DNA of 64,000 nt from Sphingopyxis sp. QXT-31 (GTDB taxonomy: Bacteria > Pseudomonadota > Alphaproteobacteria > Sphingomonadales > Sphingomonadaceae), in assembly GCF_001984035.1 (NCBI RefSeq), contig NZ_CP019449.1, positions 3,718,501 through 3,782,500 on the forward strand, in the 5' to 3' direction. Below, one piece after another: positions 1 to 64,000 of this stretch. Within the stretch, counting starts at the first letter, position 1, and every line of letters begins with the position of its first letter. Made by a program: the position numbers and the translations under genes. Below the pieces are notes generated by a model, which made no database searches, was not told where the DNA came from, and saw only the letters and a program-made list of their open reading frames with translations.

Positions 1-209
1 GCGAGCGTGTGGGTGCGCTGCGAGCGCAGGCTCGAGGCATTTTTGTCTACGGTGTAGTTGAGCTCGCGCGCGATACGCTCGATGTTCGCGCGCGTCGCGG
101 CGCTCACCGACTTGCTGCCGCGCAGCGCGCGGCTGACGGTCGGTTGCGACACGCCCGCCAGATAGGCGATGTCGAAGCTGGTCGGCTTGGCGGAGGGCGG
201 GCGCCCCAT
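1..209 (-). CDS. LacI-family transcriptional regulator, N-terminal part (cut by window edge)
   Basis: The minus-strand frame from ATG at 209 runs off the left edge, so about 69 residues are visible. They form a LacI/GalR helix-turn-helix: after MGRPPSAKPTSFDIAYLAGV comes SQPTVSRALRGS, the recognition helix with its hinge-side residues, then ANIERIARELNY. Family members bind a palindromic operator with a central CpG as dimers and respond to a sugar through the missing C-terminal domain. It is divergent from the receptor gene at 535 and the alpha-glucan genes behind it, so the natural inference is a maltose or maltodextrin-responsive repressor of that locus. The ligand cannot be judged from this fragment. 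Confidence 0.9.
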   Translation of the reverse strand, partial: MGRPPSAKPTSFDIAYLAGVSQPTVSRALRGSKSVSAATRANIERIARELNYTVDKNASSLRSQRTHTL

Positions 210-534
210 GCTCCTCTCCTGTCGTGCGGGCGCCTGTTTCCGGCGCCCTGCAGCGCATAAGCCTAGCGATTGGTCCGGTCGATGCAACGCAGGAACGGCA
301 GGCGGCGGCGCACACGGTCGATTGTCTAAAAGCGTGGCTTTTCGGCGACACTCTGCGCCGCCGCATAATATGCGTATACGTATACCCTATGGTGGCGCCG
401 GGCGATTGGTTCCAAGTGCGGGGGCAGACGATGGGATCAACCCACGCGGAAGGTGAGGATGCCGTGCGGCCGACTGGCGCCGCCCCCTTTGCCGACGCGT
501 GGCCAGACCACCCCGTCGCACCAGGGGTAAGAAC
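210..534. promoter_or_regulatory. Divergent regulatory region between lacI-type gene and TonB receptor
   Basis: This 325-base gap holds no convincing gene. It contains a -10-like TAATAT at 366-371, a 12-base perfect palindrome just downstream (374-385), and a ribosome binding site (AGGGGTAAG) just before the ATG at 535. I see no good -35 match. The arrangement fits repression of the rightward promoter by the divergent LacI-family protein. Confidence 0.6.
374..385. promoter_or_regulatory. Candidate LacI-family operator
   Basis: GTATACGTATAC is a perfect 12-base palindrome with a central CG, the usual centre of LacI/GalR-family operators. It lies 3 bases downstream of a -10-like TAATAT, where a bound repressor would block transcription towards the receptor gene. 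Binding by the adjacent regulator is inferred. Confidence 0.5.
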
Positions 535-3399
535 ATGAGCAAGCCGACCAATCGCCATCCGCAACTGCGCCGCGGCGCCAGCGTCCTCGCGCTGGGCCTC
601 GCGATGAGTGTCTTCGCGCCGCACGCCTTCGCGCAGGACAGCGCGCCCGTCGCCGACGATGCCGGCGAGGACGAGATCGTCGTCACCGGTTATGGCGCCA
701 GCCTGCAGAGCGCGGTCAACGCCAAGAAGACCCGCGACCAGATCGTCGAATCGGTGTCGGCCGAGGATATCGGCAAGCTACCCGATGCGTCGATCGCCGA
801 AGCGATCGCGCGCCTGCCGGGCCTCACCTCGCAGCGCGTGTCGGGGCGTTCGAACGCGATCTCGATCCGCGGTTTCGCGCCCGACTTCTCGACCACCCTG
901 CTCAACGGCCGCGAGCAGACCTCGACCGGCGACAATCGCGCGGTCGAATATGACCAATATCCCAGCGAGGTCGTGAACCAGGTCCTCGTCTACAAGACGC
1001 CGATGGCGTCGATCGTCGGGCAGGGCCTGTCGGGCACCGTGGACCTGCGCACCATCCGTCCGCTCGATTACGGCAAGCGCGTGTTCTCGATCGGTGGGCG
1101 CGGCACCTGGGCCGATCTCGGCAAGCTCAACGTCGGGTCGAAGAAATATGGCTACCGCGTCAACGGCGTGTTCGTCGACCAGTTCGCGAACGACACGCTC
1201 GGCATCGCGCTGTCGGCGAGCTATGTCGACGAGCCCTATCAGATCCAGGAATTCAACGCCTGGGGCTATGCCGGGGGCGGCACCGCCGCGAGCCCGGTGG
1301 TGATCGGCGGGTCGAAAAGCTATGCGACCTCGACCCAGCTGACGCGCCTCGGGCTGCAGGGCACGGTGCAGTGGCGCCCGCATCCCAATTTCACCTCGAC
1401 CTTCGATGCGTTCTATTCGGATTTCAGCGACGACCAGATCAAGCGCGGCATCGAACTGCCGCTCGGCTTCGAGGGCAGCGTCGGGGTCAATGTCACCGAC
1501 GTCGACAGCAGCGGCGAGTTCGTCTTTGCGCGCGCGGGCACTTTCACCAATGTCGAGGGCGTGGTGCGCAACGACGTGTTCGAGCGTAACGCCAAGCTCT
1601 ATTCCTTCGGCTGGAACAACAAATGGGAAGGCGACGACGGTTGGAACGTCACCGCCGACATCAGCCTGTCAAAGACCGACCGCAACGAACTGATCCTCGA
1701 AAGCAACGCTGGCACCGGGCGCGGCGCGGGCGTCGGCGCGCGCGATACGATCGGCTTCACCAGCGACATCAACGGCACGGTGTTCAGCCCGACGCTCAAC
1801 TATGGCGACTATAATCTGATCAAGCTGACCAGCCCGCTCGGCTGGGGCGGCAACCAGACCGGGGTCAACGGCGACCGCATTCAGGGCGGGCAGGACGGCT
1901 ATTACAACAACCGTATCATCGAGGACGAGCTGTGGCAGTACCGGGTCGAGGTCGAGCGCGAACTCGACGGCTTCCTGAAATCGGTGCAGTTCGGGGTCAA
2001 TTATACCGACCGCAAGAAGAGCCTGACCCCCGACGAGGCCTTCGTCGGGCTGGTCGCGAACACCGACGGGCTGACCAGCGTCACCATCCCCGAGGAGTTC
2101 CGCCGCGGCACGACCAATCTCTCGTACCTCGGGCTCGGCCCGGTGGTCAGCTACGACCCGCGCGACCTGCTCGCGGCGGGCATCTACCGGCTGGTGCCCA
2201 ACCCCTATGGCGACGTCGTGGTCAAGGCCTATGACGTCTCCGAGAAACTGATGACCACCTATCTCCAGGCCAATATCGACCAGGAAATGGGCTCGTCGGC
2301 GCTGACCGGCAATATCGGCGTCCAGGCGATCTTCACCGACCAGAATTCGAACGGCGCTTCGGGCTCGTTCATCGGGACCAACCCCAATGGCTCGCCGAAC
2401 ATCCAGGGCATTCCGCAGCGCCGGAGCACCGATTATCTCGACGTCCTGCCCAGCCTGAACCTGTCGCTGCGCACCGACAGCGATTTCGTGATCCGCCTCG
2501 GCCTCGCGCGCGAGATCATCCGGCCGCGGCTCGACGACATGCGCGCGTCGCTGAGCTATGGCACGACGATCGGCGATCCGGGCGGGATCGTCTGCCCGGC
2601 CGGTCGGACCTGCGCCGTCGTGCGCGGCGATGCGGGTAATCCCGACCTCCGCCCGTGGCGCGCCAACGCCGCCGATTTGACCTTCGAGAAATATTTCGGC
2701 GGCTCGGGCTATGTCGCGGTGCAGCTGTTCTACAAGCAGCTGAAAAGCTATATCTACAACCAAGCGATCCCGTTCGACTTCACCGGCTATCCTATTCAGG
2801 CGCCGGGTAACGATTCGGGGGATACGGATGGCGACGGCTTCCCCAACCGCGATCCGCTGCCGATCATCGTCAACTACATGGGCACGATCAACGCGCCGAT
2901 CAACGGCGAGGGCGGCAAGCTCTACGGCGCCGAATTCGCCGCGACCTTGCCGTTCAGCACCTTCACCTCGGCGCTCGATGGCTTCGGGCTGACGGGCAGC
3001 GCGTCCTATACCAAGACCAATATCCAGCCGACCCCGGGCGCGCCGTCGGAGGACATCCCCGGCTATTCGAAATGGGTCGCCAACGGCACCGCCTATTTCG
3101 AGAAATGGGGCTTCAACGCCCGCGCCAGCGCGCGCTACCGGTCGAGCTTCATCGGCGAGCTGTCGGGCTTCGGCGGCAACCGCGTGCGGCGCCGCGCGCG
3201 GGCCGAGACGATCATCGACGCGCAGATCGGCTATGATTTCCAGCCGGGCAGCGCGCTCGAAGGCCTGTCGGTGTTCGTCCAGGGCCAGAACCTGACCGAC
3301 GAGCCCTTCGTCACCGACGATCCGCGCGATAGCCGGGCGGTGATCGACTATCAGACCTATGGCCGCCGCTTCCTCGCGGGCGCCTCGTTCAAATTCTGA
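535..3399 (+). CDS. TonB-dependent receptor, alpha-glucan uptake type
   Basis: This 954-residue outer-membrane receptor has a signal peptide ending around ...FAPHAFAQ (residues 20-34) and a TonB box (EDEIVVTGYG, about 45-54). A plug domain follows (SVSAEDIGKLPDASIAEAIARLPG, RGF and GREQTST motifs), then a long beta-barrel ending in the outer-membrane signature RRFLAGASFKF with terminal Phe. ATG at 535 is chosen over the in-frame GTG at 499 because AGGGGTAAG precedes it and the signal peptide then starts cleanly. It leads a cluster of GH13 and GH97 enzymes, so it probably imports maltodextrins across the outer membrane using ExbB/ExbD/TonB energy. The substrate is inferred from its neighbours. 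Confidence 0.93.
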   Translation: MSKPTNRHPQLRRGASVLALGLAMSVFAPHAFAQDSAPVADDAGEDEIVVTGYGASLQSAVNAKKTRDQIVESVSAEDIGKLPDASIAEAIARLPGLTSQRVSGRSNAISIRGFAPDFSTTLLNGREQTSTGDNRAVEYDQYPSEVVNQVLVYKTPMASIVGQGLSGTVDLRTIRPLDYGKRVFSIGGRGTWADLGKLNVGSKKYGYRVNGVFVDQFANDTLGIALSASYVDEPYQIQEFNAWGYAGGGTAASPVVIGGSKSYATSTQLTRLGLQGTVQWRPHPNFTSTFDAFYSDFSDDQIKRGIELPLGFEGSVGVNVTDVDSSGEFVFARAGTFTNVEGVVRNDVFERNAKLYSFGWNNKWEGDDGWNVTADISLSKTDRNELILESNAGTGRGAGVGARDTIGFTSDINGTVFSPTLNYGDYNLIKLTSPLGWGGNQTGVNGDRIQGGQDGYYNNRIIEDELWQYRVEVERELDGFLKSVQFGVNYTDRKKSLTPDEAFVGLVANTDGLTSVTIPEEFRRGTTNLSYLGLGPVVSYDPRDLLAAGIYRLVPNPYGDVVVKAYDVSEKLMTTYLQANIDQEMGSSALTGNIGVQAIFTDQNSNGASGSFIGTNPNGSPNIQGIPQRRSTDYLDVLPSLNLSLRTDSDFVIRLGLAREIIRPRLDDMRASLSYGTTIGDPGGIVCPAGRTCAVVRGDAGNPDLRPWRANAADLTFEKYFGGSGYVAVQLFYKQLKSYIYNQAIPFDFTGYPIQAPGNDSGDTDGDGFPNRDPLPIIVNYMGTINAPINGEGGKLYGAEFAATLPFSTFTSALDGFGLTGSASYTKTNIQPTPGAPSEDIPGYSKWVANGTAYFEKWGFNARASARYRSSFIGELSGFGGNRVRRRARAETIIDAQIGYDFQPGSALEGLSVFVQGQNLTDEPFVTDDPRDSRAVIDYQTYGRRFLAGASFKF

Positions 3400-3410
3400 T
3401 ACCCTCCCCC

Positions 3411-3452
3411 TTGCGGGGGCGGCGGGATGCCGCCGCCCCCGCAATTTTGTTT
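3411..3452 (+). terminator. Intrinsic terminator/attenuator after the TonB receptor gene
   Basis: A perfect 15-bp stem (TTGCGGGGGCGGCGG at 3411-3425 pairing with 3430-3444) closes a 4-base loop and is followed by TTTTGTTT. It begins 11 bases after the receptor stop codon and lies ahead of the halogenase-like gene on the same strand. It should end most transcripts after the receptor and let a fraction continue into the enzyme genes. Confidence 0.8.
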
Positions 3453-3477
3453 GCACCCGAGGCCTGAGGTCGATCAA

Positions 3478-4977
3478 ATGACCCCCATGCGGCTCATCAT
3501 CATCGGCGGGGGCACGGCGGGCTGGATGGCCGCGGCGTGCCTGCGCCGCTTCCTGCCGCAGGGCTGGTCGGTGACTTTGGTCGAGAGCGAGGCGATCGGC
3601 ACCGTCGGCGTCGGCGAGGCGACGATCCCGCAGATACGCCTGTTCAACGAAGCGCTCGGCATCGACGAGGACGCGTTCCTGCGCGCCACTCAGGGCACGA
3701 TCAAGCAGGGCATCGAATTCGACGGCTGGACGCGGCCGGGGCATCGCTACATGCACGCCTTCGGAGCGATCGGGCGCGGGCTGGGGCTGCTGCCCTTTCA
3801 CCAATATTGGCTGCGCGGGCGGAGCTTGGGGATCGCGGACAGCCTCGACGCCTATTCGCTCAACGAGCAAGCCGCCCACGCGGGGCGCTTCCGGCGCGGC
3901 GCGGGGGGCTCGGCGCATGCGCCCGCGATGCCCTACGCATTTCATTTCGATGCCGGGCTGTACGCGGCCTTCCTGCGGAAACGCGCTGAGGGCTGGGGCG
4001 TGACGCGCGTCGAGGGCAAGGTCGTTTCGGCCGAGCGCGCCGACAATGGCGATGTCGCGGCGGTCCTGCTCGAAGGCGAGCGCCGCGTCGCGGGCGAGCT
4101 GTTCGTCGACTGCTCGGGTTTCCGCGGGCTGCTGATCGAGGGCGCGCTAGCCACGGGCTATGAGGACTGGTCGCACTGGCTGCCCAACGACCGCGCCGTC
4201 GCGGTGCCCTGCGGCCATGGCGACACGCCGCAGCAGCCCTATACCCGCGCGGTCGCGCGCGAGGCGGGGTGGCAGTGGCGCATCCCGCTGCAGCACCGCA
4301 TCGGCAACGGCTATGTCTATTGCTCGCGCTTCCTGGACGACGATGCGGCGGAGGCGGCGCTGCTCGCCAGCCTCGACGGGCCCGCGCAGGCCCCCCCCAA
4401 CCGGCTGCGCTTCACCAGCGGCAAACGGCGCAAGATGTGGAACCGCAACGTCGTGGCGCTCGGCCTCGCGGCGGGCTTCATGGAACCGCTCGAATCGACG
4501 AGCATCCACCTCGTCCAGTCGGGCATCTCGCGGCTCCTGAACCTGCTCCCCGCGGGCGCACCCGACCCCGCGATCGTCGCCGAGTTCAACCAGCAGAGCG
4601 ATTTCGAATGGGAGCGCATCCGCGACTTCATCGTCCTCCACTACAAGGCCACCGAACGCGCCGACACGCCCTATTGGCGCGAGCGCGCGGCGATGGACAT
4701 CCCCGATACGCTCGCCGCGAAGCTCGACCAGTTCCGCGCGCAGGGCCTGATCGTGCGCGAGCATGAGGAATTGTTCACCGAGCCCGGCTGGCTGCAGGTG
4801 CTCGTCGGGCAGGGGGTGATGCCGACCGCCTGGCACCCGCTCGCCGACACGCTGAGCGAAGCCGACCTCAAGACCTTCCTCGATACGAACCGGCTGGTGA
4901 TCGAACGCGAGGTCGCGGCGATGCAGCCCTACGACGCCTTTCTGAACAGCATGTCCCCGACCGGAGTTGCCGCATGA
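3478..4977 (+). CDS. Flavin-dependent (tryptophan-type) halogenase family protein
   Basis: This 499-residue FAD-dependent halogenase-like protein has the Rossmann motif IIIGGGTAGW (7-16) and VGEATIPQ. The lysine in TIKQGIEF (about K76) aligns with the catalytic Lys79 of PrnA. The signature WxWxIP is present as WQWRIP (about 265), and the glutamate of EPLESTSIHL matches the second catalytic acid. ATG at 3478 is used because GAGG lies upstream; an ATG at 3487 is also possible. Related halogenases sit in TonB-receptor loci of Brevundimonas, Caulobacter and Xanthomonas, and some halogenate indoles in vitro. What such an enzyme does in a glucan locus is unknown. The stop overlaps the next start (ATGA). 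Confidence 0.88.
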   Translation: MTPMRLIIIGGGTAGWMAAACLRRFLPQGWSVTLVESEAIGTVGVGEATIPQIRLFNEALGIDEDAFLRATQGTIKQGIEFDGWTRPGHRYMHAFGAIGRGLGLLPFHQYWLRGRSLGIADSLDAYSLNEQAAHAGRFRRGAGGSAHAPAMPYAFHFDAGLYAAFLRKRAEGWGVTRVEGKVVSAERADNGDVAAVLLEGERRVAGELFVDCSGFRGLLIEGALATGYEDWSHWLPNDRAVAVPCGHGDTPQQPYTRAVAREAGWQWRIPLQHRIGNGYVYCSRFLDDDAAEAALLASLDGPAQAPPNRLRFTSGKRRKMWNRNVVALGLAAGFMEPLESTSIHLVQSGISRLLNLLPAGAPDPAIVAEFNQQSDFEWERIRDFIVLHYKATERADTPYWRERAAMDIPDTLAAKLDQFRAQGLIVREHEELFTEPGWLQVLVGQGVMPTAWHPLADTLSEADLKTFLDTNRLVIEREVAAMQPYDAFLNSMSPTGVAA

Positions 4978-6785
4978 TCCGCCGCCTTGCCCTGCTTGCC
5001 TTGCTGCTGGCACCGCTGCCTGCCGCGGCCGAGGATTCCGATATCGCCGCGGTGCGTGCACGCGCGCCGACCGACGAGCTCGTCTATTTTGTGCTGCCCG
5101 ACCGTTTCGAAAATGGCGATGCCAAGAACGACAAGGGCGGACTGAAGGGCGACCGGCTCGCGACGGGCTATGACCCGTCCGCCAAGGGCTTCTACCATGG
5201 CGGCGACCTCGCGGGGCTGACCAAGCGGCTCGACTATATCGCGGGGCTGGGCGCGAGTGCGATCTGGTTCGCGCCGGTGTTCAAGAACAAGCCGGTGCAG
5301 GGGCCGAAGGGCGACGAGAGCGCGGGCTATCACGGCTATTGGGTGACCGACTTCACCCAGGTCGACCCGCATTTCGGCACCAACGCCGAGTTCAAGGCCT
5401 TCGTCGATGCGGCGCACAAGCGCGGGATGAAGGTCTATATGGACATCATCACCAACCATACCGCGGACGTGATCCGCTATGCCGAGGGCGAGGCCGAGGG
5501 CTATAAATATCGCAGCCTCGCCGACTATCCTTATTCGCGGCGCGGCGGGGTTTCGGGCGCGCCGATCAACCCGGGCTTCGCTGGCGAGCATGATGCCAGC
5601 GCGGAGAATTGGGCGAAGCTCACCGATCCAGACTTCGCCTACACCCCGGTGGTGCCCAAGGGCGAAGAGAAGGTGAAGGTGCCCGCGTGGCTCAACGACC
5701 CGATCCATTATCACAACCGCGGCAACAGCGACTGGGTCGGCGAATCCTCGCTCTACGGCGATTTCGCGGGGCTCGACGATCTCGCGACCGAGAGCCCGAA
5801 AGTGGTTCAGGGCTTCGTCGACATCTACGGCCGCTGGATCGACGAATTCGGCATCGACGGCTTCCGCATCGACACCGCCAAACATGTGAATCCCGAATTC
5901 TGGCAGGCCTTCGTCCCCGCGATGCAGGCGCGCGCCAAAGCGAAGGGCATCCCCAATTTCCACATCTTCGGCGAGGTCTATATCGACGCGGTCGACCCGG
6001 GCGGGCTCGCCTGGCACACGCATGCGGCGGGGCTGCCCGCGGTGCTCGACTTCGCCTTCGCGCGCGCGACGATCGACGCGGTGAGCGGCACCAAGGGCAC
6101 CGCCGACTTCGCGCGATTGTTCGACGGCGACCTGCTTTACAAGGGCGGCGCAAACGCCGCGCTCGAACTGCCGACCTTCCTCGGCAACCACGACATGGGG
6201 CGCTTCGCGATGTTCGTGAAACAGGCGAACCCGGGCGCGAGCGAGGCCGAATTGCTCGCACGCGTGAAGCTGGGGCACAGCATGTTGCTGGCTTTGCGCG
6301 GCGTGCCGGTGATCTATTATGGCGACGAACAGGGCTTCGTCTCCGATGGCAACGACCAGCTCGCGCGCGAGGACATGTTCGCCTCGCAGGTTGCGGTGTA
6401 CAACGACAACGACCTGATCGGCAGCGACGCGACGACCGCGGCCGCCAATTTCGACACCGGCCATCCGCTCTATCGCCATATCGCCGAGCTCGCGGCGGTG
6501 CGCCGCGCGAGCCCGGCGCTGTCGCGCGGCGCCACGAAGCTGCGCGCCTTTTCGGAGAAGCCGGGGCTGTTCGCACTGTCGCGCTTCGACCCCGACAGCG
6601 GGCGCGAGACGGTGGTCGCGTTCAACACCTCCGCAGAACCCGTTACCGCCAATATTGCCATCGATATGAAAAGCGCGGGCTTTACCGCGCTCCATGGCGA
6701 GTGTCCGGCGGCGCCTGCGGCGCCGGGCAGCTTGCCCCTTTCCCTCCCCGCCTTCGGCACGATCATCTGCCAGGCCAGCGAATAA
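4974..6785 (+). CDS. Secreted GH13 alpha-amylase family enzyme
   Basis: This 603-residue protein has a signal peptide ([20 protein letters not shown]) and so acts in the periplasm or outside. The four GH13 regions are intact: [15 protein letters not shown] with nucleophile D300, FGEVY with acid/base E334, and FLGNHD with D407. The opening [15 protein letters not shown] resembles secreted amylases and cyclomaltodextrinase-like enzymes. A C-terminal beta-sandwich (about 520-603) ends the protein. It should cut starch fragments or maltodextrins brought in by the receptor at 535. Its start overlaps the upstream stop by four bases, so the two genes are translationally coupled. Exact product specificity cannot be read from the sequence. 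Confidence 0.9.
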
Positions 6786-6795
6786 GCGACGCCAA

Positions 6796-8439
6796 GTGAC
6801 GACGAACCAGTCCCTCCCCAAACCCGATTTCGCCCCCGCGCCCGGCGCCGCCCTGCCGTGGTGGAAGGGCGCCGCCATCTATCAGATCTATCCGCGCAGC
6901 TTCGCCGATTCGAACGGCGACGGCATCGGCGACCTCGCCGGCATCACCGCGCGGCTCGACTATGTCGCCAGCCTCGGCGTCGATGCGATCTGGCTGTCGC
7001 CCTTCTATCCCTCACCGATGGAGGATTTCGGTTACGACGTCGCCGATTATTGCGACGTCGACCCGATCTTCGGTACGCTCGCCGATTTCGACGCGCTGGT
7101 GGCGAAGGCGCACGGCCTGGGGCTGAAGGTCACCACCGACCTCGTCTTCGCGCACACCTCCGACCGGCATGCCTGGTTCGCGGAGAGCCGCGCGAGCCGG
7201 ACCAATGCCAAGGCCGACTGGTATGTCTGGGCCGATGCCAGGGACGATGGCTCGCCGCCGACCAACTGGCAGTCGGTGTTCGGCGGCCCGGCGTGGACAT
7301 GGGACGCGCGGCGCGGCCAATATTATATGCACAATTTCCTGAGCAGCCAGCCGCAGCTCAACGTCCACAACCGCGACGTGCAGGACGCCTTGCTCGATGC
7401 GGTGCGCTTCTGGCTCGACCGCGGGGTCGACGGCTTTCGCATCGATGCGATCAATTTCGCGATGCACGACCCGCTGCTACGCGACAATCCGCCCGCGCCG
7501 CCGTCGAACAAGCCGCGCACGCGGCCCTTCGATTTCCAGCAGAAGATCTACAATCAGTCGCACCCCGACATCGCTTTGTTCCTCGAGCGCATCCGGGCGC
7601 TGACCGACCAATATGAGGGCGCCTTCACCGTCGCCGAGGTCGGCGGCGAAGAAGCCGAGCGCGAGATGAAATTGTTCACCGCGGGCGAGCGGCGCCTCAA
7701 CAGCGCCTATGGCTTCAACTTCCTCTACGCCGACGCGCTGACCCCGCGGCTGGTGCGCGAGGCCGCCGAGCAGTGGCCCGACGCGCCGGGCATCGGCTGG
7801 CCGAGCTGGGCGTTCGAAAATCACGACGCGCCGCGCGCGCTGTCGCGCTGGGCGGTCGAGGGGGTCGATGCGTCCGCCTATGCCGCGATGAAGATGGCGC
7901 TGCTGTGCGCGCTGCGCGGCAATATCATCCTCTATAATGGCGAGGAATTGGGGCTGGGGCAGGTCGATATTCCGCTCGAACTGGTCAAGGATCCCGAGGC
8001 GCTGAAGAACTGGCCGCTGACGCTGTCGCGCGACGGCGCGCGCACGCCCTTGCCGTGGGTCGCGGGGGCGCGCCACGCGGGGTTCAGCGACGGCGATCCG
8101 TGGCTGCCGCTCGGCGAGGCGCATGATGCGCTTGCGGTCGACCGGCAGGAGGCCGATGCCGGCTCGATGCTGGCGCTGACGCGGCGCCTGCTCGCGCTGC
8201 GGGCGGCGAGCCCGGCGCTGCGGCTCGGCGCCAATGCGCGCTGGGTGGTGCAGGGTGACCTGCTCGGCTTCGACCGGATCGGTGAGGGGCAGCATCTGCG
8301 CTGCCTGTTCAACCTCGGCGCGGGGACGATCGATGTGGCGACAGAGAGCGGGCGCATACTGCTCGCGCTGAACGGCGCCGAGCCCGACAAGTTGCCGCCT
8401 GCGGGCGTCCTGTGGCTCGAAATGGAAGAGACGAAGTGA
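6796..8439 (+). CDS. GH13 alpha-glucosidase (oligo-1,6-glucosidase-like, no signal peptide)
   Basis: From the GTG at 6796, eight bases after the amylase stop, the protein has 547 residues and no signal peptide, so it is probably cytoplasmic. It starts with [15 protein letters not shown], the hallmark of GH13 alpha-glucosidases and oligo-1,6-glucosidases. GFRIDAINF holds the nucleophile D217, VAEVGGEE the acid/base E281, and FENHDAPR the D344. Region I reads [14 protein letters not shown], with Ala in place of the usual Asn, a variation also met in GH13_23 enzymes. It likely releases glucose from maltose and short maltodextrins after transport. An in-frame ATG at 6694 would lie inside the previous gene and is rejected. 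Confidence 0.9.
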
Positions 8440-10478
8440 TGCGTATCCCGATGCTGTTTGCCGCCGCCGCCGCGGCGGTCCCCACCTTCGCGCAGCAAGC
8501 GCCCGCGCCGGTCACCGCGGCCTCGCCCGACGGCGCGCTGGTGCTGACCGTCGCAACCGACAACGACCAGCGCCCGACCTGGTCGCTCTCGCGCAAGGGC
8601 CAGCTGTTGATCGCGCCGTCGAAGCTCGGCTTCATCCTCACCGACCGCATCGGCCTCCAGCGCGGCTTCGCGATCGAGCGCGTCGAGCGCGCGAGCGGCG
8701 ATGCGACCTGGGAGCTGCCGTGGGGCGAGCGGCGCTTCGTGCGCGACCGTCACGAAGAATTGCTGGTGCGCTTCCGCCAGAACGAAAGCTGGGGCGGGCA
8801 TTTGATGAACGTCCGCTTCCGCCTGTTCGACGACGGCATCGGCTTTCGCTACGAACTGCCCGAGCAGCCGGGGCTGACCACCGCGAAGATCGCCGACGAG
8901 ATCACCGAATTCGACATCGCGCCCGCGGGCACCGCCTGGTGGATTCCCGGCGGCGAGTGGAATCGCTACGAGCAGGTCTATCAGGAAACCCCGATCGAGG
9001 GCGTCGCGACCGCGCACACGCCCATGACGATCCGGCTCGAAGACGGCACGCATATGGCGTTCCACGAGGCGGCGCTGGTCGATTATGCCGGCATGTGGCT
9101 GAAGCGCGCCGAAGGGCGCAAGTTCCGCGCGACGCTCTCGCCCTCGTCGCGCGGCCCGCGCGTCGTGCGCGACCTGCCCTTCGCGACGCCGTGGCGGACC
9201 ATCCGCATTACCGATAATGCCGCCGGGCTGGTCGAGAGCGACCTCGAGCTCAACCTCAACGAGCCGAACAAGCTCGGCGACACCAGTTGGTTCAAGCCGA
9301 TGAAATATGTCGGCATCTGGTGGGGGATGATCCGCGGCGACTGGAGCTGGGCCGAGGGCCCCAAGCATGGCGCGACCACCGAGCGCACCAAGGCGACGAT
9401 CGACTTCGCGGCGAAGCACAAGTTCGGCGGCGTGCTCGTCGAGGGCTGGAACAAGGGCTGGAACGGCAACTGGTTCGGCCATGGCGACGAGTATAGCTTC
9501 ACCCAGGCGACCCCCGATTTCGACCTCAAGGGCGTGACCGACTATGCCCGCAAGAAGGGCGTGCAGCTGATCGGGCATCACGAGACCGGGGGCAATATCG
9601 CGGTCTACGAGGCGCAGCTCGACGAGGCGATGAAGCTCTATGGCGCGCTCGGGGTCGGGACGGTCAAGACGGGCTATGTCGCCGATGCCGGCGGGATCAT
9701 CGCGCCGGGCGATGCGCCGGGCGAGACGCGTATGGAATGGCACGACGGCCAGCGCCAGGTGCAGCACCATCTGAAGGTCGTCGAGACCGCCGCGAAATAC
9801 AAGGTCGCGGTCAATCCGCATGAGCCGGTGAAGGATACGGGGCTGCGCCGCACCTACCCGAACTGGGTCGCGCGCGAGGGCGCGCGGGGGATGGAATATA
9901 ATGCGTGGGGCCGGTTCGCGAACGGGCCCGAGCATGAGCCGACCCTCGTCTATACGCGCATGCTGTCGGGGCCGATGGACTTCACCCCCGGCGTGCTCAG
10001 CCTCGAGGGGGCGAACCACGACCCGCTGGCGTCGACCTTGGCGAAGCAGCTCGGCCTGTACCTTGCCATCTATTCGCCGATCCAGATGGCGGCCGACTTC
10101 CCCGAGACGCTGGCCAAATTCCCGCGCGAGCTCGATTTCATCAGCAAGGTTCCCGCCGACTGGGCCGAGAGCAAACTGATCGCGGGCGCGGTCGGCGACT
10201 ATGCGATCTTCGCGCGCAAGGACCGCGCGAGCGCCGACTGGTATGTCGGCGGGGTCAACGACGCGACCGCGCGCACGCTCGACCTCGCCTTCGATTTCCT
10301 CGAGCCGGGCAAGACCTACACCGCGACGATCTACAAGGACGGCGAGGGCGCCACTTATCTGACCGACGCACGCCACCGCATCGCCTATGAGACGATCAAG
10401 GTGAAGAAGGGCGACACCTACAAGCTCTGGCTCGCGCCCGGCGGCGGCGCGGCGATCCGGCTCGTGCCCGGAAAGTGA
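8439..10478 (+). CDS. GH97 alpha-glucosidase (SusB-like), secreted
   Basis: This 679-residue glycoside hydrolase family 97 enzyme has a signal peptide ([20 protein letters not shown]). The N-terminal beta-sandwich starts at TAASPDGALVLTV, the TIM barrel includes GVLVEGWNKGWNGNW and LIGHHETGGNI, and a C-terminal beta domain ends the protein. The glutamates in LVEGW and HHETGG match those that define the inverting, SusB-type alpha-glucosidases, as opposed to retaining alpha-galactosidases of the family. The start codon overlaps the previous stop by one base (TGATG). It likely trims alpha-glucans to glucose in the periplasm, complementing the two GH13 enzymes. Confidence 0.92.
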   Translation: MRIPMLFAAAAAAVPTFAQQAPAPVTAASPDGALVLTVATDNDQRPTWSLSRKGQLLIAPSKLGFILTDRIGLQRGFAIERVERASGDATWELPWGERRFVRDRHEELLVRFRQNESWGGHLMNVRFRLFDDGIGFRYELPEQPGLTTAKIADEITEFDIAPAGTAWWIPGGEWNRYEQVYQETPIEGVATAHTPMTIRLEDGTHMAFHEAALVDYAGMWLKRAEGRKFRATLSPSSRGPRVVRDLPFATPWRTIRITDNAAGLVESDLELNLNEPNKLGDTSWFKPMKYVGIWWGMIRGDWSWAEGPKHGATTERTKATIDFAAKHKFGGVLVEGWNKGWNGNWFGHGDEYSFTQATPDFDLKGVTDYARKKGVQLIGHHETGGNIAVYEAQLDEAMKLYGALGVGTVKTGYVADAGGIIAPGDAPGETRMEWHDGQRQVQHHLKVVETAAKYKVAVNPHEPVKDTGLRRTYPNWVAREGARGMEYNAWGRFANGPEHEPTLVYTRMLSGPMDFTPGVLSLEGANHDPLASTLAKQLGLYLAIYSPIQMAADFPETLAKFPRELDFISKVPADWAESKLIAGAVGDYAIFARKDRASADWYVGGVNDATARTLDLAFDFLEPGKTYTATIYKDGEGATYLTDARHRIAYETIKVKKGDTYKLWLAPGGGAAIRLVPGK

Positions 10479-11971
10479 CCGACAACCCGCCCTTCCGCAT
10501 CGTCATACTCGGCGGCGGGACGGCGGGGTGGATGACCGCGTGCCTGTTCGCCAAGCAATGGGCGGGGCGCGCGGCTATCACCGTGATCGAATCGCCCGAG
10601 ATCGGGATCATCGGCGTCGGCGAGGGTTCGACGCCGCAATTGAAGGCTTTCTTCGACGCGCTGGGCATCGCCGAGCGCGACTGGATGCCAGCGTGCGATG
10701 CGACCTACAAGATCGGCATCGGATTCGAAGGTTGGGGCGGCGCCGTCGCGCCGGGCTATTTCCATCCTTTCCCCGCACCGCTCGACGTCCACACGCAGTC
10801 GGCCTTCATCCGCAATGCGGCGCTGCGCCGCGGCGGGGTCGACGTGCCCGCGCATCCCGACGCCTTCTACCTCGCGCCGCGGCTCGCGGCGGCGGGACAG
10901 GGGCCGCATCCCGCCGAGAGCTTCCCCTTCGAGCTGAGCTACGGCTATCATTTCGACGCCTATAAGGTTGGCGCCTTCCTCTGCGACCATGCGGTTGGGC
11001 TGGGCGTGACGCATCTGACCCGCAAGGTCGAGGATGTGCGCGTCGGTTCCGAAGGCGCGGTCGAGGCGCTGTTGCTCGAAGACGGCGAGGCGGTCGAGGG
11101 CGATTTCTTCGTCGACTGCTCGGGCTTTCGCGCGCTGATCGCCGAGCAGGCGCTGGGCACGAAATTCCTGCCCTTTGCAGACAATCTCTTCAACGACCGC
11201 GCGGTGGTGATGCCCACCCCGCACGCCGAGGGCGCCCCGCTGCCGATCGCCACCGGCAGCCGCGCGATGGCGGCGGGCTGGCGCTGGACGATCCCGCTGA
11301 CCACGCGGATCGGCAACGGCTATGTCTATTCCAGCCGCTACATCGATCCCGAGGCGGCAGCGATCGAACTCCGAACCGCGCTCGGCGTCGGCGACGAGGT
11401 CGCGGCACGGCACCTCTCGATGAAGGTCGGGCGCCTCGCCGAGAGCTGGACGGGCAATTGTCTCGCGATGGGGCTGGCGCAGGGCTTCATCGAACCGCTC
11501 GAAGCGACCGCGCTGCACATCGTCATCGCGACCGCGCAGGAGTTCATCGCGGCGTTCGAAAGCGGTGGCTTCTCTCCAAAGCACCGCGCCGTCTTCAACG
11601 CGCGTATCGCCGCGCGCTACGAGGGCATCCGCGACTATATCGTCGCGCACTACCGCATGAACCGCCGCGCCGACGCGGGCGATTATTGGCGCGACGCCGC
11701 GGCGATGGAGACCCTGTCCGACGACCTCAAGGCGATGATCACCGCCTGGTTCACCCGCAGCGACATCGACGCGGTGATCGCCGAACGCGGTATCGGCGCC
11801 TATTATGGCAGCATCAGCTGGCACTGCCTGTTCGCGGGCTATGGAGTGTTTCCCGACGCGGCGCGGATGCGCGCGGCGGCGCCGGGCGACGGCGCGGCGG
11901 ACATGGCGGCGATCGATGATTTCCTGCGGCGCGCGGCGCTGAACTTCGGCGCGCACCGGCCGCCGACTTGA
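10475..11971 (+). CDS. Second flavin-dependent halogenase family protein
   Basis: This 498-residue paralogue of the product at 3478 starts at GTG, overlapping the GH97 stop by four bases. It has ILGGGTAGW (11-19), VGEGSTPQ, the lysine of TYKIGIGF (about K79), WRWTIP at about 269 and EPLEATALHIV, so the FAD fold and both catalytic residues appear intact. It is clearly diverged from the first copy, so this is not a recent tandem duplication. Having two halogenase-like genes in a glucan locus suggests either tailoring of an aromatic compound taken up with the glycan or a role not yet described. A perfect hairpin follows 8 bases after the stop. Confidence 0.87.
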   Translation: MTDNPPFRIVILGGGTAGWMTACLFAKQWAGRAAITVIESPEIGIIGVGEGSTPQLKAFFDALGIAERDWMPACDATYKIGIGFEGWGGAVAPGYFHPFPAPLDVHTQSAFIRNAALRRGGVDVPAHPDAFYLAPRLAAAGQGPHPAESFPFELSYGYHFDAYKVGAFLCDHAVGLGVTHLTRKVEDVRVGSEGAVEALLLEDGEAVEGDFFVDCSGFRALIAEQALGTKFLPFADNLFNDRAVVMPTPHAEGAPLPIATGSRAMAAGWRWTIPLTTRIGNGYVYSSRYIDPEAAAIELRTALGVGDEVAARHLSMKVGRLAESWTGNCLAMGLAQGFIEPLEATALHIVIATAQEFIAAFESGGFSPKHRAVFNARIAARYEGIRDYIVAHYRMNRRADAGDYWRDAAAMETLSDDLKAMITAWFTRSDIDAVIAERGIGAYYGSISWHCLFAGYGVFPDAARMRAAAPGDGAADMAAIDDFLRRAALNFGAHRPPT

Positions 11972-11978
11972 GGAATCG

Positions 11979-12022
11979 GGCGGCCCGTAGCTGAGGGAAG
12001 CCAAGCTCAGCTACGGGCCGCC
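11979..12022. terminator. Perfect 17-bp hairpin closing the glucan operon
   Basis: GGCGGCCCGTAGCTGAG (11979-11995) pairs exactly with 12006-12022 across a 10-base loop, directly after the last gene of the operon. There is no T-run, so it could be a processing or stabilising stem, or part of a dispersed palindrome, rather than a classic intrinsic terminator. Confidence 0.5.
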
Positions 12023-12144
12023 ACAGTATCTCTACTGCTTTGGTAGAGTGACAGCGGGTATCGATTCTGGCTAGATGCGAGTCGTTCGAAACGGCGCGGC
12101 AAATACTCGCTTCGTCGCCAGATTTATCGAGTCAGTTCAGCCCC

Positions 12145-12843
12145 ATGACCAAGACCGGTCTCATCATCCGCCATGTACCGCACGAGGGACTCGCGGGTTT
12201 CCGCGAGCCGATCGAGGCCGCGGGCTACAGGCTCGACCGCATCGACGTCGGCGACCCGGGCTTCGGCGCACTCGACCTCGGCGCGCCCGACCTGCTGATC
12301 ATGATGGGCGGCCCGATGGGGGTCTATGAGCAGGCCGAGCATCCGTGGATCGCGTGCCAGCTGCGGCGCCTCGCGCGCCGGCTCGAGGCGGGGCGGCCGA
12401 CGCTCGGCGTGTGCTTCGGCGCGCAGATGATCGCCGCTGCGCTCGGCGCGTCCGTATATCCGGGCCCCGCGAAGGAGGTCGGCTTCGACGCGCTGACTAT
12501 CCTCGATCCCGCCTCGCCGCTCGGCCATCTCGCCGGGGTGCCGGTGCTCCACTGGCACGGCGACACCTTCGACCTGCCCGCCGACGTCGAACTGCTCGCG
12601 TCGAGCGCAGCCTATCCGCACCAGGCCTTTCGCCGCGGACCCAACATCCTCGCGCTGCAATTCCACGCCGAAATGGGCCTCGACCCGCGCTTCGAACATT
12701 GGGTCGACCAATGGCCCGAGGCGCTGGCCGAGGTCGGCAGCTCGCCCGATACGATGCGCGCCGACCACGCGCGGCTGGGCCCGGGCGCGGTTGCGGCGGG
12801 GCGGCGGATGATCGGGCAGTGGCTGGGGGAATTGGCAGGGTAG
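12145..12843 (+). CDS. Class I glutamine amidotransferase (GMP synthase GATase-like)
   Basis: This 232-residue stand-alone class I glutamine amidotransferase has the oxyanion motif MMGGPMGV (53-60). The nucleophile is C90 in LGVCFGAQ, and the His/Glu pair is in LQFHAEM (H174, E176). Proteins of this type resemble the GATase domain of GMP synthase but lack the synthetase part and are usually annotated as putative amidotransferases; several hydrolyse gamma-glutamyl compounds. No partner synthase gene is adjacent, so the substrate is unknown. The gene is monocistronic, with a palindromic repeat starting 24 bases after its stop. Confidence 0.85.
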   Translation: MTKTGLIIRHVPHEGLAGFREPIEAAGYRLDRIDVGDPGFGALDLGAPDLLIMMGGPMGVYEQAEHPWIACQLRRLARRLEAGRPTLGVCFGAQMIAAALGASVYPGPAKEVGFDALTILDPASPLGHLAGVPVLHWHGDTFDLPADVELLASSAAYPHQAFRRGPNILALQFHAEMGLDPRFEHWVDQWPEALAEVGSSPDTMRADHARLGPGAVAAGRRMIGQWLGELAG

Positions 12844-12867
12844 GGGCAGAGCAGCCCATCCTCTATT

Positions 12868-12948
12868 CCGTTCGTGTCGAGCGAAGTCGAGACACCCCGA
12901 AGGTACGCGCTCCCAAAGCGTGTCTCGACTACGCTCGACACGAACGGG
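12868..12948. repeat. Dispersed palindromic element, family A (copy 1)
   Basis: Two arms, each built on GTCGAGCGAAGTCGAGAC or its complement and bordered by CCGTTCGTGTCGAG and CTCGACACGAACGG, face each other across about 22 bases. The same structure recurs at 22153-22232 and 53311-53392, with a half copy inside prmC at 53712-53742. It looks like a REP/BIME-type intergenic element; here it lies between two co-directional genes. Confidence 0.85.
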
Positions 12949-13063
12949 ATTTGTGGAACGGCCCGTCGGCTACCGGCCTCAACCAGCCCCCATCCACCAT
13001 CGTTTACGCCACCTTTACCAGTGTTGTTGCATGACATTTACCAATGTTTGCGACTGGGGATAA

Positions 13064-14392
13064 ATGATGGACAGCATGCGCGGACTGCTTTCGGGCAGCC
13101 ACGGCCAGGACGATGGTGCGATCGATTCGCCGCCCTCCGTCGGGGTCGACGAACGGCGGATGCAGGTGCGCGCCTATAATTATTGGGCGTCGCTGCTGTC
13201 CGACCGCGCCTATCCCTCGGTCGACGATCTCGACCTCGACCATCTCGACGATTTCGGCCCTTATGCGGTGCTGCTCGATTTCACGTCGGGAATCGAAAAT
13301 CCCGGCCTGTCCTTCCTCGGCGACAAGCTGCGCGCCGAATCGCAGATCGACGAGGACGTCCAATATATCCGCGAGGTTCCCGGCCGCTCCTTGCTGTCGC
13401 GGCTGACCGACCATTATCTCCAGATCATCGCCAACCGCGCGCCGATCGGCTTCGAGGCCGAATTCGTCAACGATCGCGGCACGACGATCATGTACCGCGG
13501 CATCCTGCTGCCCTTCTCGTCCGACGACGATACGATCGACTTCATCATGGGGGTGATCAACTGGAAGGAAGCCGCGCCTGCCGCGCAGGTAGAGGAATTG
13601 CAGCTGTCGGTCGAACAGGCGCTGCGCAGCGCCGCGCCGCTGACCGCCCCCGTGCCGGTATGGGCCGACGGTCCCGACAGCGAACATATCGACGACGACC
13701 CCGCGCCGGGCTTCGGCGCCTTCGCCGATGTCGACGCCGCGCTGGCGCTGCCGGTCGAGGACGGGCTCGACGTCGGCGCCGAACTGGGCGCGGGCGCCGC
13801 GCTCGCCGACTGGCTGGCGCTCGCGCGCGACACCGCCGAGCGCGCGCTCGCCGCCGACAGCCGCAGCCGCAGCGCGCTGTACCAGGCGGTCGGCCAGGCA
13901 TGGGATTTCGCCATCGCCGCCGGGGAAGCGCCAGACGAATTCGCCGAACTGCTCGCCGACGCGGGGCTGAAGGCGCAGGAGCGCGCCCCGATGACGCCGC
14001 TGGTCAAGCTGGTGTTCGGCGCCAATTACGACAAGACGCGCGTCGCCGAATATGCGTGCGTGCTGGGCCATGCGCGCGAGGAAGGCGTCGGCCGCGGCGA
14101 ACTGGCGCGCTATCTGGATAGCTATCCGGGTGGGCTCAAGGGGCTGGTCAAGGACGAGCGCGCGAAGCGGAGGCCCGCGGGCGTTGCGAAAGCGAAGCGC
14201 GATCCGGTGCTCGACACGCTCCGCGCCGCGCAGCCGGCGGTGATCCTCGAGCATGATGCCGGCGAGGCCGAATTCGTCGTGCTGATCGCAAAGGCGATGC
14301 CCGGCGGGCACATCGGCATCGTCGCCAGGGCCGACGACGACGACGCACTGCTCGCGAAGCTCGCGCGCAAGGCGGTGGTGATTACGGGTTGA
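13064..14392 (+). CDS. PAS-domain-like protein of unknown function
   Basis: This 442-residue protein lacks a signal peptide. Residues ~30-170 (RAYNYWASLLSDRAYPSVDDLDLDHLDDFGPYAVLLDF, REVPGRSLLSRLTDHYLQII, GFEAEFVNDRGTTIMYRGILLPFS) resemble the PAS_5-type sensory domain common in alphaproteobacterial proteins. The middle (about 215-330) is acidic and Ala-rich with predicted helices, and the end is basic (KRRPAGVAKAKRD) followed by a compact beta segment. No enzymatic, HTH or transmembrane segment is visible, so it may be a signalling adaptor. ATG at 13064 is followed at once by a second ATG; GGGGATAA lies upstream. Confidence 0.7.
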   Translation: MMDSMRGLLSGSHGQDDGAIDSPPSVGVDERRMQVRAYNYWASLLSDRAYPSVDDLDLDHLDDFGPYAVLLDFTSGIENPGLSFLGDKLRAESQIDEDVQYIREVPGRSLLSRLTDHYLQIIANRAPIGFEAEFVNDRGTTIMYRGILLPFSSDDDTIDFIMGVINWKEAAPAAQVEELQLSVEQALRSAAPLTAPVPVWADGPDSEHIDDDPAPGFGAFADVDAALALPVEDGLDVGAELGAGAALADWLALARDTAERALAADSRSRSALYQAVGQAWDFAIAAGEAPDEFAELLADAGLKAQERAPMTPLVKLVFGANYDKTRVAEYACVLGHAREEGVGRGELARYLDSYPGGLKGLVKDERAKRRPAGVAKAKRDPVLDTLRAAQPAVILEHDAGEAEFVVLIAKAMPGGHIGIVARADDDDALLAKLARKAVVITG

Positions 14393-14401
14393 GCTCCTTC
14401 C

Positions 14402-14541
14402 AAGATCCTCCTCACGCGAAGCGATGGGGAGGTGGCAGCGCGAAGCGCTGACGGAGGGGTAACAACGCTGACGCGAAACCCCTCCACCACCGCCTGCGGC
14501 GGCGGTCCCCCTCCCCAGCGCTTCGCGATGGGGAGGATCTT
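14402..14541. repeat. Large dispersed palindrome, family B (copy 1)
   Basis: A 140-base element with ends AAGATCCTCC and GGAGGATCTT complementary to each other. The interior contains GAGGTGGCAGCGCGAAGCGC, ACGGAGGGGT and a GC-rich hairpin. It fills most of the 300-base gap between the PAS-like gene and NAD-GDH; I see nothing else in that gap. A second copy lies in inverted orientation at 28378-28516. Confidence 0.85.
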
Positions 14542-14692
14542 TGCGCAACAGACAAACCAAAAATTGAAATAATTTAACGCGGCCCTTTGCGCGGGGGGTT
14601 GAGCCGCGCGCGCGAGAGGCGCATAGGGGCGGGCAGCGAACGGGCCAGCCACCCCCCGGCACAGGCCCGCCTCATCGGGAAGCCTGAACCCT

Positions 14693-17600
14693 ATGCCCCA
14701 AAAGATTGCCGAAACCGCCGAAGCCGACAACGAGGCCGCGGCGCCCGCCCCCGTTCCCGCGAAGATTTCCAAGGCCTATCAGGCCGCGCTGAAGGACAGC
14801 GCGCTGCCCGGCGAGGGCGACGACCTCGACGCGACGGCGCTGAAGGACGCGGGCGAATTCGCCGCGCGCGCCTCGCTCGCGCGCACCCCCGGCACCCCGT
14901 CGCTGCTGCTCGAACCGATGGCCGCCGACGGCACCGATCGCCGCATGCGCCTCGCCGTGGTCAACGACGACATGCCCTTCCTGGTCGATTCGGTGTCCCA
15001 GATCGTCGGCGCGCAAGGGCTGGTGATCCACCGCATCCTGCACCCCGTGGTCGCCGCGACGCGCGACGCCAAGGGCGCGCTGACCGGCGCCGAGGCCGTG
15101 ACGCCGGGCTGCGACGGCCGCGAATCGGTGATCTATATGGAGCTCGAGCGCGGCGACGCGCGCGCGCGCCGGCGCCTGCTCGACGGGCTCGAAGGCGCGC
15201 TCGCCGACGTGCGCGCCGCAGTGACCGACTGGAAGGCGATGCGCGCCGCGATGCTCGCCGACGCCGCGATGCGCGTCGAGGGCGAGGGCGCCGAGCTGCT
15301 CCGCTGGTTCGAGGGCGGCGCGATGACCCAGCTCGGCCACGAGTGGCGCACGCGCAGCGGCGACGTCGAACAGCCGCTGGGGATCAGCGCGTCGAGCAGC
15401 GGGCAACTCCTGTCGCCCAACGCGCTCGACGCCGCCTTCGCCTGGTTCGACGGCGGCGGCCATTCGCCGCTGCTGATCAAGTCGAACCGGCTGTCGGCGG
15501 TGCACCGCCGCGTGCTGCTCGACCTCGTCATCGTGCCCGAGATGAAGGGCAAGACCGTCGAGAAGCTCTCGATCCACGCCGGCCTCTGGACCAGCGCCGC
15601 GCTGTCGACCCCGCCCGCGAAGGTGCCGATGCTGCGCGCGCAGCTCGACGCGCTGATGGCGAAATTCGGCTTCGACCCCACGGGGCACGCGGGCAAGGCG
15701 CTCGCGCACGCGCTCACCGCGCTGCCGCACGACCTGCTCATCGCCTTCGACGCCGCCTCGCTCGAGGATCTCGTGCTCACCTCGATGTCGATCACCGACC
15801 GGCCGCGGCCGAAGCTGGTGATGGTGCGCAGCGCGCTGGGCCGCCACCTGTTCGCCTTCGTCTGGTTGCCGCGCGACGAGGTGTCGACCGGGCGCCGCAT
15901 CGCGGTCGAGGCGATGCTGGTGCGCGAAGCCCGCGCGGGCGTGATCGGCTGGACGATGGTGCTCGAGGACGGCGGCGCGGCCTTGCTGCGCTACACGCTG
16001 GATCTCCGCAGCGGCGGGGTCGTCCCCGACGCCGACAAGCTCAACGCGCAGCTCGAACAGATGGTGCGCGGCTGGCAGCCCGAGGTCGAGGCGGCGCTCG
16101 CGAAGCGCGGCGACCCGGGCCGTGCCGCGGCGCTGGCGTCGCGTTTTGCGCCGCTGTTCCCGGCCAATTACCGCAACCTCTACGACCCCGAGGAAGCCGC
16201 GCGAGACATATTGCGCCTGCGCGACCTCGACGCCGAGCGCCCGCGTAGCGTGCGCCTCGCGAAGAAGAGCCTCGACGGCGACGACCGGCTGCGGCTCAAG
16301 GTCTACAGCGCGGTGGGCCCGCTCGCCCTCTCCGATGTCGTCCCCGCGCTCGAACATTTCGGCTTCGAGGTGCTCGAGGAAATCCCGACGACGCTCGGCG
16401 TGAGCCGCGTTCCGGGCGCCGAAGGCGACGACGACGTGCCCGCAGTGATCCACGACTTCTCGCTGAAGCTGCCCGCCTCGGTCGACGAACTCGCGCTGCT
16501 CCCGCACACCGAGGTGATCGAGGGCGCGATCGCCGCTGTGCTCGACGGGCGTGCCGAGAACGACGCGTTCAACGAGCTGGTGCTCGTGACGCAAACCGAT
16601 CCGCAGGCGATCGTCTGGCTGCGCGCCTGGTTCCGCTACATGCGCCAGGGCGGGTCGAGCTACGGCATGGACACGGTCGTCGCGGCGCTGCGCCACGCGC
16701 CCGACCTGACCGCGGCGCTGGTCGAGCGCTTCTGCGCGCTCCACGATCCCGCGAAGCACGACGCCGACCGCGCGGCCTTCCTCGATGCCGAGATCCAGGC
16801 GGGGTTCGCCGCGATCAAGTCGATCGACGACGACCGCATTCTGCGCCTCTTCCACGCCGTGATCGGCGCGACCTTGCGCACCAACGCCTTCGCTCCCGCG
16901 GCCGCCGAAGCGCTGGCGTTCAAGATCGACAGCAGCAAGGTCCCCGGCCTGCCCAAGCCTTTGCCCTGGCGCGAGGTGTGGGTCTATTCGCCGCGCGTCG
17001 AGGGCATCCACCTGCGCGCCGGCCCCGTCGCGCGCGGCGGCCTGCGCTGGTCCGACCGCCGCGACGACTTCCGCACCGAGATCCTCGGCCTCATGAAAGC
17101 GCAGCGCGTCAAGAACGCCGTCATCGTGCCGACCGGCGCGAAGGGCGGCTTCTATCCCAAGGCCTTGCCCGACGTGGCGCTGGACCGCGACGCCTGGTTC
17201 GCCGAGGGCACCGAATGCTATCGCATCTTCATCCGCTCGCTTCTGTCGATCACCGACAATCTGGTCGCGGGCAAGGTCGTGCATCCCGCGGGCGTGGTGA
17301 TCCACGACGGCGACGATCCCTATTTCGTGGTCGCCGCCGACAAGGGCACCGCGACCTTCTCCGACGTCGCCAATGCGCTCGCGATGGAGCGCGACTTCTG
17401 GCTCGGCGACGCCTTCGCGAGCGGCGGGTCGAAGGGGTATGACCACAAGGCGATGGGCATCACCGCCAAGGGCGCGTGGGTCTCGGTCCAGCGCCACTTC
17501 GCCGAGCTCGGCGTCGACGTCCAGACCGACACCATCCGCGTCGTCGGCTGCGGCGACATGTCGGGCGACGTGTTCGGCAACGGCATGCTGCTGTCGAAGG

Positions 17601-19411
17601 CGCTCAAGCTCGTCGCGGCGTTCGACCATCGCCACATCTTCCTCGACCCCGATCCCGATCCGGCGAAGAGCTGGAAGGAGCGCGAGCGGATGTTCAACCT
17701 GTCGCGGTCGAGCTGGGAAGATTATGACAAGAAGCTGATCTCGAAGGGCGGCGGCGTCTTCCCGCGCAGCCAGAAGAGCATCCCGCTGACCCCCGAAGTG
17801 CAGGCCGCGCTCGGCCTGTCGCAAGCGGAGATCGACCCCGGCTCACTGATCTCGGCGATCCTGAAGGCGCCCGCCGACCTCCTCTGGTTCGGCGGCATCG
17901 GCACCTATGTGAAGGCCGCAAGCCAGAATAATGCCGAGGTCGGCGATCCCGCCAACGACGCGCTGCGCGTCGATGCCGAGGATCTGCGCGTGAAAGCGGT
18001 CGGCGAGGGCGCGAACCTCGGCGTAACTCAGGCGGCGCGCATCGCCTTTTCGGCGCACGGCGGGCGGATCAACACCGACTTCATCGACAATAGCGCGGGC
18101 GTCGACTGCTCGGATAATGAAGTCAATATCAAGATCGCGCTGAACCGCGAGATGGCCGAGGGGCGCCTCAGCCAGGACGACCGCGACGCGCTGCTCGTGC
18201 GCATGACCGACAATGTGTCGGCGCTGGTGCTCGAGGACAACCGGCTCCAGGCGCTCGCGCTGTCGATCGCCGAAAAGGGCGGCTCGGCCGCGGTGCCGTC
18301 GCTGGTGCGCGTGATGGAGACTTTCGAGGCCGCGGGGCGGCTCGATCGCAAGGTCGAGGGGCTGGCCGCGAACGACGAGCTCCTCCGCCGCTCGGCCGAG
18401 GGGCGCGGGCTGACGCGGCCCGAACTCGCGGTGCTGCTGTCGACGTCGAAGCTGGCGCTGCAGGATGCGATCGAGCATAGCGACCTTGCCAACGATCCGG
18501 CGCTCGCGAGCGACCTTGCGGCGGCCTTTCCGGCCGAGATGCAGCGCGATTTCGCAGCTGCGATCGCCGACCATCAGCTCCGCCGCGAGATCATCGCGAC
18601 CAAGCTCGCGAACCGCATCGTCAACCGCATGGGCGTGGTGCATCCGTTCGAGCTGGTCGAGGAGGAAGGCTGTTCCTTGGGCGACGTCGCCGCCGCCTTC
18701 GTCGCGGTCGAGCGATTGCTCGGCATGCACGACATCTGGGCGTCGCTCGACACCGCGAAGATCGACGAGGCGATCCGCCTGTCGCTGTTCGCCCAAGCGG
18801 CGTCGGCGATGGCCTCGCAGATCGCCGACCTGCTGCGCGCCGCGCCGGGACAGCCGCAGCCGGGCCCGCTCGTCGCGCGGCTCGAGCCCGGGGTCGATCG
18901 CCTCATGGCAGGGGTCGACGGCCTCCTCAGCCCCTCGGTCAAGCGCCAGTGGGACATGCTGAGCCTGCAATTGCTCGACGCGGGCGCGCCCGAGGCGCTG
19001 GCGTCGTCGGTCGTGCGCCTGTTCAAGACCGACGGCGCGATCGGCATCGTCGACCTCGCCGAACGCCGCGGCGACGACGAGATCGCGGTGACGCACGCCT
19101 TTACCCATTTGGGCGAAGCGCTCGGGCTCGACTGGGCGCAGACGCTGGCGGCGCATATGAGCCCCGCCGATCCGTGGGAACGCCTGCTGGTCAACAGCCT
19201 CGCGCGCGATTTCCAGCAGATGCGGCTGACCTTCCTTGGCCAACTGCCCGCGGGCGACCTCGACGCCGCGGTGACCAAATGGCTCGCCGACAATGGCCCG
19301 CGCGTCGCGCAGTTCCGCGCGACGGTCGACCGCGCGCGGACGATCCCGAACCCCAACGGCGCGATGCTCTCGCACATCGCCGGCCAGGCGCGCGGATTGC
19401 TGGGACGGTAG
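14693..19411 (+). CDS. NAD-specific glutamate dehydrogenase, large (about 180 kDa) type
   Basis: This 1572-residue protein has the length and layout of the large NAD-glutamate dehydrogenases of Alphaproteobacteria, Pseudomonas and Streptomyces. There is a long N-terminal regulatory region (about 1-700), a catalytic core with RAGPVARGGLRWSDRRDDFR and VPTGAKGGFYPK (about 780-830), an NAD-binding region (VVGCGDMSGDVFGNG, about 945-960), and a C-terminal helical region. It deaminates glutamate to 2-oxoglutarate and ammonium, mainly for catabolism, in the cytoplasm. It is monocistronic: a family B palindrome lies upstream and a paired palindrome downstream. The ATG at 14693 gives the usual Ala/Glu-rich amino end. 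Confidence 0.95.
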   Translation: MPQKIAETAEADNEAAAPAPVPAKISKAYQAALKDSALPGEGDDLDATALKDAGEFAARASLARTPGTPSLLLEPMAADGTDRRMRLAVVNDDMPFLVDSVSQIVGAQGLVIHRILHPVVAATRDAKGALTGAEAVTPGCDGRESVIYMELERGDARARRRLLDGLEGALADVRAAVTDWKAMRAAMLADAAMRVEGEGAELLRWFEGGAMTQLGHEWRTRSGDVEQPLGISASSSGQLLSPNALDAAFAWFDGGGHSPLLIKSNRLSAVHRRVLLDLVIVPEMKGKTVEKLSIHAGLWTSAALSTPPAKVPMLRAQLDALMAKFGFDPTGHAGKALAHALTALPHDLLIAFDAASLEDLVLTSMSITDRPRPKLVMVRSALGRHLFAFVWLPRDEVSTGRRIAVEAMLVREARAGVIGWTMVLEDGGAALLRYTLDLRSGGVVPDADKLNAQLEQMVRGWQPEVEAALAKRGDPGRAAALASRFAPLFPANYRNLYDPEEAARDILRLRDLDAERPRSVRLAKKSLDGDDRLRLKVYSAVGPLALSDVVPALEHFGFEVLEEIPTTLGVSRVPGAEGDDDVPAVIHDFSLKLPASVDELALLPHTEVIEGAIAAVLDGRAENDAFNELVLVTQTDPQAIVWLRAWFRYMRQGGSSYGMDTVVAALRHAPDLTAALVERFCALHDPAKHDADRAAFLDAEIQAGFAAIKSIDDDRILRLFHAVIGATLRTNAFAPAAAEALAFKIDSSKVPGLPKPLPWREVWVYSPRVEGIHLRAGPVARGGLRWSDRRDDFRTEILGLMKAQRVKNAVIVPTGAKGGFYPKALPDVALDRDAWFAEGTECYRIFIRSLLSITDNLVAGKVVHPAGVVIHDGDDPYFVVAADKGTATFSDVANALAMERDFWLGDAFASGGSKGYDHKAMGITAKGAWVSVQRHFAELGVDVQTDTIRVVGCGDMSGDVFGNGMLLSKALKLVAAFDHRHIFLDPDPDPAKSWKERERMFNLSRSSWEDYDKKLISKGGGVFPRSQKSIPLTPEVQAALGLSQAEIDPGSLISAILKAPADLLWFGGIGTYVKAASQNNAEVGDPANDALRVDAEDLRVKAVGEGANLGVTQAARIAFSAHGGRINTDFIDNSAGVDCSDNEVNIKIALNREMAEGRLSQDDRDALLVRMTDNVSALVLEDNRLQALALSIAEKGGSAAVPSLVRVMETFEAAGRLDRKVEGLAANDELLRRSAEGRGLTRPELAVLLSTSKLALQDAIEHSDLANDPALASDLAAAFPAEMQRDFAAAIADHQLRREIIATKLANRIVNRMGVVHPFELVEEEGCSLGDVAAAFVAVERLLGMHDIWASLDTAKIDEAIRLSLFAQAASAMASQIADLLRAAPGQPQPGPLVARLEPGVDRLMAGVDGLLSPSVKRQWDMLSLQLLDAGAPEALASSVVRLFKTDGAIGIVDLAERRGDDEIAVTHAFTHLGEALGLDWAQTLAAHMSPADPWERLLVNSLARDFQQMRLTFLGQLPAGDLDAAVTKWLADNGPRVAQFRATVDRARTIPNPNGAMLSHIAGQARGLLGR

Positions 19412-19428
19412 TCACCGGCGGCGCGGGC

Positions 19429-19516
19429 AATAAATAGGGACAGTCCCTATTTAATCATCCGCGCCGTTCCGGACCAGCCGATCGATGAAATTAAATAGGG
19501 ACTGTCCCTATTTATT
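19429..19516. repeat. Paired 27-bp palindromes in perfect inverted repeat
   Basis: Two 27-base units (19429-19455 and 19490-19516), each centred on TAGGGACAGTCCCTA or TAGGGACTGTCCCTA, are exact reverse complements of each other across a 34-base spacer. Each unit is also nearly self-complementary, so both hairpin and cruciform forms are possible. This AT-flanked palindrome resembles dispersed elements known in many Proteobacteria. It lies in the gap after the NAD-GDH stop and ends 11 bases before the TTG start of the next gene. Confidence 0.9.
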
Positions 19517-19527
19517 GGGAGACTCCC

Positions 19528-20391
19528 TTGCCCTATCAACCGCGCGTCGCGATCCTCGTCCCGGGGGCCGAATATTACGAGAAATGGCAGCCCGCCTTCG
19601 CGCGCAAGGCGCTGGCGCTCGCGGGCGCCGGGCTCGCGGTCGAGCAACGCGTGTGGGGCGACCCGGGCGACCTCAAGGGCTTCGACCTGATCCTGCCGCT
19701 CTTCGCCTGGGGCTATCAGCGCGACGTGCCCCGCTGGTACGCCTTGCTCGACCGGCTCGAGGCCGAGGAGTTGCCGGTGGTCAATCCGGTCGCGGTGCTG
19801 CGCTGGAACAGCGACAAGGCCTATCTCTCGCAGCTCGCGGCAAAGGGCGTCGCGGTGGTGCCGACGGTCGAGATCGCGGCGCTCGATGACGCCGGGTTGG
19901 CCGACGCGCGTGCGCGGCTCGGGGCTGATGAGGTGGTGATAAAGCCCGCGATCTCGGGCGGCGCCGACGGCACGCACCGCGTCGCGGCGGGCGTGGGCGT
20001 GCCCCCCGACGCGGTGGGCCAGCGGCGGCTGGTGCAGCCGCTGATGCCGGGCATCCTGACCGAGGGCGAATATTCGCTCTTCTTCTTCGACGGCCAGTTC
20101 AGCCACGCGATCGTCAAGCGCCCGGCGGCGGGCGATTTTCGCGTGCAGGAACAGTTCGGCGGGCGCGAGACCGCGTGGGACGCGAGCGCCGAAGCGCAGG
20201 CGCTCGCCGCCGCGGCGCTGGCGGCCGCGCCCGCGCCGCCCGTTTATGCGCGCGTCGATATGGTCGGCGATGCCGCGGGGGTGCTCCACATCATGGAGCT
20301 CGAACTGATCGAACCCTCGCTGTTCCTGCACTTCGCCGAGGACAAAGGCGCGGCCTTCGGGAAAGCCGTGGCGGGGGTGGCGGTGCGGTGA
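19528..20391 (+). CDS. ATP-grasp family protein
   Basis: This 287-residue protein of the RimK/DcsG-like ATP-grasp group has an N-terminal domain (VAILVPGAEYYEKWQ), a central ATP-binding segment (WNSDKAYLSQL, EVVIKPAISGGADGT at about 130-150, QPLMPGILTEGEYSLFFF) and the metal-binding end (YARVDMVG, IMELELIEPSLFL at about 250-270). The family ligates an acyl phosphate to an amine or thiol; the substrate here cannot be told. The start is TTG at 19528, supported by GGGAGA seven bases upstream; no ATG in frame is plausible. The ribosome binding site begins right at the edge of the paired palindrome, so that structure could affect translation. Confidence 0.82.
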   Translation: MPYQPRVAILVPGAEYYEKWQPAFARKALALAGAGLAVEQRVWGDPGDLKGFDLILPLFAWGYQRDVPRWYALLDRLEAEELPVVNPVAVLRWNSDKAYLSQLAAKGVAVVPTVEIAALDDAGLADARARLGADEVVIKPAISGGADGTHRVAAGVGVPPDAVGQRRLVQPLMPGILTEGEYSLFFFDGQFSHAIVKRPAAGDFRVQEQFGGRETAWDASAEAQALAAAALAAAPAPPVYARVDMVGDAAGVLHIMELELIEPSLFLHFAEDKGAAFGKAVAGVAVR

Positions 20392-20422
20392 ACGTCGCGA
20401 CCTGGACCCGGATCACGCTCCC

Positions 20423-20686
20423 TCATTCCTTCAAATAGCTGGCGACAAGCGCATTCGATTCATCGACCGTGAAGAAGCGATCGCAGTGCGGGCAGACATA
20501 AGCGTCGAGGCCGCTTGTCGATATCAAATAGCCAACGACTACTTCAAAATCGTCATGCCTAACCTGCTCGACGATCCGTTGTGCGAGCCGCTCGATTTCC
20601 TCATCGGGGATCAGGGTCGATCGGCACGGCGATGGGGCGAGAGTATCGCTAAACTGATGTCCGACAGGGCAACGAACTTGCGTCAT
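20423..20686 (-). CDS. Small hypothetical protein with Cys/His pairs
   Basis: This 87-residue protein has RCPVGHQF near the start and VCPHCDRFFTVDES near the end, which together could bind a metal ion, although the first pair is Cys/His rather than CxxC. No family is recognised. It is the last of three minus-strand genes (21253 to 20423). The surrounding DNA is less GC-rich than the rest of the window, one 60-base line falling to 43%. It may have been acquired recently. Coding is supported by an uninterrupted frame in low-GC DNA where chance frames are short. Confidence 0.55.
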   Translation of the reverse strand: MTQVRCPVGHQFSDTLAPSPCRSTLIPDEEIERLAQRIVEQVRHDDFEVVVGYLISTSGLDAYVCPHCDRFFTVDESNALVASYLKE

Positions 20687-20709
20687 TCAACGACTCCATG
20701 AAGAGCGGT

Positions 20710-21015
20710 TTATCGCTCGTGCCTGAACTGCCAGCTTCGGTCCTCCGCTGGTTTACCGTCGATCAGGAAATCGATGTCCACGCTGGCGGGATAGATGACC
20801 AGTTCGCGCTCATCGATGACCTGAACCTCGATGGCGGCTTCGGCGTCTCCGACGACGAGCGTCAGGCTTTCTTCCGGCTCCAGTTCGAAGCATTCGGGCC
20901 ATGGCTCGACCGACACATAGATCGGAAAACTGTTGCGGTTGGCGATGACGTGCCGCGTCGCTTCCCGATCGATGGGCGCCAGCTTTCCCTTTCGTCGAAA
21001 CGGATTCCACGCCAT
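20710..21015 (-). CDS. Hypothetical 101-residue protein
   Basis: MAWNPFRRKGKLAP is followed by a beta-rich stretch (NSFPIYVSVEPWPECFELEPEESLTLVV, IEVQVIDERELVIYPASVDIDFLIDG). No signal peptide, membrane segment or known motif is visible. Its start lies one base from the stop of the ribbon-helix-helix gene upstream, and the 87-residue gene follows after 23 bases, so the three are probably one transcript. The function is unknown. Confidence 0.6.
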   Translation of the reverse strand: MAWNPFRRKGKLAPIDREATRHVIANRNSFPIYVSVEPWPECFELEPEESLTLVVGDAEAAIEVQVIDERELVIYPASVDIDFLIDGKPAEDRSWQFRHER

Positions 21016-21016
21016 C

Positions 21017-21253
21017 TCACTCCTCCGTTCTGCCCCGCCACAACCACTGCCTAATCGCCGACGTCAAATTCGGCGGATCCTCCGCCTCCATCCGTTCGAC
21101 ATCGATCCGCGCCACCAGCGCGTTGATCGGCAGCGCCTGCCGCGCGGCTTCGGCTTCCAGCGCGTCCCAGAAGACCGGCTCGAGGCTGATCGAGGTCGGG
21201 TGGCCGGCGATCGTCACCGAGCGTTTGACCGGGGGGTGATAGGGGGCGGCCAT
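21017..21253 (-). CDS. Ribbon-helix-helix domain protein
   Basis: This 78-residue protein has the RHH_4-like layout of alphaproteobacteria: a short beta strand (KRSVTIAGHPTSISLEPVFW) followed by two helices (DALEAEAARQALPINALVARID and LTSAIRQWLWRG). Such proteins are presumed DNA binders or small adaptors. It is first of a three-gene minus-strand group. The divergent gene on its right begins at 21360, leaving about 100 bases for both promoters. Confidence 0.75.
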   Translation of the reverse strand: MAAPYHPPVKRSVTIAGHPTSISLEPVFWDALEAEAARQALPINALVARIDVERMEAEDPPNLTSAIRQWLWRGRTEE

Positions 21254-21359
21254 GACGAGAGCTTACCGCCTCCGCCCTTGAAGAGGTACGATTTATTTGG
21301 GGGTGACCGGGTTCCGGGCGGGGCCTAGATTATCGTCCGACGGACAAGGATCGAACGAC

Positions 21360-22109
21360 GTGACGACAGCCGGAATCCACGCCCTCACCGAAAAGGAGAA
21401 GGAGACGCTTCGCCTGCTGGTCAGCGGCTATGACGCCAAGTCGATGGCGCGCCACCTGGGGCTGTCGGTGCATACGGTCAACGAGCGATTGCGCGACGCG
21501 CGGCGCAAGCTCGCGGTATCGAGCAGCCGCGAGGCGGCGCGGCAACTGCGCGATATCGAGCATCGGGACCCCCAAATCCTCGGGGACAAGGCTTTGGGGG
21601 AAGCCGCCGCGGCCCCCGGCGTGGAACAACCGACGGCATCAGTCGAGGCGCGCCGCATGGGGCGGCGGTCCGGCTGGATAGCCGGAGGTTTGTTCATGTC
21701 CTTTGCTCTTGCCCTGCTCGCTTTCGCCTCAATGTCCGGAAGCGCCGATGCGCCCGCCGCGCCGCCCGCGACCGCCGCCGCCGACAGCCCCGCGGTCGCG
21801 GCGGCGCGCGATTGGTTTACGCTGGTCGACAAGGGCGACTGGAACGCCAGCTGGGAGGCGACCGGCCAGTCGTTCAGGGCCATGAATAGCGTCGAGACGT
21901 GGGCGCGCGTGGCAAGCCAGGTGCAGGGGCCGCTCGGCGCGGTGAAGGCGCGCACCCTGCTCAGCGAAGAAACCGTGCCGGCGCCGCCCTACGGCTACCA
22001 GCTGGTCAAGTTCCGCACCGACTATACGAACAAGCCGGGCGCAATCGAGACGCTGTCGCTGGTGCACGAAGGCGGGAGCTGGCGGGTTGTTGGGGTGACG
22101 GTGGAGTAG
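21360..22109 (+). CDS. Membrane-anchored LuxR-type HTH protein with DUF4019 domain
   Basis: The GTG start at 21360, with AAGGA upstream, gives 249 residues. An N-terminal LuxR/GerE helix-turn-helix covers about 8-65 (LTEKEKETLRLLVSGYDAKS, HTVNERLRDARRKL). A single membrane segment follows (GWIAGGLFMSFALALLAFAS, about 104-123). The C-terminal DUF4019 domain (ARDWFTLVDKGDWNASWEAT to GSWRVVGVTVE) would then be periplasmic. The DNA-binding domain stays in the cytoplasm, so the layout suggests a one-component transmembrane regulator. DUF4019 alone has no known function. It is followed by a family A palindrome. Confidence 0.85.
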   Translation: MTTAGIHALTEKEKETLRLLVSGYDAKSMARHLGLSVHTVNERLRDARRKLAVSSSREAARQLRDIEHRDPQILGDKALGEAAAAPGVEQPTASVEARRMGRRSGWIAGGLFMSFALALLAFASMSGSADAPAAPPATAAADSPAVAAARDWFTLVDKGDWNASWEATGQSFRAMNSVETWARVASQVQGPLGAVKARTLLSEETVPAPPYGYQLVKFRTDYTNKPGAIETLSLVHEGGSWRVVGVTVE

Positions 22110-22152
22110 GGGGTCTGGGGGCGGGTCTGGTCTCAGGAACCGTCCTCTCTTT

Positions 22153-22232
22153 CCGCTTGTGTCGAGCGAAGTCGAGACACCTTGGCTTGGCGCTATCCCG
22201 CAGGGTGTCTCGACTCCGCTCGACACGAACGG
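22153..22232. repeat. Dispersed palindromic element, family A (copy 2)
   Basis: Same two-arm structure as the element at 12868, with arms GTCGAGCGAAGTCGAGAC and its near-complement. It lies in the 304-base gap between the convergent DUF4019 and phaB genes. The remainder of that gap (about 22257-22400) holds further short GC-rich hairpins, such as GGCGGC at 22257-22262 pairing with 22272-22277, and nothing that looks coding. Confidence 0.85.
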
Positions 22233-22413
22233 ATTTTGTATTTTGGACGGAGCGTAGGCGGCGACGGCAAAGCCGCCGCCATGACGTTAGACGGGTTCGG
22301 CCGGCCTTGCGGGGCCGTCCGCCCCGCTGGCCGAGCCGGTGGCTGCCGCTTCGCGGCACCGGCGCCTAACGCGACGTTCGCTGCGCGAACGCCTTGTTAC
22401 GCGCCTGCCACCA

Positions 22414-23136
22414 TCAATACATATGCTGCCCCCCGTTAATCGACATCGTCGACCCCGTAACAAACCCCGCATCCTCGCTGCACAAAAACGCCACGCCGCG
22501 CGCGATCTCGTCGGCCTGGCCCAGACGCCCCACCGGGATCTTCGCGACGATCTTTTCCAGCACCGGGGCGGGGACCGCGGCGACCATGTCGGTGTCGATA
22601 TAGCCCGGCGCGATCGCGTTCACCGTGACGCCCTTCTTGGCGCCTTCCTGCGCCAGCGCCTTGGTGAAGCCGTGGATGCCCGATTTCGCCGCGGCATAAT
22701 TGACCTGGCCGTACTGGCCCGCCTGGCCGTTGATCGATCCGATGTTGACGATGCGGCCCCAGCCGCGCTCGACCATGCCGCCGAAGGTCGCCTTGGCCAT
22801 GTTGAAGCAGCCGCCGAGATTTACGCGCATCACATCGTCCCAGTCGCCATAGCTCATCCGCGCGAGCGTGCCGTCGCGGGTGATGCCGGCGTTGTTGACG
22901 ACGATGTCGATCGGGCCGAATTCTTCGGCGATCGCCGCGCACTGGTCGAGGCACGCCTGATGGTCGCCGACGTCCCATTTGCGCGCCGCGATGCCGGTGC
23001 GTTCGGTGAACGCGCGCGCCTTGTCGTCGTTGCCCGCATAATTGGCGACGACGGTGACGCCCTGTTCCTGAAGCTTGAGGCTGATCGCCTCGCCGATACC
23101 GCGGCTGCCGCCGGTGACGATTGCTACACGTGCCAT
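22414..23136 (-). CDS. phaB: Acetoacetyl-CoA reductase
   Basis: This 240-residue short-chain dehydrogenase has the NADP(H) motif TGGSRGIG (8-15), NNAG (81-84) and catalytic S134, Y147 and K151 in the YxxxK motif. Length and segments such as GITRDGTLARMSYGDWDDVM, NIGSINGQAGQYGQVNYAAA and PVGRLGQADEIARGV match PhaB/PhbB, which reduces acetoacetyl-CoA to (R)-3-hydroxybutyryl-CoA for polyhydroxyalkanoate synthesis. No phaA or phaC is next to it, so it stands alone here. A related FabG is the main alternative; the close match in the central region favours PhaB. Confidence 0.9.
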   Translation of the reverse strand: MARVAIVTGGSRGIGEAISLKLQEQGVTVVANYAGNDDKARAFTERTGIAARKWDVGDHQACLDQCAAIAEEFGPIDIVVNNAGITRDGTLARMSYGDWDDVMRVNLGGCFNMAKATFGGMVERGWGRIVNIGSINGQAGQYGQVNYAAAKSGIHGFTKALAQEGAKKGVTVNAIAPGYIDTDMVAAVPAPVLEKIVAKIPVGRLGQADEIARGVAFLCSEDAGFVTGSTMSINGGQHMY

Positions 23137-23229
23137 ATTCTATGCTCTCCCAATGGGCCTGTTTGCCCCTGATTAGGTCGCGCGGGAGAGGCTCGCAAGT
23201 TTACCGTTACGTCAAGCGCATAGCTATTT

Positions 23230-24981
23230 TCAGTTGCTCACCTGGACGATCGGGCGGTCCCAGCGCCCGGCGGCGAGGTCGGCCTTGCGCATCGTCAGCA
23301 CCAGATGGTCGACGTCGCCGAACATCCAGCTCATCAGCCCGCTGGTCGGCAGCTCGAGCAGGGTCGCGTGACTCTCCTCGTCATAATCGTGGACATAGCG
23401 GAAGGGGATATGCCCGATGCTCGGCATCTCGCGCGCCGCCAGTTCCTGCGCATAAGGTTCGAACACCGCGCGCGCGGCGTCGGACAGCGCATCGGGGTCC
23501 GCGGCATAGGCGTGCTTCGCATGGTCGAACCAGATGCTGTGATAGTCGTGGACCCACAAAGGCGCATCGGGATGATGCTGGGTCAGCGGCAGCGTCAGGC
23601 TCTCGATCAGCTCGGCGCCGGGGCGCCCCGCGGGGTCGGGCTTGCGCAGCACCTTGACCCAGGTGATCGCCTGCAGCGCTTCCATCACCGCGGCGGCGTC
23701 GGTCGCGGTGAAGGCCATTCTGGTCGCGCTCTCGCGGACGATGTCGATGATCTCCTCGGCGCGGAAGCGCGCGACATGATTGGCGGCGCGTGCAGCGGCG
23801 GCGGCATCGTGCAACTCCTGCAGCGCGGCGCGCATATTGACCAGGCCCTCGCGGCCGAGCGGGTCCTTTTCGCCGTCGTCGTGCTTGACCAGGCGGCGCT
23901 CGACGCTCGCGAGCTGCGTGTCGATCGGCGAGGGGCCCTCGACCTCCTTCCAGTAACGTTCGATGCGCATCGCGAGGATCTCGACCATCGCCAGCATCGA
24001 GGGCCAGTCGAAGGGGTGAAAGGCGGGGTCGGCGATATCGTAGCCGAGACGATAGAGGCGGAAGCCGGGCCCGTCGCCGTCCTCGCCATCCGCCTGGCGC
24101 GGGTCGGCGTCGCCGGGGCGCACCGCGACCAGGTCGACGGGCCATTCGGGAAAAGCGGCGCGCGCGAAGGGCATCAGGTCGCCGAAGCGTAGCCCGCCGT
24201 GCGGCGCGAAGAAGCTGCCGCCGGGGTCGAGCGGGTGCGGCGGTTCGACCGGCTCGCCCGCCTCATGGACATGGACCAGCGCGGCGTCGCCGTCGCGCGG
24301 GTGGATGAAGAGCGCCAGGCTGCCGCGGCGCGGGCCGAGCCCGTCCCATATGCCGGCCGGCAGGTCGGCGCAGGCGATCTGCGCGATGAACTGGCCGGGG
24401 ACCTCGCGGATCTGCGGCCAGGCCGCGCCGGGGTCGAGCCGCGGGCGGCCGCCGAGCCAGCTGGTCCGCGCCTCGTCGGTGCGCGGCGGAATCTGCGGCG
24501 CCAGGCGGACCGCGACGGGCTCGGTGCCGCGGCGTTCGATCAGATCGGCCTCATGCTCGACCTGCGCGACCATCGATTCGAGCATCTGCGTGACCATCGC
24601 GCGGTCGGCTTCGGTCGGCTCGGCGGGCACCGGGGGCAGCGGGTCGCGTTCGTCGACGAGCACATCGGCGTGGGCCGCAGCGGGCGCCTCCACGGACGCG
24701 TCGAACGCGCTTTCGGTGGCGGGTTCGAGCGGCGCGCGGCCGCTGACGCGCGCGAGGCGCGAGGCGGAGATCTCGACCGGCTCCTCGGCGATGCGTTCGC
24801 GCGCGCGGTCGCGGCGCGGCAGGCTGGGCAGGCGGCTTTCGCGCGGCGCGCCGGGAACGCGCGGGGCTTTCGGCGCCTTGGGTGCCACGGGGCCACGGCG
24901 GCGCCAGACAAAATAGACGATGAGTAGGTAGGCGAGCGTACCGCCCCCCAGCATCAGCATCGCCGATTGCACCTGACTCAT
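23230..24981 (-). CDS. Membrane-anchored DUF1963 (YwqG-like) protein
   Basis: This 583-residue protein begins with one membrane segment (MLMLGGGTLAYLLIVYFVWR), then a basic Pro/Arg-rich and acidic linker up to about residue 165. A DUF1963 domain follows: TSWLGGRPRLDPGAAWP, PGQFIAQIACADLP and GSLALFIHP are its hallmark pieces. The remaining C-terminal half (about 300-583) is helical with no motif I recognise. DUF1963 proteins are of unknown function. It is monocistronic, followed on the same strand by hemH after a small gap. Confidence 0.75.
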   Translation of the reverse strand: MSQVQSAMLMLGGGTLAYLLIVYFVWRRRGPVAPKAPKAPRVPGAPRESRLPSLPRRDRARERIAEEPVEISASRLARVSGRAPLEPATESAFDASVEAPAAAHADVLVDERDPLPPVPAEPTEADRAMVTQMLESMVAQVEHEADLIERRGTEPVAVRLAPQIPPRTDEARTSWLGGRPRLDPGAAWPQIREVPGQFIAQIACADLPAGIWDGLGPRRGSLALFIHPRDGDAALVHVHEAGEPVEPPHPLDPGGSFFAPHGGLRFGDLMPFARAAFPEWPVDLVAVRPGDADPRQADGEDGDGPGFRLYRLGYDIADPAFHPFDWPSMLAMVEILAMRIERYWKEVEGPSPIDTQLASVERRLVKHDDGEKDPLGREGLVNMRAALQELHDAAAAARAANHVARFRAEEIIDIVRESATRMAFTATDAAAVMEALQAITWVKVLRKPDPAGRPGAELIESLTLPLTQHHPDAPLWVHDYHSIWFDHAKHAYAADPDALSDAARAVFEPYAQELAAREMPSIGHIPFRYVHDYDEESHATLLELPTSGLMSWMFGDVDHLVLTMRKADLAAGRWDRPIVQVSN

Positions 24982-25051
24982 CGCGGACCTCCTGGAGACT
25001 CGCGGAGCAGCCTAGGGGAATAGGTTAAACAGGAGGTAAGCGATGCCCCGC

Positions 25052-26047
25052 TCAGGCCCAGCCGGCGAGTTCGCGGCGGATCAGGGCTTCGAGCATCGCG
25101 AGCCCGGGGGCGCTGTCGTTGAGGCAGGGGATGTAGGCGAAATCTGTGCCCCCCGCGGCTTCATATTGCTCCTTGCCGCGGATCGCGAGTTCCTCGAGCG
25201 TTTCGAGACAGTCGGCGGCGAAGCCCGGTGCGAAGATCGCGACCTTTTTTCCCTCGCTGCCCAGCCGTTCGAGCACCGCGTCGGTCGCGGGTTCGAGCCA
25301 TTTGGCGCGGCCGAAGCGCGACTGGAAGGCGACCTCGACCGGCCGTCCCAGCGCTTCCGAAAGCAGGCGCGCGGTCTTCCGGCACTGGCAATGATAGGGA
25401 TCGCCCAGGTGAAGCGTCCGCTCGGGCATGCCGTGGAAGCTGGCGAGCAGCACGTCGGGCGCGAAATCGAGCGCGGCAAGGCCGGTTTCGACCGAGGCAT
25501 TGAGCGCGGCGATATAATGGGTGTCGTCGGCGTAGGGCGGCAGGAACCGCAGCGCCGGCTGCCAGCGCAATGTGGCGAGATGCGCGTTCACCGCGTCGGT
25601 CACCGTCGCGGTCGTCGCGCCGCAATATTGCGGATAGAGCGGCGCGACCAGGATGCGGCGGCAGCCTGCGGCAAACATCGCATCGAGCGTCGCGGGAATC
25701 GCGGGCCGGCCATAACGCATCGCATGCTCGACGCGCACGCCCTCGCCGAGCGCCGCCTGCAGCGCAGCTGCCTGGCGCCGCGTGATTGCGGCAAGCGGCG
25801 AGCCTTCTTCGGTCCACACCTGGCTGTACGCATGCGCCGACTTTTTCGGCCGGGTGGTCAGGATGATCCCGCGCAGGATCGGCTGCCACAGGATTTGCGG
25901 GATTTCGACGACGCGGCGGTCGGACAGGAACTCGGCGAGGTAGCGGCGCACCGAGCGTGCGTCGGGGGCATCGGGGGTGCCAAGGTTGACCAGCAGCACG
26001 CCGACGCGCGGCGGTGCAATGGTGGGGTGGTCGGCGGGCCGGGTCAT
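25052..26047 (-). CDS. hemH: Ferrochelatase
   Basis: This 331-residue HemH begins VGVLLVNLGTPDAPDARSVR. It continues with FLSDRRVVEIP, the LYPQYCGATTATV segment, the active-site FHGMPERT with its conserved His, and the region around FAPGFAADCLETLEEL with the second conserved acidic site. It inserts Fe2+ into protoporphyrin IX in the last step of protohaem synthesis. The ATG overlaps the stop of the upstream molybdenum hydroxylase gene by four bases, so the two are translationally coupled, though no functional link is evident. Confidence 0.95.
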   Translation of the reverse strand: MTRPADHPTIAPPRVGVLLVNLGTPDAPDARSVRRYLAEFLSDRRVVEIPQILWQPILRGIILTTRPKKSAHAYSQVWTEEGSPLAAITRRQAAALQAALGEGVRVEHAMRYGRPAIPATLDAMFAAGCRRILVAPLYPQYCGATTATVTDAVNAHLATLRWQPALRFLPPYADDTHYIAALNASVETGLAALDFAPDVLLASFHGMPERTLHLGDPYHCQCRKTARLLSEALGRPVEVAFQSRFGRAKWLEPATDAVLERLGSEGKKVAIFAPGFAADCLETLEELAIRGKEQYEAAGGTDFAYIPCLNDSAPGLAMLEALIRRELAGWA

Positions 26048-28332
26048 GCGCGTTCGGGGCTCAGCGGGATGCGGCGGATGCGGCGCCCCGTCGCGGCGTA
26101 GAGCGCGTTGGCGATCGCGGGGGCGACGACGGGCACGCCGATCTCGCCCAGCCCGCCGGGGTCGCGGTCGCTCTCGACGAACTCGACGACGATCTCGGGC
26201 GACTGCGCCAGCCGCGGCAGCCCGAGCTGGCCCAGCTTGCGCGCGGTCGCGACCCCGCCCTTATAGTCGGTGGTTGCACCCACCGCGGCGGCGAGGCCGA
26301 AGATCAGCCCGCCCTCGACCTGCTGGCGCGCGATCGCCGGATTGACCAGCCGCCCGGCGTCGACAACCGCGACCAATTGCTCGACCTGCAGCCCCTCGCC
26401 GCTCGGCCGCGCGGTCGCCATCAGCGCGATATGGCTGCCGCGCATGCTGTGGCAGGCGAGCCCCTGCCCGGATCCCGAGAGCATGCCCTCCCACCCGCCG
26501 ATGCTCGTCGCGGTCAGCAGGCAGCGCGCGAGCAGCGGCTGCTGCCCCAGCATCGCCATGCGGTACGAGAGCGCGTCGAGCCCCGCCTTCGCCGCCATCT
26601 CGTCGACGAAGCTTTCGGTGAAAAAGGCGGTGTAGCTGTCGGCATTGCCGCGCCAGCGCCCGGTCGGCAGCCCGATATCGGCGGGGCAATGATCGACCGC
26701 AAGATGCGGGATGGCATAGCCGTTCGCCGCGCCCTCGACCGCGGCGGCGTCGGACGCGCCCGCCGCGGCGCGCTGCGCGGCGTCGGGGGCTTTATGCTCG
26801 AACAGGCGCTCGCGCACCTCGTGCGTCGTCGGCGGCACCGCGATGCGCGCGACGAGCGCGTCGATGCCGCCCGCGGCGTTCAGCGTCGCGACCATCCGCG
26901 CGCGGGCCGGCGGGCGGGGGATGTCGCGCATGATCTCCTCGGCGCGCGACCAGGCGAGCTGGACGGGGCGCTTGATCGTCCGCGCAATCAGCGCCGCCTG
27001 CACCGCGACATCGTGGTTCAGGCAGGCGTCGAACGATCCCCCCGCCATCATCGGGAAGAGCGTGATGTCATTCTCCGAAAGCCCCGTCGCCGCGGCGATC
27101 GCGGCGCGGCACTGCGCGGGCGCCTGCGTCGCGGTCCATACGCGCAGCCGCGCGCCGTCGGGCGCCGCGGTCGCGGTGCGCGTCTCGATCGGCGCGTGGA
27201 GCGCGGGGGCGACGGCGTAAGTCGCGCCGATACTCGCGCGGCCCTCCATCGCCTCGCTCGGGTCGCCGCGCTTGACGATGCGGTGGCCGTCGGCCTTGAG
27301 CGCGGCCTTCAGCGCCTTATCGATGCCGTCCGAGCCGATCGGCGGGCCCGCGGTCTCGAACACCGGCGCGAATTTGTCGAGCGCGCGGTTCGCCGCCCAC
27401 CAGTTGCGCGCGACCGCGGCGACCCAATGCTCCTGCTCGACGACATAGAGCATGCCGGGCGAGGCGAGTCCCGCCTTTTTGTCGATGCTCTTCAGCCGCG
27501 TCGCGCCCAGCGGCCCCTGGCGGATCGAGGCGAAGACCATGTCGGGCAGGCGGATGTCGCCGGCATAATTGGCCGACCCGTCGACCTTCGCGGGCAGGTC
27601 GAGGCGGATGAGGTCCTGGCCATAGAGCGGGTCGGCGCTGGCGGCGCGATAGACGGGCGCGGCGGGCGGTTCGAGCAGCGCCGCGGCGGCGGCGACCTCG
27701 GCGAAGCGCAATTTCTTTGCGCCCAAAGTGACGAAGCCGTTCGCGGTGTCGCATTGCTGCCAGTCGGCGTCCCAGCGCCGCGCCGCCGCCATCATCAGCA
27801 GCGCGCGCGCCTGCGCCGCGGCGTCGCGGCACGGGCGCTCGAACATGCGCACCGACGACGAATTGGCGGTGAGCATCACCGCATGGCGCACCGCCCATTC
27901 GCGCCGCGCCCAGCTGCGCACGTCGGCGACGGCATCGGGCATCATCGAGCGCGGGGTGAAGGTCGCGCTGTCCTCGTCGACCAGCAGCGTGTTGGTATAG
28001 AGCGGGCTGATCGGCGCGGTTTCGACCGCGATCGTGCGCCAGTCGGCGCCGAGTTCGTCGGCGATGATCTGCGGCAGCAGGGTGGTGACGCCCTGCCCCA
28101 TCTCGCATTGCGGGACGATCACGCTGACATGGCCGTCGTCGCCGATCTTCAAAAAGGCGTTGAAGATATGCTCGTCGGGCGCGGCGGTCAGATTCGGCGC
28201 ATAGTCGCGCGGCCAGATGCTCCACGCCAGCGCCAGCCCCCCCGCGGCGGTCGCGCCGACGAGCAGCGAGCGGCGGCTGATATGCGGCAAGCGCCGCTTC
28301 TTCGTGTCGATGCTGTCGCGAATGCCCGCCAT
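26044..28332 (-). CDS. Isoquinoline 1-oxidoreductase beta subunit-type molybdenum hydroxylase (IorB-like)
   Basis: From the ATG at 28332 the protein has 762 residues. It opens with a twin-arginine signal (ISRRSLLVGATAAGGLALAW, about 17-36), so it is exported folded with its cofactor. The body has the xanthine dehydrogenase-family molybdopterin pattern seen in IorB proteins: IVPQCEMGQGVTTLLPQIIA, the repeated domain with TATQAPAQCRAAIAAATGL, MAGGSFDACLNHDVAVQAAL and the terminal EIGVPVVAPAIANALYAATG with its conserved Glu. These enzymes hydroxylate N-heterocycles or aldehydes and normally pair with a small 2Fe-2S subunit (IorA). None is encoded within several kilobases on either side, so the partner must be elsewhere. 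Confidence 0.88.
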   Translation of the reverse strand: MAGIRDSIDTKKRRLPHISRRSLLVGATAAGGLALAWSIWPRDYAPNLTAAPDEHIFNAFLKIGDDGHVSVIVPQCEMGQGVTTLLPQIIADELGADWRTIAVETAPISPLYTNTLLVDEDSATFTPRSMMPDAVADVRSWARREWAVRHAVMLTANSSSVRMFERPCRDAAAQARALLMMAAARRWDADWQQCDTANGFVTLGAKKLRFAEVAAAAALLEPPAAPVYRAASADPLYGQDLIRLDLPAKVDGSANYAGDIRLPDMVFASIRQGPLGATRLKSIDKKAGLASPGMLYVVEQEHWVAAVARNWWAANRALDKFAPVFETAGPPIGSDGIDKALKAALKADGHRIVKRGDPSEAMEGRASIGATYAVAPALHAPIETRTATAAPDGARLRVWTATQAPAQCRAAIAAATGLSENDITLFPMMAGGSFDACLNHDVAVQAALIARTIKRPVQLAWSRAEEIMRDIPRPPARARMVATLNAAGGIDALVARIAVPPTTHEVRERLFEHKAPDAAQRAAAGASDAAAVEGAANGYAIPHLAVDHCPADIGLPTGRWRGNADSYTAFFTESFVDEMAAKAGLDALSYRMAMLGQQPLLARCLLTATSIGGWEGMLSGSGQGLACHSMRGSHIALMATARPSGEGLQVEQLVAVVDAGRLVNPAIARQQVEGGLIFGLAAAVGATTDYKGGVATARKLGQLGLPRLAQSPEIVVEFVESDRDPGGLGEIGVPVVAPAIANALYAATGRRIRRIPLSPERA

Positions 28333-28377
28333 CGGGGATGCTGATAGGCGGGGCGAGTCGGCGAGGCAAAGGCTTAT

Positions 28378-28516
28378 TAATCCTCCCTGCGGCGAAGCCG
28401 TGGGGAGGGGGACCGCCGCCGCAGGCGGTGGTGGAGGGGCAGCGACGTCGCGCCATGGCCCCTCCGTCAGCGCTTCGCGCTGCCACCTCCCCATGGCTTC
28501 GCCACAGGGAGGATTA
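28378..28516. repeat. Large dispersed palindrome, family B (copy 2, inverted)
   Basis: A 139-base element with complementary ends TAATCCTCCC and GGGAGGATTA. Its interior matches the reverse complement of the copy at 14402-14541, sharing GGGGACCGCCGCCGCAGGCG and CCCTCCGTCAGCGCTTCGCG. It lies between the IorB-like gene start and the lipoprotein stop on the minus strand. Confidence 0.85.
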
Positions 28517-28521
28517 TCGAT

Positions 28522-29121
28522 TCACCACCCCCAGGGCGCGGGCGGCGGCGGGCTCACCGGGCGGTTCCACGAAAAGCCGACCCGGAAATGCCGCCCTTCG
28601 CGCCGCAGCTCATACGCAAAGCCCAGCGGCGTCGCTTCCATCGCCCAGACGTTCGTGTTCGATACGCTGCGCCCGGTGCGGGTGAAGAGCGCGATCGATT
28701 CGGCATCGACCGGGAACGCCTGCCGCGTCGCCGTTCCTTCGTCGGCGGTGTCGCCGCCGTACATCGTCACCTCGTCGGAGGTGCCGTCGGCGTGGCGATG
28801 GTCGTGCTTCAGGCGCAGGCCCGTTTCGGTGCGCGTCACGACCCAGGTGCGCGACCGATCCCAGCCGCCCTTCGGGCCGAGCCCTTCGATGTGGAAGGGG
28901 ATTTCGATTCGGTCGGCGGTGCAGCGGCGGATATGCATCACCATCGCCTTGCCCTGCATGTCCGCGTCGGCGGCGTCATTGGTCTCGATCCGCCCGGCAT
29001 AGGCCTGCCCGCATCGCGCGGTGAGCGCAGCGAAGAAGGCCTCCTGCGGGTTCGAAGGCGCGGGGGTGGCGGCGCATCCGGCGAGCGTGGCGGCGGCGAG
29101 AAGGGCGAGGGTGCGTTTCAT
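28522..29121 (-). CDS. Putative lipoprotein
   Basis: The 199-residue product starts MKRTLALLAAATLAGCAATP, a typical lipoprotein signal with lipobox LAGC (cysteine 16). The mature part (ARCGQAYAGRIETNDAADAD, MVMHIRRCTADRIEIPFHIE, KHDHRHADGTSDEVTMYGG) is soluble and beta-rich with two further cysteines, and ends in a Pro/Trp-rich tail. Similar secreted proteins exist in sphingomonads with unknown function. The longer in-frame extension upstream of 29121 lacks a ribosome site and is ignored. Confidence 0.8.
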   Translation of the reverse strand: MKRTLALLAAATLAGCAATPAPSNPQEAFFAALTARCGQAYAGRIETNDAADADMQGKAMVMHIRRCTADRIEIPFHIEGLGPKGGWDRSRTWVVTRTETGLRLKHDHRHADGTSDEVTMYGGDTADEGTATRQAFPVDAESIALFTRTGRSVSNTNVWAMEATPLGFAYELRREGRHFRVGFSWNRPVSPPPPAPWGW

Positions 29122-29196
29122 CGCGCCCTTATGGTCGGAAATCATGTGCGAAATCCAGATAGCGTATGGGTTCGGGCGGTAGCGGACGTTCCAAGC

Positions 29197-29216
29197 CCCT
29201 CCTCTGAAGAGGAGGG
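29197..29216. repeat. Short hairpin between lipoprotein and CoA-binding protein genes
   Basis: CCCTCCTCT and AGAGGAGGG form a 9-bp stem with a 2-base loop, followed by ATTTAG. It lies in the 189-base gap upstream of the lipoprotein gene and could terminate the minus-strand transcript of the CoA-binding protein gene or be a remnant of a dispersed palindrome. Confidence 0.5.
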
Positions 29217-29310
29217 ATTTAGTGCCCGCTCCCCACCCCATCCCGTCGTCGACGGGCGTTTGCAAACGACGGAATCCGCAAAATACTCTGTACAATTCAG
29301 CCCCGCTCGA

Positions 29311-29733
29311 TCACCGCCGCAGCCCCAATCGCGGGATTTCGATCGCCGGGCAGCGGTCCATCACCACCGTCAGCCCCGCGGCCTCGGCGCGCTTCGCCGC
29401 GGCGTCGTTGATCACGCCGAGTTGGAGCCACACCGCCTTCGCGCCATGGACGATCGCTTCGTCGACCGCCGCCCCGGCGTCCTCGCTGTTGCGGAAGATA
29501 TCGACGATCTCGGCGGGCGGCTCGACATTCGCGAGATTGGCGACGACCGGCGCGCCGTGGATCGTGCTGCCGGCGTGGCCGGGGTTTACCGCGATCACGT
29601 CGTGCCCCTGCGCGACGAGAAAGGCGAGGACATGGTTCGAATCGCGCGCCGGATTGGGCGAGGCGCCGACGACCGCGATGCGGCGTGGCTGGCCCAGCAG
29701 TTCGCGGATGTCGCTGTCGTCGTTGATCGCCAT
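29311..29733 (-). CDS. CoA-binding domain protein (YccU-like)
   Basis: This 140-residue protein consists of one CoA-binding Rossmann domain (RIAVVGASPNPARDSNHVLAF, VIAVNPGHAGSTIHGAPVVA, DIFRNSEDAGAAVDEAIVHG, AVWLQLGVINDAAAKRAEAA, VMDRCPAIEIPRLGL). This is the YccU family, of unknown role. Start choice: ATG at 29736 and ATG at 29733 overlap; the second has better spacing to AAGGA. Both overlap the mrp stop, so it is cotranscribed with mrp. Confidence 0.88.
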   Translation of the reverse strand: MAINDDSDIRELLGQPRRIAVVGASPNPARDSNHVLAFLVAQGHDVIAVNPGHAGSTIHGAPVVANLANVEPPAEIVDIFRNSEDAGAAVDEAIVHGAKAVWLQLGVINDAAAKRAEAAGLTVVMDRCPAIEIPRLGLRR

Positions 29734-30710
29734 CATCTGTCCTTTCGCGCCGCGAGCCAGTCGGCGACCTTCGCCGCTATCGCGTGGAACGGCGCGCCCT
29801 GCGGATCGGTTCCGGCGGCGGGCGGCACGCCGCCGTCGCTCGCGAGCCGGATGCCCATCGACAGCGGGATACGGCCGAGGAAATCGAGCCCCATCACCTT
29901 CGCCGCCGCCTCGGCGCCGCCGCTGCCGAACGGGTCGCTGGTCTCGCCGCAATGCGGGCAGGCGTAACCCGCCATATTCTCGACCAGCCCGATCAGCGGC
30001 ACGTCGGCCTGCTCGAAAAAGGTAATCGCGCGCGTCGCGTCCATCAGCGCCAGATCCTGCGGGGTCGAAATGATGATCGCGCCCGCGGGCTTGTGCTTCT
30101 GGATCATCGTCAGCTGGACGTCGCCGGTGCCCGGCGGCAGGTCGACGACCAACGTGTCGATGTCGCCCCAGCTCGCATCGACCAATTGTTCGAGCGCGCG
30201 CCCCGCCATCGGACCGCGCCAGGCGATCGCCTGTCCGGGCGCCGCGATCTGCCCGGTCGAGAGCATCGGCACGCCGTAAGCATTGGGGACGGGCGCGAGC
30301 TTCGATCCGCGCGCCTCGGGCTTCACGCCCTCGCTGTCCATCAGCCGGGGCTGCGACGGGCCATAGATGTCGGCGTCGACGAGGCCCACCTTGACCCCTA
30401 GACGCTGGAGCGCGACCGCGAGATTGGCGGCGAGGGTCGATTTGCCGACCCCGCCCTTGCCGCTGCCGACCGCGACGATGGTCAGGCCCTTGCGTTCGGC
30501 GGTCATCGCGACGCGGACGCTGGTGACGCCCGGACGCGCGAGCAGCCCCGCGCGGATTTTCTCTTCGAGCGGTTTGCGCTCTTCCTCGGCGATCCCGGTG
30601 ACATCGAGGACGATCGCGAGCGTGCCCTCGCCGTCGAGGAAGCGGAGGCCCGAGGTGCGGCCGCCGCTGAGGTCGGTGGCGATGCTGGCGAGGGGAGCGG
30701 TGTCGGTCAT
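29733..30710 (-). CDS. mrp: Mrp/ApbC-family iron-sulfur carrier ATPase
   Basis: This 325-residue P-loop protein has an N-terminal MIP18-like part (to about 65) and the deviant Walker A GSGKGGVGKST (82-92), typical of ApbC/Nbp35/Mrp. It continues with VDADIYGPSQPRLM, DLPPGTGDVQLT and the C-terminal CxxC of YACPHCGET that binds a bridging 4Fe-4S cluster. It assembles or transfers Fe-S clusters to apo-proteins in the cytoplasm. It is divergent from hflK with about 90 bases between the starts. Confidence 0.93.
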   Translation of the reverse strand: MTDTAPLASIATDLSGGRTSGLRFLDGEGTLAIVLDVTGIAEEERKPLEEKIRAGLLARPGVTSVRVAMTAERKGLTIVAVGSGKGGVGKSTLAANLAVALQRLGVKVGLVDADIYGPSQPRLMDSEGVKPEARGSKLAPVPNAYGVPMLSTGQIAAPGQAIAWRGPMAGRALEQLVDASWGDIDTLVVDLPPGTGDVQLTMIQKHKPAGAIIISTPQDLALMDATRAITFFEQADVPLIGLVENMAGYACPHCGETSDPFGSGGAEAAAKVMGLDFLGRIPLSMGIRLASDGGVPPAAGTDPQGAPFHAIAAKVADWLAARKDR

Positions 30711-30801
30711 GCCGGTGGCAGATAAGGTCGCGCGAACCGATTGCCAGCCATTTTCGCGCGCACCCCCTGTTAATCGCGCGGCTCGCCCCTATAAAAGCGA
30801 T

Positions 30802-31983
30802 ATGAGCAACGAGAATAGCGACGTTATGGGACGCCGCGCCCTTTCGGGTGTGCGGCATTTTTTGAACCGGATCGCGACCGCGATGGCGAACAACCCCTGG
30901 GGACCCAAGGGCGGCGACGACGGGAAAGGCGACGGCGGCAGCGGCGATGGCGGCGGCAAGAAGCCCGGCCCGCGCAACCCGTGGGTCAGCCCCGATCCGG
31001 TCGACATCAACCGCGGCCGCAAGCCGCGCGGCCCCTCGGCGCTCGACGAGCTGCTGCGCAAGGGCCGCGGCAGCTTCGGCGGCGGCGACGGCGGGAGTGG
31101 CGGCGGTGGCCGCATGAACTTCGGCGATTCGGCGAAGCTGTGGAAATGGGGCGTGATCGCGCTGGTCGCGGTCTGGCTGGTCTTTTCCTCCTTCCACATC
31201 GTGCCGCCCGAAAAGGAAGGCGTCGTCGTCCGGCTCGGCAGCTATTCGCGCACCGTCGGGCCCGGCGTCAAACTCACCTGGCCCGCGCCGATCGAGACGA
31301 TGCGGCTGGAGGACGTGCGCGCGATCCGCACCATGCCGATCGGTTCGCCCAACGCCACCGATGAGAATTTCGTGCTGACGCGCGACCAGAGCCTCGTCGA
31401 CCTCGCCTATGAAGTGCGCTGGTCGGTGCGCGATCCCGAGCTGTTCTTCTTCCAGCTCGCCGACCCCGAAGGCACGATCCGCGAGGTCGCCGAAACCTCG
31501 ATGCGCGCGACCGTCGCCAATTTCGACCTGGTGTCGGCGATCGGCCCGGGGCGTGTCGACATCGAGGCGCAGGTGCAGCAGCGCATGCAGGCGTTGCTCA
31601 ACGAATATCGCGCCGGCGTCCTGATCCAGGGCATCGCGATCCGCCAGGTCGACCCGCCGAGCGCGGTCGACGAGGCGTTCAAGGCGGTGACCGCCGCGCA
31701 GCAGCAGCGCGAATCGGCGATCAACGAGGCGCGCGCCTATGAGGCGCAAGTCTTGGAAGGCGCGCGCGGCCAGACCGCGGCGTTCGACAAGATTTACGAG
31801 CAGTATAAATTGTCGCCGCAGGTGACGCGCCAGCGGCTTTATTACGAAACGATGGAGCGCGTCTTGTCGAACGTCGACAAGACGATCGTCGAGGCGCGCG
31901 GGGTGACCCCCTATCTGCCGCTTCCCGAGGTGCAGCGCCGGATGCCCCCGGCCACCGAACCCGCCCCGAAGGGAGGCCAGTGA
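30802..31983 (+). CDS. hflK: FtsH protease modulator HflK
   Basis: The 393-residue HflK has a Gly/Lys-rich cytoplasmic head (PWGPKGGDDGKG), a membrane segment (WGVIALVAVWLVFSSFHIVP, about 115-134) and the SPFH/band 7 domain (EGVVVRLGSYSRTVGPGVKL to about 330). A charged coiled tail ends in PATEPAPKGGQ. With HflC it forms the large periplasm-facing cage around FtsH that limits membrane-protein degradation. The start is uncertain: ATG at 30802, or 30883 (MANNPWGPKGG), which looks more like the usual HflK amino end. The stop overlaps the hflC ATG by one base. Confidence 0.92.
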   Translation: MSNENSDVMGRRALSGVRHFLNRIATAMANNPWGPKGGDDGKGDGGSGDGGGKKPGPRNPWVSPDPVDINRGRKPRGPSALDELLRKGRGSFGGGDGGSGGGGRMNFGDSAKLWKWGVIALVAVWLVFSSFHIVPPEKEGVVVRLGSYSRTVGPGVKLTWPAPIETMRLEDVRAIRTMPIGSPNATDENFVLTRDQSLVDLAYEVRWSVRDPELFFFQLADPEGTIREVAETSMRATVANFDLVSAIGPGRVDIEAQVQQRMQALLNEYRAGVLIQGIAIRQVDPPSAVDEAFKAVTAAQQQRESAINEARAYEAQVLEGARGQTAAFDKIYEQYKLSPQVTRQRLYYETMERVLSNVDKTIVEARGVTPYLPLPEVQRRMPPATEPAPKGGQ

Positions 31984-32834
31984 TGTTCGAGAATCTGACC
32001 CAGCGCCCGATGCGCCTGCTGATCGGCATCATCGTCCTGCTCGTCGTCCTGTCGCAGACGCTGGCCATCGTGCCCGAGGACAAGCAGGCGCTGGTACTGC
32101 GCTTCGGCGAGATCGAGCGGACCAAGAATGTCTATCGCGACGGCGAGCAGTTCGGCCGCTCGGGCGCGGGGCCGCTGATCCGCGTGCCCTTTACCGACAG
32201 CGTCCAGTTCATCGACAAACGCGTGCTCGGCGTGAACATGGAGCGCCAGCAGGTGCTCTCGACCGACCAGCAGCGCCTGCAGGTCGACGCCTTCGCGCGC
32301 TTCCGCATCACCAACCCGGTGCGCATGTACACCGCGATCCGCACCGAGGAGCGGCTGCAGCAGCAGCTGGCGACGATCCTCGGCTCGTCGCTGCGCAACG
32401 AACTCGGCAAGCGCACCTTCGCGACCTTGCTGTCGCCCGAGCGCGGCGCGGTGATGGACAATATCCAGGTCGCGCTCAACCGCGAGGCGAACAAATATGG
32501 CGCCGAGGTCATCGACGTGCGGATCAAGCGCGCCGACCTGCCCGAGGGCGAGACGCTGCAATTGGCGTTCAATCGCATGCGTACCGCGCGCCAGCAGGTC
32601 GCGACCGCGATCCGCGCCGAGGGGCAGAAGGAAGCGGCGATCATCCGCGGTAATGCCGACGGCGAGGCCGCGCGCATCTATGCCGAAAGCTTCGGCAAGG
32701 ATCCCGAATTCTACGACTTCTACCGCGCGATGCAGAGTTATCAGCAGACCTTCCTGGGCGAGAACAACCAGGGCGGGACATCGGTGATCCTGTCGGCGGA
32801 CAATGAATATCTGCGCCGCTTCCGCGGCAACTGA
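31983..32834 (+). CDS. hflC: FtsH protease modulator HflC
   Basis: The 283-residue HflC has a membrane segment at 10-28 (MRLLIGIIVLLVVLSQTLAI) followed by the SPFH domain (EDKQALVLRFGEIERT, VPFTDSVQFIDKRVLG, RFRITNPVRMY) and a coiled helix with EGQKEAAIIRGNADGEAARI. It partners HflK in the same operon. GGGAGG precedes the start codon, which overlaps the hflK stop (TGATG). Confidence 0.95.
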   Translation: MFENLTQRPMRLLIGIIVLLVVLSQTLAIVPEDKQALVLRFGEIERTKNVYRDGEQFGRSGAGPLIRVPFTDSVQFIDKRVLGVNMERQQVLSTDQQRLQVDAFARFRITNPVRMYTAIRTEERLQQQLATILGSSLRNELGKRTFATLLSPERGAVMDNIQVALNREANKYGAEVIDVRIKRADLPEGETLQLAFNRMRTARQQVATAIRAEGQKEAAIIRGNADGEAARIYAESFGKDPEFYDFYRAMQSYQQTFLGENNQGGTSVILSADNEYLRRFRGN

Positions 32835-32863
32835 CCCAGCGGCTGAACGGCGCCTGCAAGGCT

Positions 32864-32890
32864 CGTTCATGTTCAATCGCCGTTCAGCCA
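32864..32890 (+). promoter_or_regulatory. Direct repeats GTTCA upstream of degP
   Basis: GTTCA occurs at 32865, 32871 and 32882; the last two are 11 bases apart (GTTCAATCGCCGTTCAG). Eleven-base direct repeats are typical of tandem binding by OmpR-type response regulators. The whole also forms a 12-bp inverted repeat (GGCTGAACGGCG at 32841-32852 with 32878-32889). It lies 63-89 bases ahead of the degP start, a plausible promoter position. A similar repeat precedes the gene at 42056. Confidence 0.4.
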
Positions 32891-32952
32891 CGGCGAAGCA
32901 GACAAATGCCGCCGGGGTAAGCGTTTTTAAGTTCAGAAAAGGAATTTCGATC

Positions 32953-34455
32953 GTGCGTTATGTTTATGGCATCACTTCGGCTCTGCTGGCGGGTGGCACG
33001 GCGCTGGCGCTGGTCACTCAGTCCCCCGTCGGCGCGCAGGTCGCGCAGAATGAATCGAGCGAAATCGCCAAGGTCGTCCCGCGGTCGGGCGCGCCCGAAA
33101 GCTTCGCCGACCTCGTCGAGCAGCTCCAGCCCGCGGTGGTCAACATCTCGACCAAGCAGGAGGTGACGCTCGGCGTCCGGCTCAATCCCTTCGCGGGCAC
33201 GCGCGAGCCGATCACGCAGGAACAGCAGGGCGGCGGCTCGGGCTTCCTGATCTCGGCCGACGGCTATATCGTCACCAACAACCACGTCATCTCGGGCGGC
33301 CCGCGCGGCGAGGCGGTGAACGAGGTGACGGTCACGCTCACCAACCGCAAGGAATATAAGGCGAAGATCGTCGGCCGCGACCCGGCGTCGGACCTCGCGC
33401 TGCTCAAGATCGAAGCGACCGGGCTTCCGTTCGTCAAATTCGCCACCGGCAGCGACGCGCGCGTCGGCGACTGGGTCGTCGCGATCGGCAACCCCTTGGG
33501 CCTCGGCTCGACGGTGACCGCGGGCATCATCTCGGCCGTGCAGCGCAACCTGGGGCAGGGCGGCGCCTATGACCGCTATATCCAGACCGATACCGCGATC
33601 AACCGCGGCAATTCGGGCGGCCCGCTGTTCGACCTGCAGGGCAATGTCGTCGGCATCAACAACATGCTGATCTCGCCCGTCGGCGCGAACATCGGCGTCA
33701 ATTTCGCCATCCCCGCCGACGCCGCGATCCCGGTGATCGACGCGCTGAAGGCCGGCCAGGCGGTCGAGCGCGGCTATCTTGGCATCGGCATCACGCCGGT
33801 CGACGAGGATATGGCGGCGGCACTGGGCCTGCCCAAGGACCGCGGCGAGCGCATCGGCCGCATCGAACCCGGCGAGGCGGGCGAAAAAGCGGGGCTCAAG
33901 CGCGGCGACGTCGTGACCAGGGTCAACGGCCAGGAAGTCACGCCGCAGCAGACGCTCTCCTACATCGTCGCGCGCGTCAAACCCGGCACGCGCATCCCGC
34001 TCGAGGTGATCCGCGACGGCAAGACGATGACGATCAACGCCGTCGTCGGCAAGCGCCCGCCCGAGGAACAGCTCGCGGGCTCGACCTTCGACCCCGAGGA
34101 CGAGCAGGCGCTGCCCGACGATCCGGCGGGCGCCGCCGACACCGCGATCCAGAACGAGCTCGGCCTGTCGGTGCAGCCGCTGACCGCCGACATCGCGCGC
34201 GCGATCGGCGTCGACCCGAGTGCCAAGGGCCTCGTCATCGGCGCGGTCGCGGGCACCAGCGACGCGGGCCGCAAGGGCATCCGCCGCGGCGACGTGATCC
34301 TGAGCGCGGGTAACGCCCGCACCCCGGTGACGACCGCCGAGGCGCTGGCCAAGGTCGTCGCCGACACCAAGGCGGCGGGCCGCGACGCGGTGCTCGTCGA
34401 AATCCTGCGCCGCGGCGGCCCCTCGGCCGACGTCGCGCTGCGGATCAAGCGCTAA
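32953..34455 (+). CDS. degP: Periplasmic serine endoprotease DegP/HtrA (Do family)
   Basis: The GTG at 32953 with AAGGA upstream gives 500 residues: a signal peptide (MRYVYGITSALLAGGTALAL...GAQ), a trypsin-like domain with H111 (TNNHVIS), D147 (ASDLALLK) and S221 (GNSGGP), then two PDZ domains (about 280-370 and 395-495). It degrades or refolds misfolded envelope proteins. Lying just after hflKC, it forms an envelope quality-control block, but its own leader with repeats suggests an independent, stress-responsive promoter. A strong terminator follows. Confidence 0.95.
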   Translation: MRYVYGITSALLAGGTALALVTQSPVGAQVAQNESSEIAKVVPRSGAPESFADLVEQLQPAVVNISTKQEVTLGVRLNPFAGTREPITQEQQGGGSGFLISADGYIVTNNHVISGGPRGEAVNEVTVTLTNRKEYKAKIVGRDPASDLALLKIEATGLPFVKFATGSDARVGDWVVAIGNPLGLGSTVTAGIISAVQRNLGQGGAYDRYIQTDTAINRGNSGGPLFDLQGNVVGINNMLISPVGANIGVNFAIPADAAIPVIDALKAGQAVERGYLGIGITPVDEDMAAALGLPKDRGERIGRIEPGEAGEKAGLKRGDVVTRVNGQEVTPQQTLSYIVARVKPGTRIPLEVIRDGKTMTINAVVGKRPPEEQLAGSTFDPEDEQALPDDPAGAADTAIQNELGLSVQPLTADIARAIGVDPSAKGLVIGAVAGTSDAGRKGIRRGDVILSAGNARTPVTTAEALAKVVADTKAAGRDAVLVEILRRGGPSADVALRIKR

Positions 34456-34484
34456 GCTCTTTCCCCCCGGGGAGAGCCGAAGAG

Positions 34485-34524
34485 CGGGCGCCGCGACCCC
34501 ATGGGTCCGGCGCCCGTTTTTCTT
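34485..34524 (+). terminator. Intrinsic terminator after degP
   Basis: CGGGCGCCG (34485-34493) pairs with CGGCGCCCG (34508-34516), with an inner ACCC/GGGT stem, followed by TTTTTCTTT. This is a standard rho-independent terminator starting 30 bases after the degP stop. Confidence 0.88.
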
Positions 34525-34580
34525 TGCGCGCGGCGCGCATTGTTCCTATTATGTTCCTACAACGAATCGGGAGAGAAGAG

Positions 34581-34949
34581 ATGATCGGATATGTGACGCT
34601 GGGGACGCAGGATCTCGCGAAAGCGGCGGTCTTCTACGATGCCATCGCGGGCGAGCTCGAAACGCCGCGGATGATGGAGTTCGACGGCTTCATCGCCTGG
34701 GGCAAGCCGGGCGGCGGCGCGGGGATCGGACTGACCAAGCCCTTCGACGGCAATGCCGCGAGCGTCGGCAACGGCGTGATGGTCGCGCTCGAGGCGAAGG
34801 ACAAGGAACAGGTCCACCGCCTCTACGACCTCGCGCTGGCGAACGGCGGCACCTGCGAAGGTCCCCCGGGACCGCGCGGCGAGGGTTTCTATGCCGGCTA
34901 TTTTCGCGACCCGGACGGCAACAAGCTCAACGCCTTCGTCATGGGGTGA
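34581..34949 (+). CDS. VOC (glyoxalase/bleomycin resistance) family protein
   Basis: This 122-residue single-module vicinal-oxygen-chelate protein reads MIGYVTLGTQDLAKAAVFYD, then FIAWGKPGGGAGIGLTKPFD, MVALEAKDKEQVHRLYDLAL and GFYAGYFRDPDGNKLNAFVM. The final DPDGNKL is the usual VOC signature. The ATG at 34581 follows GGGAGAGAAGAG. The reaction is not predictable; such small proteins are commonly annotated as glyoxalase-like. Confidence 0.88.
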   Translation: MIGYVTLGTQDLAKAAVFYDAIAGELETPRMMEFDGFIAWGKPGGGAGIGLTKPFDGNAASVGNGVMVALEAKDKEQVHRLYDLALANGGTCEGPPGPRGEGFYAGYFRDPDGNKLNAFVMG

Positions 34950-35013
34950 AGGACGCGGCTTGGTCTCGGGCTAGGCTGGCCCCATTTCGCGCGTTCCGAT
35001 AGGGACGCGGGCG

Positions 35014-35577
35014 ATGGCGCGTGACTTTTACCAGCTGTTCGAAACCGCCGCGGGCGTCGCCGCGATCGGCTGGAACGGCGTGGGCGTCGCCAGCTTTCGC
35101 CTGCCCGCGCCAGATGCGTGCGAGAGCGAACGCTCGCTGCTGAACCGCCGGCCCGGCGCAGTGCGCGTCGCGCCGCCGCCCGAGGTACGCGCGGTGATCG
35201 ATATGGCCATCCGCTATTTCGCCGGCGAGCGTATCGATTTCACCGGCGTCCCGGTCGACCCGGCGGTGCAGGACGCCGAATTCGCCGACATCTACCGCCG
35301 CGTGCGCGCGCTCGGCTGGGGCGAGACGACGACCTATGGCGCCGTCGCGCAGGCGCTCGGCCACGGCCCCGAATATGCGCGCGACGTCGGCCAGGCGATG
35401 GCGCGCAACCCCGTCCCGCTGATCGTCCCCTGCCACCGCGTCACCGCCGCCGGCGGCCGCATCGGCGGCTTCTCGGCGCCCGGCGGCTCGCAGTCGAAGG
35501 CGGCGATGCTCGCGCTCGAGGGCGTCGTGCCGGATGCCCCGGTCGCGGTGCCGGCGCAGCGGGGGTTTGATTTCTAG
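35014..35577 (+). CDS. ogt: Methylated-DNA--protein-cysteine methyltransferase
   Basis: This 187-residue alkyltransferase removes O6-methyl groups from guanine onto its own cysteine, C140 in IVPCHRV. GWGETTTYGAVAQALG is the DNA-binding helix-turn-helix and GGFSAPGG the active-site loop; the N-terminal ribonuclease H-like domain is short. There is no Ada-type zinc or AraC domain, so it is the constitutive Ogt kind. It is monocistronic, followed by a dispersed palindrome. Confidence 0.92.
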   Translation: MARDFYQLFETAAGVAAIGWNGVGVASFRLPAPDACESERSLLNRRPGAVRVAPPPEVRAVIDMAIRYFAGERIDFTGVPVDPAVQDAEFADIYRRVRALGWGETTTYGAVAQALGHGPEYARDVGQAMARNPVPLIVPCHRVTAAGGRIGGFSAPGGSQSKAAMLALEGVVPDAPVAVPAQRGFDF

Positions 35578-35656
35578 GCGAACGGTCGCTGTAAGCGCTG
35601 GCAAGCATGGTCCGGATGGTCCGGTTTCGGGCGATTGCTGCCGTTCGCAGGGTTAT

Positions 35657-35820
35657 GCTCTCTCCCCTTGAGGGGATAGATATGCGGCTTGGCAGCCTGC
35701 TGCCTAGCCGGAGTTGAGAGGGGTTTCCGACCGCCAGAGGCGTCCAAGCACCCCTCTCCAAGCTTCGCTAGCTCCTGACGGAGCAAGCTGCGCTATCCTC
35801 TCCCCTCAAGGGGAGAGGGC
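35657..35820. repeat. Dispersed palindrome with CTCTCCCCTTGAGGGG ends
   Basis: The element begins CTCTCCCCTTGAGGGGATAG and ends CTATCCTCTCCCCTCAAGGG, so the outer arms are complementary and each arm is itself a hairpin. It occupies the first part of a 563-base gap between ogt and the HerA-like gene. The rest of the gap (35821-36140) shows only a TATCCGG/CCGGATA inverted repeat at 35879-35912 and no coding region I can support. Confidence 0.75.
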
Positions 35821-36140
35821 TTTACGGCAGCTTCCCACCCTGAAGCCGCCGAACCATGCAAAAAACTTCTTTCCTACATTATCCGGCTGTGCCAGCCTTC
35901 ATCTAACCGGATAGAAGCGGTCGCTGCCCGGCTTGCCAGTGCGACCACGACGCGCGCGCAGGGCTGAACTTTACTGAACTTTGGCGTATCGCGCGGCCTT
36001 TGCGCCGACCCGATACAAGCCCGGACAACGAAAGAGGGGCAGAGGCTTACGCCCTGAGGCCACCCGCGCTCTTGCCGATTGCCTGTGCTTTCGCCGCGTT
36101 CTAGACCGGGGCCAGGCTTGGACCAGCGGAGGAAAGCAGC

Positions 36141-37736
36141 GTGAGCGACGGCAGCACGGCCAGCGAAATCTATATCGGGCTCGGCGGCGGCGGGGCCGCG
36201 GACGGCGCGCGCCAGTCGCTGGTGCTCAAGCGCGCGAACCGGCACGGGCTGATTGCCGGCGCGACCGGGACCGGCAAGACGGTGACGCTGCAGGGGCTGG
36301 CCGAGGGTTTCTCCGCGGTCGGCGTGCCGGTGTTCGTCGCCGACGTGAAGGGCGACCTTGCGGGCATGGCGATGGCGGGCAGCCCGACGTCGAAGATGCA
36401 CGAGATTTTCGCGAAGCGCGCGACCGAGATCGGCGACAGCGAATGGGCGTATCGCGACAATCCGGTGATCTTCTGGGACCTGTTCGGCGAACAGGGCCAC
36501 CCCATCCGCACGACGATTTCCGAAATGGGCCCGCTGTTGCTCGCACGGCTGATGGGGCTCAACGAGGTGCAGGAGGGCGTGCTCGCGATCGCCTTCCGCA
36601 TCGCCGACGAACAGAATCTGCTGCTGCTCGATTTGGGCGACCTGCAGGCGATGCTCGCCTGGTGCGCGCAGAACGCCGACGAGCTGACGGTCAAATATGG
36701 CAATGTGTCGAAGGCTACCGTGGGGACGATCCAGCGGCAATTGCTGACGCTCGAAAGCCAGGGCGGCGACCATTTCTTCGGCGAGCCCGCGCTCGATATC
36801 CAGGACATGATCCGCAGCGACGAGAGCGGCCGCGGCTACATCAACATCCTCGCCGCCGACAAATTGATGGCGAGCCCCAAGCTCTATGCGACCTTCCTCC
36901 TCTGGCTGCTCAGCGAGATGTTCGAGACGCTTCCCGAGGTCGGCGCCCCCGACAAGCCCAAGCTCGTCTTCTTCTTCGACGAGGCGCATTTGCTCTTCGA
37001 CGACGCACCGCCCGCGCTCGCCGAGAAGATCGAGCAGGTCGTGCGCCTGATCCGCTCGAAGGGCGTCGGCGTCTATTTCGTGACGCAGAACCCGATCGAC
37101 ATTCCCGAAGATGTCGCGGGCCAGCTCGGCAACCGCGTCCAGCATGCGCTGCGTGCCTTCACCCCGCGCGACCAGAAGGCCGTGAAAGCGGCGGCCGACA
37201 CCTTCCGCCCCAACCCCAAGGTCGATGTCGCGCGCGAGATCACCGAACTCAAGGTCGGCGAGGCGCTCGTCTCGCTGCTGATGCCCGACGGCGCGCCGTC
37301 GCCGGTCGAGCGCACCCTGATCAAGCCGCCCTGCTCGCGCGCCGGGCCGCTCGACGCCAAGGAACGCGCGATCATCAAGTCGATCTCGCCGGTCGAGGGC
37401 AAATACGACACCGCGGTCGACCGCGAGAGCGCCGAGGAGCTGCTCGCCGCCAAGGCCGAGCAGGCGCAGGCCGCCGCGGTCGAGGCCAAGGCGCAGGAGG
37501 AGGCGGATAAGCAGGCCGCCATCGCCGCGAAGGAAGAGGCGAAGCGCAAGGTCGCCGAGGAGAAGGTCCGGCTGCAACAGGAAAAGGCGGCGGCACGCGA
37601 GGCCGCGAAGCCGAGCTTCGCCGAGAAGATGGTCGAATCGGCGGCGCGCTCGGCGGCGACCAACCTCGGGCGGCAGGTCGCGGGCAAGTTCGGCGGCCAG
37701 CTGATGCGCGGCATATTGGGCAGCCTGTTCAAATGA
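36141..37736 (+). CDS. HerA-like DUF853 P-loop ATPase
   Basis: The GTG start at 36141, with GGAGGAAA upstream, gives 531 residues. Walker A is GATGTGKT (40-47) and Walker B is [12 protein letters not shown] (about 275-286). The sensor FVTQNP and the stretch [20 protein letters not shown] are typical of the DUF853/HerA-FtsK group. The last 100 residues are a highly charged Ala/Glu/Lys coiled coil and an Arg/Gly tail. These proteins are thought to move DNA; the partner NurA nuclease is not adjacent. The next gene overlaps its stop by four bases. Confidence 0.85.
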
Positions 37737-38185
37737 GGCCGGACGATGCCGCGCGGATGGAGGCGAGCCTGATCGCCGTCGCCGATGCCGGCATCGATAT
37801 CCGCCTGACTTTGTTCGAACGCTTCTTCGCGGCCTATCCCGAGCGGCGGCCGAGCTTCATTTCGGTCGACGCCGCGTCGCGACGGATGACCGACGAAACG
37901 CTGCAGATGATGTTCGGTCTGGCGTCGGGCGAGGCATGGGTTTGGCCGCTCGTCGCCGAGCTGGTGTTCACCCACCGCAGCTATGGCGCGCTGCCGATCG
38001 GCGAATATGACGCCTTCATCGACATGACCGTCGCCGAACTGGGGCTCGCGGCGGGCGATGCCTGGAACGCCGAGGCCGCCGCCGCCTGGGCGCGCAGCGC
38101 CGAGGCGCTGAAGGCGATGATCCGCAAGGCGCGCGCCGAATGGGCGGGCGCCATGCCCGCCGGCGCGCCGCAACTTGCGGAGTGA
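37733..38185 (+). CDS. Small protein, possibly globin-like
   Basis: This 150-residue, mostly helical protein overlaps the HerA-like gene (ATGA) and so is coupled to it. The stretch [20 protein letters not shown] and a later His in [12 protein letters not shown] are reminiscent of bacterial globins (CD-region Phe and proximal His), but the match is weak. No signal peptide or membrane segment is visible. I treat the globin idea as tentative; it could equally be an unrelated helical accessory of the ATPase. Confidence 0.6.
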
Positions 38186-38190
38186 TGGAC

Positions 38191-38370
38191 CACCCTCCCC
38201 CTCGATGGGGGAGGCAGCGAGACTTGGAAGCTCGCTTCCTAGTCGCAGCGGTGGGGGTGCGGTCTCGGCCCAAAGCGACGGCGCCAGGACGCACCATCAC
38301 CCTCATCCAACTTCGCCTAAGCGCCAAAGGCGCAAGGCTTCGTATCCTTCCCCCATCAAGGGGGAAGGGA
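38191..38370. repeat. Dispersed palindromic element with GGCAGCGAGACTT core (copy 1)
   Basis: The ends CACCCTCCCCCTCGATGGGG and CCTTCCCCCATCAAGGGGGA form hairpins. The interior GGCAGCGAGACTT...AGTCGCAG is shared with the element at 48771-48905. It fills the space between the globin-like gene and the P450 gene. Confidence 0.7.
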
Positions 38371-38433
38371 GGAGGCACGGTTCATAGCCGTCCCCCCTCG
38401 ACAAGCTCCGCGATTCACGGCAGCTTCGGTTGC

Positions 38434-39720
38434 ATGACAAAACCGATATTGCCCGGAGAGGTAGCCGCCGCCGTCGTCGATCCCGTCGCTTACGGGCAGT
38501 GGGACGGACTTCATGAACAGCTCGCCTGGGCGCGGACCAACGCCCCGCTCGCGGTCGCCGAGACCGCCGAGGTCGACCCCTTCTGGCTCGTTACCCGCCA
38601 CGCCGATATCATGGCGATCGGCAAGGATCCGCAGCGTTTCGCCAGCGGCATCCGCCCGACGGTGCTCACCAACCGCGACGGCGAGGCGATCGCCCGCGCC
38701 GCGACCCCCAACAATGACGGCCATCTGATTCGCTCGCTGGTGCAGATGGATGCCCCCGACCATATGAAATACCGCCTGCTCACCCAGAGCTGGTTCATGC
38801 CCAAGAATTTGAAGATCGTCGAAGACCGCATCCGGACGCTGGCGCGCGAGACGGTCGACGCGATGCTCGCCGCGGGACCCGAATGCGACTTCGCCCGCGA
38901 CGTCGCGGCGCATTATCCGCTGCGCGTGATCATGGACATCTTGGGCGTGCCACCCGAGGACGAGCCGCGCATGCTGATGCTGACGCAGCAGCTCTTCGGC
39001 TCGACCGACCCCGACCTCAACCGCAGCCGCGAGGCGATCACCAGCGCCGAACAGGCGATCGCGATGCTCCATTATGTCATCGCCGACTTCGAAAATTATT
39101 TCGGCGCGCTCACCGCCGACCGCCGCGCCAATCCGCGCGAGGATATCGCCACGGTGATCGCCAACGCGACGATCGACGGCGGCCAGATCCCCGACCGCGA
39201 GCTCGCGGGCTATTATATGATCATCGCGACCGCGGGGCACGACACGACGAGCGCCTCGACCGCGGGGGCGATCATGGAGCTGGCGAAAAATCCCGCGCTG
39301 TTCGAACGTTTCCGCGCCGCCGACAGCGACAAGGCGGGGCTGATCGAGGAAGCGATCCGCTGGACCACCCCGGTCCAGCATTTCATGCGCAGCGCCAGGG
39401 AAGACGTCGAGATCGGCGGACAGCAGGTACGCGCCGGCGACTGGCTGATGCTCAATTACGTCTCGGCCAACCGCGACGAGGGGGTATTCGACACGCCCTT
39501 CGCCTTCGACCCCGACCGGCCGAAGAACCAGCAGCTCGCCTTCGGCTTCGGCGCGCATGTGTGCCTGGGCCAGCATCTGGCGCGGATGGAGATGCGGATC
39601 CTGATGGAAGAACTGCTGCCGCGGATCAAAAGCCTCGAACTGACGGGCGAGCCCGCGCGGGTGCAGTCAGTCTTCGTCGGCGGGCTGAAGCGGCTCCCGA
39701 TCCGGTTCGCGGCGGCCTAG
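38434..39720 (+). CDS. Cytochrome P450
   Basis: This 428-residue bacterial class I P450 has the haem-thiolate loop FGFGAHVCLGQHLARME with C377, the I-helix oxygen-activation motif TAGHDTTSAS and the ERR-type region (EEAIRWTTPVQHFMR). It is cytoplasmic, with no membrane anchor. The sequence resembles the CYP108/125/142 broad group, which oxidises terpenoids or sterols, but no ferredoxin or reductase gene is adjacent and the substrate cannot be assigned. It is preceded by a dispersed palindrome. Confidence 0.92.
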   Translation: MTKPILPGEVAAAVVDPVAYGQWDGLHEQLAWARTNAPLAVAETAEVDPFWLVTRHADIMAIGKDPQRFASGIRPTVLTNRDGEAIARAATPNNDGHLIRSLVQMDAPDHMKYRLLTQSWFMPKNLKIVEDRIRTLARETVDAMLAAGPECDFARDVAAHYPLRVIMDILGVPPEDEPRMLMLTQQLFGSTDPDLNRSREAITSAEQAIAMLHYVIADFENYFGALTADRRANPREDIATVIANATIDGGQIPDRELAGYYMIIATAGHDTTSASTAGAIMELAKNPALFERFRAADSDKAGLIEEAIRWTTPVQHFMRSAREDVEIGGQQVRAGDWLMLNYVSANRDEGVFDTPFAFDPDRPKNQQLAFGFGAHVCLGQHLARMEMRILMEELLPRIKSLELTGEPARVQSVFVGGLKRLPIRFAAA

Positions 39721-39816
39721 CGGCGATGCGGGGAGGGGGGCGATATCCGCATTTTCCGCTTTGCGCCGGCCCCGCGCCATGCCAAGGCTGCTCCCGGGTC
39801 GATATCGGGGGAAACC

Positions 39817-40209
39817 ATGAAATATCCGACCCTTGCCGCCGCTCTCCTTTTCGTCGCCGCCGCGCCCGTGGCCCAGGCGATGACGATCGACGCCGACGAG
39901 CGCGAGCTTTACGACAGCAGCATCCAGTGCATGGCCTTTTTCGGCATCATGGCCGGCCTCGGCAGCGAAGGCGTGGCCGAGGATCCGAAGATGGTCGCGT
40001 CGGGGACGAAGTTCCTGGCGATCGCCACGGTGCTCGCCGACGAGGACGACGCGCAGATCCGGACCGACTTCGACGCTCAGATGAACCGCTTCGCCCACAT
40101 CGCGGCAAAGGCCGACGACCCCGCGATGGTCAAAGAGGTCAAGGATATCGACGAAAGCTGCAAATTCCTCGAAACGCTCGTCGACGCGATGCTCGAGGGA
40201 TCGAGCTAG
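39817..40209 (+). CDS. Secreted hypothetical protein
   Basis: This 130-residue product has a clear signal peptide (MKYPTLAAALLFVAAAPVAQA, cut after about 21), then a helical mature domain of about 109 residues with two cysteines (SSIQCMAF and ESCKFLE) that could form a disulfide. No known motif is seen. Its stop overlaps the stop of the convergent thioesterase gene by four bases. Confidence 0.72.
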   Translation: MKYPTLAAALLFVAAAPVAQAMTIDADERELYDSSIQCMAFFGIMAGLGSEGVAEDPKMVASGTKFLAIATVLADEDDAQIRTDFDAQMNRFAHIAAKADDPAMVKEVKDIDESCKFLETLVDAMLEGSS

Positions 40210-40616
40210 GGCTTTCCGTTCGGGAAGAATTTCGCGACGACCTCGCTCGCGAGGCGTGCGGGGCGCAAAGTTTCGGCGTCGATGCAGCACCAGCTCGACT
40301 TGACCTCGGCCAGCACTTCTTCGCCGCGCTTGATGATCGTCTCGTAAAAGGCGCGGGCGCCCTGCACCTTTTCGAGGATCACCGTCGCGATGACCTGGTC
40401 GTCGAGGAATGCGGGGCGGCGATAGGTGATCTCGTGCTTCAGCGCGACCCACAGATGCGCCGCGACCGCGTCGGGCGGCGCAATGTGGCGCCAGTGCGCC
40501 AGCACCGCGTCCTGCACCCAGCTGAGGTAATGGGCGTTGTTGACGTGCCCCATGAAGTCGATCGCGTCGGCGCCGACGGCGATGGCGTGATCGTGTGGGA
40601 GCGAGGCTTTGGTCAT
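40206..40616 (-). CDS. Acyl-CoA thioesterase (4HBT hotdog family)
   Basis: This 136-residue single hotdog domain has GADAIDFMGHVNNAHYLSWV, the 4HBT active-site segment (Asp and GHVNNAHY), followed by KHEITYRRPAFLDDQVIATV and KRGEEVLAEVKSSWCCIDA. It is YbgC-like and probably hydrolyses short or medium acyl-CoA. The start ATG at 40616 is adjacent to a palindrome at 40620 that may control it. Confidence 0.85.
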   Translation of the reverse strand: MTKASLPHDHAIAVGADAIDFMGHVNNAHYLSWVQDAVLAHWRHIAPPDAVAAHLWVALKHEITYRRPAFLDDQVIATVILEKVQGARAFYETIIKRGEEVLAEVKSSWCCIDAETLRPARLASEVVAKFFPNGKP

Positions 40617-40619
40617 ATC

Positions 40620-40637
40620 GTTGACACTAATGTCAAC
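40620..40637. promoter_or_regulatory. Operator-like palindrome between thioesterase and amidase genes
   Basis: GTTGACACTAATGTCAAC is a perfect 7-bp inverted repeat around CTAA. It is shaped like TetR/AcrR-family operators and contains TTGACA on both strands, so it could also supply a -35 box. It lies 3 bases upstream of the thioesterase start codon, and no regulator gene is next to it. Confidence 0.5.
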
Positions 40638-40775
40638 AAAGTGTGACGGGAAGATGAAAATTGGCCAGGCAGCCCGAAATTCCTTGGCGTTTCGATCCAA
40701 TACGCCGGCGGACGCCGCGGCGAATATCCTCAGGCGCCGACTCGACTCCGAGGCTCGGCAAAATTGGGGGGCATC

Positions 40776-41462
40776 ATGGCGAATCCCGAAACCTATATCC
40801 TGGATCTGAATGGCAAGACGCGGCCGCCGCGCAGTTCGCTCGCGGAAACGGTGGTCCACGACATCGACTGGTTCAACGCCAGCCGCGCGAGCAAAAGGCG
40901 CTTCGACCCCGTATTGGGGATCAAGGGCGTGGTGATCCATGCCACGGCGGGCAGCACCTCGGGCGGGGCGTTGCAGCACTGGCGCACCGCGGCGAATGCG
41001 TCGGCGCACTGGATCGTCCCTGCCGAGCGCGAGGCCGAGCATGGCCGCAAGGTCATCGCTTCGGTCTATGAGGCGCGCGCGGCGCGGCATGTGCGCGACG
41101 ACAAGTCGAACCGGGCGATCAACGGCGGCGCGGCGCTGATCAACCACTGGACGCTGGGGATCGAGATCGTGAACCGGCAGGACCTCGACAATTACACCGA
41201 TACTTATTCGGACTGGCAGGTCCAGGCGACCGCCGACATCGTGCGCTATTGCTGGGCGAAATATCCGAATTTGCGCTGGGTCTTTTCGCACGCGTCGGTC
41301 GATCCCAGCCGCCGCGCCGACCCGGGCAGGCAATTTCCCTGGACGGAATTCGCCGGTCTGGTCACCGCGGCGACCGCGCCGCCGGCGCCGTTGCCGCTGG
41401 TCAGCCCGGTCCCCGACGACGACGAGATGGCCGACGACAGCCGCCAGCCCTGCTGCGGCTAG
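40776..41462 (+). CDS. N-acetylmuramoyl-L-alanine amidase (Amidase_2/PGRP fold)
   Basis: This 228-residue protein has an amidase_2 core: GVVIHATAGSTSGGALQHW with the first zinc His, NASAHWIVPAEREAEHGRKV, INHWTLGIEIVNRQD, and SHASVDPSRRADPGRQFPW with the second zinc His and the Cys/Asp position as Asp. It cuts the stem peptide from peptidoglycan or helps recycle it. No signal peptide is visible, so it may be cytosolic (AmpD-like) or lysis-related. The C-terminal tail ends DDSRQPCCG. ATG at 40776 is chosen because GGGGGG precedes it. Confidence 0.88.
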   Translation: MANPETYILDLNGKTRPPRSSLAETVVHDIDWFNASRASKRRFDPVLGIKGVVIHATAGSTSGGALQHWRTAANASAHWIVPAEREAEHGRKVIASVYEARAARHVRDDKSNRAINGGAALINHWTLGIEIVNRQDLDNYTDTYSDWQVQATADIVRYCWAKYPNLRWVFSHASVDPSRRADPGRQFPWTEFAGLVTAATAPPAPLPLVSPVPDDDEMADDSRQPCCG

Positions 41463-41471
41463 GCCGGCGTT

Positions 41472-41951
41472 CTAGCCGCGCCCGCGATAGGGCGCGACGC
41501 CCTGGTCGGGGAGCCACAGCCCCGCGGGCGGCGCGCCCGACTGCCAGAAGACGTCGATCGGAATGCCGCCGCGCGGATACCAGTAACCGCCGATGCGCAG
41601 CCATATGGGCTGCATCTCGTCGAACAGACGGCGGCCGATGCCGACGGTGCAATCCTCGTGGAAGCCGGCGTGGTTGCGGAACGAGCCGAGGAACAGCTTG
41701 AGGCTCTTCGATTCGACGATCGTCTCGCCGGGGGCATAGTCGATCACCAGATGCGCAAAATCGGGCTGGCCGGTCACCGGACAGAGTGACGTGAACTCGG
41801 GTGCAGCGAAGCGCACGAGGTAAAGCTCGCCCGCGCGCGGGTTGGGCACATAGTCGAGCTGCGCGGCTTCGGGTGAGGCAGGCAGTTCGCTCGATTGGCC
41901 GAGATGTTTGGGCGCGAGCGGCGGAGGGCTGGAATCGGACATAGAAACCAT
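41472..41951 (-). CDS. queF: NADPH-dependent 7-cyano-7-deazaguanine reductase
   Basis: A QueF of the short, 159-residue unimodular type. The active-site Cys is in [12 protein letters not shown] (about C57), the signature [15 protein letters not shown] is intact, and [17 protein letters not shown] follows. It reduces preQ0 to preQ1 in queuosine synthesis. A later ATG at 41942 is an equally possible start. It is convergent with the amidase gene, nine bases apart. Confidence 0.93.
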
Positions 41952-41992
41952 CTAGGGACGCGCGCGGCCGCTGTCATCCGTCGATGACGCCG

Positions 41993-42016
41993 GTTCATTC
42001 AGCGCCAATTCAGCGG
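41993..42016 (+). promoter_or_regulatory. Direct repeats ATTCAG upstream of the Pro/Ala-rich protein gene
   Basis: ATTCAG occurs at 41997 and 42008, exactly 11 bases apart, with an extra GTTCA at 41993. The motif and spacing match those upstream of degP, suggesting a common OmpR-type regulator. It lies 40-60 bases before the start codon. Confidence 0.4.
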
Positions 42017-42055
42017 ATCGGGCGCGAAACAGACGGTCGGGATCGTACGGACAGA

Positions 42056-43411
42056 ATGACGCACAGGCATTTCGGGATGACGGGCAGCGCGCGGGCGGTG
42101 CTGGCGTTGGCGCTGGCAGCGGGGCTCGCCATGCCCGCCGGTGCGCAAGAGGCCGAGACCCCGGCGCCCGCGCCGCCGCGCTCGATCGACTTCCGCCTGC
42201 CCCCCGCGGCCGAGAATGACGGCCGTGCACCCGGCGTGCAGGGACCGTCGAACAACGGCATCGCCCCGACCGGCCCGAACGAGACGCGCCCGACGCCCGC
42301 GCCGACACCGGCCCCGCCGCGCGTCGCGCCGACCCAGCCGCAGGTGCAGCCGCAGCCCGGTGCGCCGACGACCGCGCGCCCGTCCGCCACCGCGCCGGCA
42401 CCGCGCGACACCGCCACCGCCGCGCCGCGCACTGCGACGCCGACCGGCGATGCCGTGCCCGCCGATACGCCGCCCGCGGCGACCGACGCGGCCCCCGGGT
42501 TGAGCCTCCCCTCCGCAACGGGCGCGAGCGAGGCACCGGCCGACGACGCGCCGGTGGTCGATGCTGCGCCCGCGGCACCTGCTCCCGATTCGGGAATGCC
42601 GTTCTGGACCTGGCTGCTCGCGCTCCTCGCGGCGGGCGGGGCCGGTTACTGGTATTGGCGCCGTCGCCCGGTGGTCGTCGCTGGCCCTTCGACCGAGCCC
42701 GCCAAGCCAGCGGTGCCCCCGCCGCCGCGCCCGGTTCCCGCGCCCCAGCCAGCGCCGCGCGCCGCGCCGCGGGCTCCAACCCCGCGCCCGCAGCCCGCTG
42801 CGCCCGTCATGCCCGCGCGCCAACCGGTGCTTGAAGACGCCGTCGCGGGCCAGCGCGCGCCGTCGCCGCTCGTCACCCGCCCTGTCGCCGAGAATCGCGC
42901 GGTCGTCTCGATCGCGCTCGACGTCGTGTCGATCCGCATGACCCCCGAGCATGTCGTGGTCGGCTTCGCGCTCAACCTCGCCAACCAGGGGTCGGCCGAC
43001 GCGACCGGGCTGATGGTCCGCATTGCGCTCAACCAGGGCTCGGCGATGCCCGAACCCGTGCTCGCGCGCTTCTTCGACGGCGCGGGCGGCAGCGTGCTGC
43101 GCGACGACATGGAATTGAAGGTCGGCGCGGGCGAGGCGCTCACCACCGAGGCGATGCTGCCGCGCGCCATCGTCGAGCCGCTGATGATCGGCGGCAAGCC
43201 GATGCTCGTTCCCGTCATGGCCTTCGATGTGACCTATCATTGGGAGGGTGACGATCCGGACGCTTTCGGCCAGAATGCGGGCAGCTTCGTGCTCGGCCGC
43301 GAACAGGGAGCGAGCGGCAGCGAGAAGCTCGCGCCGCTCCCGCTCGATCGTATGTCTTATGTGATCGACCGCCCCGGTTCGCGCGCGACCGCGGTGCGCC
43401 GCGCCCAATAG
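42056..43411 (+). CDS. Pro/Ala-rich secreted or membrane protein of unknown function
   Basis: This 451-residue protein has a signal peptide (AVLALALAAGLAMPAGAQE, about 14-32). A long linker follows (about 33-175) rich in Pro, Ala and Thr, then a membrane segment (WTWLLALLAAGGAGYWYWRR, about 184-203), a second Pro-rich stretch to about 265, and a soluble domain of beta type (AVVSIALDVVSIRMTPEHVV to the end). The last domain resembles a beta-sandwich accessory domain; I do not recognise it. The layout, a spacer crossing the periplasm with a folded domain on the far side of the membrane, suggests an envelope scaffold. The start may instead be ATG at 42077. Confidence 0.72.
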   Translation: MTHRHFGMTGSARAVLALALAAGLAMPAGAQEAETPAPAPPRSIDFRLPPAAENDGRAPGVQGPSNNGIAPTGPNETRPTPAPTPAPPRVAPTQPQVQPQPGAPTTARPSATAPAPRDTATAAPRTATPTGDAVPADTPPAATDAAPGLSLPSATGASEAPADDAPVVDAAPAAPAPDSGMPFWTWLLALLAAGGAGYWYWRRRPVVVAGPSTEPAKPAVPPPPRPVPAPQPAPRAAPRAPTPRPQPAAPVMPARQPVLEDAVAGQRAPSPLVTRPVAENRAVVSIALDVVSIRMTPEHVVVGFALNLANQGSADATGLMVRIALNQGSAMPEPVLARFFDGAGGSVLRDDMELKVGAGEALTTEAMLPRAIVEPLMIGGKPMLVPVMAFDVTYHWEGDDPDAFGQNAGSFVLGREQGASGSEKLAPLPLDRMSYVIDRPGSRATAVRRAQ

Positions 43412-43586
43412 AGGCGTCACAAGCGCGTCACGCTTTTCTGTTGCAGTGCAGCATCTGCTCGGGCAGGACACCGCGGCGCTTGAAAAGGCGCCGGTGGGGG
43501 CATAGGCTTGCCATCCCCGGAAAGAGCAGGTTGGCTGGCGAGTGGACAGGCACAGGTCCGCCGCCGGGTCGTAACAGGAGCATGAC

Positions 43587-44426
43587 ATGGACGCCTTGGT
43601 CTCAACCGACTGGCTGGAACGCGAACTGGGGGCATCGGACCTGCGGGTCGTCGATGCGACGAAATTCCTGGAGGCCGACCGCGACGCGCGCGGCGAATAT
43701 GAAGCGGGCCACATCCCGGGCGCGGTGTTCATGGACCTCGCCGAGCTGACCGACGCGAACAGCAGCGTCGACAATATGGCGCCCCCGGCGGAGAAATTCG
43801 CGAGCCGCATGCAGTCGCTGGGCCTCGGCGACGGCAGCCGCATCGTGCTCTACGACGATAGCCCGCTGAAGAGCGCGGCGCGGGCGTGGTGGCTGCTCAA
43901 GCTGTTCGGCGCGCATGACGTGGCGCTGCTCGACGGCGGGCTCGCCAAGTGGAAGGCCGAAGGCCGCCCGCTCGAAATGGGTAAGCAGACCTTGCGCCAT
44001 CGCCACTTCACCGTGTGGCGCGATGCCAAGGCCGTCCGCACCAAGGACGAAGTGCTGGCCAACCTCGACAGCGGCACCGAGCAGCTGGTCGACGCGCGTT
44101 CGTCGGCGCGCTTCACCGGCGAAGAGCGCGACCCGCGCCCCGGCGTCGCGCCGGGCCATATCCCGGGGTCGAAGAGCCTGCCCTATGGCGAACTGTTCAA
44201 CGCCGACGGCACCTGGAAACGCGGCGACGATCTCAAGGCCGCGTTCGACGCCGCGGGGGTCGACCTCGACAAGGCGCTGGTCACCACCTGCGGCAGCGGC
44301 ATGACGGCGACCGTCCTGGCCTTCGGCGCGCACCTGCTCGGCAAGGACGACGTCGCGGTCTACGACGGCAGCTGGACCGAATGGGGCGCCGATCCGGCGA
44401 CGCCCAAGGCGACCGGCGCGGCGTAA
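43587..44426 (+). CDS. sseA: 3-mercaptopyruvate sulfurtransferase
   Basis: This 279-residue protein has two rhodanese domains. The N-terminal one holds VVDATKFL and GHIPGAVFMDLAEL. The C-terminal one has the active-site loop VTTCGSGMTAT with C235, the CGSGxTA kind that marks mercaptopyruvate rather than thiosulfate sulfurtransferases. It moves sulfur from 3-mercaptopyruvate to acceptors such as cyanide or thiols. It is monocistronic, with a strong terminator after it. Confidence 0.92.
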   Translation: MDALVSTDWLERELGASDLRVVDATKFLEADRDARGEYEAGHIPGAVFMDLAELTDANSSVDNMAPPAEKFASRMQSLGLGDGSRIVLYDDSPLKSAARAWWLLKLFGAHDVALLDGGLAKWKAEGRPLEMGKQTLRHRHFTVWRDAKAVRTKDEVLANLDSGTEQLVDARSSARFTGEERDPRPGVAPGHIPGSKSLPYGELFNADGTWKRGDDLKAAFDAAGVDLDKALVTTCGSGMTATVLAFGAHLLGKDDVAVYDGSWTEWGADPATPKATGAA

Positions 44427-44432
44427 CGCCCA

Positions 44433-44461
44433 AGCGCGGCTTTCGGGCCGCGCTGGTTTTT
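44433..44461 (+). terminator. Intrinsic terminator after sseA
   Basis: AGCGCGGC (44433-44440), loop TTTCGG, complement GCCGCGCT (44447-44454), then GG and TTTTT. This standard rho-independent terminator starts 6 bases after the stop codon. Confidence 0.88.
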
Positions 44462-44586
44462 CTTGCTTGCCCGTCCCCGCTGCCCGGCGTTAGTCCGGTT
44501 GCATCGGGGCGAGGCAACCTCCCGGTCAGGCATCCGCCCAAGCGTTGCTTTTTCACCCGGCTTTGCCGGCTGGAGAAGCGTGACCG

Positions 44587-45903
44587 ATGACCGAGCTTTC
44601 CCCTCCCATCACCCCGAGTTTCGCCGAAGCGGTGCGCGCCTATGCGCGGATCGGCTGTTTGAGTTTCGGCGGCCCCGCGGGGCAGATCGCGCTGATGCAC
44701 CGCGAATTCGTCGACGAGCGGCGCTGGGTCGACGAGGCGACCTTCCTCCATGCGCTCAATTTCTGTCACCTGCTGCCCGGGCCCGAGGCGCAGCAGCTCG
44801 CGACCTGGATCGGCTGGCGGCTGCACGGGCTGCGCGGCGGGCTCGCGGCGGGGCTGCTGTTCATCGTCCCGGGCGCGCTGGTGATGCTCGGCCTGTCGGT
44901 CCTCTATGTGATGGCGGCGGGGCTCGACTGGTTCGCGGCGCTGTTCCTCGGGATCAAGGCGGCGGTGCTGGCGATCGTCGTCCAGGCGTTGTTGCGCATC
45001 GCCGGACGTGCATTGAAGACGCCTTTGCAGCGCGGGATCGCGGTCGCGTCCTTCGTCGCGATCGCGATCCTGACCTTGCCTTTCCCGGTCGTGATCCTCG
45101 GCGCGCTGCTGATCGGCTGGGCGGCGGGGCGCTGGCGACCCGAGTGGCTGAAGCTCGCGCCCGTAGCGATGGCTCCCTCCGCGCCCGCGCGATCGGCGTG
45201 GCGGCAGAGCGTTTCGGCGGTGCTCGGCTGGGGCACGATCTGGGCGGCGCCGATGCTGCTGATCCTCGTCACGCTCGGCAAGGAGCATGTGCTGTGGGAC
45301 ATCGGCGTCTTTTTCTCGCAGCTCGCGGTGGTCACCTTCGGCGGCGCCTATGCGGTGCTCGCCTATATGGCGCAGGAGGCGGTGTCGGGTTTCGGCTGGC
45401 TCAGGCCCGGCGAGATGGCCGACGGGCTGGGGCTTGCCGAGACCACGCCGGGGCCGCTGATCCTGGTCACGCAGTTCGTCGGCTTCCTTGCGGCCTATCG
45501 CGACGCGGCGCCCTTCACGCCCTTCGTCGCGGCGTTGCTCGGCGCGGGGCTGACCCTGTGGGTGACCTTCGCGCCCTGTTTCCTGTGGATCTTCGCCTTC
45601 GCGCCGTGGATCGACCGGCTCGAGCGCGCCGCGGGGCTGAAAGGCGCGCTGGCGGCGGTCACCGCGGCGGTCGTCGGCGTGATCGCCAACCTGTCGCTGT
45701 GGTTTGCGCTGCACGTGCTGTTCCGACGGCTCGCGCCGAGCGGCTGGGGTTTCGAGGTGCCGGTGTGGGCGTCGGTCGACTGGGCCGCAGTACTGCTCAG
45801 CGTGCTCGCGGCGCTGCTGCTGTTCCGCTTCAAGCTCGGGATCCTGTCGATGCTGGCGATCTGTTCGGCCGCGGGCCTCGTGCTCGGGCTTGGCTTTGCC
45901 TAG
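44587..45903 (+). CDS. chrA: Chromate transporter (CHR family, long form)
   Basis: The 438-residue two-domain ChrA has multiple membrane segments. The N-terminal CHR repeat has IGCLSFGGPAGQIALMHREF and FCHLLPGPEAQQLATWIGWR; the second repeat has VVTFGGAYAVLAYMAQEAVS and LGLAETTPGPLILVTQFVGF. It exports chromate by anion exchange in characterised members. No other metal resistance genes are adjacent, so the true role here could be another oxyanion. Confidence 0.9.
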   Translation: MTELSPPITPSFAEAVRAYARIGCLSFGGPAGQIALMHREFVDERRWVDEATFLHALNFCHLLPGPEAQQLATWIGWRLHGLRGGLAAGLLFIVPGALVMLGLSVLYVMAAGLDWFAALFLGIKAAVLAIVVQALLRIAGRALKTPLQRGIAVASFVAIAILTLPFPVVILGALLIGWAAGRWRPEWLKLAPVAMAPSAPARSAWRQSVSAVLGWGTIWAAPMLLILVTLGKEHVLWDIGVFFSQLAVVTFGGAYAVLAYMAQEAVSGFGWLRPGEMADGLGLAETTPGPLILVTQFVGFLAAYRDAAPFTPFVAALLGAGLTLWVTFAPCFLWIFAFAPWIDRLERAAGLKGALAAVTAAVVGVIANLSLWFALHVLFRRLAPSGWGFEVPVWASVDWAAVLLSVLAALLLFRFKLGILSMLAICSAAGLVLGLGFA

Positions 45904-45923
45904 CATCGCGCTAACAGGGGCGC

Positions 45924-47132
45924 ATGAGCAAGAGCGACGACGACAGCCTCCGCCCGGCGACGAAGCTGGTGCAGGGCGGGCGGCGGCCCGAATGGACCGG
46001 CGATCCGCGGCTGGGCGGCAGCATCGTCAATCCGCCGGTATGGCGCGCGTCGACGATCCTCTACGACAGCATCGCCGACCTGAAGGCGCGCGGGCATGCG
46101 ACGCACGACAAGCTCTATTACGGCCGCCGCGGGACGCCGACGGTGTGGGCGCTCGCCGATGCGCTGACCGACATGGAGCCGGGCGCCGAGGGGACGTTGC
46201 TTTACCCCTCGGGCGTCGCGGCCAATTCGGCGGGCATGCTCGCGCTGCTCGCGCCGGGCGATCACCTGCTGATGGTCGACAGCGCCTACGAGCCGACGCG
46301 CGCCTTCTGCAACGGCATGCTGGCGCGGATGGGGGTGCGCACGACCTATTACGACCCGCTCGTGGGCGCGGGAATCGCCGACCTGATCACCCCCGAGACG
46401 AAGCTGATCTTCCTCGAATCGCCGGGCAGCCTGACCTTCGAGGTGCAGGATATTCCCGCGATAACCGCGGTGGCGCGGCAGCGCGGCGTGACGACGATGC
46501 TCGACAACACCTGGGCGACGCCCTTGCTCTTCCCCGCGCTGGCGCATGGCGTCGACGTCACGATGATGAGCCTCACCAAATATGTCGGCGGGCACAGCGA
46601 CGCGATGATGGGCTCGCTGACCGCGACGCGCGCGGTGTGGCCGAAGCTGCGCAGCGCGGCCTACCAGCTGGGGCAGGCGGTCTCGCCCGATGATTGCGCG
46701 CTGATGCTGCGCGGGCTCCGGACGCTCGACGTCCGGATGGCGCGGCATCAGGCGAGCGCGCTGGCCGTGGCGGAATGGCTCGCGGCAAGAGCAGAGGTCG
46801 GCCGCGTGCTGCACCCCGCGCTGCCCGGCGATCCGGGCCATGAAATCTGGGCGCGCGACTTCGGCGGCGCGAGCGGGCTGTTCGGCTTCACGCTGAAGGG
46901 CGCCGACGAGGCGGGGCGGACGCGCTTTATCGAGGCGCTGGCGCATTTCGGCATCGGTTTCAGCTGGGGCGGCTATGAAAGCCTGGTCGTGCCGAGCAAT
47001 CCCGCCGACATCCGCACGGCGACCGCATGGACCGATCCCGATCCGCTGGTACGGCTGTCGATCGGGCTCGAGGATCCCGCCGACTTGATCGCCGACCTCG
47101 CGCGGGGATTTGCTGCGATGCGCGCGGCATGA
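45924..47132 (+). CDS. metC: Cystathionine beta-lyase (Cys/Met PLP enzyme)
   Basis: This 402-residue protein of the trans-sulfuration PLP family has KLYYGRRGTPTVWALADALT, YPSGVAANSAGMLAL and the PLP lysine in MMSLTKYVGGHSDAMMG. The sequence GFSWGGYESLVVPS near the end and LRGLRTLDVRMARH are typical of MetC/PatB-like beta-lyases. It cleaves cystathionine to homocysteine, pyruvate and ammonia. Its stop overlaps the ATG of the mechanosensitive channel gene. Confidence 0.88.
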   Translation: MSKSDDDSLRPATKLVQGGRRPEWTGDPRLGGSIVNPPVWRASTILYDSIADLKARGHATHDKLYYGRRGTPTVWALADALTDMEPGAEGTLLYPSGVAANSAGMLALLAPGDHLLMVDSAYEPTRAFCNGMLARMGVRTTYYDPLVGAGIADLITPETKLIFLESPGSLTFEVQDIPAITAVARQRGVTTMLDNTWATPLLFPALAHGVDVTMMSLTKYVGGHSDAMMGSLTATRAVWPKLRSAAYQLGQAVSPDDCALMLRGLRTLDVRMARHQASALAVAEWLAARAEVGRVLHPALPGDPGHEIWARDFGGASGLFGFTLKGADEAGRTRFIEALAHFGIGFSWGGYESLVVPSNPADIRTATAWTDPDPLVRLSIGLEDPADLIADLARGFAAMRAA

Positions 47133-48058
47133 GCGTCAAGGCCGACTTGCGCGAGGGTGCCGAGGGCATCGCTGCGTCGATGCAGGCGATCGGCATCGAT
47201 GTCGGCCAATACCGGCTGTCACTGTACAGCGTTGCATCGACGGTGGTCGTCGCGGTGCTGCTCTATGTCGGCGTCAAGCTCAGCATGCGCGCAATCAAAT
47301 GGCTGCTGCGCCGCAATACCTCTATCGACGACACCCAGCGCATCCTGACCGAGAAGCTCATCGCGATCGCGCTGTTCGTTTTCGCGATGCTGTTCGGCAT
47401 CGACCTGCTCGGCATCGACCTGACCGCGCTTGCGGTGTTCTCGGGCGCGGCGGGCCTCGCGATCGGTTTCGGGCTGCAGAAAACCGTCGGCAATCTGATC
47501 GCGGGGATCATCCTGCTGATGGACCGCTCGATCAAGCCCGGCGACGTGATCGTCGTCGGCGACGGCAGCAGCATGGGCGGATCGGCAGCGCTGAACGGCA
47601 TGCCCAATGTCGGGCGCGTCGCCAAGATCGGGGTGCGCGCGGTCAGCGTCGTGACGCGCGACGGCAAGAAGCATCTGATCCCGAACGAGCTGCTGATGAC
47701 GCAGCCGGTCGAGAATTGGAGCTATTCGAGCCGCGACGTCCGCGTGCGGATGCGTGTGCCCGTCGCCTATGACTGTGATCTGCGCGCCGCGCAGGCGATC
47801 ATGGTCGAGACCGCGAAGGCCAATCCGCGGATACTGACCGATCCCGAGCCGGTGGTGTGGATCACCGCCTTCGGCGAGCGGTCGGTCGAGCATGAGCTGC
47901 GCTACTGGATCTCCGACCCCGAAGCGGGGCTGGGCAATATCCAGGGCGAGGTGTTCCTGGGGATCTGGGACCGCTTCAAGGAAGCGGGGATCCGGATTCC
48001 CTATCCGCGGACCGACGTGCGGGTGCTGGCGGATGAGGCGCCGGACGCGCCAGCCTGA
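47129..48058 (+). CDS. Small-conductance mechanosensitive channel (MscS family)
   Basis: This 309-residue MscS-like channel has three membrane segments (about 35-55, 75-97 and 105-130). The pore helix and beta entry follow: SGAAGLAIGFGLQKTVGNLI and DRSIKPGDVIVV, matching the TM3a/3b glycine-alanine pattern. A cytoplasmic vestibule domain is at the end (VTRDGKKHLIPNELLMTQPV, FGERSVEHELRYWI). It likely relieves osmotic stress. It is translationally coupled to metC and convergent with ppa. Confidence 0.9.
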   Translation: MSVKADLREGAEGIAASMQAIGIDVGQYRLSLYSVASTVVVAVLLYVGVKLSMRAIKWLLRRNTSIDDTQRILTEKLIAIALFVFAMLFGIDLLGIDLTALAVFSGAAGLAIGFGLQKTVGNLIAGIILLMDRSIKPGDVIVVGDGSSMGGSAALNGMPNVGRVAKIGVRAVSVVTRDGKKHLIPNELLMTQPVENWSYSSRDVRVRMRVPVAYDCDLRAAQAIMVETAKANPRILTDPEPVVWITAFGERSVEHELRYWISDPEAGLGNIQGEVFLGIWDRFKEAGIRIPYPRTDVRVLADEAPDAPA

Positions 48059-48065
48059 CTGAATT

Positions 48066-48143
48066 CGTCATCCCGGCGAAGGCCGGGATCTCGCCGGTGC
48101 GTCATGATCCGAGGTCGAGATCCCGGCCTTCGCCGGGATGACG
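48066..48143. repeat. Dispersed palindrome CGTCATCCCGGCGAAGGCCG
   Basis: The 78-base inverted repeat has arms beginning CGTCATCCCGGCGAAGGCCG and ending with its complement, TTCGCCGGGATGACG. This sequence family is common in alphaproteobacterial genomes. It lies exactly between the convergent mscS and ppa genes and may serve as a bidirectional terminator. Confidence 0.85.
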
Positions 48144-48158
48144 ATTCAATAGCTTATC

Positions 48159-48695
48159 TCAGAACCCCACCTTCTTCGCGCGCTCCACGCATTCGACGAT
48201 GATGCGCTTGGCTTCGTCGACGTCGCCCCAGCCGTTGAGCTTGGCCCATTTGCCGGGTTCGAGGTCCTTATAGTGGGTGAAGAAATGCTCGATCTGCTGG
48301 AGCACGATCGGCGGCATGTCGGTGTAGCTCGCGACATCGGCATAATAGGGAAAGGTCTTGTTGACCGGCACGCAGAGCAGTTTCTCGTCGCCCCCGGCAT
48401 CGTCTTCCATCAGCAGCACGCCGATCGGGCGGCACTTGACCACCGCGCCCGCGACGATCGGCGAGCGCGCGACGACCAGCGCGTCGAGCGGATCGCCGTC
48501 CTCGCCCAGCGTGTGCGGGACGAAGCCGTAGTTGGCGGGATAGCGCATCGGGGTGTGCAGGAAGCGGTCGACGAACAGCGCGCCCGACGCCTTGTCGAAC
48601 TCATATTTCACCGGCTCGCCGCCGATCGGCACTTCGATCAGCACGTTCAGGCTGTCGGGCGGGCTGTCGCCGGCCGGGATCAGGTCGATGCGCAT
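48159..48695 (-). CDS. ppa: Inorganic pyrophosphatase
   Basis: This 178-residue family I soluble pyrophosphatase has the metal-binding DALVVARSPIVAGA segment with its aspartates (EDGDPLDALVV), ALFVDRFLHTPMRYPANYGF, and DDAGGDEKLLCVPVNK. It hydrolyses pyrophosphate to phosphate to drive biosynthesis. A dispersed palindrome with GGCAGCGAGACTT lies between this gene and the M61 peptidase gene upstream. Confidence 0.95.
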   Translation of the reverse strand: MRIDLIPAGDSPPDSLNVLIEVPIGGEPVKYEFDKASGALFVDRFLHTPMRYPANYGFVPHTLGEDGDPLDALVVARSPIVAGAVVKCRPIGVLLMEDDAGGDEKLLCVPVNKTFPYYADVASYTDMPPIVLQQIEHFFTHYKDLEPGKWAKLNGWGDVDEAKRIIVECVERAKKVGF

Positions 48696-48770
48696 GGGAG
48701 ATGTCCTTATGGTTTTTGATTCGCGCGCGCCTTAGCCGCTGGGCGCGAGGGAGGGAAGGCGGGAGCTTGG

Positions 48771-48905
48771 TTCCTCCTCCCGCAGGCGGGAGGGGCAGCG
48801 AGACTTACGAGCTTGCTCGTTAGTCGCAGTAGGGTGGGCAGCTGCGCCGTCGCTTGCTCGCTACGCTCGCGCCCACCCCTAACCCCCCCCGCCCGCGGGG
48901 GGGGA
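48771..48905. repeat. Dispersed palindromic element with GGCAGCGAGACTT core (copy 2)
   Basis: The left hairpin CTCCTCCCGCAGGCGGGAGG and the right arm CCCCCCGCCCGCGGGGGG bracket GGCAGCGAGACTT...TTAGTCGCAG, shared with the element at 38191. It lies between the ppa start and the M61 peptidase stop on the minus strand. Confidence 0.7.
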
Positions 48906-48906
48906 A

Positions 48907-50832
48907 TCAGAGCGCGCGTTTCGGCATGAACAGCGCGTCGAAGGCGTCGGGACCGGCGCCCGCCTTCTCCAGATGCGGCCAACGCAGCCCGCCGCGATAG
49001 TCGATCTCGACAGTGCGATAGCGCCCGCCGCGCTCGACGAGCAATTTCACCGGAGTCTTGCCGTCCATCGCGGCGCGGATCGCGGCCTCGATGCGCTCGC
49101 GGCTGTAGCTCACCCCGTCGACCGCAACGATCTTGGTCCCGTTGACGATGTCGGCCTTGAAGGCGGGGCTGTCCCACAGGATGCTGCCCGCGATGCCGTC
49201 CTTGTCGATGACGAGGCCGAGGCTGTGGGTCAGGTCGGCGTTCTTCGCCTGCGCCATCCGGTCGCGGTCATAGGAATTGGGGGCGTCGCGCCAGACGAGG
49301 CGATAGCCCGCGGCCTCGATCCCGCCGGTCGGCGCGGGGCGACCCGGTGCCTGCATGCGCTCGCGCAGGAACTTCGCCCAGTCGTACGGATGCACCGCGT
49401 TCAGCGCCGCGACGACATCGTCGAAATCATAGGTCGACTGCCCCCAGTCGCCCTCGCGCCCGCCGAAGAAGCTCCTGGCGAAATCGTCGAGGCTCTTTGC
49501 ATTGTTCGTTGCCTGGCGGATCAGCATATCGGCCTCGAGCCACATCAGCCCGCCCTCGTTGTAATAATCCTCGGTGCGCGTCGCGCTCGGGAAGGCGCGT
49601 TGTTTCCGCGCCGCGATGATCGGGTCGAGCGTCGTATCCTCGACCGAGCGCCAAGTGCGCCCCGCCTGAACCGCATAGAAGCCCGCGTTGGTCGCCCATT
49701 CGGCGAGGATCATGTCCTTCGACTGCATGCCCGAGCGGCCCGCGAGGACGAGGTCCCAATAGCTGGTCTGGCCTTCATAGACCCATAGCAGATTGTCCTG
49801 CATAGGGGTGCGGTAATCGGGGGTCCAGAGCTTGTCTGGACGGCGGTATTTGCCGTTCCAGCTGTGCACCAGTTCGTGCGGGAGCAGTCCGCGCTCGCTG
49901 TCGTTCTCGTCCCATTTGGTGAAATAATCGGGGTTGCGGCTGTTCTCGCTCGACCGGTGGTGCTCGAGCCCGATGCCGCCGAGCTCGTCCGACAGCGCGA
50001 GCAGGAAGTCGTAGCGGTCGAAGTGGCGCACCCCGAATAGCGCGACGGCTTCGGCGACGAGCGCGGCGTGTCGCGCGATATGGTCGGGGCTGGCGGCGAG
50101 ATATTTCTCCTCATCCGCGACGACATTGAGCGTCACCCCGTTGCCGAGCGCCCATTGGCGGAACCAGCGCCCCGCGAACATCGGGCTGTCGACCAGATTC
50201 TCGTAGCTCGTGACGCCGAAGCTGTAGCGGTTGCCCGAAACCTTGAGCCCGTCGAGCGCCGCGGCGCCGGTCCAGCCCTCGGGCAAAGCTACCTCGAGTT
50301 GCACCGGGATCTGGCGCGTGAAATATCCCGCGGGATAGAAGCTGACCTGCTCCCATTGCAGGTTCATCATCGCGGGGGTGACGACGACGCGGCCCTCGGT
50401 CGTGCGCGTCGGCGACAGGAAGTCGAACGCGATGTCGATGCTCTTCACCCCCTGCGGCACGTCGATGTCGAAGGCGTAGACGTCGGTCGGCTGGCGCGTC
50501 CAGGTCAGCGGCCTGCCGCTGGCCGAGGCCTTGAACCCCGCGACCTCGGCGATCGCGCCGCGCGGGGCATGTTTGCCGGGCAGCCATTCGGGATAGAGCA
50601 GGGTGAACTTGCCCCCCTTCGTCACCGGGATCGTCTGGCGGACATGGAAGATGCCGCGCGCGTAGTCGGTCGCATCGACGCGGAGCTGCATCGTCCCCGG
50701 ATAGGGGCGGTCGGCGGGCAGCGGGATGGTCAGCGGCTGGACCACGGGCTCGGGGCGGCTGTTGCCGTCCTGCGCGTGCGCGGGGGCGGTCAACGCGATC
50801 AGGGCGGCTGCGACAAACGGTGCTTTTTTCAT
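48907..50832 (-). CDS. M61 family metallopeptidase (glycyl aminopeptidase-like) with PDZ domain
   Basis: This 641-residue protein has a signal peptide ([21 protein letters not shown]). The M61 catalytic core contains [18 protein letters not shown] with the zinc motif HELVH (319-323) and a downstream Glu in the [10 protein letters not shown] segment. A PDZ domain follows near the end ([20 protein letters not shown], about 540-630). It probably works in the periplasm on peptides rich in small residues. The ATG at 50832 is chosen because the signal peptide starts there. It is divergent from hisS with about 90 bases between the starts. Confidence 0.9.
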
Positions 50833-50925
50833 GGCGGCTCTTTGCCGCGAATCGCCGGGGAGGTCCAGCCGGGGTCCTGCAAGCGCGCTTTGCCTTTCGA
50901 CCAAAAGCGACTAGACGCCGCCGGC

Positions 50926-52209
50926 ATGAGCAAGGACAAATCCGCCAAGATCGCGACGCCGCAGCCGGTGCGGGGCACGCAGGATATGCTCGGCGACTTC
51001 GCCGACCGTTTCCAGCATGTCGTCGACACCTTCGACCGCGTGCGCCGGCTCTATGGATACAAGCGCATCGAGGTGCCGGTGATCGAGCCGACCGCGGTGT
51101 TCGCGCGCTCGCTCGGCGAGACCACCGACGTCGTGTCGAAGGAAATGTATTCGTTCGAGGATCGCGGCGGCGAGTCGATCACGCTGCGCCCCGAATTCAC
51201 CGCCGGAATCGCACGCGCCTATATCACCAACGGCTGGCAGCAGTTCGCGCCGCTGAAGGTCGCGACGCACGGCCCGCTGTTCCGCTACGAGCGGCCGCAG
51301 AAGGGGCGTTATCGCCAGTTCCATCAACTCGACGCCGAAGTGCTGGGCAGCGACAGCCCGCTCGCCGACGCCGAACTGCTGGTGTTCGCCGACCAGCTCT
51401 TGAAGGAACTCGGAATTGTCGAGGGCGTGACACTGACGCTCAACACCTTGGGTGACGCGGCAAGCCGCGATGCCTGGCGCACCGCACTGGTCGATCATTT
51501 CGAGGCGCATCGTGGAGACCTGTCTGAAGACAGCCTGGCGCGGCTCGACAAGAATCCGATGCGGATTTTGGACAGCAAGGACCCGCGCGACCGCCCGATC
51601 GCCGACAGCGCGCCCGATATCGACGCCTTCCTGACGGGCGAGGCGCAGGATTTCTTCGGCGCCGTGGCGGCAGGGCTCGATGCCGCGGGGGTCGGCTGGG
51701 AACGCAACGCGCGCCTGGTGCGTGGGCTCGACTATTATCGCCACACCGCGTTCGAATTCGTCACCGACCGGTTGGGGGCGCAGGGCACGGTGCTGGGTGG
51801 TGGCCGCTACGACGGTCTGATCGAGGCGCTGGGCGGGCCGCCGACGCCGGCGGTGGGCTGGGCGGCGGGGATCGAGCGATTGGCGATGTTGCTTGCCGAG
51901 GAGCAATTTGGTGAGCGATTGGACATTGCCATAGCTGCTGAGAATCCTCTTCGAGAAGCTGAAGCAGTCGAGGCTGTTACACTATTTCGGAGACTTGGGC
52001 TTAGCGCTGAACTATTCGCAACAGGAAGCCCGAGAAAGCGATACGACAAAGCGCGGAAGTGCAATCCGGGCATTTTAATCTCGATGGATGTTCGCGATGG
52101 AATAGCCACCCAAGGTTGGCTCGTTACGAATCCGGCGCCTGCGCGAGAACAAGAGGCGTACGAAGCGTTCAGTCAGCGATGGGAATTGTCGGAAATCGGC
52201 CAAGGCTGA
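50926..52209 (+). CDS. hisS: Histidyl-tRNA synthetase (atypical C-terminal end)
   Basis: The 427-residue HisRS has an intact class II core. Motif 1 lies around [20 protein letters not shown], motif 2 is [20 protein letters not shown], and the histidine-A box is [15 protein letters not shown]. Motif 3 is [10 protein letters not shown] with [11 protein letters not shown]. The final ~95 residues (from about 330) should be the anticodon-binding domain, but they are unusual: they read [20 protein letters not shown] and lack the common GEDE-type pattern. Their DNA (51911-52210) is only about 53% G+C, against about 70% just before. The start is ATG at 50926, and prfA follows after eight bases. Confidence 0.93.
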
Positions 52210-52217
52210 GTAATTAG

Positions 52218-53285
52218 ATGACCTCCGTTTCCGCCCGCCAGATCGACGCCATCATCGAACGCCACGCCGCCTTGCAGGCGCGCATGGCGACGGGCGATAT
52301 GGCGCCCGCCGACTTCGTCGCGGCGTCGAAGGAGTTTGCCGAGCTCGAACCCGTGGCCAGGGCCGCGGCCGAGGTGGTGCGGTTGCGCGGCGAGCTGACC
52401 TCGCTGAACGAGATGCTCGCCGATCCCGAGATGAAGGCGATGGCGGCCGAGGAACTACTGGCGGTCGAGAAGGCCTTGCCCGCTGCCGAGCACGACCTCG
52501 CGATCAAATTGCTGCCCAAGGATGTCGCCGACGAACGCTCGGCAATGCTCGAAATCCGCGCCGGGGTGGGCGGCGACGAATCGGCGCTGTTCGCGGGCGA
52601 CCTGCTCCGCATGTACAGCCGCTATGCCGATCTGCGCGGTTGGAAGGTCGAGATCATCTCGGCGAACGAGGCCGAGGTCGGCGGTTACAAGGAAGTCGTC
52701 GCGAGCGTCGCGGGGCAGGGCGTCTTTGCCAAGTTGAAATTCGAGAGCGGCGTGCACCGCGTCCAGCGCGTGCCGGTGACCGAAAGCGGCGGGCGCATCC
52801 ACACCAGCGCGGCGACCGTCGCGGTGCTGCCCGAGGCCGAGGAGGTCGACGTCGCGATCGCCGACAGCGACCTCAAGATCGACATTTATCGGGCGAGTGG
52901 AGCGGGCGGGCAGCACGTCAACACGACCGACTCGGCGATCCGCATCACGCATATCCCGACCGGGCTCGTCGTCATCCAGCAGGACCAGCGCAGCCAGCAC
53001 AAGAACCGCGCCAAGGCGATGCAGGTGCTTCGCGCGCGGCTCTACGACCTCGAGCGCGAGAAGATCCACAGTGCCGAGGCATCGGCACGCAAGTCGATGG
53101 TCGGATCGGGCGACCGCTCCGAGCGTATTCGCACCTATAATTTCCCGCAGGGGCGCGTGACCGATCACCGCATCAACCTGACGCTCCATCGCCTGCCCGA
53201 GATATTGGAAGGCGCGATGGACGAGCTGGTCGACGCGCTGATCGCCGAGGACCAGGCACAGCGGCTGGCGGGGCTTGGTGACTGA
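52218..53285 (+). CDS. prfA: Peptide chain release factor 1
   Basis: The 355-residue RF1 has the GGQ catalytic tripeptide at about 230-232 ([17 protein letters not shown]), stop-codon recognition in the [20 protein letters not shown] segment, and C-terminal [20 protein letters not shown]. It terminates translation at UAA and UAG. It follows hisS closely and precedes prmC, which methylates its GGQ glutamine. Confidence 0.97.
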
Positions 53286-53310
53286 CCGGGTAAGCCTTGC
53301 CATCCCAAAC

Positions 53311-53392
53311 CCGTTCGCATCGAGCGAAGTCGAGATGCCCATCGGGACGGCACCATGCCGAGGGTTGTCTCGACTTCGCTCGACACGAACGG
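53311..53392. repeat. Dispersed palindromic element, family A (copy 3)
   Basis: Same arms as the copy at 12868: left CCGTTCGCATCGAGCGAAGT, right ending CGCTCGACACGAACGG, between prfA and prmC. The start codon of prmC lies 23 bases beyond its right end, so the hairpin is transcribed in the leader between the two cistrons. Confidence 0.88.
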
Positions 53393-53414
53393 AATTTTGT
53401 GTGGGTGCCAGGGT

Positions 53415-54257
53415 TTGAACGAGGTTGCCGACAATATCCGCACCGCGGCCAATCTGCTCGGCGCGACCAGCGACACGCCGCGGCTCGATGCCGAATTACT
53501 GATGGCGCATGCGCTGGGGATCGAGCGGCAGGCGCTGCTGCTCGATCCGGGGCTGTTCGAGGTGCCCGAGCACTACGCGAACCTGGTTGCCCAGCGGATG
53601 GCGCACGTGCCGATCGCCTATATCCTCGGCTATCGCGATTTCTGGACGATCCGGATCGAAGTCGGCCCGGGGGTGCTGATCCCGCGGCCTGATAGCGAGA
53701 CCTTGGTGGAGGCGTGTCTCGACTTCGCTCGACACCAACGGGGAGAGGGGTGGCCGAGGCGCGTGCTCGATCTCGGGACGGGGCCGGGCACCTTGCTGCT
53801 CGCGGTGCTGAGCGAGTTTCCCGAGGCGACCGGCGTCGGCGTCGATGCGTCCGAATTCGCACTCGCCTATGCACGCGACAATGCCGAGGCGCTGGGCATG
53901 GCGGCGCGCACCGAGTTCCGCGCGGGCGACTGGGGCGCCGGGATCGACGGCCCCTTTGACCTCATTCTCTGCAACCCGCCCTATATCGGCGACGGCGAAG
54001 TGCTGATGCCCGACGTCGCTGACCATGAGCCGGTCGAAGCGCTGTTCGCGGGCGCCGACGGGCTCGATGACTATCGCCGGATCATCCCCGACCTGCCGCG
54101 CCTGCTGGCGCCCGGCGGCATCGCGGTGCTTGAAATCGGCGCGAGCCAGCATATCTCGGTACGCGAACTCGCCGAAACGGCGGGTTTCGACGTCGCTTGC
54201 CGCCAGGACCTCGGCGGCCGCGACCGCGCTCTCATCCTGTCCCGTTCGCCGCGATGA
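53415..54257 (+). CDS. prmC: Release factor glutamine methyltransferase, with an in-frame repeat fragment
   Basis: The TTG start at 53415 gives a 280-residue PrmC: an N-terminal helical domain, VLIPRPDSETLVEA, the SAM motif RVLDLGTGPGTLLLA, then FDLILCNPPYIGDGE with the NPPY motif (N187). It methylates the Gln of GGQ in RF1 and RF2 using S-adenosylmethionine. A half copy of the family A palindrome (53712-53742) is read in frame, adding about ten residues (CLDFARHQR) between PDSETLVEA and GWPRRVLDL, where orthologues have a variable loop. An upstream in-frame ATG at 53355 lies within the palindrome and is less likely. Confidence 0.9.
   Translation: MNEVADNIRTAANLLGATSDTPRLDAELLMAHALGIERQALLLDPGLFEVPEHYANLVAQRMAHVPIAYILGYRDFWTIRIEVGPGVLIPRPDSETLVEACLDFARHQRGEGWPRRVLDLGTGPGTLLLAVLSEFPEATGVGVDASEFALAYARDNAEALGMAARTEFRAGDWGAGIDGPFDLILCNPPYIGDGEVLMPDVADHEPVEALFAGADGLDDYRRIIPDLPRLLAPGGIAVLEIGASQHISVRELAETAGFDVACRQDLGGRDRALILSRSPR
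53712..53742. repeat. Half copy of family A palindrome inside prmC
   Basis: GTGTCTCGACTTCGCTCGAC with the flanking CACCAACGGGG matches the right arm of family A elements at 12868, 22153 and 53311. It lies inside the coding sequence and keeps the reading frame. Confidence 0.8.
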
Positions 54258-54510
54258 CCCGCAATAATTTGCTTGGTTTCGCGCCGAAAGCGGGTTAGGG
54301 GCGTGGATACAGGCCTGATCAGGGTCCCTTTGGCGGTGCAGAGCATCGATACTGGTCCGGCGGGTCTGCTTCCCATTTACGATGCTGGTGCGGGACGAAG
54401 GTCCCGGGCGAGCGGTAACAGGAAGAACCGCGCAAGGGAGCGCGGGCACGACGCGCAAGGGCGCGGTCGGCCAAAAGGGGTTGGCATAGCTAAGAGCTTA
54501 TTTCGACAGG
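54258..54510. other. Leader region before the DUF4167 gene
   Basis: This 253-base gap has no convincing frame. It contains several short GC-rich stems and purine-rich segments (for example CGCAAGGGAGCGCGGG) and ends in GACAGG before the ATG at 54511. A structured 5' leader is possible, but I recognise no known riboswitch or RNA family. Confidence 0.35.
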
Positions 54511-55386
54511 ATGTCTCAGTTGAACATGAACAACCGTCAGGGCGGTCGCCGTCGCGGCCGCAACAACAATAACAACAATAACAACCGCTCGGGATCGGGC
54601 GGCGGTGGCCGCGGCGGGGTCGATCAGGCCAACCGCATCGACAGCCGGGCCCGCGGCAACGCGGTCCAGATGATCGAGAAATACAAGAATCTCGCTCGCG
54701 ATGCCCAGCTTTCGGGCGACCGCGTGCAGACCGAATATTATCTGCAGTTCGCCGACCATTATTTCCGCGTGCACAGCGATTTCCGCGCGCGCCAGGAAGA
54801 ACGGAACGGCGGCTCGCAGGATCGCCCCGACCGCCAGCGCGAAGTGCGCGGGGTCGAGGATTTCGACGCGCATGACGACACCGACCTCGACGAGGGCCAG
54901 GGCGATCAGGACGAAGGCCGCGAGGATAATCGCGGCGAGCGGAATGATCGCGGCGACCGCGACAATCGCGAGCGTGGTGAGCGCAACGATCGTAACGAGC
55001 GTGGCGATCGCGGCGACCGGAACGATCGTGGCGACCGCAATCAGAACCGCGGCAACCGCCGCGACGAGAATGACGACAATCGCGGCAATCGCCAGCGCCC
55101 CGAGCGCGTCGAGGCCGAACCGCGCGCCGAGCGCGAAGAGGAAGCCGCGGTCGAGGAAGCCCCCAAGCCCGCGCGCGCCGCGCGCCGTTCGCCGCGCCGT
55201 CCGCGCGACGAGGACGAGGGCAATGGCGGGATCGACAGCGCCGTGCTGCCCCCCGCGATCGGCCGCCCCGCGCCCGAACCCGTCGCCGAGGCCGATGCGG
55301 CCGACGACGAAGCGCCCGCGCCCAAGGCGCGCCGCACCCGCCGCACGCTCGCCCCGCGCGGCGCCGGCGTCGAGGCTGCCGAATAA
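54511..55386 (+). CDS. DUF4167 domain protein with disordered charged tail
   Basis: This 291-residue protein begins with a low-complexity Arg/Gly/Asn stretch (RRRGRNNNNNNNNRSGSG). The DUF4167 core follows (about 40-95: NRIDSRARGNAVQMIEKYKN, SGDRVQTEYYLQFADHYFRV). After it comes a long tail of repeats such as GDRNDRGDRN and NRGERNDRGD (about 145-190) and an Ala/Pro/Arg-rich end. DUF4167 is a conserved alphaproteobacterial family of unknown function; the charged RG and RND repeats suggest RNA binding or phase separation. The position after prfA-prmC is shared with other alphaproteobacteria. Confidence 0.88.
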   Translation: MSQLNMNNRQGGRRRGRNNNNNNNNRSGSGGGGRGGVDQANRIDSRARGNAVQMIEKYKNLARDAQLSGDRVQTEYYLQFADHYFRVHSDFRARQEERNGGSQDRPDRQREVRGVEDFDAHDDTDLDEGQGDQDEGREDNRGERNDRGDRDNRERGERNDRNERGDRGDRNDRGDRNQNRGNRRDENDDNRGNRQRPERVEAEPRAEREEEAAVEEAPKPARAARRSPRRPRDEDEGNGGIDSAVLPPAIGRPAPEPVAEADAADDEAPAPKARRTRRTLAPRGAGVEAAE

Positions 55387-55416
55387 GCCTAGCCAAGCGT
55401 CCCGAACTGACATAGC

Positions 55417-55444
55417 CTCTCCTCCACAACCATGTGGGGGAGAG
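55417..55444 (+). promoter_or_regulatory. Hairpin covering the ribosome binding site of the first DUF4139 gene
   Basis: CTCTCCTCCACA (55417-55428), loop ACCA, TGTGGGGGAGAG (55433-55444): a 12-bp stem with one U-G pair. The right arm contains the GGGGGAGAG ribosome site for the ATG at 55450, so the stem would hide it. It could be a thermosensor, an RNA-binding protein site or merely another palindrome. Confidence 0.5.
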
Positions 55445-55449
55445 CGATT

Positions 55450-56856
55450 ATGCGCGCTTTGGCAAAGGCTTGGCGGAATGGGGCTTGGCTTTTGGGAGCG
55501 GCAACCGTGCCCCTCCTGGTACTTCCCGCTTCGGCCCAGGACGAACTCGGCGGCACCGCGCAGGGCGATGTCGCGGTCACCATCTACAACAATGGCCAGT
55601 CGCTGGTGCAGGACGACCGCCAGCTCGCGGTCGCTGCCGGGCGCAACCGCATCGAATTCCCCGACGTGTCGGCGCGCATCCGGCCCGAGACGGTGACGCT
55701 GTCGGGCGGCGGGCTCGCGATCGTCGAGCAGAATTTCGACTTCGACCTGCTCACCCCCGACAAATTGATGGACAAGGCGGTGGGCCAACAGATCACGCTG
55801 GTGCGCACCAACCCTGCGACCGGCGCCGAGCGCAGCGAGCGCGCCAAGGTGCTTGCGGCGAACGGCGGCATCGTGCTCCAGATCGGCGAACGGATCGAGG
55901 TGCTGCGCGACGACGGCCTGCCGGTGCGCGCGGTGTTCGACCGGCTGCCGCCGAACCTGCGCGCGCGCCCGACCTTGTCGGTGACGGTGCAGTCGGAGAA
56001 TGCGGGAACCGTCCCCGCACGCCTCTCCTACCTCACACCGAACCTCGGCTGGACCGCCGATTATGTCGCGCTGTTCGACGCCGCCAAGGGCGCGATGGAC
56101 ATGCAGGGGTGGGTGACGCTCACCAACTCGACCGGCACGACCTTCACCAACGCGCGCACGCTGCTGGTGGCGGGAAGCCCGGGCGGCGGGGGCGGCTTTT
56201 CGCGGATGAACGCCTCGCTCGACGAAGCGGGGACCGAAAGCAACCAGCGCGAGCGGCTCGGCGACTATTATCTCTATCCGCTCGCCGAGCGCACGACGAT
56301 CGCCAATGCGCAGCAGAAGCAGGTGAGCTTCCTCGACGTGAAGGGCGCGCCCGCGCGCTCGACCTATGAATATGTCAACGGTTGGCTGGGCGCGAGCACC
56401 GACCCGATCAGCGCGGCGAGCGTGCTGCGCTTCTCGACCTCGGCGAACGGCGGGCTCGGCGACCAGCTGCCCGCGGGCACGATCCGCGTCTATATGCGCG
56501 ACGCGCGCGGGGACCCGCAGTTCATCGGCGAGAACCAGATCGGGCATACGCCAATGGGCTCGGCGATGACGCTGCGCACCGGCGACGCCTTCGACGTCAA
56601 GGTGCAGACCACCGTCGTCTCGCGCACGCGCAAGAGCGATTCGCGCTGGGTGACCAAGATGAAGTATGTCGTGACCAACGCGCGGCCGGGGCCGGTGACG
56701 GTCGATCTCGCGCAGTCGGGCCTGTGGGGCGACGTGCGGATCACCGACGAGAGCATCAAGAGCAACCGCGTCTCGGCCGACCGCGTCGAATGGGCGGTGC
56801 CGGTGCCGGCAAACGGCAAGACCGAAGTCACCGCCACTTTCGATTCGCGCTACTGA
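55450..56856 (+). CDS. DUF4139 family secreted protein, subfamily A (array gene 1)
   Basis: This 468-residue product has a signal peptide (MRALAKAWRNGAWLLGAATV...ASAQ). The N-terminal half is beta-rich (GDVAVTIYNNGQSLVQDDRQ, RIRPETVTL, AIVEQNFDFDLL). The DUF4139 segment follows: PTLSVTVQSENAGTVPARLS, LGWTADYVALFD, MQGWVTLTNSTGTTF and AQQKQVSFLDV. There is no VVTG box and no membrane segment after the signal. It is the closest relative of array gene 4. ATG at 55450 is chosen (GGGGGAGAG upstream) over 55432. DUF4139 occurs in bacteria and eukaryotes, and no function is established. Confidence 0.88.
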   Translation: MRALAKAWRNGAWLLGAATVPLLVLPASAQDELGGTAQGDVAVTIYNNGQSLVQDDRQLAVAAGRNRIEFPDVSARIRPETVTLSGGGLAIVEQNFDFDLLTPDKLMDKAVGQQITLVRTNPATGAERSERAKVLAANGGIVLQIGERIEVLRDDGLPVRAVFDRLPPNLRARPTLSVTVQSENAGTVPARLSYLTPNLGWTADYVALFDAAKGAMDMQGWVTLTNSTGTTFTNARTLLVAGSPGGGGGFSRMNASLDEAGTESNQRERLGDYYLYPLAERTTIANAQQKQVSFLDVKGAPARSTYEYVNGWLGASTDPISAASVLRFSTSANGGLGDQLPAGTIRVYMRDARGDPQFIGENQIGHTPMGSAMTLRTGDAFDVKVQTTVVSRTRKSDSRWVTKMKYVVTNARPGPVTVDLAQSGLWGDVRITDESIKSNRVSADRVEWAVPVPANGKTEVTATFDSRY

Positions 56857-56866
56857 GGCGCGGCCT

Positions 56867-58486
56867 GTGCGCTGGGCGCGCCTGATCCCGGCCTTGCTGC
56901 CGCTGCTCGCGCCGCTGTCGCTGGCGGCGCAGACCGGCGCGCGCCTGCCCGCCGCGCCGCCGCGGCCCGAGGCGCCGGTGATCATCTCGTCGGTGCTGCA
57001 GGACGTCGCGGTCACCGTCTATCGCGCGCCCTTTCGCGGCGCGGGGCCGATCAACCCCCAATGGCCGCAGGGTTTCGCGCTGGTCACCGAGACGCGCAAG
57101 GTGACGCTGCCCGCGGGCACCGCAGTGCTGCGCTTCGAGGGCGTGTCCGAAGGGCTGCTGCCCGAAACCGCGGTCGTGTCGGGCCTGCCCGACGGCGTGC
57201 GCGAGAAGAATCGCGACGCGCGATTGCTGTCCCCCGCGGGGCTGGTCGACGCGTACCTCAAGCGCAGCGTCACGCTCCGCCGCACCGACCGCAAGACCGG
57301 CAAGGTGCGCGAGCAGAATGCGATCATCCAGGCGGGGCCGAACGGCGGGGTGATCCTGCAGACCCCCGAGGGTTTCGAGGCGCTCGGCTGCTCGGGGCTG
57401 CCCGAGCGCATGCTCTACAGCCGCGTGCCCAAGGATCTGTCGGCGAAACCGACGCTGTCGATCCTCGTCGAATCGAGCCGCGCACGCACCGTGACGCTCC
57501 AGCTTGTCTATCTGTCCGAAGGCTTCGACTGGGCCGCCAACTATGTCGTCGACCGCGCCGACGGCGGCGCGGCGCTCGGCATGACAGGGTGGATCACCGT
57601 CGCCAACGGCGGGGTGACGAGCTTCCCGAACGCCCAGCTCAACATGATCGCCGGGCGGCTCAACAAGGGTTATCGCGCGCCGCTGCCGCGCACCCCGCCG
57701 GGGGCGCTGCGGCTGCAATGCTGGCCTATGGACATAACCAGCACGCACCCCTTCCGGGAGCTGCCGCCGATCGTCGAGGTTACGCAGGATTATGCCGAGG
57801 AGGTGATGGTGACGGGCAGTCGGCTGGGGCGCATGGCGCTGCCGGCGATGGCGCCGCCGCCACCCCCGCCGCCTCCGCCGCCCGCACCGCCACCCCCTCC
57901 GCCGCCCGCCGAGGATCTGGGCGACCTCAAATTCTATCGCATCCCCTTCCGCGTCGATGTGTCGGCGAAGGGGCAGAAGCAGGTCGCGCTGCTGATCAAG
58001 GACAAGGTCGGGGTCGAGCAGCTTTATGCCGGCACGCTCTATCAGTCTTACAACAATGCGCGGCAGCCGCTGGTGACGCGGCTGCGCTTGCAGAACCGCA
58101 GCGAGGACGGCCTCGGGCTCGCTTTGCCGGCGGGCACCGCGGCGGTGTTCGAGACCGTAGACAATCAGCGGCTTTTTGCGGGCGAGGCGCCGATCGGCGA
58201 CAAGGCGATCGGCGAGCGCGTCGATTACGACATCGGGCAAAGCCCCGCGGTGCAATATCGCGTCGTGGTCCAGCCGCGCGATCCGTCGGGCAGCTATCAG
58301 GACTGGCAGGTGACGCTTACCAACGCGCGGCCCTTCGACGCCGAGGTCGAACTACTCATCCCCTTCGCGATCGACCCCGAACCCACCACCTGGGAGCGGC
58401 GCGGCGCGAGTTGGGTATGGCGCGTGCGCGTCCCCGCGAACGACAGCCTGGTCCAGACCTTCCGCCAGAAATTGAAGAGCGGCTGA
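56867..58486 (+). CDS. DUF4139 family secreted protein, subfamily B (array gene 2), with TonB-box-like motif and polyproline
   Basis: The GTG start, ten bases after gene 1, gives 539 residues: signal peptide (to about SLAAQ), DVAVTVYRAPF, the B-subfamily block GLLPETAVVSGLPDGVREKN, ALGCSGLPERM and KDLSAKPTLSILVESSRART. In the middle, residues ~311-320 read EEVMVTGSRL, then a Pro-rich run of about 20 residues (57853-57909), then EDLGDLKFYRIPF and the C-terminal sandwich. The VTGSR box and Pro run sit exactly where gene 3 has a fuller TonB-box-like segment. Confidence 0.87.
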   Translation: MRWARLIPALLPLLAPLSLAAQTGARLPAAPPRPEAPVIISSVLQDVAVTVYRAPFRGAGPINPQWPQGFALVTETRKVTLPAGTAVLRFEGVSEGLLPETAVVSGLPDGVREKNRDARLLSPAGLVDAYLKRSVTLRRTDRKTGKVREQNAIIQAGPNGGVILQTPEGFEALGCSGLPERMLYSRVPKDLSAKPTLSILVESSRARTVTLQLVYLSEGFDWAANYVVDRADGGAALGMTGWITVANGGVTSFPNAQLNMIAGRLNKGYRAPLPRTPPGALRLQCWPMDITSTHPFRELPPIVEVTQDYAEEVMVTGSRLGRMALPAMAPPPPPPPPPPAPPPPPPPAEDLGDLKFYRIPFRVDVSAKGQKQVALLIKDKVGVEQLYAGTLYQSYNNARQPLVTRLRLQNRSEDGLGLALPAGTAAVFETVDNQRLFAGEAPIGDKAIGERVDYDIGQSPAVQYRVVVQPRDPSGSYQDWQVTLTNARPFDAEVELLIPFAIDPEPTTWERRGASWVWRVRVPANDSLVQTFRQKLKSG

Positions 58487-58489
58487 GCC

Positions 58490-60070
58490 ATGCGCGCGGC
58501 GGGTCGCCTTGCTGCCCTGCTGCTGGTGCTGGCCCCGGCGACGGCGGGTGCGCAAGGCGCTTACCCGATCGTGCAGTCGGTGGCGCCGGGCGACGTTGCG
58601 GTCACCGTCTACCGCGCGCCCTATCGTTCGTCGGGAGGCATCGACCCCGACTGGCCCGAGGGTTTCGCCTTCATCACCGAGACGCGCACGGTCGACCTGC
58701 CCGCAGGGACCGCGATGCTGCGCTTCGAGGGCGTCGCCGAGGGGCTGCTCCCCGAAACCGCGGTGGTGAGCGGGCTGCCCGATGGCGTGATCGAAAAGAA
58801 TCGCGACGCACGGCTGCTGTCACCCGCGGGGCTGGTCGACGCCTATTTGAAGCGCCTTGTCACGCTCCAGCGCACCGACCCCGCGACCGGCAAGGTGCGG
58901 CGGCAGGATGCGATCATCCAGGCGGGGCCGAACGGCGGCGTGCTGCTCAAGACTGCCGAGGGCTATGAGGCGCTCGGCTGCTCGGGGCTGCCCGAGCGCA
59001 TGACCTATGGCGGGGTGCCCAAGGATCTGTCGGCGAAGCCGACCTTGTCGGTGCTGGTCGAAAGCGACCGGCCGCGGCGGGTGACGATCCAGCTGCTCTA
59101 TCTCGCCGAGGGGTTCGACTGGTCGGCGAACTATGTCGCCGAGCGCAGCCCCGATGCGCCGACGATGGCGATGACCGGCTGGATCACGCTCGCCAACGGC
59201 GGGGTAACGAGCTTTCCCGGCGCACAATTGAACGTCATCGCCGGGCGGCTCGAAAAGCAGGAACGCAAAGGCGCGCTCGAGTCCGACGCCGGGCCGCTGG
59301 TGCTGCAATGCTGGCCGATGGATATCACCAGCACGCATCCCTTGTGGCAGCTGCCGCCGCTGATCCCGATTCGCGGGTCGCAGTCGGGCTATCAGGACGA
59401 TCATCGGCTGGGCGAGATCGTCGTGAGCGCGAAGCGCCGCGAGGAGTCGATGATGTACGCCTCGACCCCCGTCTCGGTGGTCAGCGCCGATTATCTCGCG
59501 CAGGGCGAAGATCTGGGCGACCTTAAATATTACCGCCTACCCTTCCGCACCGATGTCGCGGCGAAGCAGCAAAAGCAGGTCGCGCTGCTCGCGCAGGACA
59601 AGGTGCAATATGAGCAGCTCTATTCGCTCTATGTCGGACTCGCCAACGACCGCAGCTTTCGCCCCGCGGGAATCATGATGCGGGTCTGGAACCGCAAGTC
59701 CGACGGGCTGGGCCTCGCGATGCCCGCCGGCACCTTCGCCTTGTTCGAACAGGTGGCGGGCCGGCGGCTGCTGGTTGGCGAAGCCTTTTCGACCGACCGC
59801 GCGATCGACGAGCGCATCGACTTCGAATTCGGCGCGAGCGGCGGGGTTCAATATCGCGTCGTGGAGAAGGCGCGCGAGAAGGGGCGGCGCGACTGGGAGG
59901 TGACGGTCACCAACGACCGGCCGGTCGATGCCGAGGTCGAGATGAGGATCCCCTTCGCGCTCGATCCCGAGCCCGTGGGGCGCGAGCGGCGCGGCGACAG
60001 CTGGATCTGGCGCGTGCGCGTGCCCGCGAACGGCACGCTGGTGGAGACATTCCGCGAGAAGGCGGACTGA
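58490..60070 (+). CDS. DUF4139 family secreted protein, subfamily B (array gene 3), with TonB-box/plug-like insert
   Basis: This 526-residue protein is very similar to gene 2 over most of its length (ETAVVSGLPDGVIEKNRDAR, GPNGGVLLKTAEGYEALGCS, LQCWPMDITSTHPLWQLPP). Signal peptide: LLLVLAPATAGAQ. Residues ~309-335 read GEIVVSAKRREES...TPVSVVSADYLAQG. This copies the TonB box plus start of the plug domain of TonB-dependent receptors, inserted before EDLGDLKYYRLPF. It starts three bases after the gene 2 stop. Confidence 0.87.
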   Translation: MRAAGRLAALLLVLAPATAGAQGAYPIVQSVAPGDVAVTVYRAPYRSSGGIDPDWPEGFAFITETRTVDLPAGTAMLRFEGVAEGLLPETAVVSGLPDGVIEKNRDARLLSPAGLVDAYLKRLVTLQRTDPATGKVRRQDAIIQAGPNGGVLLKTAEGYEALGCSGLPERMTYGGVPKDLSAKPTLSVLVESDRPRRVTIQLLYLAEGFDWSANYVAERSPDAPTMAMTGWITLANGGVTSFPGAQLNVIAGRLEKQERKGALESDAGPLVLQCWPMDITSTHPLWQLPPLIPIRGSQSGYQDDHRLGEIVVSAKRREESMMYASTPVSVVSADYLAQGEDLGDLKYYRLPFRTDVAAKQQKQVALLAQDKVQYEQLYSLYVGLANDRSFRPAGIMMRVWNRKSDGLGLAMPAGTFALFEQVAGRRLLVGEAFSTDRAIDERIDFEFGASGGVQYRVVEKAREKGRRDWEVTVTNDRPVDAEVEMRIPFALDPEPVGRERRGDSWIWRVRVPANGTLVETFREKAD

Positions 60071-60084
60071 GAGGGAGAGGGTCG

Positions 60085-61566
60085 ATGGGATCGAAAACAT
60101 GGGGCCTGTTGCTCGCGGCGGGGCTGGCCGTGCCGGGCGCGGCGCAGCCGACGGTGAGCACTGCGGGGCAGGGCGATGTTGCGGTGACGATCTACACCGG
60201 CGAGCTCGCGCTGGTCACCGATGTGCGGCCGACCACCTTGCCCGTCGGGGAATCGCGCGTCGAATTCCCCGACGTGTCGAGCCGCATCCGCCCCGAGACG
60301 GTGAGCCTGGTCGGCACCGGGCTCGACATCGTCGAGCAGAATTTCGACTTCGACCTGCTTTCTCCTACAGCGATGATGGCGAAGGCGGTGGGGCAGGAGA
60401 TCACGCTGATCCGCACCAACCCCGCGACCGGCGCCGAGACGCGCGAGCGCGCCAAGGTGCTCGCGGTTAACGGCGGGGTGGTGCTCGATTTCGGCGGGCG
60501 GATCGAGATTTTGCGCGACGACAACCTTCCCGTGCGCGTGATCTTCGACGGCATCCCGACCAATTTGCGCGCGCGCCCGACCTTGTCGGTGACGGTCGAC
60601 AGCAAGACCGCGGGCACCCGCCCGCTGACCCTGCGCTACCTCTCCGAAGGGATGAGCTGGCGCGCCGATTATGTCGCGCTCTACGACGAGGCGGCGAAGG
60701 CAATGGACCTGCAGGGCTGGGTCACGCTCAAGAACAACAGCGGCACCGGTTTCGCCAACGCCAAATTGCTGCTCGTCGCGAGCAACCAGATCGGGGTGCG
60801 GCGCGGATCGCGCGGCGGCGACGGCGAACCCGCAGCGCTGACCAGCGCAGGGACCGAGACCGCCAAGGCCGAGGCGCTCGCCGACATGTTCGCTTATCCC
60901 ATCAATGACCGCACCACGATCGCCAGCGCGCAGCAGAAGCAGATCGCCTTCCTCGACGTCATGGCGGTCCCCGCGCAGCGAGGCTACGCGGCGTCGCACG
61001 ACCGCTTCACGACCCTCGAGGAAGCGCAGAGCGTGATGTCGACCTATCGTTTCTCGACCGGCAAGGGCGGGGTCGGCGACGCGATGCCCGCGGGATCGGT
61101 GCGGCTCTATGTCAAGGACGCGCGCGGCGCGGCGCAGTTCGTCGGCGAGAGCTATATCGGCCACACCAGCGCGGGATCGATGCTGTCGCTCGCGACGGGC
61201 AAAGCGTTCGACGTCAAATATCAGCCGATCATCGAGAAGCGCGAGAAGCTGACCGAGGAGGACTGGACACGCAGCAGCAGCACGCGGGTGCGCAAGAATG
61301 GCGTGGTCACGGTCACAGAGACCGATGTGAAGCGCAATTTCTGGCGCACCCACATGCGCTACATCTTCACCAACGCGCGCCCGCAGCCGATAACGGTCGA
61401 ATTCACCCAGGCGGGGCTCAACACCTATAGCAACGACACGCGCGTGCCGTTCGAGAGCCTCGCCGCCGAGAGTGACGACAAGGCGTGGGAGAGCCGCAAA
61501 TGGCAGGTGACGATCCCCGCCAACGGGCGCACCGAGCTGACCGTCCAATATGATACGCTGAACTGA
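60085..61566 (+). CDS. DUF4139 family secreted protein, subfamily A (array gene 4)
   Basis: This 493-residue protein is closest to gene 1: GDVAVTIYTGELALVTDVRP, FPDVSSRIRPETVSLVGTGL, IVEQNFDFDLLSP, RTNPATGAETRERAKVLAVN, ARPTLSVTVDSKTAGTRPLT. Signal peptide: MGSKTWGLLLAAGLAVPGAAQ. There is no VVTG box. An Arg/Ser/Thr-rich loop (TRSSSTRVRKNGVVTVTETD) near the end is absent from gene 1. Ribosome site GGGAGAGGG; it begins 14 bases after gene 3. Confidence 0.88.
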   Translation: MGSKTWGLLLAAGLAVPGAAQPTVSTAGQGDVAVTIYTGELALVTDVRPTTLPVGESRVEFPDVSSRIRPETVSLVGTGLDIVEQNFDFDLLSPTAMMAKAVGQEITLIRTNPATGAETRERAKVLAVNGGVVLDFGGRIEILRDDNLPVRVIFDGIPTNLRARPTLSVTVDSKTAGTRPLTLRYLSEGMSWRADYVALYDEAAKAMDLQGWVTLKNNSGTGFANAKLLLVASNQIGVRRGSRGGDGEPAALTSAGTETAKAEALADMFAYPINDRTTIASAQQKQIAFLDVMAVPAQRGYAASHDRFTTLEEAQSVMSTYRFSTGKGGVGDAMPAGSVRLYVKDARGAAQFVGESYIGHTSAGSMLSLATGKAFDVKYQPIIEKREKLTEEDWTRSSSTRVRKNGVVTVTETDVKRNFWRTHMRYIFTNARPQPITVEFTQAGLNTYSNDTRVPFESLAAESDDKAWESRKWQVTIPANGRTELTVQYDTLN

Positions 61567-61569
61567 GTC

Positions 61570-63261
61570 ATGTCGGGCCGGGTCGCGGCAGCTCTACTGG
61601 CACTTGCGCTCTTCGCCGCGCCGCCCGCGTGCGCGCAGGATGTGCCGGTGGTCGGCTCGGCGAAACCCGACAAGGTGGCGATCAGCCTCTATCGCGATCC
61701 GTCGCGCGATACCGATACGCGGCTGCCCGAGCCCGGCGACGAACTCGGCGGCTTCGCGCTGATTCGCGAGACGCGCACGCTCGACCTGCCGCCGGGGCCG
61801 GTGACCGTGCGCTTCGAGGGGGTGTCGAGCAGCATCATTCCCGAATCGGCGTTGCTGCGCGGGGGCGGGCGGCCGCGCGAGAAGAATTTCGACCGGCGCT
61901 TGCTGTCGCAACGCGGGCTCGTCGACGCCTTCACCGGGCAGCAGGTGCTGCTGCGCACGACCGACAAGGCGACGGGCAAGGCGAGCTATGAGCGCGTACG
62001 CATCCGCTCGGGCGGCGAGGATTTGATCATCGAGCGCAAGGGCGGATTCGAGGCGGTGCAATGCGCGGGCCTCGCCGAGACCCTGCTCTACGACGCGTTG
62101 CCCGCGGGGCTGACCCCGGTACCGACGCTGTCGATGTCGCTCGGCGATCAGCCGGGCGGGCGCACCACGCTGGAGCTTACGTATCTGGCGACCAACTTCG
62201 ACTGGCAGTCGAACTATGTCGGCGAGATCGGGGCCGATGCCGACGCGGTCGATCTCTTCGCCTGGCTGACCGTCGCAAGCGGCGATTCGATGAGCTTCAC
62301 CGGCGCCGACATGGCGGTGATCGCCGGGCGCATAGCCTTTTTTGCGCAGGCGCCGCTCGGCGACGACGAAAGCCGCTGGGAGCAGGAGGAGCGGATCGAG
62401 GAAGAGAAACGCAACGATCCGTGGAACCCGGAGAATATCGAGATCTGGTTCAGCTGCTGGCCGCAGGGCGGAACGGGTGGCGGGTCGTACAACCCGCGCC
62501 TGTTCGGACCCGCGTCGATCCCGAGCTACGACCCGCAATATGCGCTCGGCATGGTCGGCGGCGATTTCTACGGCGGTGGGGGCGACGAAGACGGCGCCGA
62601 GATCGTCGTCACCGGATCGCGGATCGCCCCGCGCGAGGATATCGGCGACTATAAGCTGTACCGCGTGCCGCAGCCGACGACGCTCGGCGCGCAGAGCCGC
62701 AAGCAGATCGCCTTTCTCGAAAAGCCGGGGGTCGCGGCGCAGTTGCTCCACATCTTCGAAGTGCGCGGCGAGAATTTCAATTGGCAAGACGGTCCGGTGC
62801 TGCGGTGCGACAACAAGAAGGGCGGGCCGCTCGCGGAGCCGCTTCCCGGCGGACAGGTCACCCTGCTCCAGCGCCGCGCGGGCGAGCCGATGCTCGTCGG
62901 CGAGACCGGCGTGAAGGACAAGGCGGTCGGCGAACTCGTCGACCTGCAGCTCGAGGATGCCGAGGACATCTGGGTCGATGCCGACCAGGAAGAAGTCGAT
63001 TCGGGCGAGGGCTGGACGCGCTACCGGCTGACCGTCACCAACGACAGCGAGACCGCCGAGCCGGTCGAGATCAGCTTTGCCAATGACGCGGATTATGCGG
63101 TCGACCGGATCAGCAAGCCGGTGAAGCTGCGCGACGGCAAACGCATCTGGTCGGTGACGGTGCCGCCCGAAGGCAAGAGGACGATCGAATATCGCGTGCG
63201 CGAAGTGGCGCGAATCGGCGCCGACAATCAGGACGATTGGGAAGAGCCCGACGACTATTAG
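61570..63261 (+). CDS. DUF4139 family secreted protein, subfamily B, divergent (array gene 5)
   Basis: This 563-residue protein has a signal peptide (VAAALLALALFAAPPACAQ). It is recognisably of the B subfamily (GGFALIRETRTLDLPPGPVT, RGLVDAFTGQQVLLRTTD, LELTYLATNFDWQSNYVGEI) but with longer acidic loops (ESRWEQEERIEEEKRNDPWN). Residues ~344-352 read EIVVTGSRI just before EDIGDYKLYRVPQ, a clean TonB-box-like segment. It begins three bases after gene 4. Its stop overlaps that of the convergent thioesterase gene. Confidence 0.85.
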   Translation: MSGRVAAALLALALFAAPPACAQDVPVVGSAKPDKVAISLYRDPSRDTDTRLPEPGDELGGFALIRETRTLDLPPGPVTVRFEGVSSSIIPESALLRGGGRPREKNFDRRLLSQRGLVDAFTGQQVLLRTTDKATGKASYERVRIRSGGEDLIIERKGGFEAVQCAGLAETLLYDALPAGLTPVPTLSMSLGDQPGGRTTLELTYLATNFDWQSNYVGEIGADADAVDLFAWLTVASGDSMSFTGADMAVIAGRIAFFAQAPLGDDESRWEQEERIEEEKRNDPWNPENIEIWFSCWPQGGTGGGSYNPRLFGPASIPSYDPQYALGMVGGDFYGGGGDEDGAEIVVTGSRIAPREDIGDYKLYRVPQPTTLGAQSRKQIAFLEKPGVAAQLLHIFEVRGENFNWQDGPVLRCDNKKGGPLAEPLPGGQVTLLQRRAGEPMLVGETGVKDKAVGELVDLQLEDAEDIWVDADQEEVDSGEGWTRYRLTVTNDSETAEPVEISFANDADYAVDRISKPVKLRDGKRIWSVTVPPEGKRTIEYRVREVARIGADNQDDWEEPDDY

Positions 63262-63653
63262 ATCGGCGGCAGCGGCCGCGGCCGGTGATTTTCGTCGAGC
63301 GCGACGAAGGTGAACACCCCCTCGGTCACGCGCTCCTCGGTCCGCCCGCCGTCGCGCGTCGCGACGACCTCGAGCCGGATCGCCATTGAGGTCCGCCCGC
63401 GGCGCTCGAGATGCGCATAGATCGAGATGATGTCGCGCAGCAGGATCGGCGCGATGAACTCCATCGTCTCGATCGCGACCGTCGCGACAGGGCCCTGCGC
63501 GACGCGCCCCGCGACGATGCCGCCCGCGATGTCCATCTGGCTAAGCACCCAGCCGCCGAAGATATGGCCGTTGGCATTGATGTCGGCGGGACGCGGGACG
63601 ACGCGCAGGATCGGATCGCGCGGGCAGGCGGGTGCTGCGGGCCTATCGCTCAT
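63258..63653 (-). CDS. YciA-type acyl-CoA thioesterase
   Basis: This 131-residue hotdog protein has RVVPRPADINANGHIFGGWV, the conserved Asn and Asp region of YciA (NGHIFGGWVLSQMDIAGGIV), TVAIETMEFIAPILLRD and GVFTFVALDENHRPRPLPPI. It hydrolyses acyl-CoA in the cytoplasm. It overlaps the upstream membrane-protein gene by eleven bases, and its stop overlaps the end of the DUF4139 array. Confidence 0.92.
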   Translation of the reverse strand: MSDRPAAPACPRDPILRVVPRPADINANGHIFGGWVLSQMDIAGGIVAGRVAQGPVATVAIETMEFIAPILLRDIISIYAHLERRGRTSMAIRLEVVATRDGGRTEERVTEGVFTFVALDENHRPRPLPPI

Positions 63654-63951
63654 TCTTCATATCCGGGTCGTCCTCGAACGGGTCCTCGATCGCATCGTCG
63701 TGCCCGCTGCCGCTCGACAGGAAGACGAGCCCCATCAGCGCCGCGCCGAGCATCACCGACAGGCCGACCCCCGCGGTGGTCGCGATGATCATGTGCAGGG
63801 TCAGCCCGTGCGGCAGCGAGAAATGCAGGAAGAGCAGCGCCAGGATCACCGCGACGATCGACACGATGCTCATGCCGAGCATCAGCACGCGGTAGCGGCT
63901 CCACGCGATTCGCGAGGTGTCGCGATTGTCGAGGGGCGAGCGCTTGACCAT
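63643..63951 (-). CDS. Small membrane protein of unknown function
   Basis: From the ATG at 63951 the product has about 102 residues with two membrane segments (GMSIVSIVAVILALLFLHFS and TTAGVGLSVMLGAALMGLVF), then a charged tail (DDAIEDPFEDDPDMKNER). An ATG at 63963 is another possible start. Its frame overlaps the thioesterase gene, so they are cotranscribed. The function is unknown. Confidence 0.7.
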   Translation of the reverse strand: MVKRSPLDNRDTSRIAWSRYRVLMLGMSIVSIVAVILALLFLHFSLPHGLTLHMIIATTAGVGLSVMLGAALMGLVFLSSGSGHDDAIEDPFEDDPDMKNER

Positions 63952-64000
63952 GGCGCGCGTCATGGACCAGCGACGGCACAAGGCCAAGCGGCAATGCGCT

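Follow-up and report, generated by a model that had tools for sequence, protein, structure and literature searches.

Why should five homologous genes for secreted proteins stand head to tail in one bacterial genome? The window analysed here is a stretch of 64,000 nucleotides of Sphingopyxis sp. QXT-31 (NZ_CP019449.1). Between its positions 55450 and 63261 it carries five open reading frames (D1 to D5), all intact, all on the forward strand, and separated by gaps of 10, 3, 14 and 3 bases. An earlier note had described five tandem, co-directional, homologous genes with gaps of 3-14 bases, and both the reading frames and BLASTP of all pairs bear this out. Each product has a hydrophobic N-terminal stretch resembling a signal peptide (judged by eye), and from the tight spacing the five genes are likely to be co-transcribed. 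The array is preceded by a DUF4167 gene (54511-55386, forward strand) and followed by a convergent 4HBT thioesterase gene (63258-63653, reverse strand); both are conserved neighbours, and no part in the function is claimed for either.

How are the five proteins related? All 10 pairs match in BLASTP, the best E values running from 0.0 (D2-D3) and 4e-160 (D1-D4) to 2e-25 (D4-D5), thus their homology is far beyond chance. A whole-genome search with D2 gave matches at these five places only. The proteins are of two kinds, A and B, in the gene order A-B-B'-A'-B''. The A kind comprises D1 (55450-56856, forward; 468 aa), the first gene of pair 1, and D4 (60085-61566, forward; 493 aa), the first gene of pair 2; they share 51% in BLASTP and neither has a cysteine. 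Note that the length of D1 is counted from its second ATG; starting at the ATG of position 55432 it would be 474 aa. The B kind, of 526-563 aa, comprises D2 (56867-58486, forward; 539 aa, GTG start) and D5 (61570-63261, forward; 563 aa), the second genes of pairs 1 and 2, together with D3 (58490-60070, forward; 526 aa). The B proteins share 30-62% among themselves in BLASTP, and the two kinds share 29-33% on alignment.

All five had been labelled DUF4139-type. The label holds for D1, which scores 37.2 bits with DUF4139 (PF13598) against a Pfam gathering cut-off of 31.8, and which is the only protein found by this profile in the whole genome. D4 (23.0 bits) and D5 (16.9) stay below the cut-off and D2 and D3 give no match, so for these four the name amounts to their likeness to D1. 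None of the five reaches the cut-off of 27 bits for DUF4140 (PF13600; D4 20.1, D1 18.4, D2 14.5, D3 and D5 none) or that of 112.6 bits for the MuiA family TIGR02231 (D1 16.6, D4 12.3, others none). With Pfam, no match was found in the five to the Plug domain (PF07715), to any barrel family or, at E <= 10, to the TolB six-bladed propeller or TolB N-terminal domain. Structure searches with AlphaFold2 models returned nothing specific, and no barrel is among the structure matches listed. The D5 model consists of ordered beta domains interrupted at residues 289-354, where pLDDT is below 50, while D1 has only 12 low-confidence residues at the matching position. In the strand lists of the two models the strands follow one another in a similar order; within the reach of these models, unrelated folds, which would have spoken against the earlier note, are not seen. 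A and B are read as secreted, beta-rich and apparently soluble proteins of one fold, which most likely work jointly in the periplasm.

What, then, is the unit that evolution has kept? In 80 of the 80 named loci read, an A gene is followed by a B gene. The pair often occupies one chromosomal slot, prfA-prmC-DUF4167-[AB]-thioesterase; DUF4167 adjoins it in 40 of the 80 loci and the 4HBT thioesterase in 45, many loci being cut by contig ends. The neighbours, once said to give no clue, indeed tell nothing of function, but they do mark a conserved slot. The number of genes is another matter. Among 25 genomes of the genus, our own included, five genes are present in 3, four in 1, two in 17 and none in 3, while 1 has a single gene on a short contig; what relatives conserve is therefore the order and not the count. 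Sphingopyxis sp. H050 has pair 2 only, in the same chromosomal slot; at two Sphingopyxis loci both pairs are present and D3 is missing. The five-gene array is two pair lineages (D1-D2 and D4-D5) stacked, plus a duplicated B, D3, which is a duplicate of D2 arisen within the Sphingopyxis lineage.

These counts bear on the idea of a five-part envelope machine, in which each protein would be a subunit of its own or bind its own ligand. Five intact and tightly spaced frames would suit it. Yet the full set occurs in just 3 of the 25 genus genomes, H050 shows pair 2 alone, and D3 is absent from two loci. In the order, at least 2 of 197 genomes (our own included) have two or more B matches at E <= 1e-60, a lower bound with up to 7 candidates scored per genome. 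We give the idea hardly any credence. Of the multi-subunit or multi-ligand envelope system proposed before, a multi-protein system stays plausible with the A-B pair, not the five, as its conserved unit; no support was found for multiple ligands.

The A-B family is widespread: more than two fifths of the Sphingomonadales genomes sampled have it, as do a few other Alphaproteobacteria, and a single A-like gene without B is found in other lineages. At one locus (G304) both genes, the second included, score higher as A. The distances within A and within B agree closely (mirror-tree r 0.914 against a permuted maximum of 0.146, 86 pairs), although vertical inheritance of linked genes also gives congruent trees and the agreement is thus no proof of contact between A and B.

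Is there anything in B that A does not have? B has a long loop that begins at an invariant cysteine and bears a TonB-box-like motif, [DE]IVVT[AG]xR, which the earlier note missed. TonB boxes are known as hallmarks of outer-membrane importers and of bacteriocins exploiting these. In the array the motif reads EVMVTGSR in D2 (residues 312-319; 57800-57823, forward), whose loop also has a polyproline tract, and EIVVTGSR in D5 (residues 344-351; 62599-62622, forward); in D3 it continues into a plug-like stretch, motif and stretch together reading EIVVSAKRREESMMYASTPVSVVSADYL (residues 309-336; 59414-59497, forward). The short loop of D1 has neither box nor cysteine, and D4 has no box. The strict motif is present in 175 of 210 distinct B loops, where shuffles give an expectation of 0.07. 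It is present in 0 of 141 A loops, a count less independent than it appears since 120 of the A proteins behind it are 84-97% identical and closely related within Sphingopyxis; greater diversity is found among the 87 A frames of the named loci. Among the 35 B loops without the strict motif, 7 result from a misplaced loop anchor and some have only degenerate forms; in a separate reading of B frames, two yielded no anchor. Several ABB loci have one B without the motif, and in L025, a B-like gene of the order, the motif is missing altogether. At the genus loci it is found in 19 of 22 B frames, and by a loose regular expression in 117 of the best 120 of 770 D5 relatives. Across 62 sequences V347 of D5 never changes and the conservation of I345 and T348 is 90% or more, while most flanking columns vary.

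Does this motif really resemble the boxes of receptors? In our own genome the pattern [DE][IV][IV]VT[AG] occurs 45 times and its reverse 3 times; 36 of the 45 matches precede a same-strand Plug domain by 20-144 nt, and the remaining nine include those in D2 and D5. A profile was built from 29 boxes of the genome's own receptors, picked through Plug hits. It gives 26.8 bits to D5, 17.1 to D3 and a weak 9.2 to D2, against 2.2 for D1 and 2.1 for D4. At 15 bits or more it retrieves 59 of 96 B frames, 0 of 87 A frames and 3 of 1064 other frames, whereas 9 bits or more, the level of D2, is also reached by 31 of the 1064 other frames and 6 of the 87 A frames. Near relatives in the genus have forms closer to receptor boxes than that of D2. 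B boxes agree with receptor boxes column by column, including the acidic, A/G and R/K columns, and the tail of the D3 motif resembles the starts of receptor plugs (z 4.6 against shuffles), the motif of D3 relatives also running on into such a stretch.

One may still ask whether the motif is unrelated to TonB and serves as a structural lead-in to the LGDxKLY strand, its likeness to receptor boxes being convergent. The definition of a TonB box is loose, and among the best 120 of 770 D5 relatives the motif stands a fixed 12-16 residues before this strand. In the D5 model it lies shortly before the disordered loop ends, and pLDDT climbs from 45 to 80 right there. However, polyproline makes the distance longer in D2-type loops, A proteins have the corresponding strand without the motif, and the likeness extends over the acidic, A/G and R/K columns and in some cases on into plug-like sequence. 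We hold convergence to be unlikely.

Our preferred explanation, held with slightly more belief than doubt, is that B, soluble and periplasmic, is a TonB client that cooperates with A, in a manner resembling that of TolB with TolA. A and B are encoded together and would work together in the periplasm, B differing from A by the flexible loop that starts at the invariant cysteine and has the box at its end, and TonB would grip this box. By inference, binding of B by TonB is likely, as is a complex of A with B, and use of force by B is possible. A bolder version, which we would sooner doubt than expect, is that ExbB-ExbD-TonB exerts a pull on the B box and so powers a machine formed by A and B at the outer membrane, as a Ton client outside transport. 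Since an A-like gene alone suffices in other lineages, the core function needs no TonB.

Could the box act without any work being done on B? B may be a regulator or decoy whose box competes with receptors for scarce TonB and so sets import. The genome encodes 4 TonB_C proteins but has 65 Plug hits, neither group having a member in the array; a small number of TonB complexes beside very many receptors is a known trait of sphingomonads (PMC7142613), and a free box in a disordered loop would be enough. This leaves the linked A, the whole conserved fold and the invariant cysteine at the loop start without a reason, and we hold it to be unlikely. Another possibility is that B is the cargo, or else the partner, of one particular TonB-dependent receptor, being for instance exported, displayed on the surface or substituting for a plug, with its box serving the purpose it has in colicins or in Oar-dependent secretion. 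Colicin M has its TonB box in an unstructured N-terminus (PMC11658791), secretion of the protease PopC needs the receptor Oar (PMC6434023), and some B loops contain plug-like pieces. But the B box is internal while that of colicin M is terminal, and no receptor is among the four named neighbours checked at the loci; both the partnership and such a use of the box are very unlikely.

If B is indeed driven by TonB in this way, the Ton system would, like Tol, do mechanical work for something other than transport. A TonB box in a conserved, paired and soluble family would widen the known roles of the Ton motor, offer the orphan DUF4139 fold a role open to testing, and bear on how a few TonB proteins serve dozens of sphingomonad receptors. 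No paper on a TonB-box-bearing A-B pair was found in searches of an open-access library, and comparison is best made with four known systems. The first is the TonB-dependent receptors, which B matches in its box (29 own-genome boxes), in the flexible surroundings and, in D3, in the plug-like stretch. They differ in having a Plug and a 22-strand outer-membrane barrel, families to which the five gave no Pfam match, and a box just behind the signal peptide, not in an internal loop. In the sphingomonad receptor DdvT, with box IIVT, alanine at V or T impaired uptake, and alanine at both had the same effect as deletion (PMC6874591); V and T are also the most conserved residues of the B box. The second is the DUF4139/DUF4140 and MuiA family (PF13598, PF13600, TIGR02231), in which D1 belongs to PF13598 and the other four are homologues of D1; the strict box is absent from A loops and from the single A-like genes read in other orders. 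MuiA of Pseudomonas is reported to inhibit swarming and enhance biofilm (PMC7603352), and from this distant member one may guess at an effect on cell surface or biofilm. The third is organophosphate hydrolase, a non-receptor protein on the periplasmic side of the membrane, found with ExbB/ExbD/TonB in sphingomonads (PMC7142613). It is a phosphotriesterase, and the section describing it there mentions no TonB box. The last is TolB, a soluble periplasmic protein whose disordered segment is bound by the C-terminal domain of its motor through beta-strand addition (PMC8928145). With its predicted disorder and its box, B would be a putative Ton analogue of TolB; it differs in that the five proteins have no TolB domain match, the box lies in an internal loop, and its likely partner is the paralogue A where that of TolB is Pal. 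That B carries a receptor-type box suggests that the Ton motor, too, may drive proteins that are not transporters.

The five head-to-tail open reading frames at 55450-63261 (+), here D1 to D5, are separated by gaps of 10, 3, 14 and 3 bases, with a DUF4167 gene upstream and a convergent 4HBT thioesterase gene downstream. The earlier note took all five for DUF4139-type proteins. They are indeed all homologous, but only D1 scores above the Pfam cut-off for DUF4139. When D2 was searched against the whole genome (one contig, 4.285 Mb), the five array positions were the only places matched. The proteins are of two kinds: A (D1 and D4, 51% identical) and B (D2 and D3, 62% identical, with D5 as a third, more distant member at 30-32% to D2/D3 by BLASTP). 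From place 25 onward, the match list of D5 holds B proteins at about 39-47% identity. Elsewhere in the window, a chrB-b RNA at 44504-44548 (+) is the only Rfam match at gathering threshold (39.8 bits against a cut-off of 36.5).

Is the array a unit of five, or of something smaller? A B profile gave 346 relatives among pattern-matching stretches of the named-genome collection, and reading was confined to the 80 best loci. A B gene is present in each of these by construction but a preceding A gene is not, and in 80/80 the nearest family member ahead of a B was an A. The gene orders were AB in 67 loci, ABB in 6, ABAB in 3, BAB in 2, and ABBAB and ABA in 1 each. For 86 pairs, the A and B distances agree with r 0.914 (maximum of 2000 permutations 0.146), and the nearest neighbour is the same in A and B for 58 of them. 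This shows that A-B pairs travel as units; the agreeing distances do not imply protein contact, since linked genes that are inherited together give the same result. Around the pair, prfA was found in 36, prmC in 40, DUF4167 in 40 and the thioesterase in 45 of the 80 loci, many of which are cut by contig ends. Sphingomonadales have a conserved slot in the chromosome, prfA-prmC-DUF4167-[A-B]-thioesterase (window 52218-63653; loci L077-L156), within which pair 1 (D1-D2) and pair 2 (D4-D5) replace or stack on each other.

Then how did five genes arise? The five-gene array is the common A-B pair stacked up locally. In maximum-likelihood trees, the B tree being read apart from its deep part, D4 and D5 group with counterparts of Parerythrobacter, Novosphingobium and Sandarakinorhabdus, D1 and D2 are placed near Sphingobium (D1 from its nearest-row list), and D3, the extra B, adjoins D2 inside Sphingopyxis. 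In the draft genome of Sphingopyxis sp. H050 only pair 2 is seen, occupying the conserved slot immediately after DUF4167. Among 25 genomes of the genus, our own included, five genes occur in 3 (one split over two contigs), four in 1, two in 17, none in 3, and one gene, on a contig of 3.2 kb, in 1. Of the 17 two-gene genomes, 11 carry pair 1, their B showing 72-77% identity to D2, and in 6 the B shows 43-53%. In the genomes of loci L017, L077, L078 and L083 the array falls on two contigs, the break lying within or beside the polyproline of the D2 counterpart (in D2, window about 57854-57910), so that short-read assemblies can undercount array length. Across the order, with genome completeness of at least 95% requested, B was found at E <= 1e-60 in 86 of 197 sampled genomes and 29 of 59 genera.

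The main finding is a TonB box, the short motif by which outer-membrane receptors engage TonB, in the B proteins; it is conserved and confined to one of the two paired kinds. In the B proteins read, a conserved LGDxKLY strand is preceded by a loop that varies in length and in composition, being rich in glycine, proline or acidic residues, and the motif [DES]-[IV]-[IV]-V-T-[AG]-x-[RK] lies within this loop. The strict motif occurs in 175 of 210 distinct B loops (drawn from 216 B proteins, the rest being duplicates or having no anchor) against 0.07 expected from shuffled loops, in 0 of 141 distinct A loops, many of them from near relatives, and outside the loop in 8 of the 210 B proteins. A loose regular expression found the box in 117 of the 120 best of 770 D5 relatives; by eye it is present in two others without anchor (P0025, P0119) and degenerate in the last (P0112). 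Of 22 B frames in loci of the genus, 19 carry the box, and variants such as EITVTARRR stand in the remaining three. An alignment of 62 rows shows no variation at V347 and conservation of at least 90% at I345 and T348, most flanking columns being less conserved. The motif is absent from L025, a B-like gene of the order. In four loci with two consecutive B genes (L116, L131, L140, L149) the box is missing from one of the two, as though a single copy with it were enough. The A proteins have a short loop motif of their own, mostly AGTE[ST], before LGDYYLYPL or LADMFAYPI (loops within window 55450-56856 and 60085-61566), with G261 invariant in 50 sequences.

In the class survey the B profile matched 44 of 289 genomes at E <= 1e-10, A-like genes included. 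Among the fetched loci, two genomes of the class outside the order (G044, G103) have the box motif in a B gene adjoining an A gene, and the single A-like genes that were read have none. A further genome, G304, has the motif as EAIVVSARK in one gene of an adjacent pair; for each of these two genes the A profile gives the higher score.

How closely does the motif resemble receptor boxes? Searching the genome for the DNA pattern of [DE][IV][IV]VT[AG] gives 45 occurrences; the reversed pattern gives 3. Thirty-six occurrences lie 20-144 nt upstream of a Plug domain on the same strand and are therefore receptor TonB boxes; one is EIVVTGYG at 673, near the start of a receptor of the window at 499-3399 (+), which has a Plug match. 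Of the other nine, two are in D2 and D5, one is in a secreted S9 peptidase, one in a frame running antisense to a receptor, and five were judged by eye to be cytoplasmic or unrelated. The peptidase (S9-type by eye; L032:1417 onward (+), G000:C1:10705) has DIVVTAQKGR directly behind its signal peptide, resembling a receptor TonB box; a relative in the genus shows DIVVMAQKGR, and the script did not recognise four others. Because choosing receptors by the motif itself was to be avoided, the 30 best Plug matches were used as a sample: the strict motif lies upstream in 26, and a looser pattern gives a box in 29. The columns of these 29 boxes (I; V/I; V; T; A/G; T/S/Q; R/K; R/I) are those of 184 B loops. 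A weight matrix built from the 29 was applied to 96 B, 87 A and 1064 other frames, and reached at least 15 bits in 59, 0 and 3, at least 12 bits in 69, 0 and 10, and at least 9 bits in 74, 6 and 31, respectively. All 74 B matches lie at most 110 residues before the strand. D5 scores 26.8, D3 17.1, D2 9.2, D1 2.2 and D4 2.1; by itself the putative box of D2 is weak, having only 9.2 bits, and is carried by its close relatives.

In D3 and its relatives the box continues into plug-like sequence (D3 EIVVSAKRREESMMYASTPVSVVSADYL; receptor L071 DIIVTAQRREESLQDVPVAVSVLSGDTL). Nineteen loops with at least 20 residues behind the box were compared, box excluded, with 60 shuffles; z exceeded 3 in 5 of the 19 and 5 of the 19 beat all shuffles, while the remaining loops did neither. 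Five B proteins contain LNxLPQ-type pieces, which may resemble pieces of receptor plugs. The AlphaFold2 model of D5 (mean pLDDT 77.3) falls below 50 at residues 289-354, and the box at 344-351 is inside this segment, which is thus predicted to be disordered. In the D1 model (85.7) only the N-terminus and residues 244-255 are low. Strands follow one another in a similar succession in both models, and structure searches gave weak, general matches only. At least two cysteines are present in the mature part of 96/96 B frames and none in 78/87 A frames. C165 and C296, the latter at the loop start, are invariant in 62 rows. A disulphide may staple the B loop.

No text on a TonB box in B proteins was found in the open-access literature searched. 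Its role is testable by two point changes. Judging from signal peptides read by eye, A and B are probably periplasmic. TonB requires a box in a disordered periplasmic segment, to which, according to passages of PMC11658791, it binds by strand addition. For the sphingomonad receptor DdvT, with box IIVT, passages of PMC6874591 report that alanine at V or T impaired uptake and that alanine at both brought it to deletion level; V and T are the two most conserved residues of the B box. The strongest rival reading is that B is a decoy, since the genome has 4 TonB_C proteins for 65 Plug domains. Our proposal is instead that TonB may recruit or pull B, with A as a possible partner; binding, an A-B complex and force would all be involved. 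It is based on the box in a predicted disordered segment, the DdvT residues and the precedent of TolB. In passages of PMC8928145, the disordered TolB N-terminus is bound by TolA through strand addition, and pulling on TolB is proposed to separate it from Pal. TolB is the model here for a soluble motor client, to which B would be likened with a box in a disordered loop.
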